A stretch of DNA of 64,000 nucleotides from Kiloniellaceae bacterium (GTDB lineage Bacteria > Pseudomonadota > Alphaproteobacteria > Kiloniellales > J153), in contig JAJFGL010000002.1 of NCBI GenBank assembly GCA_021776135.1, positions 62,001 to 126,000 on the forward strand, given 5' to 3'. Shown here piece by piece: positions 1 to 64,000 of the stretch. The notes beneath the pieces were generated by a model, which did not search any database, was not told the DNA's origin, and saw only the letters and a list, made by a program, of their open reading frames with translations. Within the stretch, counting starts at the first letter, position 1; each line of letters begins with the position of its first letter. The position numbers and the translations under genes were made by a program.

Positions 1-61
1 TGCTGAATGCCCGATGTCTCCAGCGCCTCGATCTCTGGACGCAGGGGGCCGGGTAAGGCAC

Positions 62-65
<4 letters not shown>
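1..65 (-). CDS. Partial CDS, possible PLP-dependent aminotransferase N-terminus
   Basis: Only the first 21 codons are inside the window; the gene runs off the left edge. The ATG at 65-63 overlaps the stop of the acetoacetyl-CoA synthetase gene in an ATGA, so the two are probably co-transcribed and translationally coupled. The visible start ([20 protein letters not shown]) resembles the LRPEI..L..S.I opening seen in many class I/II aminotransferases. That is a weak match on a short stretch. The reading frame and coupling are seen directly; the function is a guess. Confidence 0.4.
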
Positions 66-2014
<1,949 letters not shown>

Positions 2015-2183
2015 GGCTTGCTCCGTCTTTGCTGAAGGGCGTTAAACCGCAGGCCGTGAGTATGGCCGAGCCCGCCCGCCCACTCCAGCCCCCTGGCCGC
2101 CAAGGGGCGCTAAGCGCCGCATGGCAGGGTTGCCCAGATGACGCTTGGCGGCGATTCGCTCCGGGACGTAAGATCGAAGCTAT

Positions 2184-3134
2184 ATGACCAGCGACAGCGG
2201 CCTCGCGGCCCGCCTCGACAGCATCCCGGCGCCGGTTCAAGGCGCTCTTTATATGATTTTCGCCTCGGCGTGTTTCGCCGTGATGAACGCGCTGATCCGT
2301 TTGGCGGCGGCGGAGCTCGAGCCCCTTCAGATCGCGTTCCTGCGCAATATTTTCGCCCTCGCCTTCATGGTGCCCTGGCTGCTGCGGGGCGGTCTGGAGC
2401 AGTTGCGCACCCAGCGCCTCAAGCTTCATATCTGGCGTGGGATCACCGGCATTATCGCCATGGTGTGCTGGTTCACCGCCGTCGTGCGCCTGCCTTTGAG
2501 CGAAGCCGTGGCGCTCAACTTCACGGTGCCCTTGTTCGCCACCGTGGCGGCCGTTGTGTTCCTGAAAGAGATCGTGCGCGCCCGGCGGTGGAGCGCGACC
2601 GCCGTCGGTTTCCTGGGGGTGCTTATCATCCTGCGTCCGGGCTTTACGGAAATCACCCCGCTCATGTCCTTGCCCGTGGTGGCCGCCGCCTTCATGGCGA
2701 TCTCCATCACCATCGTGAAACGCCTCTCCGATAGCGAAAACGTGGGCGCCATCGTGTTCTACCAGAACATGATATTGACGGTATTATCCTTCGTGCCCGC
2801 GCTCTTTGTGTGGCGCTGGCCCGGCGGTTTCGAGATTTGGCTCTATGTCGCCGGGGTCGGCTTCGTGGCGGTTCTGGCGCACTTGGCGCTCACCCGCGCC
2901 TATACCAAGGCCGATGCCTCGGCGATCATACCCTACGACTACGCCCGCCTGCCCTTTGTCGCCTTGCTGGCCTTTTTCCTGTTCGGCGAAGTCGCCGATA
3001 TCTGGACCTGGGCCGGGGCCGGGGTGATCGCCGCCTCCTCGGTCTATATCGCCCGGCGCGAAGCCGCCGTCGCCCGCGAGGCCCGCCGCGCCGCCAGCCG
3101 CGCCGCCGGCGAGTCCGTCAAGGCCCGGCCGTGA
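2184..3134 (+). CDS. DMT-superfamily EamA-type transporter
   Basis: Inner-membrane protein of 316 residues with about ten hydrophobic segments arranged as two EamA repeats (roughly residues 18-150 and 160-290), the usual 10-TM DMT architecture. The first repeat has the typical F..MN..I+ and A..LNF..PLF elements, and the second has YDYARLPF..L..FFLFGE. The C-terminus is a basic, Arg/Ala-rich tail, probably cytoplasmic. The family exports metabolites or amino acids; the substrate cannot be predicted. It is transcribed alone, divergent from the synthetase gene across about 170 bp. Confidence 0.85.
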   Translation: MTSDSGLAARLDSIPAPVQGALYMIFASACFAVMNALIRLAAAELEPLQIAFLRNIFALAFMVPWLLRGGLEQLRTQRLKLHIWRGITGIIAMVCWFTAVVRLPLSEAVALNFTVPLFATVAAVVFLKEIVRARRWSATAVGFLGVLIILRPGFTEITPLMSLPVVAAAFMAISITIVKRLSDSENVGAIVFYQNMILTVLSFVPALFVWRWPGGFEIWLYVAGVGFVAVLAHLALTRAYTKADASAIIPYDYARLPFVALLAFFLFGEVADIWTWAGAGVIAASSVYIARREAAVAREARRAASRAAGESVKARP

Positions 3135-3138
3135 GGAT

Positions 3139-3516
3139 TTAGCCGCTCAGCCTGTCCAGGACCTGCCGGGCTTTGTCGCGGTGGTCTTGGGTGATGTGCC
3201 TGGCGACGCTTTGCCAGGCGATGTAGAAAACGGTCGCGTCGTCGGTGAAGCCCAGGCCGGTCAGGAAATCGGGAATAACGTCCACCGGGATCACGAAATA
3301 GGCCAGGGCGCCCATGATGACCGCCTTGGCGTGCGGGGGCGTCGCCCCATCGCGGGCGCAATAGTAGGCCGCGATGGCGTCCTCGACGAAGGGGACATGG
3401 CCGGCGACCCGGCGGACCTTGCGCCAGAAGCCGTCCTCGACCTCTTCCCGGTCGCGCGCGAAGCGCTCGGGGTCATAGCGGGTCAGGGCTTGGCTGGGGG
3501 TTTCGGGCTCTCGCAT
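3139..3516 (-). CDS. YkvA/DUF1232 family small membrane-associated protein
   Basis: A 125-residue protein starting MREPETPSQ. An upstream in-frame extension exists, but it lies antisense to the next gene and has no coding character, so the ATG at 3516 is chosen. The central segment with VIPVDVIPDFLTGLGFTDD is the hallmark DUF1232 (YkvA) motif, a hydrophobic stretch followed by an acidic loop. The biochemical function of the family is unknown. It is convergent with the DMT gene, four bases away, and divergent from the SDR gene. Confidence 0.85.
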   Translation of the reverse strand: MREPETPSQALTRYDPERFARDREEVEDGFWRKVRRVAGHVPFVEDAIAAYYCARDGATPPHAKAVIMGALAYFVIPVDVIPDFLTGLGFTDDATVFYIAWQSVARHITQDHRDKARQVLDRLSG

Positions 3517-3634
3517 GCCTTGAATATGGGTCGCCGCCGCGCGGCCCGCAATACGCCGCCCTCGCCAGGGCCGGGGCGGTCTGCTATAGAGCCCGCCGAT
3601 TTGAAACAACAACCGCGGCAAGGAGGCCGGGTTC

Positions 3635-4390
3635 ATGGATGTACGGGGACATGGGGCGATCGTGACCGGGGGCGGCTCCGGCTTGGGCGCGGCGAGCGCG
3701 CGGGCCTTGGCCGGGGCGGGGGCCAAGGTCTGCGTATTGGACCTCAATGGCGAGGCGGCGGCCACCGTGGCCAAGGATATCGGCGGCCTGGGCCTGGCCT
3801 GCGACGTGGCCAGCGCCGAAGCGGCCGAGACCGCGGTGGCCCAGGCCAGCGCGGCCCATGGGCCGTGCCGGGTGTTGGTCAATTGCGCCGGCATCGCGCC
3901 GGCCAAGCGCATCGTCGGCCGCAAGGGCACCATGGCCCTGGACGATTTCGAAACCGTCATCCGGGTCAATCTGATCGGCAGCTTCAACTTGCTGCGCCTA
4001 GCCGCCGCCGAGATGGCCGGGGCGGAAGCGCTGGAGGACGGCGAGCGCGGGGTTATCGTCTCGACCTCCTCGGTCGCGGCGGTCGAGGGCCAGATCGGAC
4101 AGGCGGCCTATGCCGCCTCCAAGGCTGGGATTATCGGCATGATGTTGCCGGCGGCGCGCGAGTTCGCCAAGCTAGGAATCCGAGTCATGACCGTGGCGCC
4201 GGGCCTGATCGGCACGCCTCTGCTGCTCAACATGCCCCAAGAGGTGCAGGACAATCTGGCGGCTCAGGTGCCCTTCCCGCACCGCTTCGGCAAGCCGGAG
4301 GAGTTCGCCGGCCTAGTCCTGCACATCGCCGAAAACCGCATGCTCAACGGCGATGTCATCCGCCTGGACGGGGCCATGCGGATGCAATGA
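3635..4390 (+). CDS. SDR oxidoreductase, 3-hydroxyacyl-CoA dehydrogenase type 2-like
   Basis: Short-chain dehydrogenase of 251 residues, NAD(H)-dependent. The Rossmann motif TGGGSGLG is at residues 11-18, the NCAG motif follows beta-4, and the catalytic Ser (VSTSSVAA) and YAASK tetrad are present. The C-terminal half (VAPGLIGTPLL..MP, FPHRFGKPEEFAGLVLHI) resembles HSD17B10/HADH2-type enzymes, which oxidise short-chain 3-hydroxyacyl-CoAs. A clear AAGGAGG ribosome site lies about 10 bases before the ATG. The role in fatty or branched-chain amino acid breakdown is an inference; the SDR assignment itself is firm. Confidence 0.85.
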   Translation: MDVRGHGAIVTGGGSGLGAASARALAGAGAKVCVLDLNGEAAATVAKDIGGLGLACDVASAEAAETAVAQASAAHGPCRVLVNCAGIAPAKRIVGRKGTMALDDFETVIRVNLIGSFNLLRLAAAEMAGAEALEDGERGVIVSTSSVAAVEGQIGQAAYAASKAGIIGMMLPAAREFAKLGIRVMTVAPGLIGTPLLLNMPQEVQDNLAAQVPFPHRFGKPEEFAGLVLHIAENRMLNGDVIRLDGAMRMQ

Positions 4391-4482
4391 CCGCCCAAGG
4401 CGGTCTTAGGCGTTGAAGCGGCCGTTTTCCTGGGCCATCTTGATCCCGTGCCGCCCGATTCGCGGTTAATACGAGAGGACTC

Positions 4483-4896
4483 ATGGCGCACCTGCACGAC
4501 GTTGGGCGATTCACCACGCCGCCGGACTTGTCCAACATGGAAGCCTATGCGCGCGAAGCCTTCGCCACGATTCCCGAGGAGCTGCGCCAGCACCTGGGCG
4601 ACGTCGTGGTTCAGGTCGAGGATTTTCCCGACGACGAAACCCTGGAGGAAATGGACTGCGAGACGCCCTTCGACCTGCTCGGCCTCTACCGGGGCGTGGA
4701 CCTGGCCCATAAAAGCGCCCAAGACATGCCCGAGGATATCGATACGGTTCACCTCTACCGGCGTCCCATCCTCGATTACTGGTGCGAATCCGGCGAAGAT
4801 CTGGTCGATGTGGTGCGTCACGTCCTGATCCACGAGATCGGCCATCACCTGGGCCTCTCCGACGATGACATGGAGCGTATCGAGGCAAGCGCCTAG
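4483..4896 (+). CDS. Zincin-like metallopeptidase family protein
   Basis: A 137-residue acidic protein ending in VLIHEIGHHLGLSDDDMERIE. The HExxH zinc motif is at residues 117-121, followed by HLGLSDDDM, the pattern of the small bacterial zincin-like metallopeptidase family (often annotated as DUF1025). No signal peptide or membrane segment is seen, so it is probably cytosolic. Proteolytic activity for this family is presumed from the motif; a physiological substrate is not known to me. It follows the SDR gene after 92 bases. Confidence 0.82.
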   Translation: MAHLHDVGRFTTPPDLSNMEAYAREAFATIPEELRQHLGDVVVQVEDFPDDETLEEMDCETPFDLLGLYRGVDLAHKSAQDMPEDIDTVHLYRRPILDYWCESGEDLVDVVRHVLIHEIGHHLGLSDDDMERIEASA

Positions 4897-4934
4897 ACTA
4901 ATCTGTATATACCGACCGGTCTGTAATCAAACGA

Positions 4935-6563
4935 TCAATCCTCCCGCGCCACGAAGTCGAGCGATTGGCGGGCCGTGCGCAGGGTGAAACGGCGTTTGAT
5001 CGGGGTGTTGAGAAGGCGGTTCACGGCCGCCAGAAGATCGCCGCCCCAGGGCGCTTCCGGCGCCGCCAGGGCTTCCTCGCGCGCCGCCATGAAGGTTTTG
5101 ATCTGATGGGCGGCGACGATGTATTCGAATTGCCCGTGGTCGAAAAGGCGGTCGGCGGTAGCCGCGAAAAAGGCCTCCGGCTCCTCGACCCGCCAGGGCC
5201 CCGTGTCCAGATCCTTGTCCACATAGGCGGCGTTGCGCCCGATAAAGCAGGCTATTTGCAGCAAACCTTGGGGCCACAATTCAGGGGTGCGGCCGCACAG
5301 GCGGCGCACCGCGTTGGCGAAGGTGAGCGCGTGGGTGAAGTCGAGCCAGCCGACATTGTCGGATATCGGCCCGTCGTTGCGTGCTTCAACCGCGCGGTCG
5401 AAGTGCAGCAGGTTCCAGGCGGCGGCGCCCAGCAAGGCCTTATAAAGCCCTTGAGGGTCGCCGGCGAAGTCGAGGCAGCGCTCCAAGGCCCCGCGCACCC
5501 CCTGGCCGATGAAATCGGCCGCCGCGGGGGCCGTGTTCTTGTTCTTAACCCGCGCCGCTTCAGGCCAGGCGTCTAGAACCCGCCCATAGTCCTTGAATTC
5601 GGGAATCAGATCTTCGCGGCTGGCGTAAATGAGCGCGCGCACCAGGGCCTGCAGCAGGGCTTCGCTCACCTCCGGGCCCAGATGTTCGATCAGTTGGCCC
5701 GTCTTCAGGACATAAATCGCTGAATGGCCGAAATCGGCGTAGTGGGCCAAGGCCGCGCGCGCCAGGACGCCTTCCAGATCGGCATAACTCAAACCGGCGG
5801 ACAGGGCGCCGCGCACTTGCGCGCAGGCCGCCGCCTCGTCCTCGTCCTCGATCGCCGCGACCAGGAAATCCGCGCTGTAGGCCGTCACGCCTTGGAGATA
5901 GGGGAAAGACGGCTGGCGCAGGGTATCCCAGGCCATGTGGCCCACTACCTCGACCAGCGGGGCCAGGCTCAGAACCGGATCGCCGCCCGCTTTTTCGGCC
6001 CGCAAGGCCAGCCAATCCGCAGCGGCGGCATAAGCATGGGTCGTGCCGAATTCGAGCCGCTCAAAGGTCCAGCCGATAGCGGCGCGCACGGCGTCCAGGG
6101 GGTCGCGCCCGGCGCGGGTCAGGCGGGCGATCTCGCGCGCCATGCGGTCGGTTTCGTGATCGGGGAAGCTTTCCGCCAGGGCGGCCAGGGCCGCTTGTGC
6201 ACGCTCACGCGCCGGGGGATCGCTGGGGTCCAGCCACAGCTTGCCGTCCCTAATCTCAAGCGGATAGCGGCGCAAGCGGTCGCCGCCGACCAGGGTCTCG
6301 CCGCTCTTCAGATCGAATTTCCAATTGTGCCAGTTGCAGGTCAGCAGGCAGGCGCCGGTGCCGCTTTGGCTCAGAACGCCCTCGCTTAAGGGGAAGCCTT
6401 CGTGGGGACAGCGGTTGTTGCAGGCATGAAACCGGCCCGCGCTATCGTGAAATAACGCGATTTGCTTGCGCCCGAGTTTGATCGTCAGAACGCCGCGTTC
6501 GCGCAGCTTGGCCAGATCGGCGACCTCTACGAAGGGGTCCGTACCCGGGGTTTCCCTGGACAT
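4935..6563 (-). CDS. Rieske [2Fe-2S] protein fused to a large helical domain of unknown function
   Basis: A 542-residue protein. Residues about 10-112 form a Rieske domain with cluster ligands C52-x-H54 (CPHEG) and C76-x2-H79 (CNWHNW), the short-spaced dioxygenase/ferredoxin-type arrangement. There is no signal peptide, so it is cytosolic. Residues about 115-542 are predicted largely helical and carry scattered histidines (176, 209, 274, 280, 294, 387, 411, 476, 486) in segments such as HYADFGH, WLDFTHAL and FDHGQFEYIVAAHQ. These could bind a metal or organic substrate, and there is a vague resemblance to questin-oxidase-like proteins. A GGAGGG ribosome site precedes the ATG. It is divergent from a SufR-like regulator across a strongly symmetric operator. 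Function not recognised; an oxidoreductase fed by the Rieske cluster is my inference. Confidence 0.8.
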   Translation of the reverse strand: MSRETPGTDPFVEVADLAKLRERGVLTIKLGRKQIALFHDSAGRFHACNNRCPHEGFPLSEGVLSQSGTGACLLTCNWHNWKFDLKSGETLVGGDRLRRYPLEIRDGKLWLDPSDPPARERAQAALAALAESFPDHETDRMAREIARLTRAGRDPLDAVRAAIGWTFERLEFGTTHAYAAAADWLALRAEKAGGDPVLSLAPLVEVVGHMAWDTLRQPSFPYLQGVTAYSADFLVAAIEDEDEAAACAQVRGALSAGLSYADLEGVLARAALAHYADFGHSAIYVLKTGQLIEHLGPEVSEALLQALVRALIYASREDLIPEFKDYGRVLDAWPEAARVKNKNTAPAAADFIGQGVRGALERCLDFAGDPQGLYKALLGAAAWNLLHFDRAVEARNDGPISDNVGWLDFTHALTFANAVRRLCGRTPELWPQGLLQIACFIGRNAAYVDKDLDTGPWRVEEPEAFFAATADRLFDHGQFEYIVAAHQIKTFMAAREEALAAPEAPWGGDLLAAVNRLLNTPIKRRFTLRTARQSLDFVARED

Positions 6564-6579
6564 AATTCCGCCCTCCTAG

Positions 6580-6647
6580 TTTATAAAGGTTATGCTTTCA
6601 AAATAATATGACCGGCCAGCTTGTTTTGAAAGAAGAAACTTTATAAA
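6580..6647. promoter_or_regulatory. Symmetric divergent operator between the Rieske gene and its regulator
   Basis: Two 24-base arms, 6580-6603 and 6624-6647, are reverse complements at 21 of 24 positions with a 20-base spacer; the dyad axis is at about 6613.5. Each arm contains a TTTATAAA core and a TTTTGAAAG block. The right core lies in a perfect 16-base palindrome, AAACTTTATAAAGTTT (6636-6651). The left core touches the GGAGGG ribosome site of the Rieske gene. The right TATAAA could serve as a -10 element. Binding by the adjacent SufR-like protein is an inference from position. Confidence 0.75.
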
Positions 6648-6688
6648 GTTTGTGCAGCCAATAAACACCTAAGCGAGCACATGCGCCC

Positions 6689-7348
6689 ATGGAAGCCACG
6701 ATCAATCGGCAAAAGACCGGCACCACGCGCCGCGCCCTGTTGGAGCGCTTGAAACGCGGCGGCGCGCAGGAGGCCGGGGCGCTTGCCGAACGCCTGGGGG
6801 TCACCGCCATGGCGGTGCGTCAGCATTTGTATGCCCTGGAGGCCGAAGACATCGTCGCCGCGACCCCGGAGGCGCGCCCCCTTGGCCGTCCGGTCAAGCT
6901 CTGGGCCCTGACCCCAAGCGCCGCGCCCTTTTTTCCCGACGGGCACGCGGACCTTACCCTCGGCCTTCTCGATGCCATGAACGATGCCTTCGGCGCGCAA
7001 GGGTTGGATAAGTTGCTTGCCGCGCGCACGGCGGCTCAGGCGCAAGCCTATAAAGCACGGGTCGACCCGCATGAATCCTTGAAGCGGCGCCTGAAGGCCC
7101 TGGCGAAAATTCGCAGCGAGGAAGGCTATATGGCCAAGGTCCGGGCCCTCGGCCAGGGTGAATTCCTCTTGATCGAAAACCACTGCCCGGTTTGCGCCGC
7201 CGCCCGTGCCTGCCGGGGCCTGTGCCGGGGTGAATTGGATTTATTCCGCGAGGTTCTGGGCCCCGGCGTTAAGGTCAAGCGGGTCGATCACATCCTGACC
7301 GGCGCCCGGCGCTGCAGCTACCGGGTGCGGCGGGTCAAGGAAGCCTGA
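6689..7348 (+). CDS. SufR-like HTH repressor with C-terminal cysteine cluster
   Basis: A 219-residue DNA-binding protein. Residues about 12-75 form a winged helix-turn-helix (LAERLGVTAMAVRQHLYAL, then a GRPVKLW wing). The C-terminal part (ENHCPVCAAARACRGLCRG and HILTGARRCSYRV) has Cys166, 169, 175, 179 and 209. This is the layout of SufR/COG2345 regulators, which hold an Fe-S cluster and repress Fe-S genes. It is divergent from the Rieske gene, so a redox- or iron-responsive repressor of that gene and of itself is the simplest model. The DNA-binding fold is well supported; the Fe-S cluster is inferred. Confidence 0.85.
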   Translation: MEATINRQKTGTTRRALLERLKRGGAQEAGALAERLGVTAMAVRQHLYALEAEDIVAATPEARPLGRPVKLWALTPSAAPFFPDGHADLTLGLLDAMNDAFGAQGLDKLLAARTAAQAQAYKARVDPHESLKRRLKALAKIRSEEGYMAKVRALGQGEFLLIENHCPVCAAARACRGLCRGELDLFREVLGPGVKVKRVDHILTGARRCSYRVRRVKEA

Positions 7349-7354
7349 GCGGCC

Positions 7355-7945
7355 TCACTCGGTTAACCCAGCGATCCGGGCGCGCAAATCGGGCAGCAAA
7401 TCGGTTTCGAACCAGGGGTTCTTTTTCAGCCACGACGTGTTGCGCCAGCTTGGGTGCGGCAGGGGGATGATACCGGGGCCGTATTCGGCCCAGGCGCGCA
7501 CGGTTTCGCTCAAGGTCTTCTTGCGCCGCTGGCCCAGGTAATGCGCTTGCGCATAGAGGCCGATGAGGAGTGTGAGTTCGATCTTCGGCAAGGCGCCCAA
7601 GACCTTTGGGTGCCAGGCCGGCGCGCATTCGGGGCGCGGCGGATTGTCGCCGCCGCGCGCAGAGACGCCGGGGTAGCAAAATCCCATGGGCAGGATGGCG
7701 ACCCGCGCCTCGTCGTAAAAAGTGTCTTTGTCCAGGGCCAGCCAATCGCGTAGACGATCGCCGGAGCGGTCGTCCCAGGGCACCCCGGATTCATGCACTC
7801 GGGTGCCCGGCGCTTGCCCGATAAGGATCAGGCGCGCGGCCGCCTTGGCCCGCAGAACCGGCCGGGGGCCAAGCGGCAAATGCGCCGCGCAAAGGGTGCA
7901 GGCCCGGGCCGCGCGCAGGGTCTCTTCAAGGTTCGATTCGTTCAT
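7355..7945 (-). CDS. Uracil-DNA glycosylase family protein
   Basis: A 196-residue cytosolic protein of the UDG superfamily. It has C-x2-C near the N-terminus (CTLCAAH), the active-site-like loop LIGQAPGTRVHESG, and the distal PLPHPSWRN motif. The short CxxC pair is less than the four cysteines of family 4/5 enzymes, so it fits the 'uracil-DNA glycosylase family protein' group of unknown specificity. Removal of damaged bases is presumed. Its ATG overlaps the stop of the sirtuin gene (ATGA), so the two are translationally coupled. Confidence 0.82.
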   Translation of the reverse strand: MNESNLEETLRAARACTLCAAHLPLGPRPVLRAKAAARLILIGQAPGTRVHESGVPWDDRSGDRLRDWLALDKDTFYDEARVAILPMGFCYPGVSARGGDNPPRPECAPAWHPKVLGALPKIELTLLIGLYAQAHYLGQRRKKTLSETVRAWAEYGPGIIPLPHPSWRNTSWLKKNPWFETDLLPDLRARIAGLTE

Positions 7946-8682
7946 GTTTTCCCGCCCAGCAAGTCTTCGACGTAGGCAGGGACGATCTCACTTGCAAGAC
8001 CGTAGATCCGCTCGGCGAACAGGCTCTGGCCTTGCGAGGGTTCCAGATTCAATTCTGCCGTATGGCCGCGCCCCGCGCGCCGCACCTCCGCCACGAAACC
8101 GGCGGCGGGATAGACGTGGCCCGAGGTGCCTATAGATAAAAACAGATCGCAGGCGGCGAGGGCCGCTTGAATTCTCTCCATCTCGTAGGGCATCTCGCCG
8201 AACCACACGACCTTGACCCGCAGGAAGCCCTTGCGGCCGCAATGGGGGCACGGACTGGCGGTATCCATGTCGTGGCGCCAGGGGCTGTCGTCCTGGCAAG
8301 ACGTGCATAAGGCCTTCAAGATCTCGCCGTGCATGTGGAGCGGATCGCGGCTGCCCGCGCGCTCGTGCAGGTTGTCGATGTTTTGCGTGACCAGCAGAAC
8401 CTCGCCTGCCCAGCTTGCTTCCAGGCGCGCCAGGGCGTCATGGGCCGGGTTCGGCCGCACCTTCCCGGCGAGCAGATTCCGGCGCCGGGTATTATAAAAA
8501 TCATGAACACGGTCCGGGTCGCGGGCGAAGGCGTCAGGTGTCGCCACGTCCTCGATCCGTACGCGGTCCCAGATGCCGCCAGGATCGCGAAAGGTATCCA
8601 GACCCGATTCCTTGGAAATTCCGGCTCCGGTCAGGATGACAATCCGGCCGGTCTTGGATGTGGGCTTGTCCGCGCGTGTCAT
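7942..8682 (-). CDS. cobB: Sir2-family NAD-dependent protein deacylase
   Basis: A 246-residue sirtuin removing acyl groups from lysine, using NAD+. It has GAGISKESGLDTFRD, the NID motif (TQNIDNLHERAG), the catalytic histidine in HMHGE, and a zinc site CTSC...CPHCG. The FYNTRRR segment carries the Tyr-x-x-Arg pair typical of Sirt5/CobB-type enzymes that accept succinyl-lysine. The ATG at 8682 is preferred over an upstream TTG at 8691. The gene overlaps the downstream glycosylase gene. This cobB is the sirtuin, not the cobyrinate amidase of the cobalamin locus. Confidence 0.92.
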   Translation of the reverse strand: MTRADKPTSKTGRIVILTGAGISKESGLDTFRDPGGIWDRVRIEDVATPDAFARDPDRVHDFYNTRRRNLLAGKVRPNPAHDALARLEASWAGEVLLVTQNIDNLHERAGSRDPLHMHGEILKALCTSCQDDSPWRHDMDTASPCPHCGRKGFLRVKVVWFGEMPYEMERIQAALAACDLFLSIGTSGHVYPAAGFVAEVRRAGRGHTAELNLEPSQGQSLFAERIYGLASEIVPAYVEDLLGGKT

Positions 8683-8720
8683 ATGGCGCAAATATTAGGG
8701 CGGGGGATATACAATCGGCA

Positions 8721-9209
8721 ATGTCCAAGGCACGCGTTCTTTTCGTTTGCACGGGTAATATTTGCCGCTCGCCGACCGCTGAAGCGGTCTTGCGCAAAGC
8801 CGTCGTCGAGGCCGGTCTGCGGGATAGGATCGGGTGCGATTCGGCGGGCATGGGCGGTTGGTATTCGGGCGGCGCGCCAGACCCGCGCGCCGTCAAGGCC
8901 GCGTCATCGCGCGGTTACGACATGGTCGAAATCCGGGCGCGAAAATTAAACCGGGCGGACTTCGCCGATTTCGATCTCTTGATCGGCATGGACGGCGGTC
9001 ATCTGGGCGATTTGAAAAAAATGCGTCCCTTCAGGGCCAGGGGCCGTGTTGCCTTGTTTCTATCTTTTTCGCCGGACATCGTATCGTCCCAAGGCGCGGA
9101 CGTTCCCGACCCCTATTGCGGGGATGAAGAGGACTTCGAACAAGCGCTGGATTTAATCGAACGTGGAACCCCCGGCCTGCTCGCCGCGATCGAAAGCGAT
9201 TTTCTTTAG
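8721..9209 (+). CDS. Low-molecular-weight protein-tyrosine phosphatase
   Basis: A 162-residue cytosolic phosphatase. The P-loop CTGNICRS (Cys10, Arg16) lies near the N-terminus as in the family, and the general-acid DPY is present (VPDPYCGDEEDF). The start ATG at 8721 puts the P-loop at the canonical position; an earlier in-frame start would add an unlikely 21-residue leader overlapping the sirtuin promoter region. Base composition is slightly less GC-rich than its neighbours. Substrates are unknown; some relatives act on bacterial tyrosine kinases of polysaccharide export, none of which is seen here. Confidence 0.92.
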   Translation: MSKARVLFVCTGNICRSPTAEAVLRKAVVEAGLRDRIGCDSAGMGGWYSGGAPDPRAVKAASSRGYDMVEIRARKLNRADFADFDLLIGMDGGHLGDLKKMRPFRARGRVALFLSFSPDIVSSQGADVPDPYCGDEEDFEQALDLIERGTPGLLAAIESDFL

Positions 9210-9221
9210 TGCAAGAAAATA

Positions 9222-9245
9222 GGCCCCGCGTGTGGGCGCGGGGCC
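9222..9245 (+). terminator. GC-rich hairpin after the phosphatase gene
   Basis: A perfect 9-bp stem (GGCCCCGCG at 9222-9230, CGCGGGGCC at 9237-9245) with a 6-base loop starts 12 bases after the phosphatase stop. It has no following T-run, so it may be a weak terminator or an RNA structural element. Its last two bases are shared with the 5' arm of a second inverted repeat. Confidence 0.5.
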
Positions 9246-9325
9246 AGTTAGAGAGTAGGAGTAAGCAAATGAGAGCAAAAAGAGCCCGGTATTTCGTCGA
9301 TCTAGGTCTTTTTGTCTCTAACTGG
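9244..9325 (+). ncRNA. Candidate structured RNA leader enclosing a short ORF
   Basis: An exact 11-bp inverted repeat (CCAGTTAGAGA at 9244-9254 and TCTCTAACTGG at 9315-9325) encloses a second imperfect stem (9276-9286 with 9305-9314, one bulged base). The 21-base single-stranded bulge between the two stems on the 5' side (9255-9275) holds a ribosome site and an ATG. The structure lies directly upstream of the B3/B4 domain gene. Whether it is a leader, a small RNA or a remnant element cannot be told from one copy. Confidence 0.35.
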
Positions 9326-9331
9326 ATTTAG
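9269..9331 (+). CDS. Possible 20-residue small protein
   Basis: ATG at 9269, seven bases after an AGGAG ribosome site (9257-9261), stop TAG at 9329. The product would be MRAKRARYFVDLGLFVSNWI, a basic N-terminus followed by a hydrophobic stretch. It lies entirely within the nested hairpins and ends 21 bases before the GTG start of the next gene, so it could act as a leader peptide. The good ribosome site is the main support; the short length makes chance likely. Confidence 0.3.
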   Translation: MRAKRARYFVDLGLFVSNWI

Positions 9332-9352
9332 GGTGCGGATCGAGAATCAAAA

Positions 9353-10111
9353 GTGACGGTTGTCACACAATTGCGTGAATATGCGAAAAGTGAGGCGGTC
9401 TCCATCGCGACTGTTCTAGATATATCCCAAGTTTTGGAGCGTTTTCCCGATTTTCGGGCCGCCATGGTTGTGGCCGAAGACTTGACCCTAACCCCGGAAA
9501 CGGACCCGGCCCTGGAAACCGCCGTGGCCGCCATCGAGGCCGAGGCCGCGGCGCTGGTGTCCGCGCGGCCCCTCGCAGAGATCGCGGAGCTTCAGGTCTG
9601 GCGCGCCGCCTACAAGGCCTTTGGCGTGAAGAAGACCTCGTACCGCTCTTCGGTCGAACGCTTGTTGAAGCAGGTTCAGCAAGGCCGCGGCCTGCCCCGG
9701 ATCAATTCCCTGGTCGATTCCTACAATGCCATGTCAGCCCGCCACCGCTTGCCGGTCGGCGCCGACGACTTGGCTAAGATCGCGGGTCCACTGACTTTCA
9801 GATTCGCCCGGCCTGGCGACGATTTTTTCGCGCTCGGCGCCGCACACCCGGCCAATGACCCGCCGAAGCTTGGCGAGGTTGTTTACGCGGACAGTGAAAA
9901 GCTCCTCTGCCGGCGCTGGAACTGGTACCAGGATGGGCGCAGCGCCACCGATGCGGCGACCCGCGGCGCGGTTCTCACGGTCCAAAGTCTTGGCGGCGTG
10001 GGGCGTCTGGAGCCGGCGGTGGAAGAGTTGTGCGCTTGGCTGCGCCGGTTTTGCGGCGCCCGCACCGCCTGGGCGGTGGCGGACGCGGATACGCCGCGCG
10101 TCGATATTTAG
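9353..10111 (+). CDS. B3/B4 tRNA-binding domain protein (tRNA-editing-like)
   Basis: A 252-residue protein matching the free-standing B3/B4 domain found in the phenylalanyl-tRNA synthetase beta subunit. Visible features are [17 protein letters not shown] near the start, [22 protein letters not shown], and [23 protein letters not shown]. Stand-alone members are thought to check aminoacyl-tRNAs or amino acids. The GTG at 9353 is used because ERFPDF must lie inside the domain; there is no good ribosome site. The gene overlaps the end of msrA by four bases on the other strand. Confidence 0.82.
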
Positions 10112-10581
10112 GGTATCAGGCAGGCCGCTTGGCCTCGTTTCTCCAGGTATTGCTGATGGTATTCCTCGGCCAAGTGGTAGGGCCCGGCGGGCTCGATTTC
10201 GGTCGCGACCGGCCGCCCCAGGGCGCCGCTATCGCTTAGGCGCTGCCTGGATTCGCGGGCCGCGCGGTCCTGCTCTGGCGAGTGGGTGAAGATCGCCGAG
10301 CGGTACTGGGAACCGATATCCGGCCCCTGGCGGTTCACCTGGGTCGGATCGTGGGCCGCCCAGAACGCCTCCAGCAGTTGACCGTATCCGATCTTGCCGG
10401 GATCGAAGGAAACGCGCACCGCTTCCGCATGACCGCTATCGCCACCGCACACTTGCTTGTAGTCCGGGTTGGCGGTGCTGCCGCCGGTGTAGCCGACGCT
10501 GGTTTGCGTCACCCCGGGCAAGCGCCGGAAAATTGCCTCGATGCCCCAAAAGCAGCCGGCGGCAAAGGTCGCCGTTTCCAT
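10108..10581 (-). CDS. msrA: Peptide-methionine (S)-S-oxide reductase
   Basis: MsrA of 157 residues repairs oxidised methionine in proteins, using thioredoxin. The catalytic GCFWG motif has Cys10, followed by [12 protein letters not shown] and the [12 protein letters not shown] and YRSAIF segments of the family. There is no signal peptide, so it is cytosolic. No resolving cysteine is seen near the extreme C-terminus except in the ACLIP tail, which may play that role. Convergent with the B3/B4 gene, with a 4-base overlap. Confidence 0.95.
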
Positions 10582-10643
10582 ATGATTTTCTCCAAAAAGG
10601 TTTTACGAAAATAATATAGCGCTACCGCGCGGCCATTTCTACC

Positions 10644-11180
10644 TCACTCACCCAGGGGATAGCGGGCCTCAGCCCGGTAGGTGGCGCCGCTTTGTGCCAG
10701 GATGCTTGAGAACAGGACGATATCCTCGACCGTGAAGGGCGCGGTGCGAAACAAGGCGTGGCGGGATATAAAATCGTAGTGCCGCGCCCCCGGCCTGCCC
10801 TTGAAGCGGGCCAAGGTGACGTGGGGCCGGAATTTTTTCTTGGCAAGGGGCAGCCCCGCGCCCCGCGCCGCCCGCTCGGTCTTGGCCTGCAGGCGGGTGA
10901 GTGCGTTGCTGGGCTCGACCCCGGCCCAAAGACTGCGCAGTTTCGATGCGGTGCCGAAAACGCCAAGCCCGCTCAGGGTGAGGGAAAAGCGCGGGGCCCG
11001 CAGGGCCGTCAGCGCGGCGTCCAGATCCTGGGCCTGGCGGGGTTCCGTCTCGCCCAGGAAACACAGGGTGAGATGCAGATTCTCAGGGGGCAGCCAGCGC
11101 GCGCCTTGCAGTCCGCATTGCAGGTCCATCAGGCACGCGCTTTGGTCTTGGGGGAGGGCGATGGCAAGGAACAGCCGCAT
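10644..11180 (-). CDS. thpR: RNA 2',3'-cyclic phosphodiesterase
   Basis: A 178-residue 2H phosphoesterase (2'-5' RNA ligase/ThpR family). The two catalytic HxT motifs are visible: HLTL at residues 36-39 and HVTL near residue 128, each in the usual context (PPENLHLTLCFLG and FRPHVTLARFKG). It opens cyclic phosphates at RNA 3' ends in vitro; the physiological substrate is unclear. The downstream FIST gene lies 18 bases upstream on the same strand, so the two may be co-transcribed. Confidence 0.92.
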   Translation of the reverse strand: MRLFLAIALPQDQSACLMDLQCGLQGARWLPPENLHLTLCFLGETEPRQAQDLDAALTALRAPRFSLTLSGLGVFGTASKLRSLWAGVEPSNALTRLQAKTERAARGAGLPLAKKKFRPHVTLARFKGRPGARHYDFISRHALFRTAPFTVEDIVLFSSILAQSGATYRAEARYPLGE

Positions 11181-11198
11181 GAAAAAGCGCTCTGATTT

Positions 11199-12347
11199 TT
11201 AGCCGAACACCGCCAGAACGCCGGTATGGCTGTAGAGGCGGTCGTTGGAAATCTCGCCGTTGGCGAAGAAGCCGGCCAAGGGAAGATCGCCCAGCTCGGC
11301 CTGAATCAGTTTCAGTTCCTCCGATTGCTCGCCAAATAGATTGCGCCCGCGCGCGATGCAGGAAAAATAAAGCGCGGCCTTGGGATGCGCGCTGGCGCGC
11401 CGCTTCACGTCCTTCAGCATGCGGCGCAGATCGGCGCGCGCGGTATCGTGATCGCGCCGGCAAAAGACCATGCGGCGCCCAAGCCCCAGGGGCTCCGCGA
11501 CCTGGATCAAACCCCGTCCCGGGTCGATGCCGGTCAGGTTGCGGACCAGGTAATCGCCGGTGTCGCTGCCGGCGATGGGAAACCCGGCGAAGATGTAGCC
11601 GGCAACCCGGCGCAGATCGTGGGCAAGCAGCTCGCCGATATCCTCCTTGAAGACATCGAGCGCCGGGCGGTCGTCGAGCTCCGCGATCGCGCCGCCTTCG
11701 ATGGCGGTGACGGTGCGGATTTCACCGATCGGGGCGCAACCCTGGGTGAGGCCCACCGCGACGCGAATCCCCGGATCGAACAGTACGCCCGACAGGCCGC
11801 CCTCGGTGACCGCGCCCGCTATTTGGGGCAGGCCACCGCGCGAGGCTGTCAACCCGCCGACCAGGAACGCCGAGGTCATGTCGTTGAAGGCGCTCAGAAT
11901 TTCATCCAGGGCCCGGGTCCGGGGGTCGCCGTGGGCAACCCCGAAGACGGGTGCGTGCCGCACCAGCCAGTCGTTGTTATCGCGCTTGAAGGCGGCCAGA
12001 CCGCCGTCGTCCGCGCCGTTCCCCAGGGGCGCGAACACCCGGAAAGAGTCTTCGGGCAAGGCGGCAAGCAGAATAACCGCCGCCGGGCGGTCGTAAATCT
12101 CAAGCCCGCCCGCCGCAATCCCCAGGCCAATACTGCCGACCCAATGCTCGATCCCTGTCTTGCCGCGCAGGAAAGCCAGCAGACTGGTCAGATCGTCCGC
12201 CAGAAGATCGGTCGCATAGAGAAAGGCCAGGTTCGCATCCGGTGGCACCGCACCCAAATCCGCCAGGCACGCCTTGGCGCAGGAGGCCCAATCGGAGCCA
12301 CTTCCCTGGCCGCGATAGAATCGGGCTTCGGTTTGCGTCTCAGTCAT
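11199..12347 (-). CDS. FIST domain protein (FIST N and FIST C)
   Basis: A 382-residue soluble protein with the FIST N domain (about residues 20-200, including GSIGLGIAAGG) and the FIST C domain (about 215-370, including LFGEQSEELKLIQ and PLAGFFANGEI). FIST proteins are proposed small-molecule sensors, often attached to signalling domains; here no kinase, cyclase or receiver is fused or adjacent. It overlaps tesA by 8 bases, suggesting an operon tesA-FIST-thpR. Ligand unknown. Confidence 0.88.
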   Translation of the reverse strand: MTETQTEARFYRGQGSGSDWASCAKACLADLGAVPPDANLAFLYATDLLADDLTSLLAFLRGKTGIEHWVGSIGLGIAAGGLEIYDRPAAVILLAALPEDSFRVFAPLGNGADDGGLAAFKRDNNDWLVRHAPVFGVAHGDPRTRALDEILSAFNDMTSAFLVGGLTASRGGLPQIAGAVTEGGLSGVLFDPGIRVAVGLTQGCAPIGEIRTVTAIEGGAIAELDDRPALDVFKEDIGELLAHDLRRVAGYIFAGFPIAGSDTGDYLVRNLTGIDPGRGLIQVAEPLGLGRRMVFCRRDHDTARADLRRMLKDVKRRASAHPKAALYFSCIARGRNLFGEQSEELKLIQAELGDLPLAGFFANGEISNDRLYSHTGVLAVFG

Positions 12348-12999
12348 GACGGCGCGCCTGGGCGATCAAGTCCACGATATGAGGTGCGATGCGCTCAACT
12401 AGAACTTTCACGCCGGCTGGATTGGGATGGAGGCCGTCGGCCTGGTTGAGGCGCGGGTCCAAGGCGACCCCGTCCAGAAAAAAGGGATACAACGGAACCC
12501 CATGTTTCTTGGCCAGGCGCGGAAACACGCTGTCGAACGCGCGGGTGTAGTCCGCGCCCAGGTTGCGCGGCGCCAACATGCCGGCCAGCAAGACCGGCAA
12601 CTTTTCCGCCGCGAGCCGGGTCAGTATGGCGTCCAGGTTGTCGAAGGTCCGCGCCGGGTCGAGGCCGCGCAGGCCGTCATTGGCGCCTAATTCGATCAGG
12701 ACGGCGTCGGGATTATCGGCCAGGGCCCAATCCAGGCGCGCCCGCCCGCCCGCCGTGGTGTCGCCCGAATTGCCGCCGTTGATGACTTGCACGTCAAAGC
12801 CGCGCGCGCGCAGGGCGTCCTCAAGCTGTTCCGGGAAAGTCGTCCCGGCGTTCAGGCCGTAACCGTGGATCAGGCTATCGCCGAAGGCGAGCAGCTTGAC
12901 CGGCGCGGCGCGCGCGGAAAGGGGGCTGGATACCGCGGCGCCAAGAAGGACGGCGGCGAGCCCGAGAAATTTAAGGCGGTCCAGTACGCTTACACTCAT
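12340..12999 (-). CDS. tesA: Arylesterase / lysophospholipase L1-like GDSL esterase
   Basis: A 219-residue SGNH hydrolase with a cleavable signal peptide (about residues 1-31, ending ARA), so probably periplasmic. The blocks are FGDSLIHGYGL (Ser nucleophile), the Gly of GGNSGDTT, GANDGLRG, and DGLHPNPAG (Asp/His). TesA/TAP hydrolyses thioesters and esters. It stands back to back with ybbA-ybbP, a widely conserved arrangement, suggesting a shared cell-envelope role. Confidence 0.93.
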   Translation of the reverse strand: MSVSVLDRLKFLGLAAVLLGAAVSSPLSARAAPVKLLAFGDSLIHGYGLNAGTTFPEQLEDALRARGFDVQVINGGNSGDTTAGGRARLDWALADNPDAVLIELGANDGLRGLDPARTFDNLDAILTRLAAEKLPVLLAGMLAPRNLGADYTRAFDSVFPRLAKKHGVPLYPFFLDGVALDPRLNQADGLHPNPAGVKVLVERIAPHIVDLIAQARRHD

Positions 13000-13104
13000 C
13001 GCTTCAAGAGGTACGGCGCTTGGCCCGGCAATTCAAGCGCCCGAAGCGCCGTGCCGGTCTTCATTGACAGGTGCCGGCCAAGAGCCATATCCCATAGGCT
13101 GACC

Positions 13105-13848
13105 ATGAATGTTTCCTCATCCCAGGTGCCAATGATTGATTTGACCAGCGTTTTCCTGACCTTGCCGTCATCAGCCGGGCCGGTGCCTATCCTGCGCGGC
13201 CTGAATTTGCGTGTCGAGGCCGGGCAGTCGGTCAGCGTGGTCGGGCCATCCGGTTCCGGTAAATCCTCGATGATGATGATCGTGGCGGGTCTGGAGCGCG
13301 CCAGCGCCGGCCGGGTCGCGGTCGCGGGGCAAGATCTGACCGGCTTGAGCGAAGACGATCTGGCGCGCTTTCGCCGCGAAACCCTGGGGATCGTGTTTCA
13401 GGATTTTCACTTGGTGCCGACCATGACGGCCCTGGAGAACGTGGCCATACCCCTGGAGCTGGCCGGGCGTGGCGATGCTTTCGCGCGGGCCGGGGACGCT
13501 CTGGGTTCGGTCGGCCTGGGCCACCGCCTACAACACTATCCCGGTCAGCTTTCGGGCGGCGAGCAGCAACGCACCGCCCTGGCCCGCGCCGTCGCCGGGA
13601 CTCCGAAACTTATCTTGGCGGACGAACCGACCGGAAATCTGGATGGCGACACCGGGGCCCAGGTGATCGATCTCTTGTTCGATCTGCGGGCCCGCCACGG
13701 CAGCACCTTGTTGCTTATCACCCACGATCCGAGCTTGGCTGCGCGCTGCGAGCGCGTGGTCAGCCTGCGCGATGGTTCGATTGCCCCCGAAGCGGCCCCC
13801 GAAGCGGCCTCCGAAGCGGCCCCCGCCCTGGCCGGTTCGGCGCCATGA
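13105..13848 (+). CDS. ybbA: ABC transporter ATP-binding protein, YbbA type
   Basis: A 247-residue ATPase with Walker A GPSGSGKSS, Q-loop FQDFHLVPTM, signature LSGGEQQR, Walker B LILADEPTGNLD and H-loop ITHD. It belongs to the LolD/MacB-like group that works with FtsX-type permeases. The ATG at 13105 is chosen; a second in-frame ATG lies at 13132. The C-terminal tail carries a 12-base tandem repeat encoding EAAPEAASEAA. The stop overlaps the permease start (ATGA). Confidence 0.92.
   Translation: MNVSSSQVPMIDLTSVFLTLPSSAGPVPILRGLNLRVEAGQSVSVVGPSGSGKSSMMMIVAGLERASAGRVAVAGQDLTGLSEDDLARFRRETLGIVFQDFHLVPTMTALENVAIPLELAGRGDAFARAGDALGSVGLGHRLQHYPGQLSGGEQQRTALARAVAGTPKLILADEPTGNLDGDTGAQVIDLLFDLRARHGSTLLLITHDPSLAARCERVVSLRDGSIAPEAAPEAASEAAPALAGSAP
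13784..13819 (+). repeat. Three 12-base tandem repeats in ybbA
   Basis: Three consecutive copies of CCCCCGAAGCGG (the third with one change) lie in frame in the ybbA C-terminal tail and encode a Pro-Glu-Ala-Ala-type repeat. In-frame slippage would change tail length without breaking the ATPase. Confidence 0.7.
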
Positions 13849-16391
13849 CCGGCGGGGCCGCCTCTTGGTCTCTGCCTTTGCGTCTCGCGCGGCGCGAATT
13901 GCGCGGGGGCTTGCGCGGCTTCGGGATTTTTCTGGCCTGCTTGGCCCTTGGGGTCGCCGCCATCGCCTCGGTCGGGACCGTGTCCGGCGGCGTCCTCGAC
14001 GCCTTGCGCGGCGACGGCCGGCGCCTTCTGGGCGGCGATGTGGATTTGCGTCTGGCGCAGCGGCCGGCCAGCCCGGAACAGCTGACTTGGCTGCGCGCGC
14101 GCGGCGAGGTTTCGGCCGCCATCGATATGCGCGCCATGGCCCACGCACCGGGGCCGCAAGGCGGGCGCGCCCTGGTAGAATTGCGCGGACCCGATGGGCG
14201 CTATCCCTTGTACGGCGCCGTCGGTTTAGAACCGGCCCAAGTTCTTAGCAACGCCCTGGCGAAACGCGCCGGCGTCTGGGGCGCGGTCGCGGAACCGGCC
14301 TTGATGCGCCGCCTCGGGGTCGCGCCGGGCGATACCTTACGCATTGGCGAGCTTAGTTACGTTTTGCGCGCGGCCTTGACCTTCGAGCCGGACCGCGCGG
14401 CCAAGGTCGTCTCCTTCGGGCCCCATGTCATGGTCGCCCAGGATAGCCTGGCGGAAACCGGCCTGATCCAACCGGGCAGCCTGCTGCACTACCATTATCG
14501 CCTGCGTTTGCCCGGCGACCGCGATATCGCCGGGTTTCGCGCCGCGGTGAACCGGGCCTTCCCCGAAGCCGGCTGGCGAATCCGCGGGCCCGACGAGGCG
14601 GCGCCCGGAGTCACCGAATTCGTCGAGCGCCTGGCGCTCTACTTGACCTTGGTCGGCTTGACCGCCTTGCTGGTTGGCGGCCTGGGGGTCGCCAACGCGG
14701 TCAAGGCGTATTTGGAGAGCCGGATCCCAACCATCGCGACCCTGAAATGCCTTGGGGCGCCGAGCGCGCTTATCTTCCGCGTCTACATGGTTCAGATCAT
14801 GTCCCTGGCCGCGCTCGGCATCGCCATCGGCTTGGTCCTGGGCGCGAGCCTGCCCTTCGCCGCCGCCGGCCTGCTCAGCGGGATGTTCGGCTGGGAGGTC
14901 GACATGGGGCTGCAGCCCCTGGCCCTGGTTCTGGCGGCGGTCTTCGGTCTCTTAACCGCCCTGGCCTTCTCGCTCTGGCCGCTGGCGCGGGCCCGTTGGG
15001 TGCCGGGCGCCAATCTCTTCCGCGATACGGTGGCGCCGTTTCCGGCCCCGCCGTGGCGGTCCGAGCGCGGTATTCTGGCGGCGATTGTCTTGTCCGGAAC
15101 CGCCTTGGCTGGGCTCGCCATCGCCAGCGCCGCCGATCCCTGGCTCGGTCTGTATTTCGTCTTGGGCGCGGCCGGCACCTTGGCGGCGTTCCGGTTCACC
15201 GGCCAGGCCATGGTCGCCTTGGCACGGCGGGCGCCGCGCCCGCGCGACACCGGCTTGCGGCTTGCCATCGCCAATCTGCACCGTCCGGGGGCGCCCACAG
15301 GCAGCGTTGTTGCCTCCCTGGGCCTCGGCCTGACGGTCCTGGTTGCCATCGCCCTGGTCGAGGCCAACCTGGCGCGGCAATTGCGCGACGACTTGCCGAT
15401 CAACGCGCCGGGTTTCTATTTCATTGACATTCAGCCCCACCAGATCGACGACTTCGCGGCCTTGGTCGAATCGCTTCCCGGCGCCAGCGATATGCGCCGC
15501 GTGCCCATGCTGCGCGGGCGCATCGCGGCGGTGAACGGCACGCCGAGCGAGGACCTGACGATCCCGCCCGAGGTCGCCTGGGTGTTTCGCGGCGACCGGG
15601 GCCTCACCTGGTCGGCGGAGCCGCCCGATGAGTCGCCGCTCGCGGCCGGGGAGTGGTGGCCACCGGATTACCAGGGGCCGCCCCTGGTCTCCCTCGACGC
15701 CGAGGTCGGGCGGGCCATGAACATCGGCCCCGGCGACCGCCTGTCCATCAACCTTTTGGGCCGCGACGTCGAGGTCGAGATCGCCAACCTGCGGGTTATC
15801 GATTGGTCGCAACTCAGCATCAACTTCGTCATGGTCTTTTCGCCCGGCCTCCTGGAAGCGGCGCCGCAAACCTATCTTGCCACCCTGCGCGCCGATGCCG
15901 GCGCCGAGGACGCGATCGAGCGCGCCGTGACCGACCGCTTCGCCAATGTTTCCTCGATCCGGGTCAAGGACGTGCTGGTTATGGTGACGGTCATGCTCGG
16001 CCATGTGGCGGCGGCCCTGAGAGTGGCTGGGGCGGTGGCGCTGGCCGCCGGTGTTCTGGTCCTGGCCGGGGCGGTCGCGGCCGGCCATCGGCGGCGCATC
16101 TACGACGCCGTGGTGCTCAAGGTGCTGGGTGCCCGGCGCCGCGATATCGCGCGCGCCTTTCTAATCGAGTACGGATTGCTGGGCGGGGTCACGGCCCTGA
16201 TCGCGGCCGCCATCGGCAGCCTGGCCGGGTTCCTGATTTTGACCGAGCTTATGCACATGCCATTTAGCTTCCTGCCGGGACCGGTGATCGCGACCGCCCT
16301 GGGCGCGGTGGCGATCGTCGCGATATTCGGTTTTGCCGGAACCTGGCGCGCCCTGGGCCAAAAAGCGGCGCCCCTTTTGCGCAATCGCTGA
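13845..16391 (+). CDS. ybbP: FtsX-like ABC transporter permease, YbbP type
   Basis: An 848-residue inner-membrane protein. It has an N-terminal TM segment (about residues 26-48), a MacB-like periplasmic domain, an FtsX domain of three TMs near residues 260-380, a second group of TMs near 405-520, another periplasmic region, and a final FtsX domain of three TMs near 715-840. The double-FtsX layout is that of YbbP. With YbbA it forms a predicted envelope transporter or lipoprotein/lipid extraction system; the substrate is unknown. Coupled to ybbA by ATGA overlap. Confidence 0.9.
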   Translation: MTGGAASWSLPLRLARRELRGGLRGFGIFLACLALGVAAIASVGTVSGGVLDALRGDGRRLLGGDVDLRLAQRPASPEQLTWLRARGEVSAAIDMRAMAHAPGPQGGRALVELRGPDGRYPLYGAVGLEPAQVLSNALAKRAGVWGAVAEPALMRRLGVAPGDTLRIGELSYVLRAALTFEPDRAAKVVSFGPHVMVAQDSLAETGLIQPGSLLHYHYRLRLPGDRDIAGFRAAVNRAFPEAGWRIRGPDEAAPGVTEFVERLALYLTLVGLTALLVGGLGVANAVKAYLESRIPTIATLKCLGAPSALIFRVYMVQIMSLAALGIAIGLVLGASLPFAAAGLLSGMFGWEVDMGLQPLALVLAAVFGLLTALAFSLWPLARARWVPGANLFRDTVAPFPAPPWRSERGILAAIVLSGTALAGLAIASAADPWLGLYFVLGAAGTLAAFRFTGQAMVALARRAPRPRDTGLRLAIANLHRPGAPTGSVVASLGLGLTVLVAIALVEANLARQLRDDLPINAPGFYFIDIQPHQIDDFAALVESLPGASDMRRVPMLRGRIAAVNGTPSEDLTIPPEVAWVFRGDRGLTWSAEPPDESPLAAGEWWPPDYQGPPLVSLDAEVGRAMNIGPGDRLSINLLGRDVEVEIANLRVIDWSQLSINFVMVFSPGLLEAAPQTYLATLRADAGAEDAIERAVTDRFANVSSIRVKDVLVMVTVMLGHVAAALRVAGAVALAAGVLVLAGAVAAGHRRRIYDAVVLKVLGARRRDIARAFLIEYGLLGGVTALIAAAIGSLAGFLILTELMHMPFSFLPGPVIATALGAVAIVAIFGFAGTWRALGQKAAPLLRNR

Positions 16392-16472
16392 ACTTTGGGG
16401 GAGATTCCGGCGCCTTTATGGTTAACGCCGGCGGCTAATTTCTTCCGGCGGGTGCGGGAATCTATTGATTCT

Positions 16473-16505
16473 AAACCTAATCGGGCCAATATTAGGCTTA
16501 GGTTT
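16473..16505 (+). promoter_or_regulatory. Nested inverted repeats upstream of the Bax-inhibitor gene
   Basis: AAACCTAA (16473-16480) is the exact reverse complement of TTAGGTTT (16498-16505), and CCTAAT (16476-16481) pairs with ATTAGG (16491-16496). The two pairings are mutually exclusive. The element ends 25 bases before the ATG at 16531, so it could be an operator or a 5' UTR hairpin. Confidence 0.4.
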
Positions 16506-16530
16506 CCCCCAGGTAATGACGAGGTTATCC

Positions 16531-17250
16531 ATGGCATTCGGTTCAAACCGCAAAATTATGACCCCCACCCAGGCGGCGGCGGCGCAAGTCGATGTCGGCC
16601 TGCGCAGCTACATGTTGCGGGTCTACAACTACATGAGCGTCGCCTTGGCCTTGACCGGGGCGGTGGCTTTCTTCGTATCGACCAGCCCGGTCATGCTGCA
16701 GACGATTTTCGGCACGCCCCTGCAATGGGTCGTCATGCTGGCGCCCCTGGGCATCGTATTCTTCCTGTCCGCGCGCATGCACAAAATGAAGGTCGGCACG
16801 GCCCAGGCCTGGTTCTGGGTATTCGCCGCCGTGATGGGCATGTCCCTGGCCTCCATTTTCGTGATCTACACCGGCACCTCGGTGGCGCGGGTGTTTTTCA
16901 TCACCGCCGGCGCCTTCGCGGGCCTGTCCTTGATCGGCTACACGACCAAGAAGGACCTGTCCGGGATGCGGACCTTCCTGTTCATGGGCGTGATCGGGCT
17001 GGTCCTGGCCATGATCGTGAACATGTTCCTGGGCTCAAGCGGGCTGCAGCTCATCATCTCCGTGGTCGGGGTGCTGATCTTCGCCGGCCTGACCGCTTAC
17101 GACACTCAACAGATCAAGCTGGCGTACTATGAAGGCGACAGCGGCGAGGTCGGTGAGAAAAAGGCGATCATGGGCGCCCTGAAGCTCTACCTCGACTTCC
17201 TCAACATGTTCATCTTCCTGATGCACATCCTGGGCGTCGCGCGCGAGTAG
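16531..17250 (+). CDS. Bax inhibitor-1 (YccA/TMBIM) family membrane protein
   Basis: A 239-residue integral membrane protein with seven predicted hydrophobic segments and the BI-1 C-terminal signature (YDTQQIK, then a final TM ending ALKLYLDFLNMFIFLM). Bacterial members are pH-sensitive calcium leak channels or FtsH-associated YccA relatives. The start ATG at 16531 has a GAGG ribosome site and gives the usual MAFGSN-type alphaproteobacterial N-terminus; a longer frame begins upstream inside the inverted repeat. Followed by a strong terminator. Confidence 0.92.
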   Translation: MAFGSNRKIMTPTQAAAAQVDVGLRSYMLRVYNYMSVALALTGAVAFFVSTSPVMLQTIFGTPLQWVVMLAPLGIVFFLSARMHKMKVGTAQAWFWVFAAVMGMSLASIFVIYTGTSVARVFFITAGAFAGLSLIGYTTKKDLSGMRTFLFMGVIGLVLAMIVNMFLGSSGLQLIISVVGVLIFAGLTAYDTQQIKLAYYEGDSGEVGEKKAIMGALKLYLDFLNMFIFLMHILGVARE

Positions 17251-17272
17251 CGCCGGCCTTCAGTCGCAACGC

Positions 17273-17304
17273 AAAAGGCCCGGAAGGTAACTTCCGGGCC
17301 TTTT
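17273..17304. terminator. Bidirectional rho-independent terminator
   Basis: A perfect 14-bp stem (17273-17286 with 17291-17304) and a GTAA tetraloop, with AAAA on the left and TTTT on the right side of the stem. It lies between the converging BI-1 and SDR genes and can serve both. Confidence 0.92.
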
Positions 17305-17305
17305 C

Positions 17306-18055
17306 TTATGCCGTGCGGCCGCCGTCGACCGGCAGGCAGACGCCGGTCAGGAACTCGGCCTCATCGGAAACCAGATAGAGCGCGGCGGCGGCGATATCCT
17401 CGGGCGTGGACATGCGGCCCAGGGGCACCGAGGCGACGAAGGCGGCGCGGTTCTCCGGCGTATCCGGCTTGCCCATGAAGGTTTCCAACATGCCGGTGGC
17501 GGCGATCACCGGGCAGATGGCATTGACCCGGATGTTGTCGGGCGCCAGTTCCAGGGCCATGGCCTTGGTGATGGTGTTCACCGCGCCTTTCGATCCGTTG
17601 TACCAGACCAGGCCGGGCCGGGGTCTAAGAGCGGCGGTGGAAGAGGTGTTGAGGATGACCCCGCCGCCCTGGCGCCGGAACACCGGCACCGCCTCGCGCG
17701 CCGCCAGGAAGATCGCCTTGACGTTAACCGCGTAGGTACGGTCGAAATCCTCTTCGCTGACCTCGGTCAGGGGCTGATTGCGGTGGCTGAAACCGGCGTT
17801 GTTGACCAGGATATCGAGGCGCCCGAAGCTATCGATAGCGGCCTCTATCATGGTCTTGGTATCGGCGGCATCGGTGACGTCGGCGCGGATATGGGTGGCT
17901 TGCCCGCCAATTTGTTCCGCCACCGCGCGCCCGGCTTCGCCGTCGCGGTCGGCGAGAACCACCCGGGCCCCTTCCGCCGCGAAGCGTCCCGCGATCCCGG
18001 CGCCGAAGCCGGAACCGGCCCCGGTCACGAGCGCTACCTTGTTTTCCAGACGCAT
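17306..18055 (-). CDS. SDR family oxidoreductase (FabG-like)
   Basis: A 249-residue classical short-chain dehydrogenase: TGAGSGFGAGIA cofactor loop, NNAG, catalytic Ser (NTSSTAAL), YNGSKGA active site, and the C-terminal FLTGVCLPVDGG. The second Rossmann strand ends in an Asp (LADRDG), which favours NAD over NADP. It resembles 3-oxoacyl-ACP reductase/glucose 1-dehydrogenase annotations, but the substrate cannot be set. The GGAGG ribosome site, eight bases from the ATG, is locked in a perfect hairpin. Confidence 0.87.
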   Translation of the reverse strand: MRLENKVALVTGAGSGFGAGIAGRFAAEGARVVLADRDGEAGRAVAEQIGGQATHIRADVTDAADTKTMIEAAIDSFGRLDILVNNAGFSHRNQPLTEVSEEDFDRTYAVNVKAIFLAAREAVPVFRRQGGGVILNTSSTAALRPRPGLVWYNGSKGAVNTITKAMALELAPDNIRVNAICPVIAATGMLETFMGKPDTPENRAAFVASVPLGRMSTPEDIAAAALYLVSDEAEFLTGVCLPVDGGRTA

Positions 18056-18061
18056 GTTTCC

Positions 18062-18081
18062 TGCCTCCTAGTGTGGAGGCA
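18062..18081 (-). promoter_or_regulatory. Hairpin sequestering the SDR ribosome binding site
   Basis: On the minus strand, TGCCTCC (18081-18075) pairs perfectly with GGAGGCA (18068-18062) over a 6-base loop. The 3' arm contains the GGAGG Shine-Dalgarno of the SDR gene, with correct spacing to the ATG at 18055. Translation would need this stem to open, by heat, ligand or an upstream ribosome. Confidence 0.6.
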
Positions 18082-18112
18082 TCTTACGCAAAATTTCTGC
18101 TGATCGGAAGAT

Positions 18113-18502
18113 TTAGTCGACTTGGCAGGAAAGCTCTTGCAGACGCTGAACCAGGGCCAGGCCGCCAGCCCCGCCCGCGCCCTGGATGTCCTTCTCCAGC
18201 ACCGTGCTCAAGGCCCTAACATGAGCCTGAGCGATCTCGGCGCACCTAGGGTCGCATTCCTCCAGTCCATTCAGCATCCTGTTGAGCGACAGGCCGATCT
18301 GGGTAATGAGCGGATATCCGAAAGAGCTGCCCTGACCTTTCAGGTTGTGGGAGATATTGCAGAGTTCCGCTTTTTTACCTGGCCAAAGCGCGGAGGTATC
18401 CGCCACGTCGCTCAGACCCTCGGCCAGCTCCGCGATCTGGTTGCGGGCCGCGGCGCGAAATATCTTGACCATTTCGTCTGTCAAGGCGGTGTGTTCGCCC
18501 AT
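18113..18502 (-). CDS. Hpt domain phosphotransfer protein
   Basis: A 129-residue helical protein. The phospho-acceptor motif HNLKGQGSSFG (His52) matches the HxxKGxSxxxG pattern of histidine phosphotransfer domains. It probably relays phosphate between a hybrid kinase and a response regulator, neither of which is in the window. It is an orphan, with lower GC than its surroundings. It may be co-transcribed with the SDR gene 57 bases downstream. The 139 bases upstream are AT-rich and probably hold its promoter. Confidence 0.82.
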   Translation of the reverse strand: MGEHTALTDEMVKIFRAAARNQIAELAEGLSDVADTSALWPGKKAELCNISHNLKGQGSSFGYPLITQIGLSLNRMLNGLEECDPRCAEIAQAHVRALSTVLEKDIQGAGGAGGLALVQRLQELSCQVD

Positions 18503-18641
18503 GAGTAGTCCTGAAATATCAAGTGAACGGGGTGTAGTTTGACGAGAATGACAATCTAGTTATTCAATTATAAGATGCATTTTCTTAAAATAGCCTAAAA
18601 CTTCGCAGCCTAGACCGTTGCGGTGGCTAAGACAGAGTTTT

Positions 18642-19277
18642 TTAGGAAAATAAATTGCGGCCCAGCACCATATCGAAACGCGCATCCAGAACCCCGTCTT
18701 CGGCGGCGTTGGCGGTCAAGGGCACGATCAGGGCCGCACGTTGCGCGGGGTCGCGGACAGCGTTCAGAATAGAATCGCGGGCGTTGCGGGCCTCTCCGGC
18801 GACGTACATCTGGGTCGTCAGGCGGCGGAAACCCGGGCCCGAAACCGCGAAATGAATGTGCGGGGTCCGCCAGCTATAGGGCACCGGGCGGATGGTGCGG
18901 AAGCGATAGCCCGCATCGGCGCCGGTTCGAGTTTGGCCATAGCCTTGAAAGTTCGCATCGGCGCCGGTAAGCGAATCGCCCGCGTGGTGATAGTGGCCGA
19001 AGGCGTCGCACTGCCATATCTCGACACCTACGCCGGTCATGGGCCGCCCGTCTTCGGCCAGGATGCGCCCGAACACATGGGTCACGATGCCCGTGGCGGG
19101 GCCGGGCCGTCCGGCCAGGTTAACGAGATCGGTATCGGAATCGGACGGCGGGCGCCGGGGATAAAAAGGCCCTTCGGTCTGATGCGGCGTCACGGCCGCC
19201 GCCGCCGCACGGTTAAGGGTCAAACCACCGAGAAGCGTCAAACCCGTGCCCAGGAAACCACGCCGCGAGATGGTCAC
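18642..19277 (-). CDS. Intradiol ring-cleavage dioxygenase-like protein, Tat-exported
   Basis: A 211-residue protein of the protocatechuate 3,4-dioxygenase beta/intradiol family. The N-terminus carries a twin-arginine motif (SRRGFLG) and a hydrophobic stretch, so it is probably exported folded with its metal. Expected iron ligands are visible: Tyr in TEGPFY, Tyr in GYG, and the histidines of TPHIHF. The start is GTG at 19277 with AAGGA upstream. Extracytoplasmic members are of uncertain substrate; no aromatic degradation genes are adjacent. Confidence 0.85.
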   Translation of the reverse strand: MTISRRGFLGTGLTLLGGLTLNRAAAAAVTPHQTEGPFYPRRPPSDSDTDLVNLAGRPGPATGIVTHVFGRILAEDGRPMTGVGVEIWQCDAFGHYHHAGDSLTGADANFQGYGQTRTGADAGYRFRTIRPVPYSWRTPHIHFAVSGPGFRRLTTQMYVAGEARNARDSILNAVRDPAQRAALIVPLTANAAEDGVLDARFDMVLGRNLFS

Positions 19278-19347
19278 GATCCGATATTCCTTTTAGAGTC
19301 TCTCATGCCCCCTTAATTTAGGCCACCAAGGCTCCAAGTAAAATCGC

Positions 19348-19369
19348 GTTCACGCACAAGGCCGTGAAC
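19348..19369. promoter_or_regulatory. Inverted repeat upstream of the DUF1330 gene
   Basis: GTTCACG (19348-19354) and CGTGAAC (19363-19369) are perfect reverse complements with an 8-base spacer, ending 22 bases before the ATG and just ahead of an AAGGAGAG ribosome site. Possible operator or 5' UTR stem for the DUF1330 gene; it also lies in the divergent dioxygenase promoter region. Confidence 0.4.
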
Positions 19370-19391
19370 AACCCTATTTAAGGAGAGAAAT

Positions 19392-19682
19392 ATGGCGGGA
19401 TATATCGTCGCCCATATTCAAATCACCGATCCCACGGCTTTCGAGGCCTACCGCGCGGCGGTGCCTGCGATCATCGAGAGCTTCGGCGGCAGATACTTAG
19501 TTCGCGGCGGTGAACTGGATATGAAAGAAGGAACCTGGGCGGAGCCCCGCCTCATTGTGTTGGAGTTTCCCAGTACCGAACGGGCGCGCGAGTTCTATGA
19601 TTCAGCCGCGTACCGGGAAATCCTGCCCCTGCGTCTCGCCGCGTCAAGCGGCACCCTCGCCATCGTCGAAGGTTTTAGTTAA
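19392..19682 (+). CDS. DUF1330 domain protein
   Basis: A 96-residue ferredoxin-like-fold (dimeric alpha-beta barrel) protein. The family features are YIVAHIQITDPTAFEAYRAAVP, a GG.YLVRGG turn, and LIVLEFPS..RAREFYDS..Y. Function of the family is not established; related folds include monooxygenases. A strong AAGGAGAG ribosome site precedes it. The end overlaps the convergent cbiA gene by 8 bases. Confidence 0.9.
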   Translation: MAGYIVAHIQITDPTAFEAYRAAVPAIIESFGGRYLVRGGELDMKEGTWAEPRLIVLEFPSTERAREFYDSAAYREILPLRLAASSGTLAIVEGFS

Positions 19683-21000
19683 ACCTGTCGATGAGGTGCA
19701 GAAACGATCCCATGACCGTTCCGTTCCTGCATCCGGTTTCGCGGGTCTCGCCGCCCCCGGCGGCTTGGCAGCGTAATAGCGGTGTCTCGCCGTCGCCGTC
19801 GCCCGCGATCGCCTCGGCGAAGTGGAACTCATGGCCGCGAAAGCGCGTGCCGGCGGGGCCAAGCGGGCTGTCCGAAACAGTTTCGATCTCCTGGTAGCCG
19901 AGCCGGCGGCGCGGCTGGGCGAAGGAGGTTTCCACGGGCAGAAGCCCGGCCATGGCATGGCGCGCCCCTTGCGCGTCGATCAAGCCCCGGCCCAGAACCA
20001 TGTAGCCGCCGCATTCGCCATAGAGGGTGGCGCCACGCGCCGCCGCCGCGCCCAGGCCCGATATAAAGCGCGTGTTTCGCGCCAGACGCCCGGCGTGCAA
20101 TTCGGGATAACCGCCGGGAAGATAGACCGCGTCCGCGCCGACGCTTGGCGCCTCGTCCGCCAGGGGCGAGAAAATCTCGATACCCGCCCCGGCGGCGCGC
20201 CAAGCTTCGATAACCAAGGGGTAGGCGAAGGCGAAGGCTAGGTCCTGGGCGACCGCGATGTTCTGGCCCAAGGGGGGTAGCGGACATCCGGATTCCTGGC
20301 TTTCCAAGGCGCAGGGCCGGGCCAAGTCAAGCAGGGCGTCAATATTCATATATTCCCCGGCGATCGCCGCCGATGTTTCCAGAAACGCCTCCAATTCGGC
20401 GTGCTCGCCCGCTTGCACCAGGCCCAGGTGGCGCTCCGGCAAGGCCAGCCCATCATGCCGGGGAACGCAGCCCAGGACCGGAATGTCCAAGCTTGCGCAA
20501 GCATCGCGCAACATGGCCGCGTGGCGGTCGCTCCCGACCTTGTTGAAGATGATGGCCGCGAGCGTGACATCCGGGCGGTAGGTGGCGAAGCCATGAAGCA
20601 AGGCGGCGGCGGAGGCGGCCATGCCCTTGGCATCGACGATCAAGACAAGGGGCCAGCCGGTCAGGCGCGCAATATGGGCGCTCGATCCGGCGCCGCCGGG
20701 CTTTTCTCCCAGGGCGCCGTCGAACAACCCCATGACCCCCTCGGCGGCGACCAGCTCGGCATCCCTTCCGGCGCGCGCCGCCGCGCCCGCCAGGGTGCCG
20801 CGGTTCATGGCCCAGGAATCCAGATTGATACAGGGACGGCCGCTGGCGGCGGCGTGAAAGGCGGGATCGATATAATCTGGGCCGATCTTGGCCCCGGCTA
20901 CGCGTAAGCCGCGCCGGCGCAGGTGGCGTAAGATCGCCAGAGTAAGGACCGTCTTGCCGCTGCCCGAAGCCGGCGCGGCAAGGATAAGCCCGCGCGTCAT
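19675..21000 (-). CDS. cbiA: Cobyrinate a,c-diamide synthase
   Basis: A 441-residue glutamine-dependent ATP amidotransferase that amidates the a and c side chains of (hydrogeno)cobyrinate. The N-terminal dethiobiotin-synthetase-like ATPase domain has PASGSGKT; the C-terminal class I glutaminase domain has the nucleophile Cys in YGECGGYMVLG and a late FHFAE histidine. The ATG at 21000 overlaps the cobA stop in ATGA; a longer frame upstream would run into cobA and is rejected. CobB in the aerobic nomenclature. Confidence 0.95.
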   Translation of the reverse strand: MTRGLILAAPASGSGKTVLTLAILRHLRRRGLRVAGAKIGPDYIDPAFHAAASGRPCINLDSWAMNRGTLAGAAARAGRDAELVAAEGVMGLFDGALGEKPGGAGSSAHIARLTGWPLVLIVDAKGMAASAAALLHGFATYRPDVTLAAIIFNKVGSDRHAAMLRDACASLDIPVLGCVPRHDGLALPERHLGLVQAGEHAELEAFLETSAAIAGEYMNIDALLDLARPCALESQESGCPLPPLGQNIAVAQDLAFAFAYPLVIEAWRAAGAGIEIFSPLADEAPSVGADAVYLPGGYPELHAGRLARNTRFISGLGAAAARGATLYGECGGYMVLGRGLIDAQGARHAMAGLLPVETSFAQPRRRLGYQEIETVSDSPLGPAGTRFRGHEFHFAEAIAGDGDGETPLLRCQAAGGGETRETGCRNGTVMGSFLHLIDRFN

Positions 21001-21836
21001 CCCGCTTCGCGGTCCCGCCGGAGCCTGAGCGGATCCGGCGTCAGGGTCCGGCCATGGAGCGCGCCCAGCCAATCCAGCCCAGCCCGCAAACGAACCGTCT
21101 CACCGATGGCGATCACGCACGGCGGCTCGATGTTGTGTGCCTCCGCCTCGGCGGCGCAGCGCCCGAGCGTGGTTTCCAAGACTTGTTGGTCGGGGGTCGC
21201 GGCCTTGCTGACGATGGCGACCGCTTGGTCCGCCGGACGGCCGCCGGCGATCAGGCGCGCGGCGATGCGATCGAGGTGCTTCAAGGCCATGTAGAGCACA
21301 AGCACCGGCGCGCCCCGGGCCAGGGCGTCCCAATCCAAACGTTCCGGCACCGCGCCGGTCAGGTCGTGGCCGGTGATGAAGGTCACGGCGGAATTGGTAT
21401 CGCGGTGGGTCACGGGAATACCGGCATAGGCGAGGCCGCCGATACCGGCGGAGATGCCGGGCACGATACGGAACGGCACCCCGGCCTCGACCAGGGCCAA
21501 GGCTTCCTCACCACCGCGTCCGAACACCAAGGGGTCGCCGCCCTTGAGGCGCAAAACCCGCTTTCCGGCGCGCGCCAGAAGCACCAGACGGTGCGAGATA
21601 TCGGCCTGGCGCGGCGAAGGCCGGCCGCCGCGCTTGCCCGCGTACTCCAAGCCGCAGCCGGGCCGCCGCAAGGCCAGAACCCCTTCGCTGACCAGGGCGT
21701 CGTGGACGATCACGTCGGCCTGGCCTAGGGCGTGATGGGCGAGAAGCGTCAACAAGCCAGGATCGCCCGGCCCGGCCCCGGCCAACCATACCGTGCCCGG
21801 TTTCAGTTCCGGGAAATCTATCGGCACCTTGTTCAT
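20997..21836 (-). CDS. cobA: Uroporphyrinogen-III C-methyltransferase
   Basis: A 279-residue SAM-dependent SUMT that methylates C2 and C7 of uroporphyrinogen III to give precorrin-2, the entry to corrin and siroheme. Motifs are WLAGAGPGDPGLLT, EYAGKRGG, LKGGDPLVFGRGGEE and VPGISAG. It is a stand-alone SUMT, with no CysG dehydrogenase/chelatase domain. The start ATG at 21836 gives MNKVPIDFPELKPG; the longer frame is antisense to cbiD's leader. Coupled to cbiA, divergent from cbiD across 52 bases. Confidence 0.95.
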   Translation of the reverse strand: MNKVPIDFPELKPGTVWLAGAGPGDPGLLTLLAHHALGQADVIVHDALVSEGVLALRRPGCGLEYAGKRGGRPSPRQADISHRLVLLARAGKRVLRLKGGDPLVFGRGGEEALALVEAGVPFRIVPGISAGIGGLAYAGIPVTHRDTNSAVTFITGHDLTGAVPERLDWDALARGAPVLVLYMALKHLDRIAARLIAGGRPADQAVAIVSKAATPDQQVLETTLGRCAAEAEAHNIEPPCVIAIGETVRLRAGLDWLGALHGRTLTPDPLRLRRDREAG

Positions 21837-21888
21837 GGCCGGATCATGCTCTGGCCAAGAACGTTCCGCAACTTGTAGTCTTCGCGCC

Positions 21889-22980
21889 ATGCCCGATCGG
21901 CCCAAAGGACCCCTGCGGCGCGGTTGGACCACCGGCGCCTGTGCCACCGCCGCCGTTTCCGCGGCCTACCATGCCTTGCTTGGCGGCGAGTTCCCGGACC
22001 CGGTGACCGTCGCCTTGCCCAAGGGACAACGCCCCGCCTTCGCCCTGGCGCGTGAGGAACGGGGCCCGGATTTTGCCCGCGCCGCCGTGGTCAAGGATGC
22101 TGGCGACGATCCCGACGTCACCCACGGCGCCCTGGTGGTGGCGACCCTGCGCCCAGGCCGGCGCGGCCAGGGCGTGACCTTCAAGGCCGGGCCCGGCGTC
22201 GGCACGGTGACCTTGCCGGGCCTGCCGGTGCCGCCGGGAGAACCGGCGATCAATCCGGCCCCGCGCGCCATGATGCGGGCCGCCATAGCGGACATCGCCG
22301 CCGCCTACGGCGATGCCGGCGATGTGGAAATCGAAATTTCCGTGCCGGGAGGTGAGTCTCTGGCGGAAAAAACCTGGAACCCGCGCCTGGGCATTATCGG
22401 CGGCTTGTCGATCCTGGGGACCACCGGGGTCGTGGTGCCCTATTCCTGCTCGGCCTGGATACACGCGATTCATAGCGGCATAGATGTGGCCCGCGCCACG
22501 GGCTTGACCCATGCGGCGGGCTGTACCGGTTCGACCTCGGAACGCGCGGTGCAGGCCCATTATGCGCTATCCGATCTGGCCATGCTCGACATGGGCGACT
22601 TCGCCGGCGGTCTGCTCAAGTATCTGCGCCGTCATCCCCTGCCCCGGCTGACCATTGGCGGCGGCTTCGCCAAGCTGACAAAGCTCGGCGCCGGGCACCT
22701 GGATCTGCATTCCGGGCGCAGCCAGGTCGATATGGATTGGCTGGCGGAACGCGCGGTCGAGGCCGGGGGCGGCCAGGAGTTAGAGGCCCGGGCGCGCGCG
22801 GCCAACACCGCTAACCAGGTATTGGATATGGCGCGGGCGGCGGCGATTCCCCTGGGCGATCTCATCGCCCGGCGGGCCCGCGCGGCAGCCTTGGAAGTCC
22901 TGGGGCCCGCGTGCGGCATACAGCTCGACGTTCTCATTATCGACCGCGCGGGCGGTATCGTGGGCCGGGCCGATGCCTGA
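21889..22980 (+). CDS. cbiD: Cobalt-precorrin-5B C1-methyltransferase
   Basis: A 363-residue CbiD, which methylates C1 in the oxygen-independent corrin pathway. Family features are the opening LRRGWTTGACATAA and the segments NPRLGIIGGLSILGTTGVV and TGSTSERAV. The start at 21889 (MPDRPKG) is preferred to an earlier frame start inside the cobA region. It overlaps cobK by 8 bases. Its presence is one of three markers of the early-cobalt route in this locus. Confidence 0.95.
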   Translation: MPDRPKGPLRRGWTTGACATAAVSAAYHALLGGEFPDPVTVALPKGQRPAFALAREERGPDFARAAVVKDAGDDPDVTHGALVVATLRPGRRGQGVTFKAGPGVGTVTLPGLPVPPGEPAINPAPRAMMRAAIADIAAAYGDAGDVEIEISVPGGESLAEKTWNPRLGIIGGLSILGTTGVVVPYSCSAWIHAIHSGIDVARATGLTHAAGCTGSTSERAVQAHYALSDLAMLDMGDFAGGLLKYLRRHPLPRLTIGGGFAKLTKLGAGHLDLHSGRSQVDMDWLAERAVEAGGGQELEARARAANTANQVLDMARAAAIPLGDLIARRARAAALEVLGPACGIQLDVLIIDRAGGIVGRADA

Positions 22981-23728
22981 AGCCAAACGCCTTTTGATCC
23001 TGGGTGGGACCGGGGAGGCGGTGGCGCTGGCCCATCGTCTGGGCCGCTTGCCGGGCTTGAAGATAATCACTTCCCTGGCGGGCCGCACCCGCGCCCCGGC
23101 CGCCGTGCCGGGCGATATGCGGAGCGGCGGTTTCGGCGGGGTGTCGGGCCTGGTGAAGTATTTGCTTGAGCATCGTATCGATCTTGTCATCGACGCGACC
23201 CATCCCTTTGCCGCGCGCATGACCGCCAATGCCGCCGCCGCCTGTCTGGCCGCCGATGTTCCGCGCCTGGTTTTGTCCCGGCCTCCTTGGCAATCGCAGC
23301 CAAGGGACCGCTGGGTCCGCGTGCCCCATGCCCAGGCCGCCGCCGCCGCCCTTTCCGAACTGGGCCGGCGGGTGTTCCTAAGCACCGGGCGGCAGGATCT
23401 GGCACCCTTCGCGGGCTTGGGGAGGATCTGGTTTTTGGTCCGCGCCATAGATGAACCGGCGGCGCCCCTACCCTTGGAAAACTATGAGGTGATTCTGGGC
23501 CGCGGCCCCTTCGCGGCCGAGGACGAGGCGGCGCTCATGCAGGCCCACGGCATCGCCGTCCTGGTGAGCAAAAACTCCGGCGGCCAGGCGACTCACGGCA
23601 AGATCGAGGCGGCGCGGCGCCTTGGCCTGCCCGTGGTCATGATCGACCGCCCTGCCGTGCCCGAGGGCTTGAGTGTGCAAAGCGTGGACGAGGCTGCCGC
23701 CTGGGCCGAGTCTCACTGCATAACTTAA
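22973..23728 (+). CDS. cobK: Precorrin-6A reductase (CobK/CbiJ)
   Basis: A 251-residue NAD(P)H-dependent reductase of the corrin macrocycle. The N-terminal Rossmann-like LILGGTGEAVALAHRL, IDATHPFA.MTANA, FLSTGRQDL and VSKNSGG..T..KI blocks are those of CobK/CbiJ. In a CbiD/CbiG context the substrate is expected to be cobalt-precorrin-6A. The ATG lies inside the end of cbiD, so translation is coupled. It converges with cobM, five bases away. Confidence 0.93.
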   Translation: MPEAKRLLILGGTGEAVALAHRLGRLPGLKIITSLAGRTRAPAAVPGDMRSGGFGGVSGLVKYLLEHRIDLVIDATHPFAARMTANAAAACLAADVPRLVLSRPPWQSQPRDRWVRVPHAQAAAAALSELGRRVFLSTGRQDLAPFAGLGRIWFLVRAIDEPAAPLPLENYEVILGRGPFAAEDEAALMQAHGIAVLVSKNSGGQATHGKIEAARRLGLPVVMIDRPAVPEGLSVQSVDEAAAWAESHCIT

Positions 23729-23733
23729 GGTAA

Positions 23734-24498
23734 TCAGGCTTGGCGCTTGGGCCGTAACAGGTGGACGTGGCCGGGATCGTAGAGCTTGCTGTCGGTGAAA
23801 TCCTTGGCCGCCAAGACCCGGCCAACCAGGATAAGCGCGGTGCGGGTGATCTTGGCGGCGCGTACCTTCGCGCGAATATCGGCCAGGGCGCCGCGCACGA
23901 CGATCTGGTCGGGCCAGCTCGCCCGGTAAACCACCGCCACCGGGCAATCGGCGCCGTAATGGGGGGTCAAGGTCTCGACCACATGGCGCAGGTTGCGCAC
24001 CGAAAGGTGGATGGCCAGGGTCGCGCCCGAGGCTCCCAGGGTGGCCAGGTCTTCCCGGTTCGGCATGGCCGAGGCCTTCATGGCCGTGCGGGTCAGGATT
24101 ACCGTTTGGCTGACATCGGGGAGGGTGAGTTCCAGCCCCAACGCGGCGGCGGCGGCGGCATAGGCGGGCACGCCGGGGGTGATACTGTAGGGAATGGCGG
24201 CCGCCTCCAGGCGCCGGATCTGCTCACCGATGGCGCCGTAAAGGGATGGGTCGCCGGAATGAACCCTGGCCACGTCCTCGCCGGCTTCGTGCGCGGCTTC
24301 GATCTCGGCCATGATCTCGTCCAGGGTCAGGGCGGCGGTATCCAGAACCCGCGCGCCGTGGTGAGCGTGGGCAACAACCTCGCGCGGCACCAAGGAACCA
24401 GCGAAGAGCACCAGGGGACAACGGGCGATCAAATCGCGCCCACGCAGGGTCAGGAGGTCGGCGGCCCCCGGCCCGGCGCCGATGAAATGCACGGTCAC
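23734..24498 (-). CDS. cobM: Precorrin-4 C11-methyltransferase
   Basis: A 254-residue SAM-dependent methyltransferase of the corrin family (CobM/CbiF). Motifs are [16 protein letters not shown], the [12 protein letters not shown] core and [12 protein letters not shown]. It starts with GTG (24498-24496), which overlaps the stop of the upstream fusion gene in a GTGA. It is the last gene of the six-gene minus-strand cobalamin operon. Confidence 0.95.
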
Positions 24499-26315
24499 GC
24501 GGCGTCTCCCAAGCGATCTTTCTTATCCGCCTTGGCGCCGTAACCGCGTGGCGTATAGACCCAAATCCCGCCGTCCGTACGAGCCGTACGTCTGGTTTCG
24601 CTGGAGCCGATAATCACCAGGCTCAACATATCGACCTCTTCGGTATCCAGTTTATCCAGGTCCATGATTTGAAGTGTCTCGCCGTCGCGGCCCAGATTAC
24701 GGGCGACGATAACCGGGGTGTCCGGGGGCCGCCGGGCAAGCAGGATCGCTTGCGCGGCCTTCAACTGATGGCGGCGGCGGCGTGACACGGGATTGTAAAG
24801 CGCGACCACGAAATCGCCCTCGGCGGCGGCGCGCAGGCGCCTTTCGATCGCCGGCCAGGGAGTCAGCAGGTCCGATAACGAAATCGCGCAGAAGTCGTGG
24901 CCCAGGGGCGCCCCAGCGCGCGCGGCGGCTGCTTGCAGGGCGGAAATGCCGGGCACGACCGTGGTCTCGACCCGGCGCCATTGCGGCTTGTTCCCGTGTT
25001 CCAGAAGTTCGAAAACCAAACTGGCCATGGCATAGATACCCGGATCGCCGGAACAGACGAGCGCCACATGGCGGCCCTCGGCGGCCAAGTCCAAGGCCGC
25101 GCGAACCCGGTCTTCCTCGGCGCCCAGGGGGAAATCATGGCGCGCCTTGCCCCTTGTCAGCGGTCCCAGCAAGTCGAGGTACAGGGAATAACCGACAAGA
25201 TCGCTTGCCGCGCCCACGGCGGACTCGGCTTCCGGCGCCCGCCAGGCCGGGTCTCCGGGTCCCAGGCCGACCACCGTTAGGCTGCCGCGTCCCCGGCCCA
25301 AGCTTGTGGCGTCCAGGACCGCCGGCGCCTTGGCGATGGCGCAGGTTGCGCGCGCCGACTTGCGCTTGGGCACGATCAAGCCGCCGCGCGGCCCGGCCGC
25401 CGCCAGGGCCGCGCCCTCGGCAACGCCGTGGCACCCAACCTCGTTAAACACAACGTCGGAGGGATTGGCCAAGCGCGGTAATTCTTCCTCAAGACGCGCG
25501 GCGCTAAAGAAACGCGCCGGTACGTCCAGCGCCTCGGCAAGGGCATGGACCGCCGCTTCGTCGGCCTTGAGGTCGAGGGACACAACCGCCGCGACCGCGC
25601 CCTCGGCCAGTTTCGCCACCGCCAGGGTTTCGCGGGCAAGGGCAATGACTTCCTGCGCCGAGGCGCCGCGTTCGCAGCCCACGCCCAGACACAGAACCGC
25701 CGGGCGGTAAACGAGAGTGTTCGGTTGCAGTTCGCCAAGCTGTTCGCTCACGCGGATGGTGAGGCCGCCGTCTTCGGCCCAAGGCAGGCCGGTCTCGGCC
25801 AGCCAGGGCGCCGTACCCTCCAGACGGACCCGCGCCCCGGCAAGCAAGGCGGCGGTGAAATCCTTGGCCGCTTCCGGATTGGCGAGGCGCCAGCCGGGCG
25901 GCGGATCGTCGAGGGCCACCCCGAAGGCCAGGTCGCCGGCGGTGGTGATCGCGGCCTCGATATTCAGCAGACCGCCTAGCTTGCGGGCTAGATCGTTGCC
26001 GCCACCATGGCCGCCCAGCAGGGGAACCACGGCGCTTCCGTCCTCCGCCAGGGCCAGAACCGGCGGTTCGCTTTTCTTATCCGTGAGCAAGGGGGCCAGG
26101 GTACGGATCAAAACACCGGCCGCGCAAATGCCCAGGATGGGCCGCCGTTCGGCGAACAAGCGGCGCAGGTGTTCGCCGGCCGAAGTGAAGTATTGTTCGG
26201 CGCCCTCGACCCGGCCTTCAAGTCCGTGCACCTGCGCGCCGGGAATTTCCTTGGCTAGGCGGATGGCCAATTCCGCGCCGCGTTGGGTCAGGGCGAAGAA
26301 AACCGGTGCGGTCAT
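24495..26315 (-). CDS. cobJ: CbiG-CobJ fusion: cobalt-precorrin-5A hydrolase / precorrin-3B C17-methyltransferase
   Basis: A 606-residue bifunctional protein. Residues about 1-335 are CbiG: the N-terminal part [12 protein letters not shown], the middle [16 protein letters not shown] and [10 protein letters not shown], and a CobE-like C-part with [11 protein letters not shown] and [15 protein letters not shown]. Residues about 348-606 are CobJ/Cbi[33 protein letters not shown] and [17 protein letters not shown]. CbiG opens the ring lactone and releases acetaldehyde in the oxygen-independent pathway; CobJ performs C17 methylation and ring contraction. Flanked by GTGA and ATGA overlaps. Confidence 0.94.
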
Positions 26316-27019
26316 TGCCAGGCCTCTCCGCGCCGGTGAATCAAGATCATGGAAAAATAAGGCGCCGCGTCCGCGCCCACCTGGTCCAGGGTGCGAACAT
26401 TTTGCTTCGCCATGGTGGCATGTTCCACGTAACGCGCCTTGGCGCTTAGCCCCAAATCTTCGAGCACCCGGCGCACCTTGTCCAGATGGCGTCCGACCTT
26501 GATGATCGCCGCCGCGTCGCAGTCCTTCAGGCGCGCCGCGATTTCGGCTTCGGGCAGGGGCGCGGGCACCACGGTCAAGACATCGTTACGCGCCGCCAGG
26601 GGCGCCCCCAGAACCGCGGCGCAGGCGGTGAGAGAGGAGACGCCAGGCACGACTTCGACCCGGAATTTTTCGGCCATGCGCCCGAAGAGATACATGAAGG
26701 AGCCGTAGAAGAAGGGATCGCCCTCGCACAGAACCGCGGCATCGCGCCCCGCTTGCAAATGTTCGCCCAGTTCCAAGGCCGCGGCGTCGTAAACCTCTTG
26801 CGCTGGAAAGCGCGCCACCACCAGGGGCATGCGGATAGCGATCTCCATGCGCCCCTGGGGCAGATGGGGCGCGACGATTTGCCGGGCCAGGCTATCGCCC
26901 TGTTCCGGCGCCGGATAGGCGATGACCGGCACGGCCTGCAGGATGCGGTGCGCCTTGAGGGTGATGAGTTCCGGATCGCCAGGTCCGATCCCGAGGCCGT
27001 AAAGCGTGCCCGCCGTCAC
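26312..27019 (-). CDS. cobI: Precorrin-2 C20-methyltransferase
   Basis: A 235-residue SAM methyltransferase (CobI/CbiL). Motifs are LYGLGIGPGDPELITLKA, the core CEGDPFFYGSFMYLF, and VVPGVSSLTACAA. The chosen start is GTG at 27019-27017, which forms a GTGA with the cobL stop and gives the family's usual length. A longer frame reaching 27214 would lie inside cobL and is rejected. Translationally coupled to both neighbours. Confidence 0.94.
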   Translation of the reverse strand: MTAGTLYGLGIGPGDPELITLKAHRILQAVPVIAYPAPEQGDSLARQIVAPHLPQGRMEIAIRMPLVVARFPAQEVYDAAALELGEHLQAGRDAAVLCEGDPFFYGSFMYLFGRMAEKFRVEVVPGVSSLTACAAVLGAPLAARNDVLTVVPAPLPEAEIAARLKDCDAAAIIKVGRHLDKVRRVLEDLGLSAKARYVEHATMAKQNVRTLDQVGADAAPYFSMILIHRRGEAWQ

Positions 27020-28221
27020 GGTTTCACCGCCCGTAGCTGGGTAACCGGCATGAGTGTACGCCAGCCGGTATAGAGGCCCAGGGCGTGCGTACGCGATATG
27101 GCGATACGGATCATCTCGCTCTCGTTTTGGGTGTGGAAGCCGGTCAGGACTTGCTCGCCTTCCAGGGTCACCGCATTGGCGACCAGCCGCCCGCCCGGTT
27201 TCAAGGCGTCCCAAAGCCGCCCGATCAAGCCGGGTGCGGACAAGCCGCCGCCAAGGAATATCGCGTCCGGCGGCGCCAGGCCGTCGAGCGCTTCGGGCGC
27301 TTGGCCGTGGCGGATGTCGAGATTCGGGACGCCGAGCGCCGCCGCGTTACCGGCCATGAGCGCGATCCGTTCCGCCTGCCGTTCCATGGCGCTGGCACGG
27401 TTGCGCGGGTGGGACCGCATCCACTCGATGGCGACCGAGCCGCAGCCGGCGCCGACGTCCCACAAGTATTGCCCCGGCGCCGGCGCCAAGGCGGCCAGGG
27501 TGACCGCACGAACCTCGCGCTTGGTCATGTTCCCGTCATGCTGGAAAGCCGTGTCGGGCAAGCCGGGTCCGCGCGGCAGGTGCGCGGCCTGGGCTCCGGC
27601 CACGCAGTCGATGGCCAGGGTATTGAAATCGGCGATCCCGGTTTCGTTCCAATCCCGCGCCAGGCCTTCGACAAGGCGTTCCTTGGCGCCGCCCATGTGT
27701 TCCAGCACGCTCAAGCGGCTATCGCCATAATCGCGCGCGGTGAGAAGCGCGGCCACCTTGGCGGGGGTCTCCGCGCCGTCGCTAAGCGCCAGGATGCGGG
27801 CCTCGGGCTGAATCGCGGGGTGAAGCAATTCCAGCGGCCGGCCGTGAAGGGTCACGCACTCGACGCCCGCGCGCGCCCAGCCCAGACGCGCGCAGGCCAG
27901 GCTGAAGGCCGAAGGCGCGGGTATCACGGTCATCTCTACGGCCGGTATCCGCCGCGCCAAGGTCACGCCGATGCCGAAATCCATGGGGTCGCCGGTGGCC
28001 AGCACGCAGACGCGCTGGCCGCGCCGGGCCGCGATACCCTCGATCAAATCGCATAAGGGTGTGGTCCAGGTCAGGCGCTCGCGCCCATCCTCGGGCACCA
28101 TGGCCAGGTGGCGTTCGCCGCCAATCAAAACCTGCGCACTTGTCACCAGGGTGCGGGCGGCGGGGGATAAACCCTCCAGGCCATCCTCACCCAGGCCGAC
28201 GATATAAAGCCAGGGCGTCAT
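27016..28221 (-). CDS. cobL: Precorrin-6Y C5,15-methyltransferase (decarboxylating)
   Basis: A 401-residue fusion of CbiE (residues about 1-205: YIVGLGEDGLEGL, CVLATGDPMDFGIG) and CbiT (about 220-401: LWDVGAGCGSVAIEWM, ERQAERIALMAGNA, FLGGGLSAPGL). CobL methylates C5 and C15 and decarboxylates the C12 acetate. The fused form is common in alphaproteobacteria. The ATG overlaps the cobH stop (ATGA). Confidence 0.95.
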   Translation of the reverse strand: MTPWLYIVGLGEDGLEGLSPAARTLVTSAQVLIGGERHLAMVPEDGRERLTWTTPLCDLIEGIAARRGQRVCVLATGDPMDFGIGVTLARRIPAVEMTVIPAPSAFSLACARLGWARAGVECVTLHGRPLELLHPAIQPEARILALSDGAETPAKVAALLTARDYGDSRLSVLEHMGGAKERLVEGLARDWNETGIADFNTLAIDCVAGAQAAHLPRGPGLPDTAFQHDGNMTKREVRAVTLAALAPAPGQYLWDVGAGCGSVAIEWMRSHPRNRASAMERQAERIALMAGNAAALGVPNLDIRHGQAPEALDGLAPPDAIFLGGGLSAPGLIGRLWDALKPGGRLVANAVTLEGEQVLTGFHTQNESEMIRIAISRTHALGLYTGWRTLMPVTQLRAVKP

Positions 28222-28856
28222 GATAGTGCGCTTGCCTGGCCCAGGGCCAAGGCATTGACCGCGGCGGCGGCCAGGGCGCTGCCGCCGCGCCGCCCGCGCA
28301 GGGTCACGTAGGGAATATCGAGCCCGGCGGCGATCAGGGCGTCCTTGGACTCGGCGGCGCCGATGAAGCCGACCGGAAACGCCAGGATCGCGGCCGGGGG
28401 CGGCGCCCCCTCGGCCAGGATTTCAAGCAGGCGAAACAGGGCCGTGGGGGCGTTGCCGATGGCGACCACGGCGCCGGCCAAGCGCGGCCGCCAGTCATCG
28501 ACGGCGGCGGCGGAGCGCGTGGTGCCCAGTTTCTTGGCCCGCGCCGCGACCGCCGGGTCTTGCAAGGAGCAGAAGATGCCGTTGTCCCTGGGCAGAAAGG
28601 CGCGGGTGATGCCCTCGGCCACCATGCGCGCGTCGGCGATTATGGGCGCGCCATGAGCAAGGGCCGCGCGCCCGGCTTCGGCCACCGCCCCGCCCCAGGC
28701 CAGGTCGTCCAGAATGTCGGTCATGCCGCAGGCGTGGACCAGGCGCACCGCCAGCGCGCCTTGGTTCGGCGTCAGGCCCGAGAGATCGCATTCCCCACGC
28801 ACCGTCTCGAAAGAGCGGCGGGTAATTTCCTCTGGATCGCGCAGGTAGTCGCCCAT
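28218..28856 (-). CDS. cobH: Precorrin-8X methylmutase
   Basis: A 212-residue CobH/CbiC that moves the methyl group from C11 to C12 to form (hydrogeno)cobyrinate. Features are DPEEITRRSF, VRLVHACGMTDI with the catalytic histidine, and VGFIGAAESKDAL. It is 14 bases downstream of cbiX and overlaps cobL. A GGGAG lies almost against the ATG, so translation probably depends on ribosomes from cbiX. Confidence 0.95.
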   Translation of the reverse strand: MGDYLRDPEEITRRSFETVRGECDLSGLTPNQGALAVRLVHACGMTDILDDLAWGGAVAEAGRAALAHGAPIIADARMVAEGITRAFLPRDNGIFCSLQDPAVAARAKKLGTTRSAAAVDDWRPRLAGAVVAIGNAPTALFRLLEILAEGAPPPAAILAFPVGFIGAAESKDALIAAGLDIPYVTLRGRRGGSALAAAAVNALALGQASALS

Positions 28857-28870
28857 CTCCCGCGCCTCTT

Positions 28871-29887
28871 TTAGACCAGCCCCTTGTCCAGGCTTTTAGG
28901 GCCCAGGGGATGATCGGCATGGGGATAGGGATGATGGCCGTGATCGTGATCGTGCTCGTGGTCATGGCCATGGTCGTGGCCGTGATGATGATGGCCGGGT
29001 TCCGCTTCGCCGGTTCCTATGCCTTCCACATGGTGGTGGTGGCTTTCCTGGGCCAGGCCGACCTCGGCCTCGAAGCCCAGCACCTGCTCGCGGTACTTGC
29101 ACATCTTGCAGTTCATGTTGTTTTCGCCGTTCAGGATTTCCTCGACCCGCTCGGCGAAAGTGTCCAGCACCAGGGGGTGGTCGTTCAGGTAAGGCGCCTT
29201 GACGAAGTCGATTTCCGGATGCCGGGCCGCGACCCGGTCCGTGTGTTCGTAGATGCGCTTGACCAGAATGCCGGTGAAAAGGAAATAGGGAAACACCACG
29301 ATGCGCCGGTAGCCCAGCTTGGCGGCGTGTTCCAGGCCGGGTTCGACCAGGGGAAAGGTGACGCCGGAATAACAGGTCTCGCCCCAGCCGAAGCCGAAGC
29401 CTTCCCACAACATGCGCATGACCTTGCTGGCGTTGGAGTTGGCGTCGGGGTCCGAGGCGCCGCGCCCCACGACCATCAGAAGCGTCTGGTCCCTGGGCGC
29501 CTCGCCGCCCGCCGCGTCGAGGGCTTGTTTTATGCGCTCGCCCGCCGCCCGGATCATCTTGGGGTCGATGGCCAGTTCGCGGCCATAGTCGATTTGAACC
29601 TCCGGGTGTTGCGCCTGATATGTACTCAGGACCGAGGGGATATCGTTCTTAGCGTGGCCGGCGGCGAACAACATGCCCGGCACCGCGAGGATGCGCGTGA
29701 CCCCGCGTTCGCGCAGCTTATCCAGGCCGTCGCGTATGATCGGCTGGGCGAATTCCAGGAACCCGCTTTCTACGGGATAGTGGGATAGGCGCGCGCGTAT
29801 GCCGTTCGCTACTGCTTCGAACTCACGCACCGCGTCCTCGTCGCGGCTGCCGTGACCGCACACCATCACGCCGATTTTCTCGCCCAT
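28871..29887 (-). CDS. cbiX: Sirohydrochlorin cobaltochelatase, long form with His-rich tail
   Basis: A 338-residue CbiX-L that inserts cobalt early, into sirohydrochlorin. The N-terminal half (VMVCGHGSRDEDAV, SGFLEFAQP) and second half (VVGRGASDPDANS, FPYFLFTGILVKRI) are the two chelatase repeats with metal-binding histidines. A CxxC-type segment (MNCKMC, near residue 258) may hold an Fe-S cluster, as in some CbiX proteins. The C-terminal about 60 residues are a His/Asp/Gly-rich metal-storage tail. First gene of the minus-strand operon. Confidence 0.95.
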   Translation of the reverse strand: MGEKIGVMVCGHGSRDEDAVREFEAVANGIRARLSHYPVESGFLEFAQPIIRDGLDKLRERGVTRILAVPGMLFAAGHAKNDIPSVLSTYQAQHPEVQIDYGRELAIDPKMIRAAGERIKQALDAAGGEAPRDQTLLMVVGRGASDPDANSNASKVMRMLWEGFGFGWGETCYSGVTFPLVEPGLEHAAKLGYRRIVVFPYFLFTGILVKRIYEHTDRVAARHPEIDFVKAPYLNDHPLVLDTFAERVEEILNGENNMNCKMCKYREQVLGFEAEVGLAQESHHHHVEGIGTGEAEPGHHHHGHDHGHDHEHDHDHGHHPYPHADHPLGPKSLDKGLV

Positions 29888-30020
29888 CGCCCTGTCTCCC
29901 AGCCCTAACGCACAATGCCGCCACCCCAGAAAGCCGGATTATGGCGAGCGCCGCCGTTGTGGCAAGGACGCGAATGCGTCTCGCGCCGACATCGGAGTGA
30001 AGTGGGGTCCGAAGGTACCG

Positions 30021-30803
30021 CTATTTTTGCCGGCCGCGCCGGCCGCGAAGTGTATCTCGCCGGTGGATTAGCATCAAAATCAAGGCCAAGCCGGTAGCGG
30101 ATGCAAAGAGGTGCTTTAAGGTGTGACCGCTGATGACAATCAGCGACTGGAATACAGCTAGGTCCAGCGCTTCGAAAAGTTTGGCGACGCCGTAGAACGC
30201 CGCCGCCCACACCATGTATTTTAGAAAATGATCCGGCCGTTCGTAGAGCCACAGTATCAGCGCAATCAAGAGAATCGGCAGATACTGAACTAGGCCGTAG
30301 AACCGCAAGTCGCCGCGGCCCATCTGCTCCGTATAATCCCAATAGAAGACGCTGAAGGCGCCGATAATCAGGAAAGCCGGGAGCAGCCGAATCGCCGTTT
30401 TGGGCCCGATCATTTCGGAAATGACGGCGCTCAGAAAGGCCATGAAGGCGACCGTCATGGGCAAGCGATCCCATACCAGCGTCTCGTTGGATGGGCTAAG
30501 GTGATAGGCGGCGGAGCCGACCGCGACTAAGGCGAAGCCGGCAAAAAATACCGAATACAAAAACAGCCGCGCCTCGGTGCCATGGCGCCCCATGGCGGTA
30601 ACCAGGATTCCCATTCCCCAGAGGCCGACAATCAGAAACGGAAGATTGGACAGAACGTTCAAGGCGTTCGGTATCCCCAGCATCGCGCGGTCGTCTGCGA
30701 AGCGGTGATACTCGGGCCATTGCGGCACCGGTTCGACAAAAACAAAGGTTCCGATCCCGCACAGCAACGCGATCCCGATTAGCAGCCATTCTTTCTTGTT
30801 CAT
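30021..30803 (-). CDS. Ceramidase-like (CREST superfamily) membrane hydrolase
   Basis: A 260-residue integral membrane protein with about seven hydrophobic segments. The CREST-type metal-site residues are visible in order: Ser and His in GSAAYHLSP, Asp in WDRLPMT, and two His in SGHTLKH near the C-terminus. This pattern is shared by alkaline ceramidases, Per1 and PAQR receptors and implies a zinc-dependent amide hydrolase. GC is clearly lower than in the cobalamin genes on both sides, suggesting transfer. No sphingolipid genes are nearby; the substrate is unknown. Confidence 0.8.
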   Translation of the reverse strand: MNKKEWLLIGIALLCGIGTFVFVEPVPQWPEYHRFADDRAMLGIPNALNVLSNLPFLIVGLWGMGILVTAMGRHGTEARLFLYSVFFAGFALVAVGSAAYHLSPSNETLVWDRLPMTVAFMAFLSAVISEMIGPKTAIRLLPAFLIIGAFSVFYWDYTEQMGRGDLRFYGLVQYLPILLIALILWLYERPDHFLKYMVWAAAFYGVAKLFEALDLAVFQSLIVISGHTLKHLFASATGLALILMLIHRRDTLRGRRGRQK

Positions 30804-30900
30804 TCGTCCGTCCCGCTGCCAAATCGTCGAGACCGCCTCGAGAGCACCGTGCCCTAGTGTCCTAGATCTGACTCCAATCGTTGTTTTCGGTTGTCTTTCC

Positions 30901-31632
30901 TCATTCTGAATCTTTGGCCACTTGCAATTTTCCAGTAACGCCGTGTTTTTCGATCAGCTTAGCGATGAGGCCACTGGCTTTGGTGTCGCGAATAAAGTCA
31001 GCGATCTCGGTAATCAGGGCGGTGTTACGCGGCTTGGTGCCGATGGCCTGTTGCGCCGTGGTGAAGCATCCCGGCAGGACGCGCGCGCTGGGCAAGTCCT
31101 TAGCGTTTTCCCTTAAGGCTGGCACCAGGCCCGCCAGGGCCTCCAGGTTTTCCTGCTCAAAGAGCGCGAAGGCGCCGGAAAGGCCGGTCGCGCGGCGCAA
31201 TTCCGCGTGCTTCAAGGCGCGGGTGAGATAAAGATCGTAGGCGGCCCGCTCTGCCACCGCGATCCGCACCCCGGGCCGGTCTACATCCTCGATTGAGCGC
31301 AGTTGCGAGTTCGCGGGCACCAGATAACTGGCCTCGATCTCCACATAGGCCTCGCTAAAGGCGATCATCTCAGCGCGCTTCGGCTCTACCGCAATCAAGC
31401 CGATGTCCCATTCGTCCCGTTCCAGCCCATCGGCCAGCTCGCCCGGCATGGGGTAGGTCCGGTAGGAAACCGCCACCCCCAGGCGCGCGGCCAGCGCCAC
31501 CGCCAGGTCCGGGGCGATACCTTGAGGCTCGCCGCCGGGACCGCTTCCCGTCACCAGAAGCATGTTGCCGAGATTAATACCAACCCGCAGGGTGCCGGGA
31601 AGGCTGAGTTCGGATCGGGCGTTCTGGGTCAT
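30901..31632 (-). CDS. Family 3 solute-binding protein-like, without signal peptide
   Basis: A 243-residue protein of the amino-acid-binding (SBP_bac_3) fold: LRVGINLGNMLLVTG, GIAPDLAVALAARLGV, W DIGLIAVEPKRAEMIAFSEAYV and VRIAVAERAAYDLYL. The start ATG at 31632 gives MTQNARSELS, with no signal peptide or lipobox; the upstream frame adds none either. It is therefore predicted to be cytosolic, unusual for this fold. No permease or ATPase is adjacent. It may be a sensor or an orphan binding protein. Confidence 0.78.
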   Translation of the reverse strand: MTQNARSELSLPGTLRVGINLGNMLLVTGSGPGGEPQGIAPDLAVALAARLGVAVSYRTYPMPGELADGLERDEWDIGLIAVEPKRAEMIAFSEAYVEIEASYLVPANSQLRSIEDVDRPGVRIAVAERAAYDLYLTRALKHAELRRATGLSGAFALFEQENLEALAGLVPALRENAKDLPSARVLPGCFTTAQQAIGTKPRNTALITEIADFIRDTKASGLIAKLIEKHGVTGKLQVAKDSE

Positions 31633-31743
31633 GGCGCGTTCCTTGGACCTAGCTGGAAGGGGTAAGCGCTTGAGGACGATGCGCGATCCACCAAAGGAAA
31701 TCAATGTAATGGGATGGGCCAGGCCAGGCCCAGAGTGTATTGA

Positions 31744-31773
31744 CCGGGACCGGCCATGGCCCGATGGTCCCGG
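31744..31773 (+). promoter_or_regulatory. Hairpin immediately before cobD
   Basis: CCGGGACC (31744-31751) pairs perfectly with GGTCCCGG (31766-31773) around a 14-base loop that itself begins with the palindrome GGCCATGGCC. It ends two bases before the ATG at 31776 and would cover any ribosome site; an alternative ATG at 31764 is in the loop. Possible translational control of cobD. Confidence 0.4.
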
Positions 31774-31775
31774 CC

Positions 31776-32765
31776 ATGATTGCAAACTGGTTGTGCCTCA
31801 CGCCGGGGGATTTCGATCCCTGGCCCATTCTGCTCCTGGCGCTCGCCCTCGATGCGGCCCTGGGCGACCCGCGCTGGCTTTACCGCGCCCTTCCCCATCC
31901 CGTGGTCTTATGCGGGCGCGCGATCGCGGCCCTTGAGCGGCGCTGGAACGATCTTGGCCAGCCGCGCCGCACGCGGATAGGATGCGGCGCTTGGACGGCG
32001 GCGGCGATCCTGGGGGGCGCCGGGATTTTGGGCTGGGCGGTCGCGGCGGTGCTGTCCTGGGTGCCCGGCGGCTGGGTGTTGGAGGCGGTTCTGGTTTCCA
32101 CGCTGATTGCCGGGCGCGGGCTCTACGACGGTGTGCGCAAGGTGGCTCATGGCCTGAGCTTGAACCTGGAGGAGGGCCGCGCGGCGGTCGCCCATATTGT
32201 CGGGCGCGATCCCGAAAGCCTGGATGGCCCCGGCGTGGCCCGGGCGGCGATCGAAAGCACGGCGGAAAATTTTTCTGACGGCGTGGCCGCGCCGGTGTTC
32301 TGGTACGCGGTTTTCGGTTTGGGCGGGATGTTCGCCTACAAGGCGCTCAACACCTTGGACAGCATGATCGGGTACCGCAGCCCGCGATACGAGGCTTTCG
32401 GCAAGGCGGCGGCGCGCCTGGACGATGCCGCGAACTGGATCCCGGCCCGGCTGAGTGCTTTGATTTTCATGGGTGCGGCGGTTTTCGTGCCCGGCGCGCG
32501 GGCCGGGCAGGCCTGGCGGGCCATGGGGTGCGACGCCCACAACCATACCTCCCCCAACGCCGGTTGGCCGGAAGCGGCCCTGGCCGGCGCGCTCGGCTTC
32601 GCCCTAGGCGGCCCGCGCGACTATGGCGGGGCCAGAACCGAGGGTCACTGGATGGGGTCCGGGCGCAAGGACTTGGGCGCGTACGACATTGCCTGCGCGT
32701 TACGGCTCTACCTGGCCGCGAACGCGATCCTGGCCGGTCTTATCGCCGGGGCCTTCCTGGCCTAG
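31776..32765 (+). CDS. cobD: Adenosylcobinamide-phosphate synthase (CobD/CbiB)
   Basis: A 329-residue inner-membrane protein that attaches (R)-1-amino-2-propanol phosphate to adenosylcobyric acid. Family features are LDAALGDPRWLYRALPHPVV, ARAAIESTAENFSDGVAAPVFWY, KALNTLDSMIGY and NHTSPNAGWPEAALAGAL. Four or five hydrophobic segments are present. The start is uncertain between 31776 and 31764; no Shine-Dalgarno is visible, only a hairpin. It is transcribed alone, away from the other cobalamin genes. Confidence 0.93.
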   Translation: MIANWLCLTPGDFDPWPILLLALALDAALGDPRWLYRALPHPVVLCGRAIAALERRWNDLGQPRRTRIGCGAWTAAAILGGAGILGWAVAAVLSWVPGGWVLEAVLVSTLIAGRGLYDGVRKVAHGLSLNLEEGRAAVAHIVGRDPESLDGPGVARAAIESTAENFSDGVAAPVFWYAVFGLGGMFAYKALNTLDSMIGYRSPRYEAFGKAAARLDDAANWIPARLSALIFMGAAVFVPGARAGQAWRAMGCDAHNHTSPNAGWPEAALAGALGFALGGPRDYGGARTEGHWMGSGRKDLGAYDIACALRLYLAANAILAGLIAGAFLA

Positions 32766-32774
32766 GCAGTTAGA

Positions 32775-32993
32775 TCAGACCTGGATATCCAGATTCCCGC
32801 CGCGATCCGATTCCGGCGGCGGCTGGCTTGGGCGGTCCTCGGTTTGGCTGCGTTCGCTCTCCCGGCTCGCCGTGACAGGGCGGCTGGTTTCGCGTTGAGT
32901 CGCTTCCGGCGCGGCAGGCGCGTTAGCGACCGGTGCCGGGGCGGCGCCGGGCTGACCCGTCGGCGGCGGCACAAGGGGATTTGTTACTTGCAT
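32775..32993 (-). CDS. Small Pro/Ala-rich hypothetical protein
   Basis: A 72-residue ORF with a low-complexity middle (many Pro, Ala, Glu, Arg, Ser) and a short hydrophobic C-terminus, GGNLDIQV, after MQVTNPLVPPP. No signal peptide or membrane segment is seen, so the protein would be mostly disordered. It converges with cobD nine bases away and has an AT-rich upstream region. I do not recognise it. Support is the position filling an otherwise empty stretch and plausible codon use; it could be spurious. Confidence 0.45.
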   Translation of the reverse strand: MQVTNPLVPPPTGQPGAAPAPVANAPAAPEATQRETSRPVTASRESERSQTEDRPSQPPPESDRGGNLDIQV

Positions 32994-33181
32994 GGCTGGA
33001 ATATATCCCTCTCCGCAAGCATAGTCAAGAGTTAAGTAATTGATATTTATAGGAAAAACATAATAAACTTGAAATAAATCATATCTATGGCGTCAGCTTT
33101 TCCGCTGGTTTCGACGTCTCGGCCCTTGACCTTCCAGCCACCGTAGGGGCCATGTTTTTTGGTCAAAAGTGGGAGTCGTGC

Positions 33182-33655
33182 GTGTCCGCCTTATCCAAGC
33201 CAGTGAAGATTGGGGTTCTGGGACTTGCCGGCCTGCTGTTTGGGCTTGGCGTTCTGGGCCTCTTCTGGCCGCCGGACGAGGAAGCGCCCGTCCCCGTCTC
33301 CTTGGCTCAAGGCGCGCGGTTATACGGCGAATTCTGCGCGGCCTGTCACGGCGTCAATCTCGAGGGCGAGGCCAACTGGCGCCAACGCAGGCCCGACGGC
33401 TATTTGCCGGCGCCGCCTCACGATGCCAGCGGCCATAGCTGGCATCATCCCGACCAACAGCTCTTCGCGATTACCAAGTTTGGGTCCGCGGCGCTGGTGG
33501 GCGGCGGCTATAAATCCAATATGCCCGGCTTCGCAGAGGCGCTCAGCGATTCTGAGATTTGGGGCGTGTTCAACTTTATTCGCTCGCGCTGGCCCCAGGA
33601 CATACAAGACAAACAACAAGAAATATCCGCCCGCGCGGCGAAGAACGCTCAGTAG
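33182..33655 (+). CDS. Membrane-anchored monoheme cytochrome c
   Basis: A 157-residue protein with an N-terminal uncleaved-looking TM segment (residues about 9-27) and a periplasmic class I cytochrome c domain: heme site CAACH and a distal Met in SNMPGF. It should carry electrons in the periplasm. Start choice: GTG at 33182 has GGGAG six bases upstream; an ATG at 33152 in frame has a poorly spaced site and would add ten residues. The AT-rich 150 bases upstream include a poor FNR-like site at 33069-33082. Convergent with maeB. Confidence 0.85.
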   Translation: MSALSKPVKIGVLGLAGLLFGLGVLGLFWPPDEEAPVPVSLAQGARLYGEFCAACHGVNLEGEANWRQRRPDGYLPAPPHDASGHSWHHPDQQLFAITKFGSAALVGGGYKSNMPGFAEALSDSEIWGVFNFIRSRWPQDIQDKQQEISARAAKNAQ

Positions 33656-33660
33656 TCCTC

Positions 33661-35931
33661 TTATTCGTTTAACGACGCATCGTGGGCCGCGAGTACGGCG
33701 GCGATCACCAGATCGTTGACGGTGGCGCCCAGGCGGACGATCTGCGCCGGGCGCGACAGGCCGATCAGAAACGGGCCGATAACATTGCCGAGGTTTCCGG
33801 CCTGGACCAGCTTGGTGGCGATGTTGGCGCTGTGCAGGGCCGGCATGATCAGCACGTTCGCCGGTCCGCTCAGGCGGCAGAAGGGGAACAGCCGGCGCAT
33901 GAGATCGTAGTCGAGGGCGATGTTGGCCTGCATCTCGCCGTCGTATTCGAAATCCAAATCCATGGCGTCCATGAGCTTGACCGCTTCGCGGATACGCTGC
34001 GCCTTTTCGCGCATGGGATTGCCGAAATTGGAAAAGCTGAGCAGGGCGACGCGCGGTTCGTGCCCCATGGCGCGCGCCTGGGCGGCGCTTTGGACCGCCA
34101 TGTCGGCCAGATCCTGTGGCGAGGGCAACTCGTGCACCGAGGTGTCGGCGACGAAGACCGACCGCCCGTCCAGCAGCAAGGCCGTCATGCCGAAGACGCG
34201 GCGTCCGGGCTTGGGATCTATGGTCCGGCGAATGTCGTCGAAGGCAACCCCGAAACTGCGGGTCAGGCCGGTCACCATGGCGTCGGCCTGGCCTTGGACG
34301 ACCATGCAGGCGGCAAAGACGTTACGGTTCTGATTGACCATGCGTTGGCAATCGCGGCGCAGCTTGCCTTGGCGTTGCAGACGCTTGAACAGAAAGTCGG
34401 TGTAGGCCTTGTTATGCTCCGACAGCCGCGCGTTGTGAATTTCCAGACCCTCGCCACTTAAGCCCAAGGCGGTCATGGTTTCTCGCACCGTCTCTTCGCG
34501 CCCGACCAGGATCGGGGTGCCGTACCCGGCTTGCTGGAACGCCATGGCGGCGCGAATGGTCGCTTCTTCCTCACCCTCGGCGAAGACCACCCGCTTGGGA
34601 TTCTGGCGCACTTTCTCGACGATTTGTTGCAGGCTGCCCGACATGGGGTCCAGGCGCGCGGCCAGTTGCGCGGCGTAAGTATCCAGATCCTCGATCGGGC
34701 GCCGCGCGACTCCCGTCGCCATGGCCGCCTTGGCCACCGCCATGGGCACGGCGACGATCAGGCGTGGATCGAAGGGGGCGGGAATAATATAGTCCGGCCC
34801 GAAATGCAGATGGCGCCCGGCATAGGCGCGGTCGACTTCGTCGGGCACGTCCTCGCGGGCCAAGGCGGCCAGGGCCTCGGCGGCGGCGATCTTCATTTCC
34901 ATGTTGATGGTCGAGGCGCGCACGTCCAGCGCCCCGCGGAATATATAGGGAAAGCCCAGAACGTTGTTGACCTGATTGGGATAGTCCGAGCGCCCAGTAG
35001 CGACAATGGCGTCGCCGCGGATCTTGCGTACCTCTTCCGGGGAAATTTCCGGATCCGGGTTGGCCATGGCGAAGATCATGGGGTTTTTCGCCATGGCCGC
35101 CACCATGTCGCCGGTCACCGCGCCCTTGACCGACAGGCCGATGAAAGCATCGGCGCCCGTCATGGCCTCGGCCAGGCTGCGTTTGTCGGTCTCGATGGCA
35201 TGGGCCGACTTCCATTGGTTCATGCCGGCGCTGCGGCCGCGATAGATAACCCCCTTGGTGTCGCACAGAATAAGGTGATCGGTCGCGACACCCATGGCCT
35301 TGAGCAGCTCGGAACACGCGATCCCGGCGGCCCCGGCGCCATTGATCACGACCCGGATATCGGCCAGTTTGCGCCCGCCCAGGTGCGCGGCGTTGATCAG
35401 GCCAGCGGCGGTGATGATCGCGGTGCCGTGCTGATCGTCGTGAAACACCGGGATATCCAGCAGTTCGCGCAGGCGCTCCTCGATAATAAAGCACTCAGGC
35501 GCCTTGATATCTTCCAGATTGATGCCGCCGAAGCTGGGATGCAGGTAGCGTACGCAGTTGACGAATTCATCCACGTCGCGGGTATCGATGCACAAATCGA
35601 TGCCGTCGATATCGGCGAAGCGCTTGAACAATACCGCCTTGCCTTCCATGACCGGCTTCGCCCCGTGGGCGCCCAGATCGCCCAGGCCCAGGACCGCCGT
35701 GCCGTTGGAGGCGATGGCGACTAGATTGCCCTTGGCGGTGTAGTCGTAGGCCTTGGACGCATCCTTGGCGATTTCCAGGCAGGGCGCGGCGACCCCCGGC
35801 GAATAGGCCAGGGTCAAGTCGCGTTGGGTGGTCAGCGGCTTGGTCGCGCGGATTTCAAATTTACCCGGCCGCCCGCCGGCGTGCATCGCCAACGCGTCGC
35901 GTTCCAACGTTCCCTGCTTGTCCTTAGCCAA
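33661..35931 (-). CDS. maeB: NADP-dependent malic enzyme with phosphotransacetylase-like domain
   Basis: A 756-residue MaeB that decarboxylates malate to pyruvate. Residues about 1-430 form the malic enzyme part (TQRDLTLAYSPGVAAPC, FHDDQHGTAIITAAGL, NGAGAAGIACSELL). Residues about 430-756 form a phosphate acetyl/butyryltransferase domain that is regulatory, not catalytic, in characterised homologues. The start is TTG at 35931, right after the stop of the upstream gene (TAATTG); the N-terminus MAKDKQGTLERDALAMH aligns with known MaeB starts, so the TTG is preferred to internal ATGs. Confidence 0.95.
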   Translation of the reverse strand: MAKDKQGTLERDALAMHAGGRPGKFEIRATKPLTTQRDLTLAYSPGVAAPCLEIAKDASKAYDYTAKGNLVAIASNGTAVLGLGDLGAHGAKPVMEGKAVLFKRFADIDGIDLCIDTRDVDEFVNCVRYLHPSFGGINLEDIKAPECFIIEERLRELLDIPVFHDDQHGTAIITAAGLINAAHLGGRKLADIRVVINGAGAAGIACSELLKAMGVATDHLILCDTKGVIYRGRSAGMNQWKSAHAIETDKRSLAEAMTGADAFIGLSVKGAVTGDMVAAMAKNPMIFAMANPDPEISPEEVRKIRGDAIVATGRSDYPNQVNNVLGFPYIFRGALDVRASTINMEMKIAAAEALAALAREDVPDEVDRAYAGRHLHFGPDYIIPAPFDPRLIVAVPMAVAKAAMATGVARRPIEDLDTYAAQLAARLDPMSGSLQQIVEKVRQNPKRVVFAEGEEEATIRAAMAFQQAGYGTPILVGREETVRETMTALGLSGEGLEIHNARLSEHNKAYTDFLFKRLQRQGKLRRDCQRMVNQNRNVFAACMVVQGQADAMVTGLTRSFGVAFDDIRRTIDPKPGRRVFGMTALLLDGRSVFVADTSVHELPSPQDLADMAVQSAAQARAMGHEPRVALLSFSNFGNPMREKAQRIREAVKLMDAMDLDFEYDGEMQANIALDYDLMRRLFPFCRLSGPANVLIMPALHSANIATKLVQAGNLGNVIGPFLIGLSRPAQIVRLGATVNDLVIAAVLAAHDASLNE

Positions 35932-36438
35932 TTAAATCCCCGGCCGGCTATGCAGATGAACGTTGGCGCCGCCGTGGCTGGTCAGGATATCGCGCGCCTT
36001 GGCCTGGCGCCCCGCATCCCCGGCACGCACCCACAGCAGGAGCGCACCCGATTCCAGCGCCCGGGCGAAGCTTTCGGTATGCGGGGTCGCCTTGACGGTG
36101 CTTAACAACTCGGCCAGGGCGGCGCCGGTGAAACCGGCGGCGACGGCGGCGGAGATAGCGGCCCCGACAGGCCCGGTGGCGATACCGATCAGGCCGGCGG
36201 CAGTGATGGGCCCGACATAATTGACCTCCCCCGCGAGACCGGCCAGCACTTCTTGCCAGGCCTCCCCCGGCGATCCGGCGGCGCTGATCGATTCGTGGGT
36301 GTCCAGGACCGACAGATCGGCGCGGTCGAAGCCGGCGGACCGTAATTCCTGAACCGCCGCCGTGAAGGGCTCGCGCGCGGCGAAGCGCCCGACCACCTCG
36401 GTCGCGGCCTGTTCCGCCGTATCCTCCGATTTCGTCAT
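35932..36438 (-). CDS. Glycine-zipper hypothetical protein upstream of maeB
   Basis: A 168-residue protein of unknown function. The N-terminal part (VVGRFAAREPFTAAVQELRSAGFDRADLSVL) resembles general-stress-protein-like small alpha/beta modules. The middle is a Gly/Ala-rich hydrophobic stretch (GLIGIATGPVGAAISAAVAAG) of glycine-zipper type that could insert in the membrane. The C-terminal part ends in RPGI. ATG at 36438 is preferred to an upstream TTG. The stop abuts the TTG start of maeB, so the two are translationally coupled. Confidence 0.75.
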   Translation of the reverse strand: MTKSEDTAEQAATEVVGRFAAREPFTAAVQELRSAGFDRADLSVLDTHESISAAGSPGEAWQEVLAGLAGEVNYVGPITAAGLIGIATGPVGAAISAAVAAGFTGAALAELLSTVKATPHTESFARALESGALLLWVRAGDAGRQAKARDILTSHGGANVHLHSRPGI

Positions 36439-36553
36439 CGCTAGGTCCCAAACTTGCAAGGTGGGGAATTATAGCCGCTCGCCACCGCTAACCGCCAGCT
36501 TCATCGAAACCTAGAGCCCTTTCGATCCGAGGCCAGGCGGATTAAGTTGTCCC

Positions 36554-39265
36554 ATGTCCGAAATACCCAGTCAGCATACCAAGGAAGACGCGCCGCCTCC
36601 GCCTCGCGAAGCCGTACCCAAGGCGCCGACCCCCGCGGCCACGCCCATGATGGCGCAGTACCTGGAGATCAAGCGCGCCCACGCTGAATATCTGCTGTTC
36701 TATCGCATGGGCGATTTTTACGAGATGTTTTTCGAGGACGCGAAGCAGGCCGCCGCCGCCCTCGACATCGCCCTGACCAAGCGCGGCCAGCACAAGGGCG
36801 CGAATATCCCCATGTGCGGCGTCCCGGTTCACGCCGCCGATGGGTATCTCTCGCGCCTTATCCGCAAGGGCTTCAAGGTCGCCATCTGCGAACAGATGGA
36901 AGACCCGGCGGCGGCCAAGAAACGCGGCGCCAAGTCGGTGGTCAAGCGCGAGGTCGTGCGCGTGGTGACGCCGGGCACCATCACCGAGGACGAGTTGCTC
37001 GATGCCCGCGCGCACAATTACCTGGCTGCTTTGGCCGAGGCCGGCGGGGCGCTCGCCTTGGCTTGGCTCGATGTTTCCACCGGCGAATTCCTGACCCAGC
37101 CGGTCGCGCGCGGCGGTCTGGATGCGGTCCTCGCGCGTCTCGAACCGGGCGAGATTTTGGTGCCCGAACGCTTGTTGCAAAGACAAGACTTGTTTGAGGT
37201 CTTCGGCGAATGGAAGGCGGTATTGGCGCCTCTGCCCTCGGCGCGCTTCGACAGCGATAACGCCCGGGCCCGGCTGGAAAGCCTGTACCGGGTCAAGGCG
37301 CTGGATGCCTTCGGCGATTTTTCACGCGCCGAGATATCCGCCGCCGGAACCCTGATCGATTACGTGGAACTGACCCAGAAGGGGCGCTTGCCGCGCCTGG
37401 CGGCCCCGCGCCGCCTGGCCCTGGGCGCGGTCATGGAAATCGATGCCGCGACCCGGCGCAATTTGGAACTGACGGCGGCCCTGACAGGCGGCCGCCAGGG
37501 CAGCCTCTTGGAAACCCTGGACCGCACGGTTACCGGCGCCGGCGCCCGCCTGCTGGCCGCGCGCCTGGCCGCGCCCTTGAGCGATCCGGCGGCGATCGCG
37601 GCGCGCCAGGACTTACTGGCCTATTTCGTGGCCGAGACGCGCCTGCGCGAAGACTTGCGCGCGCTCTTGCGCTCTTGCCCCGATGTCGAGCGGGCGCTGT
37701 CGCGCTTGACCCTGGGACGCGGCGGCCCGCGCGACCTGGCCGTGGTCCGCGATGCCTTGGCGCGGGCGGCGGCGGTGAAGCTCCTCCTCGGCGCCGAAGA
37801 GAAACAGCCGGAGCATTTGAGCACCGCGCTCCGCGATCTGGGGCAGCACGGCACCCTGGTCGAGCGCCTGGGCCGCGCGCTTGGTCCCGAGCTGCCCTTA
37901 CAGGCGCGCGACGGCGGCTTTATTGCCCCCGGATACGCCCCGCAACTCGATGAACTGAGGCTCCTGCGCGATGAAAGCCGGCGCTTGATCGCCGGCCTGC
38001 AAGGCGGCTACGCGAAACTTAGCGGCGTCGCCTCCCTCAAGATCAAGCACAACAACGTCCTGGGATATTTTATCGAAGTCACCCCGACCCATGCCAACAA
38101 GATGCCGGCCGGCGCCGACTCACCCTTTATCCACCGCCAGACCCTGGGCGGCGCGGTGCGCTTTTCGACCGTGGAACTGGGCGAGCTTGAGCGCAAGATA
38201 TCCGGCGCCGCCGCGAAGGCCCTGGGGGTCGAGCTGCAGTTGTTCGATGATCTGGCCGGCGAGGCGACAGGCCGGGCCGGAGAAATCGCCCTGGCCGCCC
38301 GCGCCCTGGCCGAGCTGGATACCGCCGCCGCCTTGGCCGACCTGGCGGCGCAAAATAGCTGGTGCCGGCCCAAGGTCGATAATTCAGCCGCCTTCGCGGT
38401 TACCGGCGGTCGCCATCCGGTGGTCGAAGCGGCCCTGGCGCGGGCGCAAACGGGCGCCTTTATCGCCAATGGCTGCGATCTGGGGCCGGACAACCGCCTG
38501 TGGCTGGTCACCGGGCCCAACATGGCGGGCAAGAGCACTTTCCTGCGTCAGAACGCGCTCATCGCCGTGCTGGCACAGATCGGCGCCTATGTGCCGGCGG
38601 AATCCGCGCATATCGGTATTGTCGATCGCCTATTCAGCCGCGTGGGCGCCGCCGACGACCTGGCGCGCGGGCGGTCCACCTTCATGGTCGAGATGGTTGA
38701 GACGGCGGTTATCTTAAACCAGGCGACCCCGCGTTCCCTGGTTATTCTGGACGAGATCGGGCGCGGCACGGCGACCTTCGACGGCCTTTCCATCGCCTGG
38801 GCCTGTGTCGAGCACCTGCACGAGGTCAACCGCTGCCGGGCGCTTTTCGCCACCCACTTTCACGAGTTGACCAGCCTGGCGGGCAAGCTCACGGCCCTGG
38901 CCTGCCACACCATGCGAGTCAAGGAATGGCAGGGCGATGTGGTTTTCCTCCATGAGGTCGCGGCCGGGGCCGCCGACCGTTCCTACGGCATTCATGTCGC
39001 CCGCCTGGCCGGCTTACCGGGCGCCGCCGTGGGCCGGGCCCAGGAAGTCCTGGAAATTCTCGAGCGCGGAGAACAGGCCGGGGTTCTGGCCCGGCTGGCC
39101 GACGATTTGCCCTTGTTCTCCGCCGCCCGGCCTAGCTCACAAGCCCCTGCCGAGGCGCAACCCTCGGCCGCCGAGGCGCGCCTGGCCGAGGCCGATCCCG
39201 ACGCCATGACCCCCAAGGAAGCGTTGGAATTGATCTACGAACTCAGGTGGCTGGCGCGGCCCTAG
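36554..39265 (+). CDS. mutS: DNA mismatch repair protein MutS
   Basis: A 903-residue mismatch-recognition ATPase. The N-terminal mismatch-binding domain has the Phe-x-Glu-type segment [14 protein letters not shown]. The connector, core and clamp domains follow, then the ATPase with Walker [14 protein letters not shown] and Walker [24 protein letters not shown]-terminal linker and helix-turn-helix end ([14 protein letters not shown]) complete it. It starts the mutS-glnD-murJ-trpS order, typical of Rhodospirillales. Confidence 0.97.
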
Positions 39266-39268
39266 CGG

Positions 39269-39775
39269 TCACGGCGTCTGGGTGGGAAACGTCAGATGCC
39301 GCACTTTGCCGCCGATCTCGGTGAAACCGACCTCCACCCGCCAGCGCCGAGCCGCCGCCCGGTAGGCCGTTGGGTTGGGGATCGGCACCCGGGCCTCGAC
39401 GCGCCGGCTGGTTCGATCTGAGCCCGTGTGCGTGATATTTCCGCCCAGGGTGAGGCTTGGCCGGATACCGCTGGAGGAGCCGCCGCTGATGCCGATGCCG
39501 ATGAGAGGCCGGGTGGTGAGGCCGCCCTCGGCGACCGAGACCGGCACCAGGGACGGCGCCGGATGGCGGCCGCCCTCGGGGTCGATCAAGGTCAGTTGCC
39601 CGATCCGCCGTCCCGGCGGTACATTCGCGATTGTGACATCGACCGCTTCGGCCGGCGGCGGCGCGAGGCGCGCCGTGACGCTCATGATCGCTTGGGGCGG
39701 CGCTTCGCCGCCGGCACAGGCCGACAACAAGAGCGCGGCGGCGAGGATACGGCCATGGTAAGGCTTGATAAACAT
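39269..39775 (-). CDS. Putative lipoprotein of unknown function
   Basis: A 168-residue protein with a type II signal peptide: basic start MFIKPYHGR, hydrophobic core AAALLL and lipobox LSAC, so it should be lipid-anchored at about Cys21. The mature part has a beta-rich look (VTARLAPPPAEAVDVTIANVPPGRRIGQLTLIDPEG and a WRVEVGFTEIGGKVRHL end). ATG at 39775 is chosen so that the signal peptide begins at the start. It lies convergent with mutS and divergent from glnD. Not recognised. Confidence 0.75.
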   Translation of the reverse strand: MFIKPYHGRILAAALLLSACAGGEAPPQAIMSVTARLAPPPAEAVDVTIANVPPGRRIGQLTLIDPEGGRHPAPSLVPVSVAEGGLTTRPLIGIGISGGSSSGIRPSLTLGGNITHTGSDRTSRRVEARVPIPNPTAYRAAARRWRVEVGFTEIGGKVRHLTFPTQTP

Positions 39776-39852
39776 GGCGAAGTGTCGCACCCGCCGCGCG
39801 GGCGTGCACGATGAAACCGGCGCCGGGGATACCTGAGGCAACGAACAAGACT

Positions 39853-42612
39853 ATGGATAGCGTTTTTTTCCTAGACGCCGGCGCTCTCACCGCCGGCCTA
39901 AACGCGGAGGAAGCGCGGGCGCAAGTCTTGGCGGCCGCGAAGCAAACCCTGGAAAAAAGGCGGAGCGAGATCCGCGCGCGCTTCGACGTCTCTCAGTCCG
40001 GGCGCGCCGTGGCCATGGAAACCCGCACCCTGACCGACGAGATCGTGCGCGGCGTCTATAGCTTCGCCAGCGATTATTTGTATCCCCTATCGAATCCCTC
40101 GACCGGGGAGGTTTTGACCCTAGCCGCCGTCGGCGGCTACGGGCGCGGCGAATTGGCGCCGCAATCGGACATCGATCTCTTGTTCCTGCTGCCTTACAAG
40201 CTGACCCCGCGTAGCGAGCAAGTCATCGAAACCGTGCTGTATTTCCTCTGGGATTTGGGCTTCAAGGTCGGTCACGCGACCCGCTCTCTCGACGATTGCA
40301 TGCGCTTGGCGCGCGGCGATCTGACCATTTGCACCAGCCTTTTGGAATCGCGCTGGATTCAAGGCGATGTGGATTTGTTTCAGGACTTCAAGCGCCGCTT
40401 TCTGCGCGAGGTCGCGCGGCCCAAGGGCGCGGCGCGATTCGTCGAGGCCAAGTTACGCGAGCGCGCGCGGCGGCACGAACGCCACGGCGGCTCGCGCTAT
40501 TCGCTGGAGCCCAACATCAAGGAGGGCAAGGGCGGCCTGCGCGATCTGCATACCATGTATTGGATCGCCAAGTATCTCTACCGGGTCGAGGATGTCTCGG
40601 CGCTGATCGAGCGCGGAGTCTTCAGCCGCCAGGAGGTGCGCCGTTTCGACAAGGCGCAATCGTATCTTTGGACCTTGCGCTGCCACCTGCACTATCTGAG
40701 CGGGCGGCCGAATGAACGCCTGACCTTCGATTTGCAAGCGGCCTTGGCCCCGCGCATGGGCTACACCCAACATGCCGGCACCCAGGCGGTCGAGCGGTTT
40801 ATGAAACACTACTTTTTGATCGCCAAGGATGTCGGCAACCTGACCCGCATTTTCTGCGCCGCGTTGGAGGCGGAACACAACCAGCGCTCGCGCTTCCGCC
40901 TGCCGGACCTGGCCCGGCGGCGCCGGGTTGGGGGGTTCCGGGTCGAGGGCGACCGCCTGAGCGTCAAGGGCCCGGAGGTTTTCGCCGAACAGCCCATATC
41001 CATGCTGCGCCTGTTTCATGCCGCGCAACAACACGGCATGGACATCCACCCGGAGGCCCTGCGATGGATCGCGCAAAGCCTTAAATATATCGGCAAGGAC
41101 TTGCGCGGGGATCCGGAGGCCAACCGCCTGTTCCTGGACATGATGACCGCGCCCAAGAATGCCGAGACGACCCTGCGGCGCCTGAACGAGGCCGGCGTCT
41201 TCGGCCGTTTCGTGCCCGACTTCGGGCGCGTCGTGGCGCAGATGCAATTCAACATGTATCACCACTACACGGTCGACGAGCACACTATTTTCGCCATCGG
41301 CATCGCCCACAAGATCGAACAGGGCGCGCTCAAGGACGAAGTGCCGATCGCCAGCGAGGTGGTGCATAAAATTCTGTCGCGGCGCGTGCTTTACCTGGCC
41401 ATTCTTCTTCACGACATCGCCAAGGGCCGCGCCGGCGACCATTCGGAGCTCGGCCGGCGCATCGCCAACAAGCTGTGCCCGCGCCTGGGATTGAGCGCCG
41501 AGGAAACCGAAACCGTGGCCTGGCTGGTCCTGAATCACCTCGCCATGACCCAGGCGGCTTTCAAGCGCGATCTCACCGATCCGCAGACCATCGCCGACTT
41601 CGCTGGTTTGGTGCAATCGTCCGAGCGCCTGCGTTTGCTTCTGGTTCTGACCGTGGCCGATATCCGCGCCGTCGGGCCGGGGGTTTGGAACGCCTGGAAG
41701 GCGGCGTTGTTACGCGATCTCTATTGGCGTACCGAGGAGGCGCTGTCCGGCGCCGTCGCCGAGGAAAGCCGCAAGGCGCGGGTCAAGGAAGCCAAGGAAC
41801 GTCTGCGCGCGGATCTGGATGACTGGACGAAAAAGGATATCAAGGCGCATCTGGCGCGCGGCTCCGACCCCTATTGGCTTTCGGTCGATCGCGAAACCCT
41901 GGTCCGCCACGCTAGAATCGTGCGCGCGGCGGAGCGTGCCCGCGCGCCCTTGAGCGTCAATACCCGGATCGACCGCTACCGCGAAAACACCGAGGTCACC
42001 ATCTATACCGCCGACGATGCCGGGCTGTTCAGCCGTATCGCCGGGGCCATGGCGGCGGCCGGGGCCAGCGTCGACGCGGCGCGCATTTTCACCCTCGCCA
42101 ACGGCATGGCGCTGGATACCTTCTTCGTGCGCGGCGCCCAGGGCGGCGCCTTCGAACGGCCGGGACAACTGGCGCGCCTCTCCGCGACCCTGGAGAAGGC
42201 CTTGTCGGGCGGGCTGAACCTGGAGCGGGAATTGACCAGGCGGGCGGCGGCCCTGCCCAGCCGCTTGCGAGTTTTCAAGGTGACGCCGCGGGTTTTGATC
42301 GATAACAAGGCGAGCGCCGGGGCCACGGTGATTGAAGTCAACTGCAAGGACCGCCCCGGACTGCTCTACGACATAACCCTGGCGCTGACCGGCCTGAAGC
42401 TCACCATCGCCGGCGCGCGCATCGCCACCTTCGGCGAACGCGCGGTCGATGTCTTCTATGTAAAAAACGCGCGCGGCGAAAAGATCGAAAGCAAGGCCCG
42501 CTTGGCGAAAATCCAGGAAAAATTGTTGGGGGCCCTGGTTACACCCCGTTGCGTGCCAGCAAAGCTGGAGAAGAAGGTAGCGAAAAAGCCTGGCGATAAG
42601 GCCACCGTCTAG
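39853..42612 (+). CDS. glnD: Bifunctional uridylyltransferase/uridylyl-removing enzyme
   Basis: A 919-residue sensor of glutamine that adds UMP to PII proteins and removes it, controlling nitrogen assimilation. The nucleotidyltransferase motif GGYGRGELAPQSDIDLL sits near residues 95-111, the GlnD central domain follows, the HD domain has LLHDIAKGRAGDHSE, and two C-terminal ACT domains include VTIYTADDAGLFSRIAG and CKDRPGLLYDIT. The start ATG at 39853 (MDSVFFLDAG) is the second in-frame ATG; the first overlaps the lipoprotein promoter region. Confidence 0.96.
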   Translation: MDSVFFLDAGALTAGLNAEEARAQVLAAAKQTLEKRRSEIRARFDVSQSGRAVAMETRTLTDEIVRGVYSFASDYLYPLSNPSTGEVLTLAAVGGYGRGELAPQSDIDLLFLLPYKLTPRSEQVIETVLYFLWDLGFKVGHATRSLDDCMRLARGDLTICTSLLESRWIQGDVDLFQDFKRRFLREVARPKGAARFVEAKLRERARRHERHGGSRYSLEPNIKEGKGGLRDLHTMYWIAKYLYRVEDVSALIERGVFSRQEVRRFDKAQSYLWTLRCHLHYLSGRPNERLTFDLQAALAPRMGYTQHAGTQAVERFMKHYFLIAKDVGNLTRIFCAALEAEHNQRSRFRLPDLARRRRVGGFRVEGDRLSVKGPEVFAEQPISMLRLFHAAQQHGMDIHPEALRWIAQSLKYIGKDLRGDPEANRLFLDMMTAPKNAETTLRRLNEAGVFGRFVPDFGRVVAQMQFNMYHHYTVDEHTIFAIGIAHKIEQGALKDEVPIASEVVHKILSRRVLYLAILLHDIAKGRAGDHSELGRRIANKLCPRLGLSAEETETVAWLVLNHLAMTQAAFKRDLTDPQTIADFAGLVQSSERLRLLLVLTVADIRAVGPGVWNAWKAALLRDLYWRTEEALSGAVAEESRKARVKEAKERLRADLDDWTKKDIKAHLARGSDPYWLSVDRETLVRHARIVRAAERARAPLSVNTRIDRYRENTEVTIYTADDAGLFSRIAGAMAAAGASVDAARIFTLANGMALDTFFVRGAQGGAFERPGQLARLSATLEKALSGGLNLERELTRRAAALPSRLRVFKVTPRVLIDNKASAGATVIEVNCKDRPGLLYDITLALTGLKLTIAGARIATFGERAVDVFYVKNARGEKIESKARLAKIQEKLLGALVTPRCVPAKLEKKVAKKPGDKATV

Positions 42613-43048
42613 GCGCTCCACCGCCCTCGATGCAGGGTGTAACCGGCCTCGCCACTTAGATGGCCAGCGCCCTGGCCAAGCCCCACGACCTCCGCGAAGG
42701 CCAAGCGCCGAGGCCACGCGGGCCTTTCGGCATCTTGGCATCTAGAGGACGGCGAAGACCCCGGTTACAGCTTCAAGGGCGCGGAGATACTGTCGCTGCT
42801 CGTTGTTGGGTAAGAGCGCTTGCCCTATCCGAGGCCAGTTATTGGACGGTTACTTGGGAAATTCAGATCTTAACAAAACCATCAACCAAATAAACACTGA
42901 CTGATATTGGTTGTTTTCTTGACTGCCGATTGACGCAAGTCAAGGCGTCGCCTGTGTATGTAGTGTACGCAGAAACATCCAAGATGCCAGCAAGGTCACG
43001 AACTTATTCAGTCGTCGCGCGAGTCATAACCCGTGCAAGGAGGAGAAG
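42613..43048. other. glnD-cytochrome intergenic region (436 bases)
   Basis: No convincing gene. The first 200 bases are GC-rich. One plus-strand frame ending at the TAA 42811-42813 has good coding-like codons over its last 22 codons (EDGEDPGYSFKG... from 42745) but no clear start, so it may be a gene remnant. The right half is AT-rich and carries the FNR/FixK box and probable promoter of the diheme cytochrome. Confidence 0.5.
42930..42943. promoter_or_regulatory. FNR/FixK-type box
   Basis: TTGACGCAAGTCAA is a perfect dyad matching the TTGAY-N4-RTCAA consensus of alphaproteobacterial FNR/FixK regulators. Its centre is about 112 bases before the cytochrome ATG. If it acts at -41.5, transcription starts near 42978, leaving a 5' UTR of about 70 bases. 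Confidence 0.82.
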
Positions 43049-43819
43049 ATGCGCTCAAGAAACCAAGAACAATTTCGGCACCATTGTATCGCTATTATCT
43101 GGGTGATCTTCGCGGCCGGTCTTTTCGCATCGCCACTCGATATGGCCTGGGCGGACGAGCCAGCCGACGAAACCGATGTTTTTACCGTCGCGCGTGGTGG
43201 CCTACTTTACGACAAATGGTATGCGGTCATGGAACGCGACGCGCCGGAGGGGACGCACCCGGCTTACCCGGCGGCGGGCAAGAAGAAAGGAGCCTCCACG
43301 TGGCGCTGTAAGGAATGCCACGGATGGGATTACCGCGGTAAAGACGGCGCCTATGCCAAGGGGTCGCATTACACCGGGATAAAGGGGATTCGCGCCATGG
43401 TCGGAAAGCCGGCCGCGCAGATCGCCAAGGCGATCCGCAGCAAGCCGCACGGCTTTACCAAAGATATGATTTCCGATGGCGCGCTCGAAAAGCTGGCCAC
43501 CTTCGTCAGCCTCGGCCAGATCGACATGGATCAGTACATCGACAGAACGGCCAAGGCGGCGCGGGGTAGCGCGGCGCGCGGTGCCCGGCTTTATCAGACC
43601 GTTTGCGCCGTGTGTCACGGTTTCGACGGCAAGGAACTCAATTTCAAGGACGAGGAAAAACCTGAGTACATCGGAACCGTGGCCCAGGCAAACCCCTGGG
43701 AGACCTTGCACAAGATTCGCAATGGCCAGCCGGGCGTGCCGATGGTGGCGCTGATTGCCCTGAGCGTTCAGGACCAGATCGACATCCTGGCCTATACCCA
43801 GACCCTGCCGGTCAAGTAG
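43049..43819 (+). CDS. Periplasmic diheme cytochrome c
   Basis: A 256-residue exported protein with a Sec signal peptide (about residues 1-36, ending MAWA). Two heme sites are seen: CKECH at 87-91 and CAVCH at 186-190, so two c-type domains. The first domain has an unusual lead-in (YDKWYAVMERDAPEGTHPAYP) found in cytochromes tied to anaerobic or thiosulfate metabolism; I cannot name the partner. An excellent AAGGAGGAG ribosome site precedes the ATG, and an FNR/FixK box lies upstream, so low-oxygen induction is likely. Confidence 0.88.
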   Translation: MRSRNQEQFRHHCIAIIWVIFAAGLFASPLDMAWADEPADETDVFTVARGGLLYDKWYAVMERDAPEGTHPAYPAAGKKKGASTWRCKECHGWDYRGKDGAYAKGSHYTGIKGIRAMVGKPAAQIAKAIRSKPHGFTKDMISDGALEKLATFVSLGQIDMDQYIDRTAKAARGSAARGARLYQTVCAVCHGFDGKELNFKDEEKPEYIGTVAQANPWETLHKIRNGQPGVPMVALIALSVQDQIDILAYTQTLPVK

Positions 43820-43858
43820 CCGGCGTCTACGCGCCGAGGGATTGCAAGGCGACTAACT

Positions 43859-43888
43859 GGTGCCGCGCCGAGTTACCGGCGCGGCACC
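43859..43888 (+). terminator. GC-rich hairpin after the diheme cytochrome
   Basis: A perfect 12-bp stem (GGTGCCGCGCCG at 43859-43870 and CGGCGCGGCACC at 43877-43888) with a 6-base loop, 40 bases after the cytochrome stop. A T-run is lacking, so termination may be weak or Rho-aided; alternatively it stabilises the mRNA end. Confidence 0.6.
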
Positions 43889-44070
43889 CGGCGTGATTTC
43901 TTGGGCCTCCGCCTGCGATACCGGCTAATGCGGGCTTCATGTGCTTTCCGGCCCGCGCTCACCCACCTCCCCTGTTTCCTCCCGCGCTTCCCTGTTCCGC
44001 CACATTCCGTTACTAGGAGTTCGCTAGGTTCCGGCCCGATTCGGCACACTTTTTTTAGGCTCCCTAACCC

Positions 44071-45630
44071 ATGGCTCTCGTTCGTTCTCTCGCCACCGTT
44101 GGCGGCTATACCGGGATCAGCCGGGTTCTGGGATTTCTGCGCGATATTCTGATCGCGGCGGCGGTCGGGACCGGGCCGGTGGCCGATGCCTTTTTCGTCG
44201 CCTTCCGCCTGCCCAATCTGTTCCGGCGCCTGTTCGCGGAAGGCGCCTTCAATGCCGCCTTCGTACCGTTGTTCGCCCGGCGGTTGGAAGAGGGGGGCGC
44301 GGCGGCCGCACGGGCCTTCGCCGAACACAGTCTGGCGGTCCTCTTGACCGTGGTGTTCGCGCTGACCGCCTTGGCCATGGCCTTCATGCCTTGGGTTCTT
44401 GTGGTTCTGGCGCCCGGCTTCGCGGCCGATCCGGAAAAGCTAGCCCTCACCGTCGAGCTTAGCCGCATTACCTTTCCCTATCTTCTGTTCATGTCCCTGG
44501 TCGCGCTTCTGGGCGGGGTGCTGAATTCGCTGTACAAATTCGCCGCCGCCGCCGCCGCCCCAATCCTGCTCAATGTGGTTTTTATCGGCGCCTTGCTATT
44601 CGTTCTGCCGGCGACCGGCATGGCGGGCCATGTTCTTGCCTGGAGCGTGGCGCTGGCCGGAATCGGGCAGTTCCTGCTTCTGGCCATGGCGGCCCGGCGC
44701 GCGGGCATGGCCCTGCGCCTGCCGCGTCCGCGCCTGACGCCGGGGGTCAAACGCTTGCTGAAACTGATGGTGCCGGGGATCGCCTCGGCCGGGGCCATGC
44801 AGATCAACCTCATGGTCGGCACCGTCATCGCGTCCCTGCAGGCCGGCGCGGTCTCCTACCTCTATTACGCCGACCGGGTTTATCAGTTGCCCTTGGGCCT
44901 GATCGGGGTCGCCTTCGGTGTCGTTCTCTTGCCCGATCTGGCCCGCCGCCTACGCGCCGGCGCCGAAGGCGAGGCCATGGCCAGCCTCAACCGGGGCCTG
45001 GAATTCGCGCTGCTGCTGACCCTTCCCGCGAGCATCGCCCTGATGGTCGTGCCCTGGCCGATCGTGATCGTCCTCTTCGAGCGCGGCGCCTTCGGGCGCG
45101 CGGCCTCTGACGCGACCGCCTGGGCGCTCGCCGCCTATGCCTGCGGTTTGCCGGCCTTCGTCCTGATCAAGCTGCTCAACCCGGCCTTTTTCGCCCGGGA
45201 AGACACCATGACGCCCCTGAAGATGGCCATGGCCGGGGTCGCCGCCAATGTGGCCCTGAGCCTGCTTCTGTTTTGGCTGCTCAGGTCCAGAGGACTGGGT
45301 CATGTGGGCCTGGCGCTGGCGACCGCCATCTCAGCCTGGCTGAATGTCTTGTTGCTGGCTTGGGCCCTGCGGAGCCGAGGTTTCCTGCACCTCGATGCGC
45401 GCCTCAAGCACCGCCTGGCGCGGATCGGTGCCGCCAGCCTGGCCATGGGCGCGGCACTCTGGGTGCTGCAAGGCGCGCTCCTGCCCTGGTTCGACCAAGG
45501 AATCCCGGTGCGGGTGGCGGGCTTGGCGATCCTGATCGGCGCCGGAGCGATGGTTTACGCCGGGCTGGCCTTTGCCCTGGGCGCGATTGACCGGGCGGAG
45601 CTGGTCCGGTTCCTGCGGCGCAAGCCTTGA
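44071..45630 (+). CDS. murJ: Lipid II flippase
   Basis: A 519-residue inner-membrane MurJ/MviN with about fourteen hydrophobic segments. The N-terminus ([52 protein letters not shown]) is the family signature. It flips lipid-linked peptidoglycan precursor. About 250 bases separate it from the cytochrome hairpin. It is followed after 49 bases by trpS, as in many Rhodospirillales. Confidence 0.96.
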
Positions 45631-45679
45631 CCAGCCCCGAACCAGCGGCGATAACCCGGCGGCTTTGGAGGCCGCTATC

Positions 45680-46708
45680 ATGAAGCGCATATTTTCGGGC
45701 GTGCAGCCCACCGGCAACCTGCACCTCGGCAACTACCTGGGGGCGATCAAAAATTTCGTCGCCCTCCAAGACGACTACGACTGCATCTACTGCGTCGTCG
45801 ATATGCACGCCATCACCCTATGGCAGGATCCCGGCGCCCTGCGGGCCAATACCCGCGAAGTCGCGGCCGCCTACCTGGCCGCCGGGGTCGATCCCAAGCG
45901 CTGCATTGTCTTCAACCAAAGCCAGGTTCCCGCTCACGCGCAATTGGCCTGGATTTTCAATTGCGTGGCGCGACTGGGCTGGCTCAACCGCATGACCCAA
46001 TTCAAGGATAAGGCGGGCAAGAACCGCGAGAAGGCAAGCGTCGGTTTGTATGCCTATCCCAACCTCATGGCCGCCGACATCCTGGCTTACAAGGCGACCC
46101 ATGTGCCGGTCGGCCAGGACCAGAAGCAGCACCTGGAGCTGGCCCGCGATATCGCCCAGAAGTTCAACAACGATTACGAAACCGAGCTGTTCCCGATCCT
46201 GGAGCCGCTAATCCTCGGCCCGGCGGCGCGGGTCATGTCCTTGCGCGACGGTGCCAAGAAGATGAGCAAGTCGGAAGCCTCCGACATGAGCCGCATCAAC
46301 ATGACCGACGGGGCCGACGACATCGCCAAGAAAATCCGCAAGGCGACCAGCGATGCCGAGCTGCTGCCCGGCCCGGAGGCCCTGGACGAGAACGGCGCGG
46401 TGCCAGAGGAAACCCGCCAGGCCCGGCCGGAGGCTTACAACTTACTGGGTATTTACGCCGCCCTGTCCGACAAGCCGCTGGCCGAGGCGATGACCGAGTT
46501 CGCGGGCTCTCAGTTCTCGCACTTCAAGGCGGTGCTGACCGATCTGGCGGTCGCGGCGCTCGGCCCCATGGGGCACGAGATGAAACGCCTGACCGGCGAC
46601 CCCTCCAGCGTCGACGCGGTCTTGCGCGATGGGGCGGAGCGCGCCCGCGCGATCGCCGAGCCGGTCCTGCGCGAGGTTTACGACAAGGTCGGATTCCTGC
46701 GCAGCTAA
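45680..46708 (+). CDS. trpS: Tryptophanyl-tRNA synthetase
   Basis: A 342-residue class I synthetase. The HIGH-like motif is HLGN within [17 protein letters not shown], and KMSKS is present as KKMSKSEAS. The start ATG at 45680 puts the HLGN motif at the usual position; an earlier in-frame start overlaps murJ and is rejected. Confidence 0.97.
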
Positions 46709-46760
46709 TCGGGTCTCGATATTAGCTTGGCCGTCAAATAGTCGGGCCGGCGAATACTTT

Positions 46761-46820
46761 TTAGCGATTTAGTCGTAATTCTTCCGGTAAGACATTGGCG
46801 TTGCGGCGATTTATCGCTAA
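46761..46820. promoter_or_regulatory. Inverted repeat in the trpS-tauE spacer
   Basis: TTAGCGAT (46761-46768) and ATCGCTAA (46813-46820) are exact reverse complements 44 bases apart. The right copy also overlaps a GCGAT-TT-ATCGC mini-dyad. They lie 110 bases or more upstream of the TauE/SafE gene. Possible operator pair; no regulator is adjacent. Confidence 0.3.
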
Positions 46821-46931
46821 TGTCGCGATTCGAGCGTCCAAGTCGTCAAGATCACAGTAAGTTTTCGCCCCTTGCCGCGAAGCAGCGCCATGTGCCTTGT
46901 GCCCGTTTTTCTAGAAATCTGATCGTCGGCG

Positions 46932-47846
46932 ATGCAAATCTATCTGCCCATCGCCGAGATGTCGGTCAATGTCTTCTTACTTCTTGGCATGGGCGGGGCG
47001 ATTGGGTTTCTCTCCGGGCTTTTCGGGGTCGGCGGCGGTTTTCTCATGACGCCGCTGTTGATCTTTATCGGCGTGCCGCCTGCCGTCGCCGTGGCCACGG
47101 AGGCCAATCAGATCGTCGCCTCCTCGGTTTCCGGCGTCCTCGCCCACTGGCGGCGCGGCAACGTCGATTTCAAGATGGGGGCGGTCCTGCTAGTCGGCGG
47201 TATCGCCGGATCGACCTTCGGCGTCGGCTTGTTTTCCTTCCTGCGCGGCCTGGGCCAGATCGATCTGGTTATCTCGCTGTCCTACGTCGTCTTCCTGGGC
47301 ACCATCGGCATGTTGATGCTGGTGGAAAGCCTGCGCACCATGCGCCAGCGGACAGCCACGGCGGGCAAGCGGCGCAAGCTGCATCAGCACACCTGGATTC
47401 ACGGCCTGCCGCTCAAGACCCGTTTTCGCCGCTCCAAGCTCTATATCTCGGCTCTCATGCCGCTCGCGATCGGGTTTTTCGTCGGCGTTCTCTCGGCGAT
47501 CATGGGTGTGGGCGGCGGCTTCATCATGGTCCCGGCCATGATCTACCTGCTCGGCATGCCGACCGCGGTGGTGATCGGCACCTCGCTGTTTCAAATCATA
47601 TTCGTGACCGCCAACGTCACCTTTCTGCAGGCCTACGCCAATCAAACCGTCGATGTTGTCCTGGCGATTCTGCTGCTGACCGGGGCGGTGATAGGGGCCC
47701 AGTTCGGGGCCCGCGCCGGAGCCCGGCTCCACGGCGAACAATTGCGCGGCTTACTGGCGGTCATGGTCCTGGCGGTTTGCGGCAAGCTGTTTTTCGACCT
47801 GCTGGTTACCCCGGACGATCTCTATTCCCTGGGGGTGGCGCGCTGA
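46932..47846 (+). CDS. TauE/SafE family permease
   Basis: A 304-residue membrane protein with about eight hydrophobic segments and the duplicated TauE/SafE motif: GFLSGLFGVGGGFLMTPLL in the first half and GVLSAIMGVGGGFIMVPAM in the second. Members export sulfite, sulfoacetate or related organosulfur anions. A loop of about 40 residues rich in Arg/Lys splits the halves. Its TGA stop overlaps the ATG of the TIGR02186 gene by one base (TGATG), so the two are coupled. Confidence 0.9.
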   Translation: MQIYLPIAEMSVNVFLLLGMGGAIGFLSGLFGVGGGFLMTPLLIFIGVPPAVAVATEANQIVASSVSGVLAHWRRGNVDFKMGAVLLVGGIAGSTFGVGLFSFLRGLGQIDLVISLSYVVFLGTIGMLMLVESLRTMRQRTATAGKRRKLHQHTWIHGLPLKTRFRRSKLYISALMPLAIGFFVGVLSAIMGVGGGFIMVPAMIYLLGMPTAVVIGTSLFQIIFVTANVTFLQAYANQTVDVVLAILLLTGAVIGAQFGARAGARLHGEQLRGLLAVMVLAVCGKLFFDLLVTPDDLYSLGVAR

Positions 47847-48601
47847 TGCCGGGCGCGGCCCTAAGAGTGAGCTTTTTAGCCGCGTGCTTGGCGTTGTTCG
47901 GCGCCCTTCAGGCGGCTCAGGCCCAATCCATGGTCGCCGATCTATCGAAACGCCTGGTCGCCATCACCGCCGGTTTCGCGGGTACGGATGTTTTGCTGTT
48001 CGGTGCCGTTGAGGGCGATGGCGATATCGTCATCGTGGTGCGCGGCCCGGACCGGCCAGTGACCATGTACCGCAAAAGCCGGGTTCTGGGAATTTGGGTC
48101 AACACGGCGCAGATGACGTTCCAGCGGGCGCCGAGTTACTACGCCATCGCGACCTCCAAGCCGATTGCCGAAATCGCCCCGGACGTGGTCCGGGAGCGCC
48201 ACGAAATGGGGATCGACGCCCTGCGCCTGGAACTGCCCACGGCCAAGGCGTCGCCCAATGTCGCCCGCGACTGGCGCCGGGGCCTGATCCGTAATTTTCA
48301 GGACAGCGGCCTTTACGGCAAGGAAGTCGGTTCGGTCGCGTTTCTGGGTAAACAGCTATTCCGCGTTCAGCTGCATTTACCGTCCAATGTGCCGACTGGC
48401 GCCTATCAGGTTATGACCTACTTGCTCAAGGACGGTCACGTGGTTTCGGCGCAAACCATGCCGTTGTTCGTCAGCAAGATCGGCATCGAAGCGGATGTTT
48501 TCGACTTCGCGAACCAGCACGGCGCCTATTACGGTGTGATTGCGATTGCCATCGCATTGATGGCAGGATGGCTTGCCCATTTGGCATTCCGTAAGGGCTG
48601 A
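47846..48601 (+). CDS. TIGR02186 family membrane-anchored periplasmic protein
   Basis: A 251-residue protein with a signal peptide (about residues 1-26, AQA) and one C-terminal TM (about 228-247, followed by RKG). The periplasmic part contains DVLLFGAVEGDGDIVIVVRGP and YRKSRVLGIWVN, the features I associate with alphaproteobacterial family TIGR02186. That topology fits a periplasmic subunit tethered to the inner membrane. It is coupled to the TauE/SafE permease and followed by a universal stress protein; a role with the exporter is inferred. Confidence 0.85.
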   Translation: MPGAALRVSFLAACLALFGALQAAQAQSMVADLSKRLVAITAGFAGTDVLLFGAVEGDGDIVIVVRGPDRPVTMYRKSRVLGIWVNTAQMTFQRAPSYYAIATSKPIAEIAPDVVRERHEMGIDALRLELPTAKASPNVARDWRRGLIRNFQDSGLYGKEVGSVAFLGKQLFRVQLHLPSNVPTGAYQVMTYLLKDGHVVSAQTMPLFVSKIGIEADVFDFANQHGAYYGVIAIAIALMAGWLAHLAFRKG

Positions 48602-48615
48602 GCAGGTTTTGCACC

Positions 48616-49110
48616 ATGAGTGACGCGGCGCCAGATCCCACAGATAAGCAAGAACGCATTTTCCTGGTCGTGGTCGATGAGACCGAGGAGATGAGCGTCG
48701 CCTTGCGTTACGCCAGCCGCCGGGCCCGGCACACCGGCGGCCGGGTCGCCTTGCTTTACGTGATCGAGCCGGCCGATTTCCAGCATTGGCAGGCGGTCGG
48801 GGATTTGATGCGCGAGGAAGCGCGCAGCGAGGGCGAGCAGTTGCTGCAAAAACTGGCCGCCCAGGTCAACGAGCTGGCCGGCAGCATTCCCATCCTCTAC
48901 GTGCGCGAGGGCAAGGTGAACGATGAGCTGTTTAATTTGCTCGATGAGGAACCCAGTATCTCAATCCTGGTTCTAGGCGCTAACACCGGCTCGCGCGGCC
49001 CCGGACCCTTGGTCACGGCGCTGGCCGGCAAGATGATCGGCAAGCTTCATGTGCCGATGATGATCGTGCCGGGAAGCCTCGGTGAGGAAGAAATCGACGC
49101 CATCTCCTGA
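48616..49110 (+). CDS. Universal stress protein (UspA family)
   Basis: A 164-residue single Usp domain: FLVVVDETEEMSVALRYASRRA at the start and the nucleotide-loop-like VLGANTGSRGPGPLVTALAGKMIGKL with the strand PMMIVPG near the end. The G-2x-G-9x-G(S/T) ATP-binding loop is only partly recognisable, so it may not bind ATP. Fourteen bases downstream of the TIGR02186 gene, probably the same operon. Convergent with ubiB. Confidence 0.88.
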   Translation: MSDAAPDPTDKQERIFLVVVDETEEMSVALRYASRRARHTGGRVALLYVIEPADFQHWQAVGDLMREEARSEGEQLLQKLAAQVNELAGSIPILYVREGKVNDELFNLLDEEPSISILVLGANTGSRGPGPLVTALAGKMIGKLHVPMMIVPGSLGEEEIDAIS

Positions 49111-49122
49111 GGCGCGCGCACT

Positions 49123-50670
49123 TTATAGGGCCGCGATCAGTCCCAAACCTAGCACCGCGACCGCCAGCCACAGCGCGCGAAAGTGCCAGGACCGGCCGCT
49201 ATCGGGTTGTTTGAGCGCCGCCAAGGTCTCGGGGTCCAGGCGCAGGCCCTTGGCGCTTAGGGTTTCGGCGGCCGCCTCGACTTTTCCAAGCATGCCGGGC
49301 AGGCGTTCCAAAGAGCTGGTCAGATCCTGCGCCGCGCGCCGGATCCGCGCCTCGGGGCCCCGGTTCTCGCGCATCCAGTCCTCGATCAAGGGCTGGGCCA
49401 GGGTCCAGGTGTTGAGGCTTGAATCCAGGCTGCGGCTAACTCCTTCCGCCATCATCATGTTCTTTTGCAGCAGCAGCAATTGCGGCTGGACCGGCATATT
49501 GAAGGCTTCGCTCAAGCGCAACAGGCGTGCGAGCAGGCGGGCAAAGGATATTTCCGCCAGGGGCCGGTCGAAAACCGGCTCCGAAACGGCGCGCAGCGCC
49601 TGGGCGAAGACATCCAGGGATTCGCCCGGCGGCAGGTAGCCGGCTTCCACATGAACTTCGGCCAGGCGCCGGTAGTCGCGCGCCAACTGGGCCAGCAGCA
49701 TATCGGCGAGAAACGTGCGCGTCTGGCGATCGAGGCGGCCCATGATGCCGAAATCCACCGCGACGATGTTGCCCTGGGGATCGACGAACATGTTGCCGGG
49801 GTGCTGATCGCCATGGAAAAAGCCGTCCCGGAAGACCTGATTGAAGAAGATCGCCGCCGCCTTGGTCAAAACCTCGGTCAGGTCCAGCCCGGCGGCCAGA
49901 AGCGCCGCGCGGTCGTCGATGCGGATGCCGGCGACGCGGCCCATGGTCAGCACCCGGCGCGAGGTGCGCCGCCAATCGATGACCGGCGTGCGGTAGGTGG
50001 GATCGCCGTCGAAATTGTCGGCGAGTTCCGAGGCCGCGGCCGCCTCCATGGCCAGGTCCATCTCTATGCCGGCGATATCCTCGAACTCGCGCACCACGGC
50101 GACGGGCTTGAAGCGGCGCAGGCGGGCTTGGGTGCGCTCGGCCAGTTGGGCCAGCCAGTAAAATACCTCCAGGTCGCGCTCGAAGGCGCGCTCGATACCT
50201 GGGCGCAGCACCTTGACCGCGACCTCGCGGCCGCCGTCTTCTTCCTTGGTGACCGCGAAATGGACCTGGGATATGGAGGCCGCCGATATGGGAACCGTGT
50301 CGAAACTGGCGAACAAGGCCTCGATGCTTTGGCCTAACTCCGTCTCGATGGTGGCCTGGGCCTCGCTGGCGGCAAAGGGCGGCAGGCGATCCTGAAGCTT
50401 GGCCAGGTCCTCGGCCATGGTTTCGCCAAGGAGATCGGCCCGTGTGGAGAGGAACTGACCGAGCTTTATGAAGACCGGGCCCAGTTCGATCAGCGCCCGG
50501 GCGAGCTTTTGCCCTGGCCGGCCTTCGATATCGCGCCGCGCCGGCCAGCGCAGCAGCCACATGACGCCAGGCGCCAGTTGCAGCTCCTCGACCGCCGCCA
50601 AGGCATCGTGGCGGGCCAGGGTGCGCCCGATCGTCAAGAGGCGCAGCAGAATGCGAAAAGTGCGGATCAT
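49123..50670 (-). CDS. ubiB: Ubiquinone biosynthesis kinase-like protein UbiB
   Basis: A 515-residue ADCK/UbiB atypical kinase-like protein needed for ubiquinone synthesis. The KxGQ motif lies in FIKLGQFLSTRADLLGE, the catalytic-like HGDQHPGNMFVD and DFG (VAVDFGIMG) motifs follow, and the C-terminus has a hydrophobic anchor (ALWLAVAVLGLGLIAAL). It is inner-membrane-associated. It lies nine bases after ubiE on the same strand, an operon. Confidence 0.95.
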   Translation of the reverse strand: MIRTFRILLRLLTIGRTLARHDALAAVEELQLAPGVMWLLRWPARRDIEGRPGQKLARALIELGPVFIKLGQFLSTRADLLGETMAEDLAKLQDRLPPFAASEAQATIETELGQSIEALFASFDTVPISAASISQVHFAVTKEEDGGREVAVKVLRPGIERAFERDLEVFYWLAQLAERTQARLRRFKPVAVVREFEDIAGIEMDLAMEAAAASELADNFDGDPTYRTPVIDWRRTSRRVLTMGRVAGIRIDDRAALLAAGLDLTEVLTKAAAIFFNQVFRDGFFHGDQHPGNMFVDPQGNIVAVDFGIMGRLDRQTRTFLADMLLAQLARDYRRLAEVHVEAGYLPPGESLDVFAQALRAVSEPVFDRPLAEISFARLLARLLRLSEAFNMPVQPQLLLLQKNMMMAEGVSRSLDSSLNTWTLAQPLIEDWMRENRGPEARIRRAAQDLTSSLERLPGMLGKVEAAAETLSAKGLRLDPETLAALKQPDSGRSWHFRALWLAVAVLGLGLIAAL

Positions 50671-50679
50671 GGGTGCGGC

Positions 50680-51480
50680 CTAGAGTCTCCAGGCGGAGTG
50701 AATGGCCGCTATGCCGCCGGTCAGGTTGCGATAGCGCACCTGATCGAAACCGGCGGCGCGCATCAGCGCCGCCAGTTCGTCCTGGGCCGGAAACCGGCGG
50801 ATGCTTTCGGCGAGATAGCGGTAGGCCGCCCCATCGCCGGCCACCCTGGCGCCCAGAGCCGGCAGCACCTTGAAGGAATACAAATCGTAGATTTGCGCCA
50901 GGGCCGGCAGGACCACATGGCTGAATTCCAGGCACAGGAAGCGGCCGCCAGGCTTGAGAACCCGCCGCGCCTCGCTCAGCGCTTCCCCGATGCGGGTCAC
51001 GTTGCGCAGCCCGAAGGCCATGGTGCAGGCATCGAAGGCGCGGTCCGGCAAGGGCAGGTCTTGGGCGTCGCCGCACAGCCAGTGCAGTCCGTTCGGGCAG
51101 GCGCTGCCCACCAGGCCCCGGTCAAAGGCCCGCGCCCGTCCACTTTCCAGCATGGCGGGCGTGAGGTCGCACACCGTGATGGGCCCCGCGCGGTCGGGCC
51201 CGACCCGCGCCAAAACCCGCTGCGCGATATCGCCGGTGCCGCCCGCCAGGTCCAGGAGCGCCATGGCCGGACGCGGATCTAGCCAGTCGATCATGGCGGA
51301 TTTCCATAAGCGGTGAATACCGCCGGACATAAGGTCGTTCATGAGATCGTAGCGCGTGGCGACGCTTTCGAACACGCCGCGCACACGCTGGGCTTTCTCC
51401 GATTCCGCGACCTCTTGAAAGCCGAAATGAGTCGTGGCCGTGGCTTTGTTCTCGGGGCTGGGCTGCATGCGCGCGACCAT
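50680..51480 (-). CDS. ubiE: Demethylmenaquinone/ubiquinone C-methyltransferase UbiE
   Basis: A 266-residue class I SAM methyltransferase of quinone synthesis. Features are [25 protein letters not shown], the SAM motif [11 protein letters not shown], and [28 protein letters not shown] at 51480 is used; an ATG at 51468 is a second option. It is divergent from mutM across 37 bases and heads the ubiE-ubiB operon. Confidence 0.96.
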
Positions 51481-51517
51481 AGCGCGCCGCCCGGCTTCGC
51501 GCTACTCTTCCCCCGTC

Positions 51518-52366
51518 ATGCCAGAGCTTCCAGAAGTCGAAACAGTGGTTCGGGGCCTGCGCCCGCACTTGGAGGGACAGCGCCTGACCCGGATCGTGCA
51601 GCGCCGGGCCAAGCTGCGCTTTTCCCTGCCGGAAAACTTCGCCGCCCGCCTGGAAGGACGCCGGGTCACCCACCTCAGCCGGCGGGCGAAGTACATCCTG
51701 GTCCATCTCGACGATGACCGGATTCTGCTGTGCCACCTGGGCATGTCGGGGCGCATGACGGTTTTCGGACCCGGGGCCCCGCGCGAGGCCCTTGGGCCCC
51801 ACGACCACGTCATCTTGACCACGGAACGCGGCGACGAAATCCGTTTCAACGACGCCCGCCGCTTCGGGGTCATGGATTTGGTCGATGCCGGGAGTCTGGA
51901 CCGGCACCGCCTACTGGCGAACCTGGGGCCGGAACCCTTGGGCAATGAATTTTCCGGCCCGGTCCTGGCGCGCCGCCTGGCCGGCAAGCGCGCGCCGATC
52001 AAGGCCGCGCTTCTGGATCAGCGCGTGGTCGCGGGCTTGGGGAATATCTATGTCTCGGAAAGCCTGTTCTTCGCCGGCATCTCCCCGCGCCGCGCCGCGC
52101 GTTCCGTGCAGGGGGGCCGGGCGGAACGCCTGGCGGCGGCCATTCGCGAGGTTCTTAGCCGGGCAATCGAGGCCGGTGGGTCGTCCCTGCGCGACTATGT
52201 TCAAGCCTCTGGGGAAATGGGCTATTTTCAACATGACTGGGCGGTCTATGGACGCGAGGGACAAGCCTGTCCCGGCTGCACCTGCGGGCTCAGGGGCACA
52301 GGCGGTATCCGGCGGATCGTGCAATCCGCGCGGGCGACTTTTTATTGTGGCACCCGGCAAAGGTAG
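51518..52366 (+). CDS. mutM: Formamidopyrimidine-DNA glycosylase with atypical zinc finger
   Basis: A 282-residue Fpg that removes 8-oxoguanine and nicks the strand. The catalytic N-terminal [13 protein letters not shown] is intact (Pro2, Glu3), and the H2TH region ([18 protein letters not shown]) is normal. The C-terminal zinc finger is odd: Cys at 251, 254, 256 and 277, with the sequence ending YCGTRQR where homologues end YCPxCQR. The fourth zinc cysteine is therefore missing, while an extra one sits in CPGCTC. Start ATG at 51518 is fixed by the needed mature Pro. Confidence 0.92.
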
Positions 52367-52382
52367 GCTAAGAACGGCCGCG

Positions 52383-52739
52383 ATGTTTCGCTTGATTGCC
52401 TTCGCCCTTTGCCTGTCTGTTATGAGCTTACCCGCGCCCGCGCGGGCGGCGACCGCCTATGTGGCGGGAATCGACGATCTGCCCCTGATGACCGGGTTGA
52501 CCTCCGTTCCCGATGCCGGCGTGGTCTTCGACAAGCCTTCGGGGCGGATCGTCGAGGCTTATGCCGAGGGCGAAGTCAGCCGCGCGAAGGTCGCTGCTTT
52601 TTATACCGCGACCCTGCCGCAACTCGGCTGGCGCGCGCGCCAAAGTAACGTCTTCATACGCGAGGGCGAGCGGCTCAGCCTGATTTTTCTGGGCGGCGAC
52701 GGCGACTTGATCGTGCGTTTCACGCTCGAACCGGATTGA
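52383..52739 (+). CDS. Small secreted hypothetical protein
   Basis: A 118-residue protein with a signal peptide (about residues 1-22, ending ARA). The mature part ([34 protein letters not shown] and [18 protein letters not shown]...[12 protein letters not shown]) has an alternating strand pattern. It lies between mutM and the enoyl-CoA hydratase gene, 16 bases after mutM. I associate such genes with this alphaproteobacterial neighbourhood, but no function is known to me. Confidence 0.75.
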
Positions 52740-52771
52740 TACTCAAACCCGCTTATTTAGGAACCCAAATC

Positions 52772-53548
52772 ATGGCTTACGAAAACATCCTGGTCGAGAC
52801 GCGCGGTGCTGTCGGCCTCATCACCCTCAACCGGCCCAAGGCGCTGAACGCGCTCTGCGCGGCGCTTATCGGCGAAATGGGACGGGCGCTCGACGGTTTC
52901 GAGGCCGATCCGGCGATCGGTTGCATCGTGGTGACCGGCTCCGAGAAAGCCTTCGCCGCCGGCGCCGATATCAAGGAGATGATGGACAAGACCTACATGG
53001 ACGCCTACCGCGAGGATTTCATCACCCAAGGCTGGGAGCGCCTGGCCCAGACCCGCAAGCCGACTATTGCCGCGGTCGCCGGCTTCGCCCTGGGCGGCGG
53101 CTGCGAGGTCGCCATGATGTGCGACATGATCATCGCCGCCGACACGGCCAAGTTCGGCCAGCCGGAAATCACCCTGGGCACCATTCCCGGCGCCGGCGGG
53201 ACCCAGCGCCTGACCCGCTTTATCGGTAAATCCAAGGCCATGGACCTGTGCCTGACCGGGCGCATGATGGACGCCGAGGAAGCGGAACGCTGCGGCCTGG
53301 CCGCGCGCGTGGTGCCGGCCGATAAACTGATGGACGAGGCCATGGCGGTGGCGGAGAAGATCGCGTCCCAGTCCCTGCCCATCGCCATGATGGCCAAGGA
53401 GGCGGTCAACCGGGCCTATGAGACGACCCTGGCCGAAGGCATCAAATTCGAGCGCCGGGTGTTCCATGCGAGCTTCGCGACCGAAGACCAGAAGGAAGGC
53501 ATGCAAGCCTTTGCCGAAAAGCGCAAGGCGGCCTGGAAACATCGTTAA
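52772..53548 (+). CDS. Enoyl-CoA hydratase
   Basis: A 258-residue crotonase-fold hydratase close to mitochondrial ECHS1. Features are NRPKALNAL, the oxyanion hole [10 protein letters not shown], and the catalytic segment [20 protein letters not shown]...[22 protein letters not shown], which carries both catalytic glutamates. It hydrates short-chain 2-enoyl-CoAs in beta-oxidation. The ATG at 52772 (MAYENILVE) is the conserved start. Confidence 0.95.
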
Positions 53549-53570
53549 CGCCATATAGGATAGGCTTGGC

Positions 53571-53599
53571 TTGACGCTTTGGGGGTGGGGCGCTATAAG
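53571..53599 (+). promoter_or_regulatory. Sigma-70-type promoter for rpsT
   Basis: TTGACG (53571-53576), a 17-base spacer and TATAAG (53594-53599) lie 59 bases before the rpsT ATG. Both hexamers are one change from consensus, and the spacing is optimal. Transcription should start near 53605. Confidence 0.82.
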
Positions 53600-53657
53600 C
53601 CCGGCCTTGCACGCGGCTTTTAGGGCCGCCAGGTAACATCGAGAATAGGTCCGACAC

Positions 53658-53921
53658 ATGGCCAATCATGCTTCCGCCAAACAGCGGATCCGCCGAAACG
53701 AACGCCGCCGGGTCATCAATGGCGCGCGCATCGGGCGCATACGTACTTTCGTCAAGAAAATAGAACTGGCGATCGCCAGCGGCGACAAGTCCGAGGCACG
53801 CGCGGCCTTGACCAGCGCGCAGCCCGAGTTGCATCGCGGCGTTCGCGTCGGGCTGTTGCATCGCAACACGGTCGCGCGGCGGCTGTCGCGTCTGAATGCG
53901 CGCATCAAGACCATGGCCTGA
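53658..53921 (+). CDS. rpsT: 30S ribosomal protein S20
   Basis: An 87-residue basic protein with the S20 pattern [17 protein letters not shown] at the start and [19 protein letters not shown] at the end. It binds 16S rRNA. It has its own promoter and its own terminator, so it is a single-gene unit upstream of dnaA. Confidence 0.97.
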
Positions 53922-54582
53922 CGGGGCTAACGCGAACCAAGGTTGCTATCGATTCATTGAGAAAATCGCGCCGGGCTTTTCCGGCGCAATTTTTTTTGCA
54001 ATTTTTTTTGCTGGCTTGGCAAAGTAAGACGCGCCAACAAGCGCCCCGATTCGTGAAGACTTTTTTCCAGGATGCCGTAATCGCGGCCACGGTATTGGTA
54101 AAAACTTATCTCGTTCCCTTTTCGATCTTCTTGCTTCACGCAAACGCGATAGCTAGATTACGCCTCTCGCGCAAATAAGCGCCGACACAATAAAACACTG
54201 AAACGGTGGAAGATATTTCACCCAAAATTCAGAGGCGGCCAACGCTTTTGATGCCGGGAAAAGGACAAGTGCGTTCCAAGCGCACTTAGACGTTACGTTA
54301 GAAAACTATGTCTGGGGAGGCAGGCTTGCAAAAACATCCGCGAAGTATCCAAGCCCATCTGTCTGTGAAAGCGCCGGATTATCGCGGCCCGTTTTTCATC
54401 TACACCGAACGTATTTATCTACACCGAACATCGTATCGACATGAATTTCAAAAGCCGGACGCGCGGCCGAAAACGCGCGAGTCCGGATCGCGATCTTAAC
54501 GCTTGAATGATTTCACCTGACGGCTTTCCCGCATTGGGATTGTACGTTGGGATCGGCGATAACGCCTGAGAGGGGAGCCAAG
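53922..54582. other. rpsT-dnaA intergenic region, candidate dnaA control region or origin
   Basis: 661 bases without a gene. Contents from the left: the rpsT terminator; an AT-richer stretch (54050-54240); a 7-bp hairpin (54267-54287); a 13-base direct repeat ATCTACACCGAAC (54397-54409 and 54416-54428), the second preceded by TTATCTACA (54414-54422), one base from the DnaA box TTATCCACA; a hairpin of 6 plus 5 bp with a bulge (54454-54485); the palindrome ATCGCGAT (54486-54493); and the dnaA ribosome site. DnaA autoregulation or an origin is possible, but only one good box is seen. Confidence 0.4.
53962..53997. terminator. rho-independent terminator after rpsT
   Basis: A 7-bp GC stem (GCGCCGG at 53968-53974, CCGGCGC at 53981-53987) with a 6-base loop, extended by AAAAT/ATTTT pairing across one mismatch, and followed by eight T (53990-53997). 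A second T-run lies a few bases beyond. Strong terminator. Confidence 0.92.
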
Positions 54583-56031
54583 GTGACGCAAGGGGAAGAC
54601 GGCCAAGCGGCAAACGAGTATCGGGCGGTGCAGGCCTATGCCGAGGTTTGGGCGCGGATTCGCGGGCGTTTGCGCGCCGAAGCCGGCGAGGCCGCCTATA
54701 GCTCGTGGCTGAAACCACTCACGCTGGTCAGCATAAAGGGCGGCGTCGCGCGCATGGCGGTCCCGACCCGCTTTATGCGCGATTGGGTGATCGGGAACTA
54801 CAAGGAAATTGTCCTGACGTTGTGGCGCGATGAAGACGAAGCGATCCTTAGCGTCGAGATCGTCGTTCAACCGCCCCGGCCTCTGGACTCCGCCAAGCCC
54901 CGCCCGGCCGCCCGGCCGCGGCGCGAAGCCATGGCCGGGGAAGCGGCGCCGGTCCCACCGGTCTCCGGCACCGCGTCGGCGGCGGCCATCGAATCGGCGC
55001 ATCCCAACTTCAGCGCGCCTCTCGACTCGCGCCTGACCTTCGATAATTTCGTCGTCGGCAAGCCGAATGAGTTTGCCTATGCGGCCGCCAGGCGGGCCGC
55101 CGAGGCGCCCCAGGTGCCCTTCAACCCCCTGTTCCTCTATGGCTCCAGCGGCTTGGGTAAGACCCACCTCATGCACGCCATCGCCTGGGAAATACGGGCG
55201 CGGGATCCCAAGCGCCGGGTGTTGTATCTCTCGGCGGAGAAGTTCATGTACGAGTTCGTGCGCGCGGTACGGACCAAGGACACCATGGCTTTCAAGGATC
55301 AGTTCCGTTCGGTCGATGTGCTGATGATCGACGATCTGCATTGCATCGCCGGCCGCGAGATGACCCAGGAGGAGTTCTTTCACACCTTCAACGCCCTGGT
55401 TGACCGCAACCGGCTGGTGGTGATCTCGGCCGATAAGAGCCCCGCCGATCTGGATGGGGTGGAGGAGCGCATGCGCTCGCGCTTGGGCTGGGGCCTGGTC
55501 GCCGATATCCATCCGACCACATACGAACTTCGCCTCGGCATTCTGCAGGCCAGGGCGGAGCGCGCGGCGCTTGAGATTCCGCCCAGGGTTCTTGAGTTCC
55601 TGGCCCACAAGATCACCTCCAACGTCCGCGAACTGGAAGGCGCGCTGATTCGCATCGTCGCCCATGCCGAGCTTATCGGCGGCACGATCTCGCTGGAAAC
55701 GACCCAGAAAGTGCTCCAAGACCTGCTGCGCTCCCATGACCGCAAGGTCACCATAGACGAGATCCAAAAGCGGGTCGCGGAACACTTCAACGTGCGCATG
55801 ACCGACATGCATTCGGCGCGCCGGGCCCGGGCTGTGGCCCGCCCGCGCCAGGTCGCCATGTATCTGGCCAAGCAGTTGACCAGCCGGTCCCTGCCCGAGA
55901 TCGGACGCAAATTCGGGGGCCGCGACCACACCACGGTCATGCACGCGGTACGCAAGATCGACGAGTTGAAGCTGGGCGATCCAAGCTTTGCCGAGGACGT
56001 CGAATTGCTGCGCCGCATGCTGGAGAATTGA
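54583..56031 (+). CDS. dnaA: Chromosomal replication initiator DnaA
   Basis: A 482-residue initiator ATPase. Domain I (EVWARIRGRLRAEAGEAAYSSWLKPL) is near the start, and a variable Ala/Pro linker follows. The AAA+ domain has Walker A GSSGLGKT at 187-194 and Walker B VLMIDDLHCIAG. Domain IV carries the DnaA-box reader GGRDHTTVMHAVRKI. Start choice: GTG at 54583 has GAGGGGAG six to seven bases upstream, better than a TTG at 54547 that would add 12 residues. Confidence 0.96.
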   Translation: MTQGEDGQAANEYRAVQAYAEVWARIRGRLRAEAGEAAYSSWLKPLTLVSIKGGVARMAVPTRFMRDWVIGNYKEIVLTLWRDEDEAILSVEIVVQPPRPLDSAKPRPAARPRREAMAGEAAPVPPVSGTASAAAIESAHPNFSAPLDSRLTFDNFVVGKPNEFAYAAARRAAEAPQVPFNPLFLYGSSGLGKTHLMHAIAWEIRARDPKRRVLYLSAEKFMYEFVRAVRTKDTMAFKDQFRSVDVLMIDDLHCIAGREMTQEEFFHTFNALVDRNRLVVISADKSPADLDGVEERMRSRLGWGLVADIHPTTYELRLGILQARAERAALEIPPRVLEFLAHKITSNVRELEGALIRIVAHAELIGGTISLETTQKVLQDLLRSHDRKVTIDEIQKRVAEHFNVRMTDMHSARRARAVARPRQVAMYLAKQLTSRSLPEIGRKFGGRDHTTVMHAVRKIDELKLGDPSFAEDVELLRRMLEN

Positions 56032-56261
56032 GCCGTATAAAGCTCTAGAGCGTTTTCCGGCCCCGCCTCGAGGGCGCGCTCCGGCCCGCGGGCATTGCCC
56101 GCCGGCCGGGCTCACGGCCCTTTCCAAAGCCCTGGGAAAAGCTTATCTTTGCGGGGTCTGTGGGCCATGCTGGGGCACTATGCGCCGCGGCGGTCTTCCG
56201 CGGGCATTTCCGGCCATTTTTTAGTAATTTCGCCACAGCCCAAACAACGTCAAGGCGCATC

Positions 56262-57380
56262 ATGAAGCTGACCATCGAACGCAGCGCGCTCCTCAAGACC
56301 CTGGCCCATGTCCAAAGCGTGGTCGAGCGCCGCAACACGATTCCCATACTCTCGAACGTGCTGGTCGAGGTCGCCGACGGGCGCCTGTCCCTGACCGCGA
56401 CCGACATGGATCTGGCGATCGTCGATTCGGTCGCCGCCGAGGTTACGGAGCCGGGCGCGACCACCACTCCGGCGCACACTTTCTACGACATCGTGCGCAA
56501 GCTGCCCGATGGCGCCCAAGTGGAAATTTCCAGCTCCGGCGATGACAATCGCATCACCCTGCGCGCCGGGCGCTCGGTCTTTACCTTGGCGACCTTGCCG
56601 CGCGAGGATTTCCCGGCCACTGGCGACGGCGACTTGCCGCACAGCTTCTCCATGCAGCCCAAGGACTTACGGAATCTGATCGACCGCACGCGCTTCGCGA
56701 TCTCGACCGAGGAGACGCGCTATTACCTCAACGGCATTTACTTGCATGCGAGCGAAAGCGGGGCCGAGCAGGTCTTGCGCGCGGTGGCGACCGACGGTCA
56801 CCGCCTGGCCCGTTTCGAGATGCCCCTGCCCAAGGGGGCGGAAGGGCTGCCCGGCGTTATCTTGCCGCGCAAGGCCGTGGGCGAAATTCGCAAGCTGATC
56901 GAAGAGGCGGAAGAGCCGGTCGAGATGGCCTTGTCCGACACCCGGGTCCGGCTCGCCTTCGATTCCACGGTGCTGACGTCCAAGCTGATCGACGGCACCT
57001 TTCCCGATTACGAGCGGGTGATCCCATCGGGAAACGACAAGATCGTCGAGGTCGATTGCCAGAGCTTCAAGGCCGCGGTCGACCGGGTCTCCACGATCTC
57101 GAGCGAGAAAAGCCGCGCGGTGAAGCTTCAGATCGAAAACGGCAGTATTACCTTATCCGCCAACAGCCCCGAAAGCGGCTCCGCGAGCGAAGAGGTGCCG
57201 GTCGACTACAGCGGACCGGGGATCGAGATCGGCTTTAATTCCCGCTATCTGCTGGACATCGCGTCGCAGATCGAAGGTGGCGAGGCCGAGATCAGCCTGG
57301 CGGATTCGGCGTCGCCGACCATCGTGCGCGATAAATCCGATGCCTCCGCGTTGTATGTGCTGATGCCGATGCGGGTGTGA
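56262..57380 (+). CDS. dnaN: DNA polymerase III sliding clamp (beta subunit)
   Basis: A 372-residue clamp with the three-domain pattern: MKLTIERSALLKTLAHVQSVVERRNTIPIL at the start and the conserved ALYVLMPMRV end. The start ATG at 56262 is standard; the longer upstream frame is rejected. About 230 bases separate it from dnaA. That spacer is GC-rich with several possible hairpins but no obvious DnaA box, so dnaN may have its own promoter. Confidence 0.97.
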   Translation: MKLTIERSALLKTLAHVQSVVERRNTIPILSNVLVEVADGRLSLTATDMDLAIVDSVAAEVTEPGATTTPAHTFYDIVRKLPDGAQVEISSSGDDNRITLRAGRSVFTLATLPREDFPATGDGDLPHSFSMQPKDLRNLIDRTRFAISTEETRYYLNGIYLHASESGAEQVLRAVATDGHRLARFEMPLPKGAEGLPGVILPRKAVGEIRKLIEEAEEPVEMALSDTRVRLAFDSTVLTSKLIDGTFPDYERVIPSGNDKIVEVDCQSFKAAVDRVSTISSEKSRAVKLQIENGSITLSANSPESGSASEEVPVDYSGPGIEIGFNSRYLLDIASQIEGGEAEISLADSASPTIVRDKSDASALYVLMPMRV

Positions 57381-57428
57381 TTGGCGCGCGCCTTGGCCGC
57401 CCGCTGACGATTGCTTGGCAGGATTTTG

Positions 57429-61141
<3,713 letters not shown>

Positions 61142-61174
61142 ACTCGCATTCTGGGCGGGCGAACCAAGACTTTC

Positions 61175-63133
61175 ATGTCCAAAAAGACCAAGACTCCCAA
61201 GAGACCCGCCCCCCGGCGTTCCTGGCCCATGCGTTTCATTGTCTGGGGCGGAACCTTGGCGATCTGGGGCGTTATCGCCCTGACCGCCCTGGTCGCCTGG
61301 TACGCCTACGATCTGCCGGAGGTCGCCGACCTGGGTGCGGTCGAGCGCCGGCCCTCGGTCACTTTGATCGCCGCCGATGGTACCCTGTTGGCTTCCTACG
61401 GCGATGTTTACGGCGATATGGTCCGGGTGCGCGACCTGCCGCCGCACCTGCCCCATGCGGTCCTCGCGGTCGAGGACCGGCGCTTTTATACGCATTTCGG
61501 CTTCGACCCCTTCGGTCTGGCGCGCGCCATGCTGGCCAATCTGCGCGCCGGGCGCGTGGTCGCGGGCGGCTCCACAGTGACCCAGCAACTGGCCAAGAAC
61601 CTGTTCCTTTCGCCTGAGCGCACCATCAAGCGGAAAGTCCAGGAAATGCTGCTCGCCTTCTGGCTCGAATATAACTTCTCCAAGGATCAGATCCTGGGGC
61701 TCTATCTCAACCGGGTTTACCTGGGGGCGGGAACTTACGGCGTGGATGCCGCGTCGCGGCGCTATTTCGGCAAGCCGGCGCGCGCGGTCAATCTTTACGA
61801 GGCCGCGCTTCTGGCGGGTTTGCTCAAGGCGCCCTCGCGCTACAGCCCGGCCAGCGACGCCGCGCGTTCGGATAAACGCACGGCCCTGGTCCTGCGCTCC
61901 ATGACCGCGGCTGGGTTCGTTTCCGCGGCGGAAGCGGGCGCGGCCCTGGCCGGGAAAACCCGCGGGCGCGCGGCGGCGGGCAATCAGGCGCGCTATTTCA
62001 CCGACTGGGTGATGGGACAGGTCGCCGATTTCATCGGCCCCGTGGACCGCGACCTGACCGTGATCACGACCCTCAATCCATATTATCAGCGGGTCGCGGA
62101 ACAGGAACTCGCGGTCACCCTGGCGAAGCAGGGCGCCAAGCGGCGCGTGAGCCAGGGTGCGGTCGTGCTCATGCAGCCGGACGGCGCGGTCCGCGCTCTG
62201 GTCGGCGGACGCGACTACGATGCCAGCCAGTTCAACCGCGCGACCCAGGCCTTGCGCCAGCCCGGTTCCGCCTTCAAGGCCTTTGTCTATCTCGCGGCAC
62301 TGGAAGCCGGCCACGCCCCCGGCGAGCGCATGATTGACGCACCCCTCAGCATCGGCAAGTGGCGGCCCAGCAACTATGCGGATAAGTATTACGGCGAGGT
62401 GACCCTGCGCGAAGCCTTCGCCCGGTCCTTGAATTCGGTCGCCGTGCGCCTCAATGAAGCTGTCGGTTCGGCGAAGACGGCGGCGGTTGCCCGGCGCCTC
62501 GGCATCACCTCGGACTTGACCCTGCATCCCAGCTTGGCCCTCGGCGCTTCCGAAGTCACGCTTCTGGAACTGACCGGCGCCTATGGCACCTTCGCCAACC
62601 GGGGCCGGGGCATCCTGCCCTATGCCATCGTGGAGATTCGCGGCCCCGGCGGCGCGATTCTGTACCGGCGCGAGGGTGGCGGACCGGGGCGGGTCGTCGC
62701 GGCCGCCCAGGTCGATCAAATGACCAACCTCATGACCGCGACGGTCGCCTGGGGCAGCGGCAAGGCCGCCGACCCGGGCCGCCCGGCGGCGGGCAAGACC
62801 GGCACCAGCCAGGATTTCCGCGATGCCTTGTTTGTCGGCTTCACCGCCGATTTCGTCGCCGGGGTGTGGCTCGGCAACGACGACGGCACGCCGACCGAGG
62901 GCGTGACCGGCGGTTCATTGCCCGCGCGCCTGTGGCGGCGCGTCATGGTCCGCGCCCAGGAGGGCATGGCGCCCGCCGCCTTGCCGGGCGGCGAGGCCGC
63001 CGCATGGGAAACAATGGGCGGGCCGCGCGATCCCGGCGGCGGTTTCGTCGGCCGTATCCTGCGCGCCCTGGGCGTCGATTCCGATGAAGCGGCCCAAAGC
63101 CCCCCCGCCCCTGGACGCCAGCATGATCCCTAG
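61175..63133 (+). CDS. Class A penicillin-binding protein (PBP1 type)
   Basis: A 652-residue bifunctional peptidoglycan synthase. An N-terminal TM (about residues 25-48) is followed by a glycosyltransferase 51 domain (VEDRRFYTHFGFDP, GGSTVTQQLAKNL) and a transpeptidase domain with SxxK at 365-368, SLN at 418-420 and KTGT at 541-544. It lacks the extra OB domain of long PBP1A forms. It lies 33 bases after gyrB, possibly co-transcribed. The C-terminal tail is Pro/Ala-rich. Confidence 0.94.
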   Translation: MSKKTKTPKRPAPRRSWPMRFIVWGGTLAIWGVIALTALVAWYAYDLPEVADLGAVERRPSVTLIAADGTLLASYGDVYGDMVRVRDLPPHLPHAVLAVEDRRFYTHFGFDPFGLARAMLANLRAGRVVAGGSTVTQQLAKNLFLSPERTIKRKVQEMLLAFWLEYNFSKDQILGLYLNRVYLGAGTYGVDAASRRYFGKPARAVNLYEAALLAGLLKAPSRYSPASDAARSDKRTALVLRSMTAAGFVSAAEAGAALAGKTRGRAAAGNQARYFTDWVMGQVADFIGPVDRDLTVITTLNPYYQRVAEQELAVTLAKQGAKRRVSQGAVVLMQPDGAVRALVGGRDYDASQFNRATQALRQPGSAFKAFVYLAALEAGHAPGERMIDAPLSIGKWRPSNYADKYYGEVTLREAFARSLNSVAVRLNEAVGSAKTAAVARRLGITSDLTLHPSLALGASEVTLLELTGAYGTFANRGRGILPYAIVEIRGPGGAILYRREGGGPGRVVAAAQVDQMTNLMTATVAWGSGKAADPGRPAAGKTGTSQDFRDALFVGFTADFVAGVWLGNDDGTPTEGVTGGSLPARLWRRVMVRAQEGMAPAALPGGEAAAWETMGGPRDPGGGFVGRILRALGVDSDEAAQSPPAPGRQHDP

Positions 63134-63322
63134 AACCAGCCTCTAGTGCGAAAGTCGCGGGTGGCCGTTGCTTCGATCCTTGGTGTAGGCTTGGGGGGAT
63201 AGGGTCTTTACGGTTTCGATGGAATCGATACCTGACTCTAGGATTTTGTTTTATCGTGTTTCCGGACGGAAAACCGGCATCCTAAGTGTCAACAGGCCCT
63301 CGGCACGAAACGGTAACGGGAC

Positions 63323-64000
63323 GTGAAATTTTTTCGCCGGCTGACCGAACCCCTGACCGCGAAAGCGGCGCGCGGGCGCGCCCTCATGGAGGCCGCCATG
63401 GCCAGCGCCGCCCTGGGCGCTTGCGGCGCCGGCCCGCCCAGCCTGTCCCAGCGGCTCTGTCTCGATCAGATCCTGGATAGCGTGGAAAGCCTGCGCGGGA
63501 ACGACCCTCATGCGGCGGTCGAAGCCTTCGAGGATTTCGCGGCGGCGCTTGGCGACAACCTCGAGGCTGGCCGGGTGCGGGCGTTGAGCGCTATTTCCGG
63601 CTTCGCCGGGGTCCCGGACACGCCGCAGATGCTGCTACGTATCGCCGGGGCCATGGCCGCCGCGCAAGGCCCAGCGAACGCCAAGGCGGCGGCGGAAATC
63701 GCGTACCTCGCCAAGACTCTCGGCCTGCCCGCGCCCGCGCCGCCAGCGGACGATGCGAAGGCGGCGAAGGCCGGGGCGGGGCCGCGCAGCGTTATCGTGC
63801 TGGGCAACGAAAAGGGCGGAACCGGTAAATCGACGACGGTTCTGCACCTGGCCGTTTACCTCATGGCCCAAGGCCACGAGGTTGGAACCGTCGATCTCGA
63901 CGGCCACCAGGGCACCTTGTCGCGCTACATCGCCAACCGGCGCGACTACGCCGCGCGGGACGCGTGCGCGCTGGCGGTGCCCCGGCATTGCCGCATCGCG
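63323..64000 (+). CDS. MipZ/ParA-like ATPase with long N-terminal extension, truncated
   Basis: Open from GTG 63323 to the window edge (226 codons, no stop). Residues 161-170, GNEKGGTGKS, are the deviant Walker A of the MipZ/ParA family, followed by HLAVYLMAQGHEVGTVDLDGHQGTLSRYIANRRDY, close to MipZ. MipZ positions the division plane by inhibiting FtsZ. Residues 1-157 are a helical, Ala-rich region not seen in ordinary MipZ. An in-frame TAA at 63314 sets the upstream limit, so this extension really belongs to the ORF unless translation starts at an internal codon. Confidence 0.78.
   Translation, partial: MKFFRRLTEPLTAKAARGRALMEAAMASAALGACGAGPPSLSQRLCLDQILDSVESLRGNDPHAAVEAFEDFAAALGDNLEAGRVRALSAISGFAGVPDTPQMLLRIAGAMAAAQGPANAKAAAEIAYLAKTLGLPAPAPPADDAKAAKAGAGPRSVIVLGNEKGGTGKSTTVLHLAVYLMAQGHEVGTVDLDGHQGTLSRYIANRRDYAARDACALAVPRHCRIA

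Follow-up and report, generated by a model that had tools for sequence, protein, structure and literature searches.

Two conserved palindromic operators between a Rieske fusion gene and a divergent SufR-like regulator gene

The window, a 64,000-nucleotide stretch of DNA from a Kiloniellaceae bacterium, contains a Rieske fusion gene and a SufR-like regulator gene that diverge from a common spacer, and this spacer holds two short palindromic operators that recur with the same gene pair in related bacteria. Most likely the locus is a local repressor circuit of the SufR type whose operator differs and whose targets are unusual. Computation shows the two operators, how they are conserved and how they go together with the regulator. 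These results connect a repressor with an exporter and with an unusual fusion of the Rieske/questin-oxidase-like kind, which makes the signal and the substrate of the circuit directly testable.

Table 1 Features of the Rieske fusion/regulator locus, in window coordinates
Feature	Position	Strand	Basis
Rieske fusion gene, 542 aa	4935-6563	-	ORF
C-terminal all-helical domain, residues about 118-541	4941-6212	-	predicted fold, questin-oxidase/BTG13-type
Rieske [2Fe-2S] domain, residues 12-90	6294-6530	-	PF00355; C52, H54, C76, H79 invariant in 60 sequences
Ribosome-site-like AGGAGGG of Rieske fusion gene	6571-6577	-	sequence
Operator 1, Rieske-proximal, TTTATAAAG-GTTATG-CTTTCAAAA	6580-6603	none	12/12 fixed positions; same place in relatives
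Candidate -35 of regulator promoter, CTTG	6620-6623	+	inferred from logo
Operator 2, regulator-proximal, TTTTGAAAG-AAGAAA-CTTTATAAA	6624-6647	none	12/12 fixed positions; logo of 48 loci
Perfect 16-bp palindrome AAACTTTATAAAGTTT, over outer half of operator 2	6636-6651	none	sequence
SufR-like winged-helix regulator, 219 aa	6689-7348	+	ORF, profile match
Helix-turn-helix domain, residues 13-56	6725-6856	+	PF12840, 25 bits, below cut-off of 27
C-terminal cysteine region, C166, C169, C175, C179, C209	7184-7315	+	invariant in 39 sequences

Results

The spacer and its operators

The divergent genes are separated by 125 bases (6564-6688, 40% G+C). An earlier note on this DNA had described two 24-base arms here that match at 21 of 24 positions around one axis, together with a perfect 16-base palindrome; our recount reproduced the arms (operators 1 and 2 in Table 1), placed the axis at 6613.5 and located the palindrome. 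It had also called such symmetry rare by chance, and the best 24-nt inverted repeat in dinucleotide-shuffled spacers reached 19, with 21 or more in 0 of 1000 shuffles. A repeat search gave longer arms, of 34 nt with 79% identity. Palindromes as long as the 16-mer or longer arose in 8 of 2000 shuffled spacers. The left core, said to abut the Rieske ribosome site, comes close to it, with two bases between operator 1 and the AGGAGGG-like sequence. A terminator-like hairpin on the minus strand of the spacer, close to the regulator start (6670-6689), is probably a chance structure.

The earlier note overlooked that each arm is palindromic by itself. Both arms are copies of one 24-bp palindrome, TTTNNNAAG-N6-CTTNNNAAA, and carry all 12 of its fixed positions. 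The pair resembles a single long dyad in the window because each operator turns its TTTATAAAG half outward and its TTTTGAAAG half inward; the two TTTATAAAG halves, 60 nt apart, open a direct repeat. The 64-kb window held no further match to the pattern besides the two arms, and shuffled spacers gave it in 0 of 2000 cases.

The whole 3.96-Mb genome contained one exact match besides the two in the spacer, and a reversed control pattern had none. With one mismatch allowed there were 6 sites (3 of them exact) versus 7 for the reversed control, so at that stringency the pattern loses its information value across the genome. For the same reason the extra sites, including that at C34:76895, were not counted as regulon members, and a wider regulon in this genome was rejected. 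Control of suf by the regulator was likewise rejected, since the contig carrying sufB (C20) had none of the 6 sites with up to one mismatch. The sole other exact match (contig C34 of genome G000, 76895-76918, at about 1501-1524 of locus L068) lies between divergent ORFs named by eye as MFS-like (471 aa) and Crp/Fnr-like (231 aa); it could be an Fnr-type site or have arisen by chance.

Conservation across relatives

The C-terminal domain of the fusion protein served as query against a genome collection; 167 loci were confirmed, of which the best 80 entered the analysis. Many related bacteria share the divergent arrangement, with the same regulator divergently adjacent in 48 of these 80 loci. 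All 48 spacers contained a site matching at least 10 of the 12 fixed positions, compared with 0.8% of spacers shuffled by base composition and 2.8% (54/1920) of dinucleotide shuffles. Reading 400 nt upstream where the contig allowed, we found such a site in 4 of 28 evaluable Rieske-homologue loci for which no regulator was found (13/1120 in shuffles). The difference between 48/48 and 4/28 (Fisher p 5e-16, relatedness ignored) supports the earlier assignment of the operator to the neighbouring regulator. In three of the four regulator-less loci with a site, the contig reaches 112, 1353 and 1522 nt past the Rieske match on its upstream side and ends there. Four of the 32 loci without an adjacent regulator were left out of the 28, L108 because it had 3 bp upstream and L073, L087 and L114 because their regulator lies farther away; L073 and L087 carry an 11/12 site and L114 has none. 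On contig C110 of genome G033 (L013, L039, L073) the Rieske and regulator genes are about 3 kb apart, and an operator-like site is kept beside each (11/12 on the Rieske side, by eye on the regulator side).

An overlapping set of relatives gave a Rieske gene divergently adjacent at 26 of the 29 regulator loci examined, with G007 left out for its partial regulator. The genome-collection loci and the related-genome contigs overlap (e.g. L069-L071 and G001-G003), and the sets are not independent; a tree with long branches served as background only. The exact operator occurred in 10 of 26 related genomes, and 12 of its 15 sites were at the Rieske/regulator locus. The 3 exact sites away from the locus do not outnumber the 5 reversed-control matches. 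Records L134, L085, L127 and L131 are titled Mesoflavibacter, SAR324, Gammaproteobacteria and Asaia, with genes close to alphaproteobacterial ones, and some of them may be mislabelled or contaminated assemblies.

Two sites of at least 9/12 were present in 38 of the 48 loci, 38-53 nt apart, and in 41 when 40 nt more were read on each side; a single site was found in 10 loci, or 7 with the extra sequence. Across the 38 two-site loci, mirror identity between the paired sites equalled direct identity (15.9 and 15.9 of 24), and none reached a 21/24 mirror match. The 38 spacings showed no 10.5-nt helical phase (R 0.15 vs null mean 0.18). A palindrome of at least 12 at the half-site of the window's 16-mer occurred in 1 of 48 loci, a near relative, and a meaning for the 16-bp palindrome is therefore not supported. 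Equal mirror and direct identity, with no pair at 21/24, led us to reject the single-axis dyad as the functional unit. The conserved unit is two short operators and not one dyad; a striking long dyad can emerge incidentally from two short palindromes that are conserved. As for the inverted repeat that the earlier note expected in homologous loci, the operators are present there and the long repeat as such is absent.

Promoter geometry

In a logo of the 48 regulator-side sites, CTTG stands 3-6 nt ahead of the site with each base conserved in 33-35 loci, and these positions are outside those used for picking sites. Part of the conservation at the fixed positions follows from having selected the sites by that same pattern. 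TAGAAA closes the site, 17 nt from TTGNNT, which is the spacing of -35 and -10 elements. Operator 2 in relatives accordingly overlies the -10 of the putative regulator promoter together with the stretch between -35 and -10, and with this geometry (CTTG as -35, TAGAAA as -10) a bound repressor would cover that promoter. The window's CTTG is displaced by 2 nt from its position in relatives, and the proposed regulator promoter was absent from the output of a sigma-70 consensus scan. On the Rieske side of the spacer the logo of the 48 loci had no conserved -35. The SufR operator of S. avermitilis overlaps a -10 in the extract of PMC11995493, as we propose for the regulator promoter here.

The regulator

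The regulator matched TIGR02702 (SufR) across residues 12-212 (E 5e-31) with 108 bits against a cut-off of 178.8, and the description SufR-like in the earlier note holds with that qualification. Its five C-terminal cysteines were also invariant in an alignment of 23 sequences, and three of them form the pattern C166-x12-C179-x29-C209, invariant in 39 sequences. Redox sensing by the regulator is plausible given these conserved cysteines. In the extract of PMC6034842, C203, C216 and C244 are needed in Rv1460, the SufR of M. tuberculosis, and form C-x12-C-x27-C; the second gap is two residues longer in our regulator, which also has two further invariant cysteines (C169, C175).

Like SufR as portrayed in extracts of three papers (PMC8593673, PMC6034842, PMC11995493), the regulator combines an N-terminal helix-turn-helix with C-terminal cysteines including C-x12-C, and SufR is an autorepressor, as the present protein putatively is. 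The operators differ. The SufR operator is CAAC-N6-GTTG in the extract of PMC8593673; the sites here share the 6-nt palindrome centre and have AAG/CTT half-sites (TTTNNNAAG/CTTNNNAAA) in place of CAAC/GTTG. In the three papers, Synechocystis SufR (Sll0088) has one site for its target operon and one for sufR, which we liken to one operator per promoter. Besides falling below the TIGR02702 cut-off, the regulator departs from SufR in having a Rieske fusion gene as its neighbour instead of suf.

For the C-terminal domain of the regulator, Foldseek gave weak matches (TM 0.36-0.41) to sensor folds of the Bet3/TRAPP, H-NOX and MopR kinds, and structure comparison gave 7b6d_G at Z 11.5 over 135 residues, where the typical chance best is 7-8, or about 14 for mostly helical models. 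The MarR-type proteins MexR and MepR are winged-helix repressors that control efflux pumps. They aligned mainly with the winged-helix part of the regulator (Z about 11-12, about 70-110 residues), which differs from them by its separate C-terminal cysteine domain.

The Rieske fusion protein

Profile search found the Rieske domain that the earlier note had named (PF00355, 56.5 bits against a cut-off of 20.3), with its CxH...CxxH motif. No other region of the protein had a Pfam match over cut-off, and neither the fusion protein nor its family members matched a ring-hydroxylase catalytic domain in Pfam. Rieske non-heme iron oxygenase alpha subunits likewise have the Rieske domain N-terminal in a longer polypeptide; the fusion differs in having no ring-hydroxylase catalytic match and a C-terminal part modelled as helical. 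Seven residues of this C-terminal domain (H176, H274, H280, H411, H476, H486, K489) were invariant in 60/60 sequences.

The predicted model of the fusion protein (pLDDT 94.3, pTM 0.92) was searched as a whole, for which the typical chance best is Z about 14 in mostly helical models. Residues about 150-530 aligned with the questin oxidase BTG13 (Z 18.7, 330 residues), AflY (18.5, 334) and the hydroquinone dioxygenase PaD (16.1, 331). The PDB entries were 7y3y (Z 18.7), 8yxs (18.5), 8z4q (16.1) and 8z4r (15.3), over 318-334 residues, and they were the only non-Rieske entries among the 50 fold matches listed. Foldseek's 50 best matches to the fusion protein were all Rieske proteins.

Similarity in sequence to the questin oxidase family (PF14027) was weak. 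The PF14027 profile matched 0 of 21 fusion family members at E up to 1 and nothing in the genome of the window with an E cut-off of 0.001, and a PDB search with the C-terminal domain, run to E 1, gave no solved relative by sequence. Alignment by hhalign to six PF14027 members gave E 0.0037 at a probability of 9%, compared with E 0.66 for an unrelated control. The C-terminal domain and bacterial PF14027 members have FTHxxT and HxxK motifs in common, and HxxK is also visible in aligned BTG13 relatives. The iron ligands of BTG13 are four histidines and a carboxylated lysine. By eye, the invariant H176, H274 or H280, H411, H486 and K489 would pair with the likewise invariant H48, H138, H266, H334 and K337 of the six members, though only the last three positions fall within the hhalign-aligned stretch. 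The fusion resembles BTG13, AflY and PaD in predicted fold and bacterial PF14027 members in the FTHxxT and HxxK motifs, and differs from the family by the missing PF14027 match and the added N-terminal Rieske domain. Among the matches listed in the open-licence literature, no title described the Rieske fusion or its pairing with the regulator.

MFS transporter genes and other neighbours

Two of the exact off-locus sites, in genomes G049 and G059, lie just upstream of similar MFS genes (L151 and L152); they were singled out only for preceding similar genes, the likeness of L152 was judged by eye, and the third off-locus site is L153. The G049 gene resembles DHA2-type efflux pumps, below every cut-off. 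Among relatives of this transporter, 9 of 14 upstream regions had a site of at least 10/12, where shuffles predict 0.16; one of the nine (L166) is a run of A and T. The window's own genome had no match to the G049-type transporter at E 1e-60.

Regulators without a Rieske neighbour were also picked blind to their neighbours, and 3 of 9 face an MFS gene (L176, L178, L180), with a site in 2 of the 3. Four further MFS-facing regulators (L160, L167, L186, L187), chosen because the MFS search matched beside them, had a site in 3 of 4 cases. Where the regulator had neither a Rieske nor an MFS neighbour, 5 of 6 loci lacked a 10/12 site and the sixth (L177) had one, which is consistent with loss of the site alongside the target; not every relative of the regulator keeps the operator. 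Regulator homologues at L177, L181 and L182 lie beside an ORF judged by eye to be a DMT-type transporter, with no Rieske gene. L177 has one 10/12 site and the other two have none.

Discussion

Proposed circuit

We consider it probable that the locus is a local repressor circuit with two separate operators, one per promoter, in which the regulator represses both genes until a signal releases it. From the sequence patterns and predicted folds we infer binding as a dimer, repression, release by a signal and enzyme activity, as follows. A dimer of the regulator would occupy each 24-bp operator separately. On operator 2 it would mask the spacer and the -10 of the regulator promoter and so repress its own gene, and on operator 1 it would repress the Rieske fusion gene from just upstream of the ribosome site. 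Release would come from a signal on the cysteine domain. Most likely, as in SufR, a bound Fe-S cluster would be lost or oxidised; alternatively, an electrophile would modify the domain. The Rieske/questin-oxidase-like fusion would then be induced, and in some relatives an MFS exporter as well.

Alternative readings

The earlier note had favoured looping or cooperative binding on one long dyad; in such a reading two dimers would cooperate or loop across the axis at 6613.5. The 21/24 symmetry in the window is beyond chance, and two sites lie 38-53 nt apart in 38 of 48 loci, but these spacings follow no helical turn, paired sites are no more alike in mirror than in direct orientation, none of the pairs attains 21/24, and 7 to 10 of the 48 loci have a single site. 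We regard the extended dyad as unlikely; one operator per promoter is preferred because the spacing lacks phase and relatives do not keep the long symmetry about a single axis. Less likely still, the sites serve some other DNA-binding protein or are simply A+T-rich promoter sequence. They do overlap putative promoters, where other regulators could act, but the genome has one other exact site, a site is present in 48/48 pairs but in 2.8% of dinucleotide shuffles, and site presence is associated with the neighbouring regulator.

Within a local repressor circuit, the nature of the signal is a closer matter. Since one target is oxygenase-like and another an exporter, an electrophile or a substrate has to be taken seriously as the signal in place of Fe-S loss. 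There is a considerable chance that the regulator is a thiol, metal or small-ligand sensor and not an Fe-S sensor, and that its signal is a substrate, such as a quinone or another toxic aromatic, on which the oxygenase-like protein and the exporter act. Operators before DHA2-like MFS genes (9/14 upstream regions vs 0.16 expected), the 3 of 9 blind-picked Rieske-less regulators that face an MFS gene, and the names of the fold neighbours of the fusion's C-terminal domain (questin oxidase, hydroquinone dioxygenase) all point this way, as do the weak Bet3/TRAPP, H-NOX and MopR likeness of the regulator's C-terminal domain and its invariant C169 and C175, which are not part of the published SufR cysteine pattern. 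Against it, the three SufR-type cysteines are all kept, and chance alone typically gives a best fold Z of 7-8, or about 14 for mostly helical models. A more specific and tentative proposal is that the fusion is a self-sufficient oxygenase, with Rieske cluster and questin-oxidase-type iron site in one chain, the former passing electrons to the latter. The fusion and an MFS exporter could share one repressor of the SufR family, which would have acquired a new operator and departed from control of Fe-S biogenesis, in an inducible circuit for defence against, or catabolism of, quinones or other aromatics.

Downstream gene

A uracil-DNA glycosylase superfamily gene (7355-7945) is convergent with the regulator gene in the window. 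A similar coding sequence was seen by eye beside the regulator in other families (L008, L015, L017), and the linkage of glycosylase and regulator may be old.
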